From the NCBI GenBank assembly GCA_030690875.1, contig JAUYFP010000047.1, positions 1-14,986 on the forward strand: DNA of 14,986 bases, written 5' to 3'. The translations under genes and the position numbers were made by a program. The stretch is from a bacterium (GTDB lineage: Bacteria; Patescibacteriota; Patescibacteriia; UBA1558; GWA2-36-10). The notes under the pieces are model-generated. The model made no database searches, was not told where the DNA came from, and saw only the letters and a program-made list of their open reading frames with translations. Shown piece by piece: positions 1 through 14,986 of the stretch. Every line of letters starts with the position of its first letter. Position 1 is the first letter of the stretch.

Positions 1-17
1 AGCTTACTTATTAAAAC

Positions 18-55
18 AACCTTCGAGGTCGACTTGACCCGAAGGTTCTTTGTTT
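18..55 (+). terminator. Rho-independent terminator of an upstream gene
   Basis: The arms AACCTTCG (18-25) and CGAAGGTT (40-47) pair perfectly. Inside them GGTC (27-30) pairs with GACC (36-39), with one bulged A and a 5-nt loop, giving about 12 bp in total. A T-rich tract (CTTTGTTT) follows. It most likely ends transcription of a + strand gene lying left of the window. The preceding A-rich bases could also let it work weakly on the minus strand. Confidence 0.7.
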
Positions 56-59
56 ATAC

Positions 60-88
60 TTGCTATTTTAAAAGCAAAATACTAATAT
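60..88 (+). promoter_or_regulatory. Putative promoter of the rel gene
   Basis: TTGCTA at 60-65 and TAATAT at 83-88 are 17 bp apart, a sigma70-like arrangement just after the terminator. Transcription would begin near 95 and leave a leader of about 20 nt before the ATG at 117. No Shine-Dalgarno is visible in that leader. The match to consensus is moderate. Confidence 0.45.
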
Positions 89-116
89 TAATAACACTAA
101 GCTTAATGAAGCTCAA

Positions 117-1553
117 ATGAAGACTTTTGAAGACCTAAAAAACATACTAGTAGCAAATTATAGCGAAAAAGACATCAACTTGGTGATCAAGGCTTTTCAT
201 TTTGCTTCCGAAGCGCATCGCGGACAAAAAAGAAGGACTGGCGAAGATTATATTTACCACGCTATTACCACAGCTTACAATTTAGCCAAAATGAAAATGG
301 ACATTGCCTCCATTACCGCCGGCTTGCTTCATGATGTACCAGAAGACACTGATTTTTCCTATGATGATGTCAAAAATAATTTTGGCGCTGAAGTAGCCTA
401 TTTGGTCAAAGGCGTCACTAAGTTGGGAACACTAAAATACCGCGGATTGGAAAGATACGCTGAAAATCTGAGAAAAATGTTTTTGGCTATGAGCCAAGAT
501 TTGAGAATTATCATCATTAAATTAGCCGACCGTCTCCACAACATGGAGACACTGGAAGGCGTCAGGCCGGAAAAAAGACTGCGCATCGCCCAAGAGACTT
601 TGGAAATTTATGCTCCTTTAGCCAACCGCTTAGGAATGTTTAGAATAAAAAATCTACTGGAAGATCTGGCTTTCCCTTATGTTTACCCCGATGAATACGC
701 CTGGACAATGGCTCAAGTAAAAGACCGCCTAAAAGAAGAAGAAAAATATATAGACAAAATCAAAAAATTCACCCAAAAGGAAATGGTCAAAAGTAAGATT
801 GACTACGTCCAAATAAAAGGCCGAGTAAAAAATTTGTACAGTCTTTACCAAAAATTACTGAGAAAAGGCAAAGACCTAAACAAAATATATGATTTAATAG
901 CTCTGAGAATAATACTAAGAGATATTGCTGACTGTTATAGCGTTCTGGGGATAATTCATAAAAAATGGACGCCACTGAAAGGTCGCGTCAAGGATTATAT
1001 TGCCCAGCCCAAGCCAAACGGCTACCAGTCTATACACACTTCGGTTTTTACTGATTTTGGTAAAGTAGCGGAAATCCAAATCCGCACCCGAGAAATGGAC
1101 GAAGCGGCCGAATATGGTATTGCCGCTCACAGCAAATACAAAGAAGTCGGTTTGATGGGCAAGAAAAAAAATCCGCCAAAATGGCTCCGCGATTTGATAG
1201 ACATGCAAAAAACAATTACTGATAACGCCGAGTTTATCAAACATATAAAAAACGACCTTTTCTTAAACCAAATATTTGTTTTTACTCCTAAGGGTGATGT
1301 TATTGAACTGCCGGAAAACGCCACACCACTAGATTTTGCCTATTATATCCACACAGACATCGGTAATCAATGCGTCGGCGCCAAAGTAAATGACCAAATA
1401 GTTTCTCTGGACACCAGATTAAAATCCGGCGATGTTATTGAAATCATGAAAGACAAAAAAAGAAAAAGGCCAAACCCCGATTGGCTGAAATTAGTTATTA
1501 CCAATTTAGCAAAAAATAAAATTAAATCCCAATTAAAAAATGACTCCCAATAA
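117..1553 (+). CDS. rel: RelA/SpoT-family (p)ppGpp synthetase/hydrolase, short form
   Basis: Cytoplasmic enzyme of the stringent response that makes and degrades (p)ppGpp. The hydrolase domain (about 20-180) has H48, the H72-D73 pair in LLHDVPEDT, and D138 in KLADRLHN. The synthetase domain (about 225-345) has GRVKNLYSLYQK, D259 in IYDLIALR, RVKD at 290-293 and E319 in EIQIRT. RVKD is the charge pattern typical of bifunctional Rel/SpoT enzymes, whereas RelA carries an acidic version. A TGS domain spans about 386-447. The protein then ends at 478 residues, while usual long Rel proteins have 700 or more, so the C-terminal helical, zinc-finger and ACT regulatory parts are absent. Both catalytic sites look intact. 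The ATG start has no Shine-Dalgarno. The 3' end converges on parB. Confidence 0.95.
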   Translation: MKTFEDLKNILVANYSEKDINLVIKAFHFASEAHRGQKRRTGEDYIYHAITTAYNLAKMKMDIASITAGLLHDVPEDTDFSYDDVKNNFGAEVAYLVKGVTKLGTLKYRGLERYAENLRKMFLAMSQDLRIIIIKLADRLHNMETLEGVRPEKRLRIAQETLEIYAPLANRLGMFRIKNLLEDLAFPYVYPDEYAWTMAQVKDRLKEEEKYIDKIKKFTQKEMVKSKIDYVQIKGRVKNLYSLYQKLLRKGKDLNKIYDLIALRIILRDIADCYSVLGIIHKKWTPLKGRVKDYIAQPKPNGYQSIHTSVFTDFGKVAEIQIRTREMDEAAEYGIAAHSKYKEVGLMGKKKNPPKWLRDLIDMQKTITDNAEFIKHIKNDLFLNQIFVFTPKGDVIELPENATPLDFAYYIHTDIGNQCVGAKVNDQIVSLDTRLKSGDVIEIMKDKKRKRPNPDWLKLVITNLAKNKIKSQLKNDSQ

Positions 1554-1576
1554 GGAGCCATTTTTTATTTATTTTT
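1541..1576. terminator. Bidirectional terminator between rel and parB
   Basis: TGACTCC (1541-1547) pairs with GGAGCCA (1554-1560) with one mismatch. T-runs follow on the + strand (1561-1576), and an A-run precedes the stem (1531-1540) that serves as the T-run on the minus strand. The 6-nt loop CAATAA contains the rel stop codon. The + strand T-tract runs into the last codons of parB. One hairpin therefore serves two convergent genes. Confidence 0.75.
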
Positions 1577-2426
1577 CCAGTTTATCTAAAATATTTTTTA
1601 ATTCGGCGTGGGAATAAAAATTAATTTTTATAACTCCCCGTTCGCCTCTTTTATCAATCGTCACCTTAGCCCCCATATTTTTGGTCAATTTATCTTCCCA
1701 AGAAGCCAGCACCGGATCGCGCGGTTTTTCTTTATTGTGCTTGTCTGATATTTTTTTATTCATCAGCTCTAATTCCTGCACCGTAATATCATTTTTTAAA
1801 ATGTGCTTGAAAATTTTTATTTGTTCATCTTTACCTTGGCGACTTAAAATAAGCTTGGCATGAGAAAAGGTGATTTTCTCCTGAGCCAGAGCTTCTCTGA
1901 CAATAATCGGCAATTTTAAAATTCGCAAAAAATTAGAAACTGCGGACGGGCTTTTACCGACTTGCTGAGCCACTTCTTCATAAGTCAAACCAAATTCTTC
2001 CATTAAACGCTTGTAGCTATTGGCCGTTTCCAGCGGATTTAAATCGCGTCGCTGGATATTTTCCACCACCGAAAGCTCTAATTTGTCCCGATCAGTCGCT
2101 TCTCTGACTATAACCGGCACTTGGGCCAGACCCAAAATCTCCGCCGCCTTAAAACGCCTTTCGCCAGCTATCAGCTGATAATTTTCGCCTTCGCGAGAAA
2201 CTACCAAGGGCTGTAATATACCATGCTGTTTAATAGACTGAGCCAACTCATCAAGTTTGTCTCGGTCAAAATGAGTTCTAGGTTGCCAGGGATTTTTTAG
2301 AATTTTTTCTATATCAACATACTCTATTTTTTTTCTATCCAAATCTTTAAGCTCATCATCACTAATGTCAAAATTTTTTCTGCCTTTATTTGGTATCAAA
2401 GACCCTAGTCCTTTTCCTAAAGCCAT
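1569..2426 (-). CDS. parB: ParB/Spo0J-family chromosome partition protein
   Basis: CTP-dependent DNA clamp that loads at parS sites and is moved by ParA to segregate the origin region. At 285 residues it has the usual length. The N-terminus MALGKGLGSLIP is typical of chromosomal ParB and is the region that stimulates ParA. NPWQPR (45-50), GERRFKAA (88-95, CTP-binding box) and ENIQRRDLN (122-130) are all present. A helix-turn-helix follows at about 147-168 (LTYEEVAQQVGKSPSAVSNF). The C-terminal dimerisation segment is present. It lies 22 bp downstream of parA on the same strand, in a standard parAB operon. The start codon is ATG with no Shine-Dalgarno. No canonical parS 16-mer is visible in this window. 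Confidence 0.95.
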   Translation of the reverse strand: MALGKGLGSLIPNKGRKNFDISDDELKDLDRKKIEYVDIEKILKNPWQPRTHFDRDKLDELAQSIKQHGILQPLVVSREGENYQLIAGERRFKAAEILGLAQVPVIVREATDRDKLELSVVENIQRRDLNPLETANSYKRLMEEFGLTYEEVAQQVGKSPSAVSNFLRILKLPIIVREALAQEKITFSHAKLILSRQGKDEQIKIFKHILKNDITVQELELMNKKISDKHNKEKPRDPVLASWEDKLTKNMGAKVTIDKRGERGVIKINFYSHAELKNILDKLEK

Positions 2427-2448
2427 AAATTTTATACTGCTTATTTTT

Positions 2449-3228
2449 TTATTTATTTTTGGTAACTAATTGGCTGACTAATATCTCCTGAGCCAATCGT
2501 TTGTAAGCGTTAGCGCCGACTGATTGAGGATCATAATCTTTGATGGGTAATCCATGTGATGGCGCTTCAGCTACCCGAACATTTCTTGGTATAACGCTTC
2601 TAAATATTTTTTCCGGAAAAAATTTGTAAAGCTCATTGAAGACATCGTTGGACAATTTATTTCTGGAATCATACATAGTCATTACTGCTCCCAATATTTT
2701 TAATTCTGGTTTCAAATGTTCTTTTATTAAGCCAATAGTATTTAAAAGCTGAGACAATCCTTCTAGAGCATAATATTCGCACTGCACCGGAATCAAAACT
2801 TCATCAGCCGCCACCAAACCATTGATGGTCAATAGCCCCAAAGAGGGCGGGTTATCTATCAATATATAATCATACAAATCATTAACCTCAACTAAATTTT
2901 GCGCCAATTTGAATTCCCGATTTTCTTTTTCCACTAAATCAACCGTGGCGCCAGCTAAATCCGGAGTAGCTGGCAAAATATGAAAATTGGGCTTAAAGGA
3001 GCGAATAGCTTCGTGTATTTTGGTGTTTTCGTCAATCAGCACTTCATAAACTCCCTTGCTGATATTTTTGTAATCCACTCCCAGTCCGGAAGAGGCATTA
3101 CCCTGAGGATCAAAGTCAACTACCAAAACTCGCTGGCCAAAATCAGACAACCACGCCGCCAAATTAATAGTGGTCGTGGTTTTGCCGACGCCTCCTTTTT
3201 GATTGACTATCGCAATAATTCTGGCCAT
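2449..3228 (-). CDS. parA: ParA/Soj-family partition ATPase
   Basis: Deviant Walker ATPase that binds DNA nonspecifically in its ATP dimer form and positions ParB-parS complexes. Residues 10-20 carry the deviant Walker A box QKGGVGKTTTT, with signature lysine K11 and catalytic K16. The A' motif VVDFDPQGNASSG is near 36-48, and the Walker B-like strand YILIDNPPSLGLLT is near 120-133. The length of 259 residues fits chromosomal Soj/ParA. The gene has its own extended -10 promoter just upstream and is followed at 22 bp by parB, which supports a chromosomal rather than a plasmid origin. ATG start, no obvious ribosome binding site. Confidence 0.95.
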   Translation of the reverse strand: MARIIAIVNQKGGVGKTTTTINLAAWLSDFGQRVLVVDFDPQGNASSGLGVDYKNISKGVYEVLIDENTKIHEAIRSFKPNFHILPATPDLAGATVDLVEKENREFKLAQNLVEVNDLYDYILIDNPPSLGLLTINGLVAADEVLIPVQCEYYALEGLSQLLNTIGLIKEHLKPELKILGAVMTMYDSRNKLSNDVFNELYKFFPEKIFRSVIPRNVRVAEAPSHGLPIKDYDPQSVGANAYKRLAQEILVSQLVTKNK

Positions 3229-3254
3229 GTCTTAAAATCTGATAAACTTAGTTC

Positions 3255-3263
3255 ATTATAACA
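3255..3263 (-). promoter_or_regulatory. Extended -10 promoter of parAB
   Basis: On the minus strand the sequence reads TGTTATAAT: a perfect TATAAT box (3255-3260) preceded by the TGn extension. No good -35 is seen 17 bp upstream, as is common for extended -10 promoters. Initiation near 3248 gives a leader of about 20 nt before the parA ATG at 3228. Confidence 0.6.
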
Positions 3264-3285
3264 CAAATCAAGATTTTCTTCCTGC

Positions 3286-3516
3286 TTATTTTTTGGTGTA
3301 AAAAAAACTGCCAGTAATCCAGCCCAAAAAATAACCCAAAATTCCGCCACCAATAATATATTTTATTGGATAATCACCAACTTGAAAATAACAAAAAACA
3401 AAAACCGCAATTAGACCAAGCGCCGCACCTTTTAAGCGATAAGATAAGGTCCACATCGAACGATTCTTGTCATAAATTTCTGGTTTTGGTGGTAATTTTG
3501 TTTTGTTTGGATACAT
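3286..3516 (-). CDS. Small two-helix membrane protein, unknown function
   Basis: I do not recognise this family. The 76-residue product has a soluble, proline- and lysine-rich N-terminus (about 1-25) and two hydrophobic segments: about 29-46 (GAALGLIAVFVFCYF) and about 52-72, the latter glycine-rich (IIGGGILGYFLGWITGSFF). It ends in TKK. A short hairpin membrane topology follows from this. It starts 7 bp after the stop codon of the M23 peptidase gene and is surely cotranscribed with it, just ahead of parAB. The reading frame is intact and the position conserved-looking, so it is likely a real gene. A role in the envelope or in anchoring a partner is only a guess. Confidence 0.7.
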   Translation of the reverse strand: MYPNKTKLPPKPEIYDKNRSMWTLSYRLKGAALGLIAVFVFCYFQVGDYPIKYIIGGGILGYFLGWITGSFFYTKK

Positions 3517-3523
3517 AATATTT

Positions 3524-4738
3524 TTAATTTAGTTGTTCTTGCCACTGAATTATACTATTTTTAAATTCTTCCATTTTTTCGGCTGAGACTGCTTTGTCAG
3601 AGGGTATTTCAATGGTCATGGGATTTACCTTAGTGCCATTTTTGACCATTTCAAAATGAAGATGCGGGCCAGTGGAAAAGCCAGTGGATCCGACTGTGCC
3701 AATGATGTCACCTTGGCTGACGCTTTGGCCGGATTTAACATAAATCTTGCTCATATGAGCGTAATTACTGCTAAAAACGCTATTGTGCCTAATACTGACC
3801 AAATTACCATAACCTGCCTTACTCCAGCCAGCAAAGCTAACCGTGCCGTCACCAACGGCCTTGATAGGCGTGCCTAGAGCGGCCGCATAATCTATGGCCC
3901 GATGGCCAGTAGAAACATTAAAGGCCTCCACATAGCGCAAGCCAGTGGTAAAACCTGAACTAATATACTTAAATGACACTGGATTTTTTAAAAATATTTT
4001 TTGCACTGACTCGCCACTGGGGTGATAATAGCCCTCAATTATTTTGCCATTTCCATCAACGGCTTCATAAAAATAATAGCCCTCAATTATTTTGCCGTCA
4101 TTGATAAACTTAGCGGCAATAATTTTACCCGGCATAATATATTTTCCGTCACGGTATCTTTCTTCATAAATAAATTTGTAAGTATCGCCAACTCTAATAC
4201 CCATGCCAAAATCCACTGTCCAAGCAAAAACGTCGGCCAATTCTATTATTGCCCGAATATCAATATTTTGATCAAGCGCTGATTGATAAAGAGAGCTGTC
4301 AATAGTACCCTCAACTGTTTTTATTTTTATTTCATAATCAATAACTTTTCTCTCGGCTGTTAAAACGCCCTCTAAATTTTTACTAACATAGAGCTCCTCT
4401 TCCGAATCAATTGGATAAATCAATTCTTTAAACTGGTCAGTATCTTTGTCAAAAATAAATTTTATTTCTTTACCCGCTCTGACTGATGATAAATCATAAA
4501 TATCTTTGGCTGAAGCCAAAATATCGTTCATCAGAGCATAGTCAACACCTGCCTGCTCACAGATTATAGAAAAGGTCATGCCTGACTCAATAGTAATGGC
4601 CATTTCCCTGTCTAATTCTTCGGCCACTACTTCCTGAACCACCTTGGCCTGATTACTGGCGTTTTTATTAAAGAAAAAAAGGCCGGCTAACATCAAAATC
4701 CCTAAAATTAGTATAGCTAAAAATATATTTTTTGGCAT
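3524..4738 (-). CDS. Membrane-anchored M23 (LytM-type) peptidoglycan endopeptidase
   Basis: Zinc endopeptidase of the MepM/LytM type that would cut peptide cross-links in the wall. With the ATG at 4738 it has 404 residues. An N-terminal membrane anchor (about 5-23) is followed by a MepM-like non-catalytic region (about 45-250) with an OapA/LysM-like start. The catalytic domain lies at about 265-375. Zinc ligands are H279 and D283 (GHRAID) and H361 (HLHFE), with H328 in NYAHMS as the second active-site His. All M23 residues are present, so it should be active, unlike EnvC-type activators. An in-frame TTG lies 27 bp upstream at 4765, but it falls inside the promoter spacer, so the ATG is chosen. 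It leads the operon containing the 76-residue membrane protein. Confidence 0.92.
   Translation of the reverse strand: MPKNIFLAILILGILMLAGLFFFNKNASNQAKVVQEVVAEELDREMAITIESGMTFSIICEQAGVDYALMNDILASAKDIYDLSSVRAGKEIKFIFDKDTDQFKELIYPIDSEEELYVSKNLEGVLTAERKVIDYEIKIKTVEGTIDSSLYQSALDQNIDIRAIIELADVFAWTVDFGMGIRVGDTYKFIYEERYRDGKYIMPGKIIAAKFINDGKIIEGYYFYEAVDGNGKIIEGYYHPSGESVQKIFLKNPVSFKYISSGFTTGLRYVEAFNVSTGHRAIDYAAALGTPIKAVGDGTVSFAGWSKAGYGNLVSIRHNSVFSSNYAHMSKIYVKSGQSVSQGDIIGTVGSTGFSTGPHLHFEMVKNGTKVNPMTIEIPSDKAVSAEKMEEFKNSIIQWQEQLN
4025..4096. repeat. 24-bp exact direct repeat inside the M23 gene
   Basis: The 24 bases at 4025-4048 recur exactly at 4073-4096, 48 bp (16 codons) apart and in frame. They encode two copies of GKIIEGYY, separated by a short linker. 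MepM-type proteins normally have two related tyrosine-rich strands here, so the peptide repetition may be old. The exact DNA identity suggests recent conversion or duplication. Confidence 0.85.
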
Positions 4739-4744
4739 TACTAT

Positions 4745-4773
4745 ATTGTAGATAAAATAAGCCAATTAGGCAA
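4745..4773 (-). promoter_or_regulatory. Promoter of the M23 peptidase gene, predicted leaderless
   Basis: On the minus strand TTGCCT (4768-4773) and TACAAT (4745-4750) are exactly 17 bp apart. Initiation 6-7 nt after the -10 box falls on the A of the ATG at 4738, so the mRNA would have no leader. This also excludes the upstream TTG at 4765 as start codon. Confidence 0.65.
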
Positions 4774-4787
4774 CTAGGCCTTTATTT

Positions 4788-4796
4788 TGCTATAAT
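4788..4796 (+). promoter_or_regulatory. Extended -10 promoter of the DUF4015 gene, predicted leaderless
   Basis: TGCTATAAT is a perfect extended -10 element. The six bases 4797-4802 separate it from the ATG at 4803, so transcription should start at or next to the start codon. It is divergent from, and about 40 bp away from, the M23 promoter. Confidence 0.65.
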
Positions 4797-4802
4797 ATTA
4801 CT

Positions 4803-5921
4803 ATGAATTACAATCATCCGGCAATTCAAAATTTGACGCTAATAGCGGTCTTTATTATTGCTTTTTTCTACCTAAATTCTCCATTTGAAGAACAAAAAAA
4901 TGATAGTTTGGCAAGGGAAAATAAAATAGTTGCGGAACAAAAAATAATAAAGCCAAAAATTGTCCGAGGAATATATTTAACTGCTAATTCCGCTGGCTCT
5001 GATAATTTTAGAAAAGAAATAATCGCCAGTTTAAAAGACTCTAAAATAAATTCCGTAGTCATTGATATCAAGGATTATTCGGGCTATATATTATACCAGA
5101 GCGAACTCAAAGAGCTAAAAGATATAGACGCCGTTAAAGCCACAATGCCTGACTTAAAAAAAATAATTACTGAATTTCACGCAATAGGTATTTACGTTAT
5201 TGCTCGACAAACTGTTTTTCAAGATCCAGTCTTGGCTCTTGCCAAACCAGAGCTGGCAGTGAGCACAAAAAATGGCAATATTTGGTATGACAACAAAGGA
5301 CTAGCTTGGGTCAACCCAAGCAAACAAGAAGTTTGGAATTATAATTTAGCGATTGCCAAAGAAGCAGTAAATTTTGGTTTTGATGAAATAAATTTTGATT
5401 ACATGCGCTACCCGAGCGATGGTAATATGAGCAATATTTATTACGACTTGCCTGAAGGCAAAAACAAATCCCAAGTGCTAGCTGATTTTTTTAAATTTTT
5501 GTCCGACAATTTAAGTGGCCAAGCTAAAATATCAATTGACACTTTTGGTTTGGTGCTTGATCACACTGGTGATGATTATGATTTAGGCATTGGCCAAATA
5601 CTTAACTCGGTTGTCGATCATTTTGATTATGTTTGCCCGATGATGTATCCCTCACATTATCCGCTCACTTACTTGGGCTATGAAAATTCCGCTGAACACC
5701 CTGGTGAAGTCATTGCTTATGGTCTAAAAATTAGCCATGAGGCAATGCTTAACAAAAGAGCCAAGTTGCGACCTTGGCTTCAAGCTTTTAATCTGCGAGC
5801 GATTTATGATCAGAATATGATAGAAGCCCAAGAGCAGGCCGTAGAAAACGCCACTTCCACTGACGGCTGGATTTTGTGGAATGCCCGAAATTATTATCCG
5901 GCCTATATATTTAAAAAATAA
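4803..5921 (+). CDS. Membrane-anchored putative glycoside hydrolase (DUF4015 type)
   Basis: Predicted TIM-barrel hydrolase of the DUF4015 group, thought to act on cell-surface polysaccharide; the true substrate is unknown. It has 372 residues. An uncleaved signal anchor (about 9-24) and a charged linker precede the barrel from about 52 on. Barrel strands with acidic ends are visible: VVIDIKDYSG (85-94), the IYVIARQTVFQDP strand (about 130-142), and FDEINFDYMRYP (193-204) with E195 and D199 as catalytic-type acids. VCPMMYPSHYP and the strand ending in WILWNARNYY close the barrel. It faces the extracellular side, like the divergent M23 peptidase, with which it shares a promoter region; joint wall remodelling is inferred. 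The ATG is favoured by the -10 box six bases upstream. Confidence 0.85.
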   Translation: MNYNHPAIQNLTLIAVFIIAFFYLNSPFEEQKNDSLARENKIVAEQKIIKPKIVRGIYLTANSAGSDNFRKEIIASLKDSKINSVVIDIKDYSGYILYQSELKELKDIDAVKATMPDLKKIITEFHAIGIYVIARQTVFQDPVLALAKPELAVSTKNGNIWYDNKGLAWVNPSKQEVWNYNLAIAKEAVNFGFDEINFDYMRYPSDGNMSNIYYDLPEGKNKSQVLADFFKFLSDNLSGQAKISIDTFGLVLDHTGDDYDLGIGQILNSVVDHFDYVCPMMYPSHYPLTYLGYENSAEHPGEVIAYGLKISHEAMLNKRAKLRPWLQAFNLRAIYDQNMIEAQEQAVENATSTDGWILWNARNYYPAYIFKK

Positions 5922-5925
5922 ATAA

Positions 5926-5989
5926 GGCCGTCTTGAGTGACCTGTGGTGAGCGTAGCCGAAGAAAGTCGAAGGACGGATTATATTTTTT
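5926..5989. repeat. REP-like palindromic intergenic element, probable terminator
   Basis: CCGTC (5928-5932) pairs with GACGG (5973-5977) around a GC-rich interior containing GAGCGTAGCCGAAG and GTCGAAGG, unlike the AT-rich surroundings. A T-run (5984-5989) follows on the + strand. Composition and structure resemble dispersed REP-type elements. It fills the gap between the convergent DUF4015 and exonuclease III genes and likely ends the former's transcript. Confidence 0.5.
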
Positions 5990-6752
5990 AGACTTCCACT
6001 TCAATGCCTACTGGACAATGATCCGAGCCCATGACCTTACCCAAAATATAAGCTTGGGATATTTTTTTTGTTAATTTTTTGGAAACACAAAAATAATCTA
6101 TACGCCAGCCGACATTTCTAATCCGGGCGCCAGCGCGCCAACTCCACCAAGAATACTGGACTTTTTCCGGGTGCAAATGCCTGAAAGTATCTATAAATCC
6201 GCTAGCTAAAAATTTATTCAGCCAATTTCTTTCTTCTTTGCTAAAGCCGGCATTGCCGATATTCTCCTTGGGACGCGCCAAATCAATTTCCTGATGCGCT
6301 ACATTGTAATCACCGCAAATTATGAGCGGTTTAGTAATTTCTAATTTTTTAAAATAGCTTAACAAGCGGTCATTGAATTTTATTTTGAAATCAAGGCGAC
6401 GCAAATCATCTCCAGCATTGGGAAAATAAACATTAGCCAAATAATACTTACCGATGTCTATTACCTGCGCCCGACCTTCGTCATCCCAATCAGCTCTGGG
6501 CAAATATTTGACTTTTAGGCCATCACGAACCAAAATAGCTGTGCCACTATAACCTGGGCGCTTAGCGCTATTGTAAAATTCCTGATAACCAGCAAAATCA
6601 AAATCAATTTGTGCTCGGGCACTGTCGGAAATTTTTATTTCCTGCAAGCAAATAATATCAGGCCCTTGTTTTTTTAAAAAATTAGCAAAGCCCTTTTTAA
6701 CTACCGCCCGAATGCCGTTGACATTAAAAGATAATATATTTAATTTAGGCAT
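5988..6752 (-). CDS. xth: Exodeoxyribonuclease III (AP endonuclease)
   Basis: Mg2+-dependent 3'-5' exonuclease and abasic-site endonuclease of base excision repair. The 254-residue protein is full length for the ExoIII/APE1 family and has every active-site element: N10/N12 in FNVNGIR, metal ligand E38 in CLQEIK, Y109 in VYFPNAG, D148 and N150 in CGDYNVAH, the substrate loop GWRIDYF with D219, and D244-H245 in GSDHCPV. It lies 11 bp downstream of the acylphosphatase gene on the same strand and is probably cotranscribed with it. ATG start without a Shine-Dalgarno. The last codon borders the REP-like element. Confidence 0.96.
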   Translation of the reverse strand: MPKLNILSFNVNGIRAVVKKGFANFLKKQGPDIICLQEIKISDSARAQIDFDFAGYQEFYNSAKRPGYSGTAILVRDGLKVKYLPRADWDDEGRAQVIDIGKYYLANVYFPNAGDDLRRLDFKIKFNDRLLSYFKKLEITKPLIICGDYNVAHQEIDLARPKENIGNAGFSKEERNWLNKFLASGFIDTFRHLHPEKVQYSWWSWRAGARIRNVGWRIDYFCVSKKLTKKISQAYILGKVMGSDHCPVGIEVEV

Positions 6753-6763
6753 AATAAAAAAGA

Positions 6764-7033
6764 TTAGTATTCAATCCTAAAATTAGAAAAATTTTTAAAA
6801 TCGTCTTTGTTTATTTCCAAGCTCGAAATCTCACTATGATTTGGCCCTTTTTTACACCACTGAACAAATTTTTCTAGCGCTTTTTCCTCGCCTTCCACTT
6901 CTAGATAAACTGAGCCGTCATATTCATTTTTGGCAAAACCATAAAGACCCAGCTCTTCGGCTTTTTGCTGAGCATGGTAGCGGAAGCCAACGGCCTGCAC
7001 TTTACCAAAAACTTGGATATTTAGATGTTTCAC
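6764..7033 (-). CDS. acyP: Acylphosphatase
   Basis: Small cytosolic enzyme that hydrolyses acyl phosphates such as acetyl phosphate. The 89 residues match the single-domain family length. The phosphate-binding loop is GKVQAVGFR with catalytic R18; the usual second glycine of VQGVGFR is alanine here. The catalytic asparagine is N36 in GFAKNEYDGSVYLEVEGE. The start codon is GTG, chosen because it gives the standard spacing of about 10 residues to the loop and there is no ATG near. That GTG overlaps the end of a 15-bp sequence repeated in inverted orientation 80 bp away. GGGGTGA around the start is complementary to the anti-Shine-Dalgarno, perhaps by chance. First gene of an acyP-xth operon. Confidence 0.92.
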   Translation of the reverse strand: MKHLNIQVFGKVQAVGFRYHAQQKAEELGLYGFAKNEYDGSVYLEVEGEEKALEKFVQWCKKGPNHSEISSLEINKDDFKNFSNFRIEY

Positions 7034-7046
7034 CCCGTTAGAAATT
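7032..7046 (-). repeat. Repeat copy 1 overlapping the acyP start codon
   Basis: On the minus strand this is AATTTCTAACGGGGT, identical to the + strand of 7126-7140. The two copies form a perfect 15-bp inverted repeat spaced by about 80 bp. The final GT plus the next G supply the GTG start codon of the acylphosphatase. Confidence 0.8.
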
Positions 7047-7072
7047 AATTTTTTTAATTAAATAATAAATTG

Positions 7073-7078
7073 ATTATA
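7073..7078 (-). promoter_or_regulatory. Possible -10 box of acyP-xth
   Basis: A perfect TATAAT on the minus strand lies about 40 bp before the GTG start. No convincing -35 or TGn extension accompanies it, and the surroundings are very AT-rich, so chance occurrence is possible. Confidence 0.3.
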
Positions 7079-7125
7079 GCTAAACTAATATATTTTTATT
7101 TTATTATTAAAGATAGAGCCCTGTG

Positions 7126-7157
7126 AATTTCTAACGGGGTAAACCTCATTAGAAATT
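7126..7157. repeat. Palindromic hairpin element
   Basis: AATTTCTAA (7126-7134) pairs perfectly with TTAGAAATT (7149-7157). Inside, GGGGT pairs with ACCTC with one wobble around a two-base loop, leaving only one mismatch in the whole stem. No gene precedes it on either strand in terminator position and no T-run follows. It looks like a dispersed palindromic repeat. The rest of the 7034-7200 gap is plain AT-rich sequence in which I see nothing else. Confidence 0.65.
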
Positions 7158-7200
7158 AACAATTACTCAGGCCAACAAATATATATTAACATAATTTTTA

Positions 7201-7237
7201 CAAAAAGAAGAGGGCCGAAACTGTTGTTTCAACCCTC
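7201..7237 (-). terminator. Terminator of the zinc-ribbon gene
   Basis: On the minus strand a 12-bp stem (arms 7226-7237 and 7210-7221, two G-U wobbles, 4-nt loop) is followed by TTCTTTTTG (7201-7209). The stem begins 8 bp after the stop codon. It is a textbook intrinsic terminator. Confidence 0.85.
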
Positions 7238-7245
7238 GGCGTGAC

Positions 7246-7620
7246 TTAAGCAAGGAAAACCTCTTGCTCATAATCGTAGCAACACCTGTTGCAAACTGGA
7301 TTGCCATACCAGACAGTGCCACCACAAGAGCAGTGACCACCTCTCAGGGTAGGAATAGGACGGACATTCGCCAGAAGTTCGGACTGAGGTTCAGGAGTAT
7401 GACCATCGCTGTAGCGCTGATTGGCGTGGTCAAAGCGACAACGACGACAAACAAGCTTGTGATCCAAAATGCCACCGCAAGAACAGAGATCGCCCGAGAA
7501 TTCAATACGAGGATGAATGACCACAAAACTGTCGCGCATCAACGCAAAAGCCAGTTCGTTCGGCTCCCCTTTGTCTAAAATCTGAGGCTGTTGAGGCACT
7601 CCGCTTTGATCGTCAGGCAT
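7246..7620 (-). CDS. Small protein with two zinc-ribbon-like four-cysteine motifs
   Basis: The family is unrecognised. The 124-residue product has a polar N-terminus and two matching cysteine clusters. The first is CSCGGILDHKLVCRRC and the second CSCGGTVWYGNPVCNRC. Each has CxCGG then CxxC, which would bind one zinc, and each is followed by an aromatic residue and an acidic turn. A nucleic-acid or protein-binding role is plausible but unproven. The start at 7620 is fixed by AAGGAGG six bases upstream; the in-frame ATG at 7683 lies at the predicted transcription start and is rejected. The gene is a single-gene unit with a strong promoter and terminator. It is visibly GC-richer than its neighbours and the only gene here with a strong Shine-Dalgarno, which suggests transfer or unusually high expression. 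Confidence 0.8.
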   Translation of the reverse strand: MPDDQSGVPQQPQILDKGEPNELAFALMRDSFVVIHPRIEFSGDLCSCGGILDHKLVCRRCRFDHANQRYSDGHTPEPQSELLANVRPIPTLRGGHCSCGGTVWYGNPVCNRCCYDYEQEVFLA

Positions 7621-7686
7621 AACTTTCCTCCTTGGAGAAAACCCTGTTGTTTTGCCATCTAAGATGGCGTTAATGAACTGCAATCC
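7621..7686 (-). promoter_or_regulatory. Structured 5' leader with sequestered Shine-Dalgarno
   Basis: The leader of about 65 nt has a hairpin GCCATC-loop-GATGGC (7654-7668). It also has a second hairpin in which the Shine-Dalgarno AAGGAGG pairs with TTTTCTC just upstream (7624-7641, 7 bp, 4-nt loop). The ribosome binding site could therefore be masked, a layout that fits translational control. Confidence 0.45.
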
Positions 7687-7692
7687 TAGAAA

Positions 7693-7721
7693 ATTAAACC
7701 ACTAAAATTAATTTTTGTCAA
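7693..7721 (-). promoter_or_regulatory. Strong promoter of the zinc-ribbon gene
   Basis: On the minus strand a perfect TTGACA (7716-7721) is 17 bp from TTTAAT (7693-7698), which is itself preceded by TGG, an extended -10. It is the closest match to the sigma70 consensus in the window. The start site should be near 7686. Confidence 0.8.
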
Positions 7722-7752
7722 AAAAAACAAAGGAAACTACTTTGTCTTTTTA
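7718..7752 (-). terminator. Terminator of the lipoprotein/79-residue gene unit
   Basis: On the minus strand ACAAAG (7740-7745) and CTTTGT (7727-7732) pair around a 7-nt loop, and the stem extends through A-T pairs into a run of eight T. The T-run leads straight into the -35 box of the next promoter, so terminator and promoter abut. Confidence 0.65.
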
Positions 7753-7779
7753 GGATTACTGAGTTATATTTTAGAAAAT

Positions 7780-8019
7780 TTATTGGGAATCGCCGAAAAG
7801 CTCTGCCTCAATTTCTTCTGGGCTCTTTTTGCCTAACTTTAATTTTATTTCTTGATCCAAATCAGCCACAAGATCGTTGACCGTACTATCTCCATAACCT
7901 TCATTTTTTAGGCGGATAAGCGTGCCAGCAAACTCCGCCATTTCTCTAGCACTCATCATTTTAGCAGAAGGACTTTTTTCTAATTCTGGTGTAATTTTTT
8001 CCATATCAAATTCTTTCAT
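7780..8019 (-). CDS. Small acidic hypothetical protein
   Basis: I do not recognise this protein. The 79 residues are soluble, charged and predicted helical (MSAREMAEFAGTLIRLKNEG; then VADLDQEIKLKLG and SPEEIEAELFG), with no cysteine, signal peptide or membrane segment. It lies 20 bp downstream of the lipoprotein gene on the same strand and is followed by a terminator, so it is probably cotranscribed with the lipoprotein. A second in-frame ATG five codons in (MEKIT) is an alternative start; neither has a Shine-Dalgarno. Confidence 0.6.
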   Translation of the reverse strand: MKEFDMEKITPELEKSPSAKMMSAREMAEFAGTLIRLKNEGYGDSTVNDLVADLDQEIKLKLGKKSPEEIEAELFGDSQ

Positions 8020-8039
8020 ATGTTTTTTATTTAATAATT

Positions 8040-9194
8040 TTATGGTTGCAACTGATTAAACTTTAAGCCGTCTTCACAGGTTTTTTTGTCCCCAGCATCT
8101 TTGACATTGCCACACACTGATTTATCTTGAGCGGTCACTGCTACATTATACAGACATTTATCTTTGCTGCCTTGACTTTCTATTTTCTCACAAATAGAAG
8201 CATCGCGATTGACATTAGCTACGCCAAAAATACATTCATAATTAGCATTTTTATCAGTAATATAAGCGCAAGGGCTTGGCGTTTTTTTATCAACAGCAAT
8301 TGTGCGCAAACAATAATCGCGATTGTTGACATCAACAGTAATAGACTGACATAATTGTTCATCTTTATTATGAATAGCCACTACTTGATAGCAAGCTTCT
8401 TTTTGGCCAATGTCTTCTATTTTAAAACAAGTATCAGCTTCATAGGTGGTAGTACCCACCAAATAATAGCATTGCGCGCGTTGCCTAGCATCAACTACTT
8501 TTCCGCAAAGCAAATTGCCACCAGTAACAGCGGCCACATCAGACAAACAAACATCTTTGTATCTTTGCTCAGTGATTTTATCACAAATCTTTTCGTCTTT
8601 TTGGGTTTTGGCAATAACCACATAACAATTTATTTTATTATTAGCCGTCAAATTATCACAAATCTCTGGATCATTATTTTTGGCCGCTACTTTGGTAAAA
8701 CAATCATTGCGATAATAATCAGCAACAATAGTGGTACACAAATTCATATCACCTTTGCTTTCGGCAATCTGAGCCACACAAGCGCCAACGGTATTGGCAT
8801 TAGTGATAGAAGTGCAGAGATTGGCGTCTTGGCGTTTGATAGCCAACTGGTTGTAGCAAGGATCTTTGTAGCCATCCTGCTCAATCTGTCCGCACAAATC
8901 TAGCTTGTCAGCTGCTACGGCGACGCCTGACAAACAGCCATCTTTGGTATTTTGGTCTTTAATTTCATCACACAATTTCTCATCTTTAGCCGCTTCAGCT
9001 ACACCGGCCAGACAGCGCTCTTTACGAGCTTCATCATCCATCTTCCGACAAATTTTAGGATTCTTTTTTTCAATAGCTTTGTTCATCTCAACATCTAAAA
9101 AATCAAAAAGACCACAACCAGACAGAAAAAATAAACTGAAAAATAAACTTAATAACAAGCTAACCTTATTATTAAATCTTAATTGCATGTTCAT
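8040..9194 (-). CDS. Lipoprotein with thirteen two-cysteine 26-residue repeats
   Basis: Surface lipoprotein of unknown function, 384 residues. The signal peptide ends in the lipobox LSGC, with C27 as the lipidated cysteine. From about residue 45 to the end it consists of thirteen tandem repeats of about 26 residues with the pattern C-x11-C-x13. The consensus is D-x-x-[LI]-C-x-x-I, a polar turn with K/R-D, then C-[LY]-x-x-V-A. Two repeats vary to x10 and x12 (CDNLTANNKINC and CQSITVDVNNRDYC). Each unit looks like a helix pair, recalling Sel1/TPR-type alpha solenoids, probably clamped by one disulfide per repeat. This implies an oxidising location outside the membrane. Likely roles are binding or adhesion, but that is inference. 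It sits 53 bp downstream of sppA and leads the 79-residue gene. Confidence 0.85.
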   Translation of the reverse strand: MNMQLRFNNKVSLLLSLFFSLFFLSGCGLFDFLDVEMNKAIEKKNPKICRKMDDEARKERCLAGVAEAAKDEKLCDEIKDQNTKDGCLSGVAVAADKLDLCGQIEQDGYKDPCYNQLAIKRQDANLCTSITNANTVGACVAQIAESKGDMNLCTTIVADYYRNDCFTKVAAKNNDPEICDNLTANNKINCYVVIAKTQKDEKICDKITEQRYKDVCLSDVAAVTGGNLLCGKVVDARQRAQCYYLVGTTTYEADTCFKIEDIGQKEACYQVVAIHNKDEQLCQSITVDVNNRDYCLRTIAVDKKTPSPCAYITDKNANYECIFGVANVNRDASICEKIESQGSKDKCLYNVAVTAQDKSVCGNVKDAGDKKTCEDGLKFNQLQP

Positions 9195-9247
9195 ACGAGT
9201 AATATTAAAATAATTTTTAAATATTTATTCTTAAATTATTTATATTT

Positions 9248-10162
9248 TTAATACCAGCAAACCTCTTGTGGTTCAGTGATAACACCTTTATCTATAAAAT
9301 ATTGGATGGCTTCTGCTTGACCGCCGATTTTATCAATCAAACCATTATTTAAGGCCATCTGACCCAACATCGTAGAACCATCAGCTAATTGCTTTACTTT
9401 CTCTATATCCAATTTTCTATTTTCAGCCACGGCTTTGACAAAATAATTGTGCATAATATCCAAATCTCTCTGGAAATAATCCTTCTCCTCTGTTGTTAAA
9501 GGCCTATTTGGATCACCAGCATCTTTGTATTTTGCGGAATTTAATTCAATATAGGTAATACCATCTTTCTGGTTCTTTTGAGAATAGTCTAAATATGAAA
9601 GAGTAACACCAATGCCACCGATATCAGAAACTGCCGAAGCTACAATATAGTCAGCTCCAGTAGAAGCCCAGTAAGCAGCCGAAGCCGCAACATCTCTAAT
9701 TACAACTACTGTGGGCTTTTTGGCTGTTTTAAGAGCCGTAGCTATCTCCTCACCAGCCACGCCACTACCGCCATAGGAATCCACTTCCAATATTATAGCT
9801 GAAACACCCTCCGTCATCTCGGCATCCTTAATAGCCCAAGTAATATAATCAGCTGAGGTGGTGTCTGGGACTAGTTCTCCTTCAGCTAGCTCAGAAGATA
9901 TGTCATAAGTAGTCAGCTCCCCAGTAAGCATCACACCCATAATCGAACAATACGACTGCTCTTGATAATCTTCATCTTCGGGATAAGTATTGCTAGAATC
10001 CTCTAAATATCCTTCATCAAATTCGTCAAATAAAGAAAAAAATTGATTTTCCATTTCATAACGAATCACAATTAATGATGCGGCTATAAATATTATTCCC
10101 GCTATGGTAGCAAAGAATAAAGCTAGGGCAGTAAAAATTCTTTTAAAACTTGGTTTGGTCAT
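9248..10162 (-). CDS. sppA: SppA-like signal peptide peptidase (family S49)
   Basis: Membrane-bound Ser-Lys protease that degrades cleaved signal peptides and other membrane fragments. The 304-residue single-domain form has a membrane anchor at about 9-33, an acidic linker, and the S49 domain from about 70. VDSYGGSGVAGEEI (about 127-140) is the substrate loop. Catalytic S161 lies in DVAASAAYW, where the common motif is ASGGY, so two glycines are alanines. IGGIGV follows. K213 in SAKYKDAGDPNRPLT is 52 residues after the serine, the spacing of the Bacillus SppA dyad. The ATG is preceded by TAATAT at 7 nt, a possible leaderless start but without a good -35. It is the last core gene before the rearranged region. 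Confidence 0.92.
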   Translation of the reverse strand: MTKPSFKRIFTALALFFATIAGIIFIAASLIVIRYEMENQFFSLFDEFDEGYLEDSSNTYPEDEDYQEQSYCSIMGVMLTGELTTYDISSELAEGELVPDTTSADYITWAIKDAEMTEGVSAIILEVDSYGGSGVAGEEIATALKTAKKPTVVVIRDVAASAAYWASTGADYIVASAVSDIGGIGVTLSYLDYSQKNQKDGITYIELNSAKYKDAGDPNRPLTTEEKDYFQRDLDIMHNYFVKAVAENRKLDIEKVKQLADGSTMLGQMALNNGLIDKIGGQAEAIQYFIDKGVITEPQEVCWY

Positions 10163-10172
10163 TTTGTTTATA

Positions 10173-10265
10173 TTATTTTTGTAACTTAGTTATTATTTCA
10201 CTACTTATAAAATTTTCTAAATCCGTCTTATTGTGTTTGACGTGAACAATATCTATGCCAGCTAT
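10173..10265 (-). pseudogene. Truncated second copy of the 68-residue ORF tail
   Basis: The minus strand encodes AGIDIVHVKHNKTDLENF and on to a TAA at 10173-10175. This is nearly the same as the C-terminal part of the ORF at 11616-11822. Over 65 bases (10199-10263 against 11642-11706) I count four mismatches. There is no start codon in frame: its 5' side is fused, out of frame, to a copy of an HsdR-type gene start. It is a relic of duplication and deletion. Confidence 0.8.
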
Positions 10266-10313
10266 TTTAACTTAGGGTCAATGTATTCTGCTCTTGTTTC
10301 TGCTTCGTTCATA
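10265..10313. repeat. 49-bp direct repeat, left copy (flanks the fic gene)
   Basis: Identical base for base to 11525-11573 in the same orientation, 1,260 bp apart, with the fic gene and its regulatory region between. On the minus strand it encodes MNEAETRAEYIDPKLK, the characteristic N-terminus of type I restriction HsdR subunits, which then stops at TAG. Its ATG lies 6 bp after the fic stop codon. Confidence 0.9.
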
Positions 10314-10318
10314 AATTG

Positions 10319-11365
10319 TTATTTAAAATAATTTTTGACAGCGTCTTCAAACTGGTCAATAAATATCTGTTTAAAATAAGCAATATTATTTATTTCATAA
10401 AATAATATAACAGCTTTTTTGTACTCCTCGACATCTACAATTCTATAAGAAAGCGGTATTGAGTTATGTGACAACAAAATAGCATTGGAAATCATCCGAG
10501 CAGTTCTTTTGTTTCCATCTTCAAAAATTTGGATATAAGAAATAAGAATCAATACCAAAAAAGCTTTTTCAAAAATAGATTCTTTTTTATTAATTAGACT
10601 TACCATCTCCTGCGCGACTTCTTTTATTTGATGGCTATTATTCAGGGGTTTATATTTCGTGCCGGTGATTCCAACCGCTCCATTTCTGATATTTTTTGAA
10701 ATTGCGAGTTTTTTAGTCAAAACAGAATGTATATATTCAATGTCAGAATAATTTAATTTTCTAAATCTCTCTCTGTCTTGAATAGCTTCATTAAAAGCGT
10801 CTTTGTGGTTAAGAATCATCTGAGTTTCTTCTTTAGTCTTGCCTTTTCCCACAACATTGTTCTTAATCAAGGCTTCGGTGCCTAAGAGCGAATAAGTATT
10901 CCCCTCTATCACTGAAGATTTCCAAGAAAATTCAATCATTATTCTTTCAAATTCTTTATTAATAAGAGTTTGACTATCATATTTTGAGAAATTTATAATA
11001 AAATCTCTTTGTAAATTTTCTAGTTTCTGCTTTTCCTCATCTGTAAAAATATTATTTTTTAGAATAGTAAATATTTCAAAGTTAAAACTTTCTTTTACAT
11101 CTCTTTTTAAATAAGGAATTTCAAAATATTCTTTAACATCAACTTCTTCTAAAATCTTACAAACATCGGACAAGGAATAGACCGTGCTTTTTCCTGTACC
11201 TTCCTTAGAGATTAAAAATTTTTCTTCCAATTCTTTTAAGTCTCTTTGTAAGGTTTTTCGGTCAATATCTATGCTTAAAAAAGACAAAATGTCAGATACT
11301 GACACTTCCGCCTTTTTTTTCACAAAAGAAATGATTTTATTTTGTCTTGCTTGTTTTTTATTCAT
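10319..11365 (-). CDS. Winged-helix/Fic-domain protein with altered Fic motif
   Basis: Predicted regulator-type Fic protein, 348 residues. An N-terminal winged helix-turn-helix (about 6-66; VSVSDILSFL, then DRKTLQRDLKELEEKFLI) resembles DeoR-like repressors. The Fic domain follows at about 100-345. An inhibitory-helix motif SSVIEGN (S150, E154, G155, N156) is present on the N-terminal side, as in class II Fic proteins. The core motif is QIFEDGNKR at 279-287: the rest of HPFxDGNKR is kept, but the catalytic His is Gln (CAA) and Pro is Ile. AMP transfer is therefore doubtful; nucleotide binding may persist. Fic genes often sit in type I restriction loci, which fits the HsdR-like relics on both sides. 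The promoter and its operators suggest autoregulation. The ATG lies at the predicted transcription start. Confidence 0.88.
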   Translation of the reverse strand: MNKKQARQNKIISFVKKKAEVSVSDILSFLSIDIDRKTLQRDLKELEEKFLISKEGTGKSTVYSLSDVCKILEEVDVKEYFEIPYLKRDVKESFNFEIFTILKNNIFTDEEKQKLENLQRDFIINFSKYDSQTLINKEFERIMIEFSWKSSVIEGNTYSLLGTEALIKNNVVGKGKTKEETQMILNHKDAFNEAIQDRERFRKLNYSDIEYIHSVLTKKLAISKNIRNGAVGITGTKYKPLNNSHQIKEVAQEMVSLINKKESIFEKAFLVLILISYIQIFEDGNKRTARMISNAILLSHNSIPLSYRIVDVEEYKKAVILFYEINNIAYFKQIFIDQFEDAVKNYFK

Positions 11366-11371
11366 ATAAAA

Positions 11372-11400
11372 ATTATATCATTTATTGCGACATTTTTCAA
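11372..11400 (-). promoter_or_regulatory. Promoter of the fic gene, predicted leaderless
   Basis: On the minus strand TTGAAA (11395-11400) is 17 bp from TATAAT (11372-11377), which is preceded by TGA, a full extended -10. Start at 6-7 nt downstream coincides with the ATG at 11365. The spacer contains the first operator-like 10-mer, directly abutting the -35 box. Confidence 0.75.
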
Positions 11401-11491
11401 GTCTATTTGCGACATTATATTCTAGAATTTGCTGATAAGCCACTATTTAAGCCATTTTATTGCGACATTATATTTGCACTATTGCAACATT
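11385..11491. promoter_or_regulatory. Four tandem TTGCGACATT operator-like sites
   Basis: On the + strand TTGCGACATT occurs at 11385-11394, 11407-11416 and 11460-11469, and TTGCAACATT at 11482-11491, all in one orientation. Starts are 22, 53 and 22 bp apart, roughly two, five and two helical turns, so all sites face one side of the DNA. The first lies between -35 and -10 of the fic promoter. A repressor could block RNA polymerase there; the fic product's own winged helix is the natural candidate. A weaker relative, TTGGGACATA, is at 11600-11609. Confidence 0.65.
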
Positions 11492-11608
11492 TTTATAATT
11501 CGCTCCTAAACGCCTTCCAGCTTGTTTTAACTTAGGGTCAATGTATTCTGCTCTTGTTTCTGCTTCGTTCATATTTTTAGTACGTTGCGAGTTATAGTAT
11601 TGGGACAT
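11468..11608 (-). pseudogene. Chimeric short ORF made of two restriction-gene starts
   Basis: A 46-residue frame reads MSQYYNSQRTKN, then directly MNEAETRAEYIDPKLKQAG, then RRLGANYKNVAIVQI and a stop. The second part is the typical HsdR N-terminus. The first resembles, from memory, the N-terminus of PD-(D/E)XK nuclease genes common in CPR genomes; that is uncertain. The last residues come from operator-containing DNA and have no protein look. It contains the right copy of the 49-bp repeat (11525-11573). It is most likely a scar of recombination between gene starts, though a translated micropeptide cannot be excluded. Confidence 0.65.
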
Positions 11609-11615
11609 AATTTTT

Positions 11616-11822
11616 TTATTTAATCAACCTAGGAATGATCTCACTACTTATAAAATTTTCTAACTCCGTCTTATTGTGTTTGACGTGAATAATATCTATA
11701 CCCGCTGATTCTAAAATGCTATTTACTTTTTCATCCCAAATCCGGCGGATTTTTTTACCTTCAAAAATTGTTTCAGCAATTTTACCTTTAACTAAATTTC
11801 TAGCAAATTGAATGTTATCCAT
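11616..11822 (-). CDS. Short ORF downstream of the helicase-nuclease gene, possibly chimeric
   Basis: The ORF encodes 68 residues of unknown function. The ATG is one base after the TAG stop of the helicase-nuclease gene, so translation would be coupled. The N-terminal MDNIQFARNLVKGKIAETIFE, the middle GKKIRRIWDEK and the C-terminal AGIDIIHVKHNKTELENF look like pieces of different proteins. The middle resembles the start of BRO-N/RhuM-type proteins from memory. It may therefore be a fused remnant rather than a functional gene. The C-terminal part exists a second time, 94% identical over 65 bases, at 10199-10263. There is no Shine-Dalgarno. Confidence 0.5.
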   Translation of the reverse strand: MDNIQFARNLVKGKIAETIFEGKKIRRIWDEKVNSILESAGIDIIHVKHNKTELENFISSEIIPRLIK

Positions 11823-11823
11823 A

Positions 11824-14502
11824 CTATTTATTTTTAAAAGTTTCAGCTAATTGTTTAAAGCTTTGCGGTTTATATTTATCCCACTCCTCTTGTCTTACAT
11901 ATAGCATTTTATAGACATTCTTTTTCTGCCTAGTACTTGCGTCTTCACACCATTGCTCTAATCTTTTAATCTTTTCAATATCGTCCAGATCTTCTCTGCC
12001 CTTTGTCTCTATAATATAAATAGTTTTTTTATCAGTTTTTACAAAAAAGTCTGGATAATAACTAGATATTGCGCCACTAGCATTCTTGTAATCAATCTTA
12101 AAATGAATTTCATAATAATTTTTGGCAAAAGACAATACATCCTCAGCGCCCTCTAAGAAATCAGCAAACTCCAATTCAAAATCACTATCACCGACAATCT
12201 TATTAAATACACTCTTCTTCGACAATAAATACTTTTTGTCGGTAACAACAAAAGGCCTAGCACTACTTACTTTAATAAAATTTTTAACCTCTGTGTCGCC
12301 AACATCTTGAACTGTTAAACTGTTTATTTCTTTCTTAAATGTCTCTACGATTGTTTTAACTGCTTCCAATTCAGATAAATTTCTCAAAATATTTGGGTCG
12401 TTAAGATCAACTTTTTGCGTGAATAAATCCGCAGTAATAAATTCCTTCACCTTACCAAATAATATATCGTAACAACCAAAAAGACGTAATTCTTTCATTA
12501 TTCTTTGCGCGAAAAAACCAATAACACTTTGATAGTTAGGTTCAATAGAACTATTTAAAATAGTTGTGTGGTGAGTTTTATCGTCAATTACTTCTTTAAA
12601 AACAATCTCCTTTTGTTCTTGTTCAGAAAATTGCTTGACTGAAATCCTCTCATATTTAAATTTAGAAACACCTAATAAATTAAGGTTTTTATATTCTCTT
12701 TGAATTCTTGGAGTCAAAACAGGTAGCTCAATATCTAAATTATCAATATCTTTCTTTACATTTTGATTATCAACCTCAATGACAGTTGGCGTAATCGGTG
12801 TGCCAGATCGATCCATTTTTCTCTTTTCAAGATCAACACCTTCCGCCTTGATAGATTCAACAAATTCCATAAAGGATGGGGTGCCAATAACACTGACATA
12901 TTCATCAACATCTTGACCAAAATACATCCGACGCAAACCACGACCCAATGTCTGTTCTGGTAATATCTTTGAATCAGCTCCATATGGACGCAAACCAACG
13001 ATAGTTGTTACATTCTTTACGTCCCAACCCTCTTTAAGCATAAGAACTGACACGATGACTTTGTAAGGACTTTCTAGACTGTCTATTTCATTAGCTTTTT
13101 TTCGAAGCTCTTGCAACTCCTTTTCTTTTTTACCACTGACAGACTCTGATATTTCACCACTTTTATTAGTGTGAATTGTTAAGACTGCGCCTTTTAACTG
13201 CGGATAGCTTTTTTCTAAAAATTCAGCCACATCATCACAATTCTTAGTATCATCGGTCATTATAAAAAGAATTGATTTTTTACCAGTTGGTTCTAGCTCT
13301 TTGTATGTTTTTTCCCATTCCTCTACACCAAGCCTAATAAAGTCTTCGTACTTTTCAGCAAATAATGAACTTTGTTTTTCTTGTAACTTAGCTCTACTAG
13401 CTTGATCTGGTAAAACAGGATTTTTTACAACACCCTGACGTATAGCCTCAACCAAAGGATAATCTGAAACTGTCTGTACAAAAATTTCACCACGATTATT
13501 CTTTGGTGTAGCCGTAACATCAATTTGCAAAGTTAATTTCTTACCCTTCTGTAATAATCTATTATGTATATCTTCAATAGATTTAAACCAAGCCATTTTT
13601 GGATCATGAATGTGATGCGCTTCATCATTTATAATTATTAATTCATCAACATCACGCACTATCTCACCTAGATCCACTTTAGAATCATTAGTCTTACCAA
13701 CTGCTTTTGAACCTAAAAAATAATCCGAAGTATCCTCATCTTCAAAGCTACCTTCACCTACTTTACCCTCGTATACTCTATGAATATTTGTTAAAAATAT
13801 ATTTCCAGTTTTTGAAATTGTACCAACCTCATCTTGTAAATGAAGTTTAATTTGAAAATCATCTTGCCAATTTTGTCCACAATATCCATTATCTGGTAAA
13901 ATTGGGTCTTCGTAAAATATTTTTAAACCTTCAAAATCTATCTTGATTCTATCCAAAACAATTATATTTGGTGTAATAAGTAAAAAATTTTTAGATAATC
14001 CAGAATTTTCTTCATATAATTTATGAAAATATGACCATGTAAGAAGCAAACTCATTACTTTTGTCTTTCCACTACCAGTTGCCATTTTGATAACAAAACG
14101 AAGCCAATCTTCATCAAACATATTGGGACTAACTCGGCCTAATTTATCAAATTTTATAAGGTCATATTTATTTTTAACTTTTTCAACATCATATAACCAT
14201 ATAATAGTTTCAACCGCCTCTCTCTGAGCATAATAATACTGAAAAGCAACACTACTACCATCTTTAGTATATATTGCGTGCGATTCTTTAAACCACCAAT
14301 TCAATAAAGCTTTTGAAGTTTCACTAGCTCCTTTATATTCATCTTTACGCCATTCAGCTATCCTCTCTCTTAATTCAGGCACAAAGGGAGGTAAAAGCTT
14401 TTCAAAGCCTTCTTTTCTCAAATCTTCTTCGGCTGGAAACCACCTGATTGAGGGATCAAGTATTTGAAATTTATCTTTGGGAAAATTTTTGTGTAGTGCC
14501 AT
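11824..14502 (-). CDS. DEAD/DEAH helicase-nuclease, type III Res / BPTD_3080-like restriction enzyme
   Basis: ATP-dependent DNA translocase fused to a nuclease, 892 residues, acting on foreign DNA. The N-terminal region (about 30-100; FVPELRERIAEWR, then YYAQREAVETIIWL) resembles BPTD_3080-family restriction proteins. Superfamily 2 motifs follow in order: ATGSGKT at 141-147 (K146), DEAH at 293-296, TATP at 330-333, a second RecA-like domain with KEGWDVKN near 490-497, and QTLGRGLRR at 517-525. A PD-(D/E)xK nuclease site lies at the C-terminus: D818 in YYPDFF, then E832 and K834 in IIETKG. Everything needed for cleavage is visible. No methyltransferase (Mod) is in the window. Weak AGGT before the ATG may be a ribosome site. 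The 68-residue ORF follows directly. A DUF3800 gene lies upstream. Confidence 0.9.
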   Translation of the reverse strand: MALHKNFPKDKFQILDPSIRWFPAEEDLRKEGFEKLLPPFVPELRERIAEWRKDEYKGASETSKALLNWWFKESHAIYTKDGSSVAFQYYYAQREAVETIIWLYDVEKVKNKYDLIKFDKLGRVSPNMFDEDWLRFVIKMATGSGKTKVMSLLLTWSYFHKLYEENSGLSKNFLLITPNIIVLDRIKIDFEGLKIFYEDPILPDNGYCGQNWQDDFQIKLHLQDEVGTISKTGNIFLTNIHRVYEGKVGEGSFEDEDTSDYFLGSKAVGKTNDSKVDLGEIVRDVDELIIINDEAHHIHDPKMAWFKSIEDIHNRLLQKGKKLTLQIDVTATPKNNRGEIFVQTVSDYPLVEAIRQGVVKNPVLPDQASRAKLQEKQSSLFAEKYEDFIRLGVEEWEKTYKELEPTGKKSILFIMTDDTKNCDDVAEFLEKSYPQLKGAVLTIHTNKSGEISESVSGKKEKELQELRKKANEIDSLESPYKVIVSVLMLKEGWDVKNVTTIVGLRPYGADSKILPEQTLGRGLRRMYFGQDVDEYVSVIGTPSFMEFVESIKAEGVDLEKRKMDRSGTPITPTVIEVDNQNVKKDIDNLDIELPVLTPRIQREYKNLNLLGVSKFKYERISVKQFSEQEQKEIVFKEVIDDKTHHTTILNSSIEPNYQSVIGFFAQRIMKELRLFGCYDILFGKVKEFITADLFTQKVDLNDPNILRNLSELEAVKTIVETFKKEINSLTVQDVGDTEVKNFIKVSSARPFVVTDKKYLLSKKSVFNKIVGDSDFELEFADFLEGAEDVLSFAKNYYEIHFKIDYKNASGAISSYYPDFFVKTDKKTIYIIETKGREDLDDIEKIKRLEQWCEDASTRQKKNVYKMLYVRQEEWDKYKPQSFKQLAETFKNK

Positions 14503-14549
14503 GTTTTTACCTAATATTAGCTTAATATTTATATACTATCAGCAAACTA

Positions 14550-14582
14550 TTGCTTTTTTTACCAAAATATTGTATCATGATA
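14550..14582 (+). promoter_or_regulatory. Putative promoter of the structured RNA, with palindrome
   Basis: TTGCTT (14550-14555) and TATCAT (14573-14578) are 17 bp apart, pointing to a start near 14585. The -10 box lies in a perfect 10-bp palindrome TATCATGATA (14573-14582). A 7-bp inverted repeat ACTATCA (14536-14542) / TGATAGT (14578-14584) brackets the promoter. Regulator binding is possible. The -35 matches only half the consensus. Confidence 0.4.
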
Positions 14583-14584
14583 GT

Positions 14585-14657
14585 GGAATTGACTCCGGAC
14601 CAAACTGTGGCGTTTATCGCCGCGTTCCCGCAAGGGATAGGTTCGGAGTTTTCTATT
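14585..14657 (+). ncRNA. Three-way-junction structured RNA next to a DUF3800 gene
   Basis: The + strand folds into a compact junction. P1 is 10 bp (14592-14601 with 14640-14649, one G-U). P2 is 6 bp (14607-14612 with 14618-14623) with loop TTTAT. P3 is 4 bp (14626-14629 with 14634-14637), closed by the GNRA tetraloop GCAA. TTTTCTATTT follows as a terminator-like tail. The GNRA loop and the T-tract are on this strand only, which supports + transcription. The element is much GC-richer than its surroundings. Structured RNA classes associated with DUF3800 genes have been reported from comparative genomics (DUF3800-I and following motifs), and this lies beside such a gene. I cannot say which class, if any, it matches. 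The minus-strand reading would be a leader of the helicase-nuclease gene. Confidence 0.6.
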
Positions 14658-14667
14658 TAGTAAAATT

Positions 14668-14986
14668 TTAATCCTTTGGCCAAACCTGAACGAATATCTC
14701 TCTGTGAGATATAATTTCACGATATTTATCAGATTTTTTCCTTTTATTTTGAACGGAACGATTGATAGAGCTGGCCACATAATCTGCTAATTGCAATAAA
14801 TTGTTACTTTCTGATCTTTGCATTTTTACTTGTTTAATAACCCTATCTTGCCTATTAATTCTATTCCGTAAATATTTTCCCAACTGTCTTTTAAAATCTA
14901 AATTCCCACTCTCATCTATAACAACTGTAGCATTTATTAATTTTTCTTTAGCATTTTCAAAAACCAAACCGCAAGTATATTTATAG
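14668..14986 (-). CDS. DUF3800 domain protein, 3' part (start beyond the window)
   Basis: The frame is open to the right edge (YKYTCGLVFENAKEKL and on), so this is the C-terminal part of about 105 residues of a longer gene. The TTG at 14967 is only an internal codon. Family features are VVIDESGNLDFK (a second acidic strand of the presumed nuclease-like fold), a KYLRNRIN helix, SNNLLQLADYVASSINRS with the conserved QLAD, and the terminal YREIISHREIF. DUF3800 proteins are small, widely scattered, often phage- or defence-associated, and predicted to be RNase H-like nucleases; their biochemistry is not settled. The gene ends 8-10 bp from the convergent structured RNA and lies upstream of the restriction enzyme in the same direction. 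Confidence 0.8.
   Translation of the reverse strand, partial: YKYTCGLVFENAKEKLINATVVIDESGNLDFKRQLGKYLRNRINRQDRVIKQVKMQRSESNNLLQLADYVASSINRSVQNKRKKSDKYREIISHREIFVQVWPKD

Follow-up and report, generated by a model that had tools for sequence, protein, structure and literature searches.

A DUF3800-IX RNA and a convergent gene for a predicted RNase HII-like DUF3800 protein at the end of a Patescibacteriota contig

Structured RNA and convergent gene at the contig end

The window analysed here is the whole of contig JAUYFP010000047.1 (assembly GCA_030690875.1; Patescibacteriota, UBA1558, GWA2-36-10), 14,986 nt in length. Its last 450 bases contain a predicted promoter and, on the + strand, a structured RNA, followed by the 3' portion of a gene that converges on it (Table 1). 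The neighbouring genes include one for a type III restriction subunit (ResIII) and one for a Fic protein; no modification subunit to accompany ResIII was noticed in the ORF list of the window.

Table 1. Features of the window, with the basis of each assignment.
Feature	Position	Strand	Basis
Fic protein gene	10319-11365		
Type III restriction subunit (ResIII) gene	11824-14502		
Predicted RNA promoter, TTGCTT (14550-14555), 17 nt, TATCAT (14573-14578)	14550-14578	+	By eye; weak, 8/12
GGAATT, probable transcript start region	14585-14590	+	Common to the same RNA subtype; upstream sequences side by side
DUF3800-IX RNA	14591-14654	+	RF02968 (54 bits), fold, covariation in relatives
P1 helix, 11 bp	14591-14601/14640-14650	+	Fold
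P2 helix, 7 bp	14606-14612/14618-14624	+	Fold
P3 helix, 4 bp, GCAA loop	14626-14629/14634-14637	+	Fold
DUF3800 gene, C-terminal part, 105 aa	14668-14985	-	ORF list, PF12686, clade profile A2; open at contig end

Comparison with the covariance models of Rfam revealed that the RNA matches the whole DUF3800-IX model (RF02968, positions 1-67 of 67) at 54 bits against a gathering cut-off of 36.8 (E-value, 5.6 × 10−11 with 507 bases searched), and this is the sole Rfam match at gathering cut-offs in the whole window. The segment 14586-14654 folds at −34.2 kcal/mol (z −5.6), a value equalled by none of 200 shuffled sequences. The earlier note on this DNA had described, from its letters, a three-way junction with a GNRA tetraloop; the fold bears out both, with P1 and P2 each one pair longer than first stated and a GCAA loop closing P3. 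A CGAAC stretch was considered as a complement of the tRNA T loop and dropped, since the window itself has CAAAC. In sequence and structure the RNA shows no difference from DUF3800-IX, and like that family it adjoins a DUF3800 gene. Thus, the first observation was right and the RNA is one already catalogued; the safest statement is that the window RNA is a member of RF02968 with a DUF3800 partner. The DUF3800-IX RNA is reported to go back to a 2017 paper by Weinberg.

The convergent ORF was recognized as DUF3800 by PF12686 (32.6 bits for the part within the window; curated cut-off, 21) and by the clade profile A2 (122 bits), which confirms the gene that the earlier note had placed beside the RNA. 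The distance of 8-10 bp that it gave to the stop codon needs correction, as 13 nt separate the end of the RNA model from the stop codon. The missing half of the gene was not found in its own assembly (718 kb in 119 contigs, about 69% complete). A DUF3800 piece on another contig (G000:C81, L003) was rejected as the other half, because its frame stops 99 nt before the contig end and it resembles another type. That piece (L003:1459-1794) represents a second, short DUF3800 ORF in the same genome and scores 20.4 bits, slightly below the Pfam cut-off of 21. No second RF02968 match was found in the genome of the window.

Analysis of the clade proteins revealed that D6, D10, E57 and D173 are conserved in all 79 of them and D128 in 78. 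Acidic residues of the RNase H type are thus retained. The best fold of the protein is that of RNase HII, with which it belongs by fold. A search of solved structures by sequence gave one meaningless match (E-value, 0.68). According to two publications, DUF3800 has an RNase H fold and is found in some CRISPR loci (PMC10910872, PMC12669027). Based on the fold and the conserved acids, the DUF3800 protein appears to be an RNase HII-like, active-looking nuclease, for which cleavage of RNA in RNA–DNA hybrids is a predicted activity. It differs from the RNase H2/HII/HIII rows, with which it shares 7-16% identity, in having an additional invariant residue, E57, and an RNA gene as a partner. Two clade proteins were searched against sequenced phages, and neither had a match; against sequenced plasmids, one had no match and the other matched only distant DUF3800 proteins (at most 27.3% identity, 14 records).

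Promoter and ends of the predicted transcript

The promoter-like region proposed in the earlier note stands in part. The hexamers of the window were assigned by eye, are weak on their own (8/12) and were not listed by a consensus promoter scan; their position agrees with that in relatives, as the −10 element ends 12 nt 5' of the RNA, which equals the median of the relatives. Among the latter, a promoter of at least 9/12 precedes the RNA in 65 of 88 windows, compared with 18 of 264 controls, and the median distance from the end of the −10 element to the RNA is 12 nt. Where the note had described a terminator-like tail, the scan found no intrinsic terminator; in relatives, a T run within 42 nt after the RNA was observed in 59 of 77 units, as against 119 of 308 control windows. 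Transcription is predicted to start some 5 nt ahead of P1, and the 3' end of the RNA seems to fall close to P1 or in a short terminator that precedes the gene. The predicted transcript would thus be roughly 70-100 nt long and be made from its own promoter on the strand opposite to the gene. No variable unpaired guide stretch was seen between these predicted ends.

Thirteen of 90 units carry an exact TTATCCACA motif, which we take to be a DnaA box, in the 100 nt upstream of the RNA, as compared with 5 of 744 other ORF starts (p = 6.5 × 10−10). These units (L085, L079, L101, L106, L090, L086, L035, L078, L102, L104, L095, L096 and L108) look like related RNAs and are therefore not independent. 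In ten of these units the box is situated 52-67 nt upstream, and it is also present in two of 13 DUF3800-V units (L194, L199). This suggests that DnaA may control the RNA.

Distribution of the RNA and its pairing with the gene

Among 379 genomes of the phylum, RF02968 was found in 17 at E-values of at most 0.001 (16 over the cut-off), with 21 matches in total and mostly one copy per genome. Two matches in G002 share about 75 nt at contig ends (by eye) and were counted as one locus, which leaves 20 loci. In the family of the Sphingobium genome G421, the RNA occurs in three of 397 genomes, too few to use. A wider scan with a profile of ten clade proteins against genomes of 84,980 species gave 250 related loci, of which the 80 most similar to the query were kept; these belong to candidate-phylum bacteria and to records titled Nitrospira, Planctomycetes, Alpha-, Gamma- and Deltaproteobacteria, and Actinobacteria. 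A viral scan gave seven loci.

A model of the relatives' RNA was built from 20 RNAs and gave 102 matches in 100 sources at E-values up to 1; the weakest rows found through the protein were L137 (E-value, 0.012; just over the Rfam cut-off) and L129 (E-value, 0.0012; not over it). In 98 distinct rows, 18 of 20 base pairs have at least one sequence in which both partners are altered, and the covariation score is 0.590, compared with 0.046-0.139 when the alignment is slid; the alignment was fitted to a model made from 20 of its own rows, which favours this score. The covariation that the earlier note had made its reading depend on is therefore present among homologues. The alignment contains 240 G–U wobble cells and 40 A–C mismatch cells, which identifies the + strand of the model as the RNA. 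For the DUF3800-IX RNA, a covarying pair through which two helices are stacked has been described (PMC7657543).

The RNA is convergent with DUF3800 in all 73 newly searched loci of the genome scan, a rate that applies to the 80 kept loci most similar to the query out of 250, and in all six viral-scan loci searched, two of which repeat loci of the genome scan. RNA matches near other DUF3800 genes, to which the earlier note had tied its reading, are thus abundant. Over 90 loci, not counting L077 and L117, for which no ORF was returned, the median distance between the end of the RNA model and the stop codon is 6 nt (range, −34 to 61). The RNA is structured and conserved, and it stands beside the clade protein in all loci searched.

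The pairing is asymmetric. A convergent DUF3800 gene accompanies 14 of the 20 RNA loci of the phylum; of these, the genes of the window and G140 are cut by contig ends, and that of G156 is degenerate, with two stops and an RNA under the cut-off. At the other six loci the gene is missing. In G019 (L034:5871-9321) the RNA lies between two ORFs that, by eye, resemble the two parts of a single type IIG restriction enzyme; in G127 it is followed by an 11-codon remnant of the end of a DUF3800 gene (by eye) and then by a Fic gene; in G078 another ORF is in place; in G002 it stands at a contig edge with Fic downstream; and in G064 and G018 it is a second RNA upstream of a complete unit. The possibility that RNAs form the direct-repeat ends of an element was rejected: two RNAs occur only at L024 and L027 (G018, G064), so these extra copies look like leftovers of another unit.

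Looked at from the side of the protein, the same 379 genomes contain 27 DUF3800 proteins at 1 × 10−10. Fifteen belong to the clade at 120 bits or more, and 14 of them have an RF02968 match (13 over the cut-off, plus G156). The only one without is G047, where a candidate RNA hairpin (L158, about 2125-2230 of the reverse complement) that includes a T run is convergent with the gene; its predicted folding energy is −48.0 kcal/mol over 153 nt. The hairpin matches no Rfam family at the gathering cut-off and may possibly be a new DUF3800-associated RNA. In this small sample the asymmetry reaches p of about 0.02, calculated by hand, or about 0.1 if G047 is counted as lacking an RNA.

The gene-less RNAs keep 15-19 of the 20 pairs, compared with 17.1 on average in the others (n = 94). 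A promoter of at least 9/12 precedes four of the six, being weak in G078 (8/12) and G002 (6/12). The RNA of G078 is identical to that of G064 at 69 of 69 positions, their promoters at only 41 of 63. Small as the numbers are, such RNAs would look like an antidote that has outlived its toxin; an intact RNA relic beside a deleted gene could also be expected if the loss was recent.

The tail-to-tail layout recurs in another family. DUF3800-V (RF02964) is present in 13 of the 379 genomes, and at 11 of the 13 loci it is convergent with a DUF3800-like ORF (by motif and by eye; two were also found in the protein search), two of these being short (123 aa in L206, 138 aa in L197); L195 and L204 carry the RNA without such an ORF. 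DUF3800-V resembles the window unit in its layout and differs from it in RNA family and in DUF3800 branch; since both DUF3800-V and DUF3800-IX are convergent, the layout is common to two RNA families. Another DUF3800 branch is followed downstream by a structured segment (L161:2170-2430), without an Rfam match at the gathering cut-off, that is present as tandem copies with a spacing of about 157 bases.

Block ends, flanking repeats and surroundings

Block ends were determined by local alignment in 260 pairs of units in which a single DNA match covers the RNA together with 500 nt or more of the gene. In 257 pairs all matching sequence begins no more than 66 bases ahead of the RNA and stops no more than 41 bases past the start codon. 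The other three pairs are the near-copies L091/L092; L126/L134, where the match runs 540 bases past the start; and L084/L093, which have a separate matching piece far outside. Promoter, RNA and gene thus behave as one block. The unit of G342 fills an intergenic gap that is about 27-75 bp long (by eye) and empty in G078, G064 and G390; at this one clean empty site, no significant flanking repeat was found.

Direct repeats scoring at least 14 in the 200-base flanks were detected at 16 of 77 units, compared with 26 of 2678 equal-length segments of the same loci (odds ratio, 27; p = 2.6 × 10−15, with related rows that are not independent); 0.88 were expected from same-locus windows. The repeats are 14-77 bp long and 76-100% identical. 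Extra copies lie nearby in five of the 16 (L087, L111, L105, L084, L112), and in L065 other windows of the locus match as well as the flanking repeat does, so dispersed repeats play a part; the remaining 10 have neither. The repeat of L093 adjoins a tRNA-like sequence (by eye). No repeat clearly above background was found beside the five gene-less RNAs tested, the best of them (L024) being equalled by 12 of 268 control windows.

At the recA–recX site of G153 (L031:6480-7860), the flanking repeat corresponds to the 5' end of recX. In G175 (L193; G175:C35, about 41500-42100) the unit is absent, and a different small ORF is present with its own recX-like copy, which indicates that such repeats need not be made by the DUF3800 unit. 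They may stem from the way in which single genes are taken up into these chromosomes, with no part played by DUF3800. The recA–recX gap itself is an insertion site: two related genomes hold different small genes there, and in both the 5' end of recX is present in an additional copy.

The earlier note had placed the pair in a defence island. This description fits the window loosely, with its ResIII and Fic genes, and may or may not apply to the relatives, among whose listed neighbour families, which are mixed, no general defence-gene setting stood out. The 141 nearest neighbours include five phage integrases and three N6 methyltransferases (Pfam), and among the 25 of 128 families listed, many others are ordinary chromosomal genes; integrases are absent among the 25 of 65 families listed for 103 farther genes. 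The PADLOC models matched by one protein or more number 158 in the near set and 25 in the far set, a gap that comes largely from a few methyltransferases each matching many models. PADLOC otherwise gave only weak candidate matches (PDC-M04A, 1 × 10−10; PDC-S51, 1.1 × 10−6), and no mention of "PDC-M04" was found in the open-access papers searched. Fic genes recur near the RNAs (L029, L038 and the window), and at two loci that lack the DUF3800 gene they follow directly downstream on the RNA strand. By eye, phage-like regions or adjacent integrases surround some of the alphaproteobacterial units.

Possible functions of the pair

The reading that fits best, which we hold tentatively and at somewhat less than an even chance, is a two-part module composed of an RNase HII-like DUF3800 nuclease and an RNA that keeps the nuclease off. 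The RNA would be transcribed from its own promoter on the strand opposite to DUF3800, and its three-way junction would bind the protein and hold it inactive, much as in a protein–RNA toxin–antitoxin pair. If the RNA were lost, be it through a shut-off of transcription or through loss of the module, for instance, the freed nuclease would cut RNA or RNA–DNA hybrids, and growth would stop, perhaps limiting phage. An RNA-checked nuclease fits best because of the lopsided pairing, the separate promoter, the active-looking nuclease, the block-like ends and the patchy spread; everything in the mechanism beyond the pairing we infer. Of the two functions suggested in the earlier note, the RNA-neutralised toxin is accordingly the one that the pairing asymmetry and the retained gene-less RNAs point to, and the RNA-guided enzyme is disfavoured, since there is no obvious place for a guide within the predicted transcript. 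The pairing of DUF3800 with a structured, covarying RNA of a catalogued family is real.

Such a module would resemble type III toxin–antitoxin systems (ToxIN) in being a nuclease checked by an RNA. Known type III antitoxins are tandem repeats located upstream of the toxin on the same strand, an arrangement found neither in the window nor in its relatives, whose DUF3800-IX RNA is single, convergent and structured; the protein here, unlike that of ToxIN, has an RNase HII fold. The unit also resembles TnpB with its guide RNA and IS110 elements with their bridge RNA, in that a compact unit places an RNase H-type fold beside a structured RNA. It departs from both in its much smaller protein, and no guide-like stretch was seen between the predicted ends of its RNA. 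In the open-access papers searched, including PMC10910872, PMC12669027, PMC7657543 and PMC11701678, no function of a DUF3800-associated RNA was found.

TnpB and Argonaute-like enzymes of the RNase H fold need their RNAs, and the RNA may similarly be an essential cofactor that DUF3800 needs in order to recognize and cut nucleic acid. We consider this rather unlikely, because no variable unpaired guide was seen between the predicted start, about 5 nt before P1, and the likely end near P1 or in a short terminator and because the RNAs persist at loci without the DUF3800 gene. The sharp block ends, the empty site in the genus of G342 and the excess of direct repeats on both sides are what would be expected if promoter, RNA and gene formed a minimal mobile element, in which the RNA, or DNA folded as the junction, would act with the protein in insertion and leave target repeats. 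This, too, is unlikely: the repeats vary in length, unlike those of transposases with a fixed stagger, some have copies or equal windows nearby or a tRNA-like neighbour, the G175 locus carries a recX-like copy beside a different ORF, the clean empty site has no significant repeat, and most genomes contain one copy. It is more doubtful still that the unit would be one of the smallest self-moving units known, with an RNase HII-fold protein using the RNA or its DNA form to insert a block of about 750-860 bp elsewhere in the chromosome, where long target duplications of variable length would arise, and the DUF3800 RNA families being versions of one machine. Equally improbable is an RNA that acts on the DUF3800 mRNA by antisense regulation or as a terminator for both directions, in the manner of convergent type I antitoxins; the tail-to-tail layout with its short median gap and the T runs after the RNA agree with such a role, but antisense action does not need the compensatory pairs and fixed junction letters that were seen, and some genomes retain the RNA without the gene.

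Taken together, the RNase HII-like conserved acids, the strand and promoter of the RNA, the behaviour of the pair as one block and the gene-less RNAs predict either an RNA-checked toxin or an RNA-dependent nuclease. Several DUF3800-associated RNA families have been catalogued, and the data presented here make their role testable. Should the unit prove to be the maker of the flanking repeats, they would point to a new way of moving DNA.
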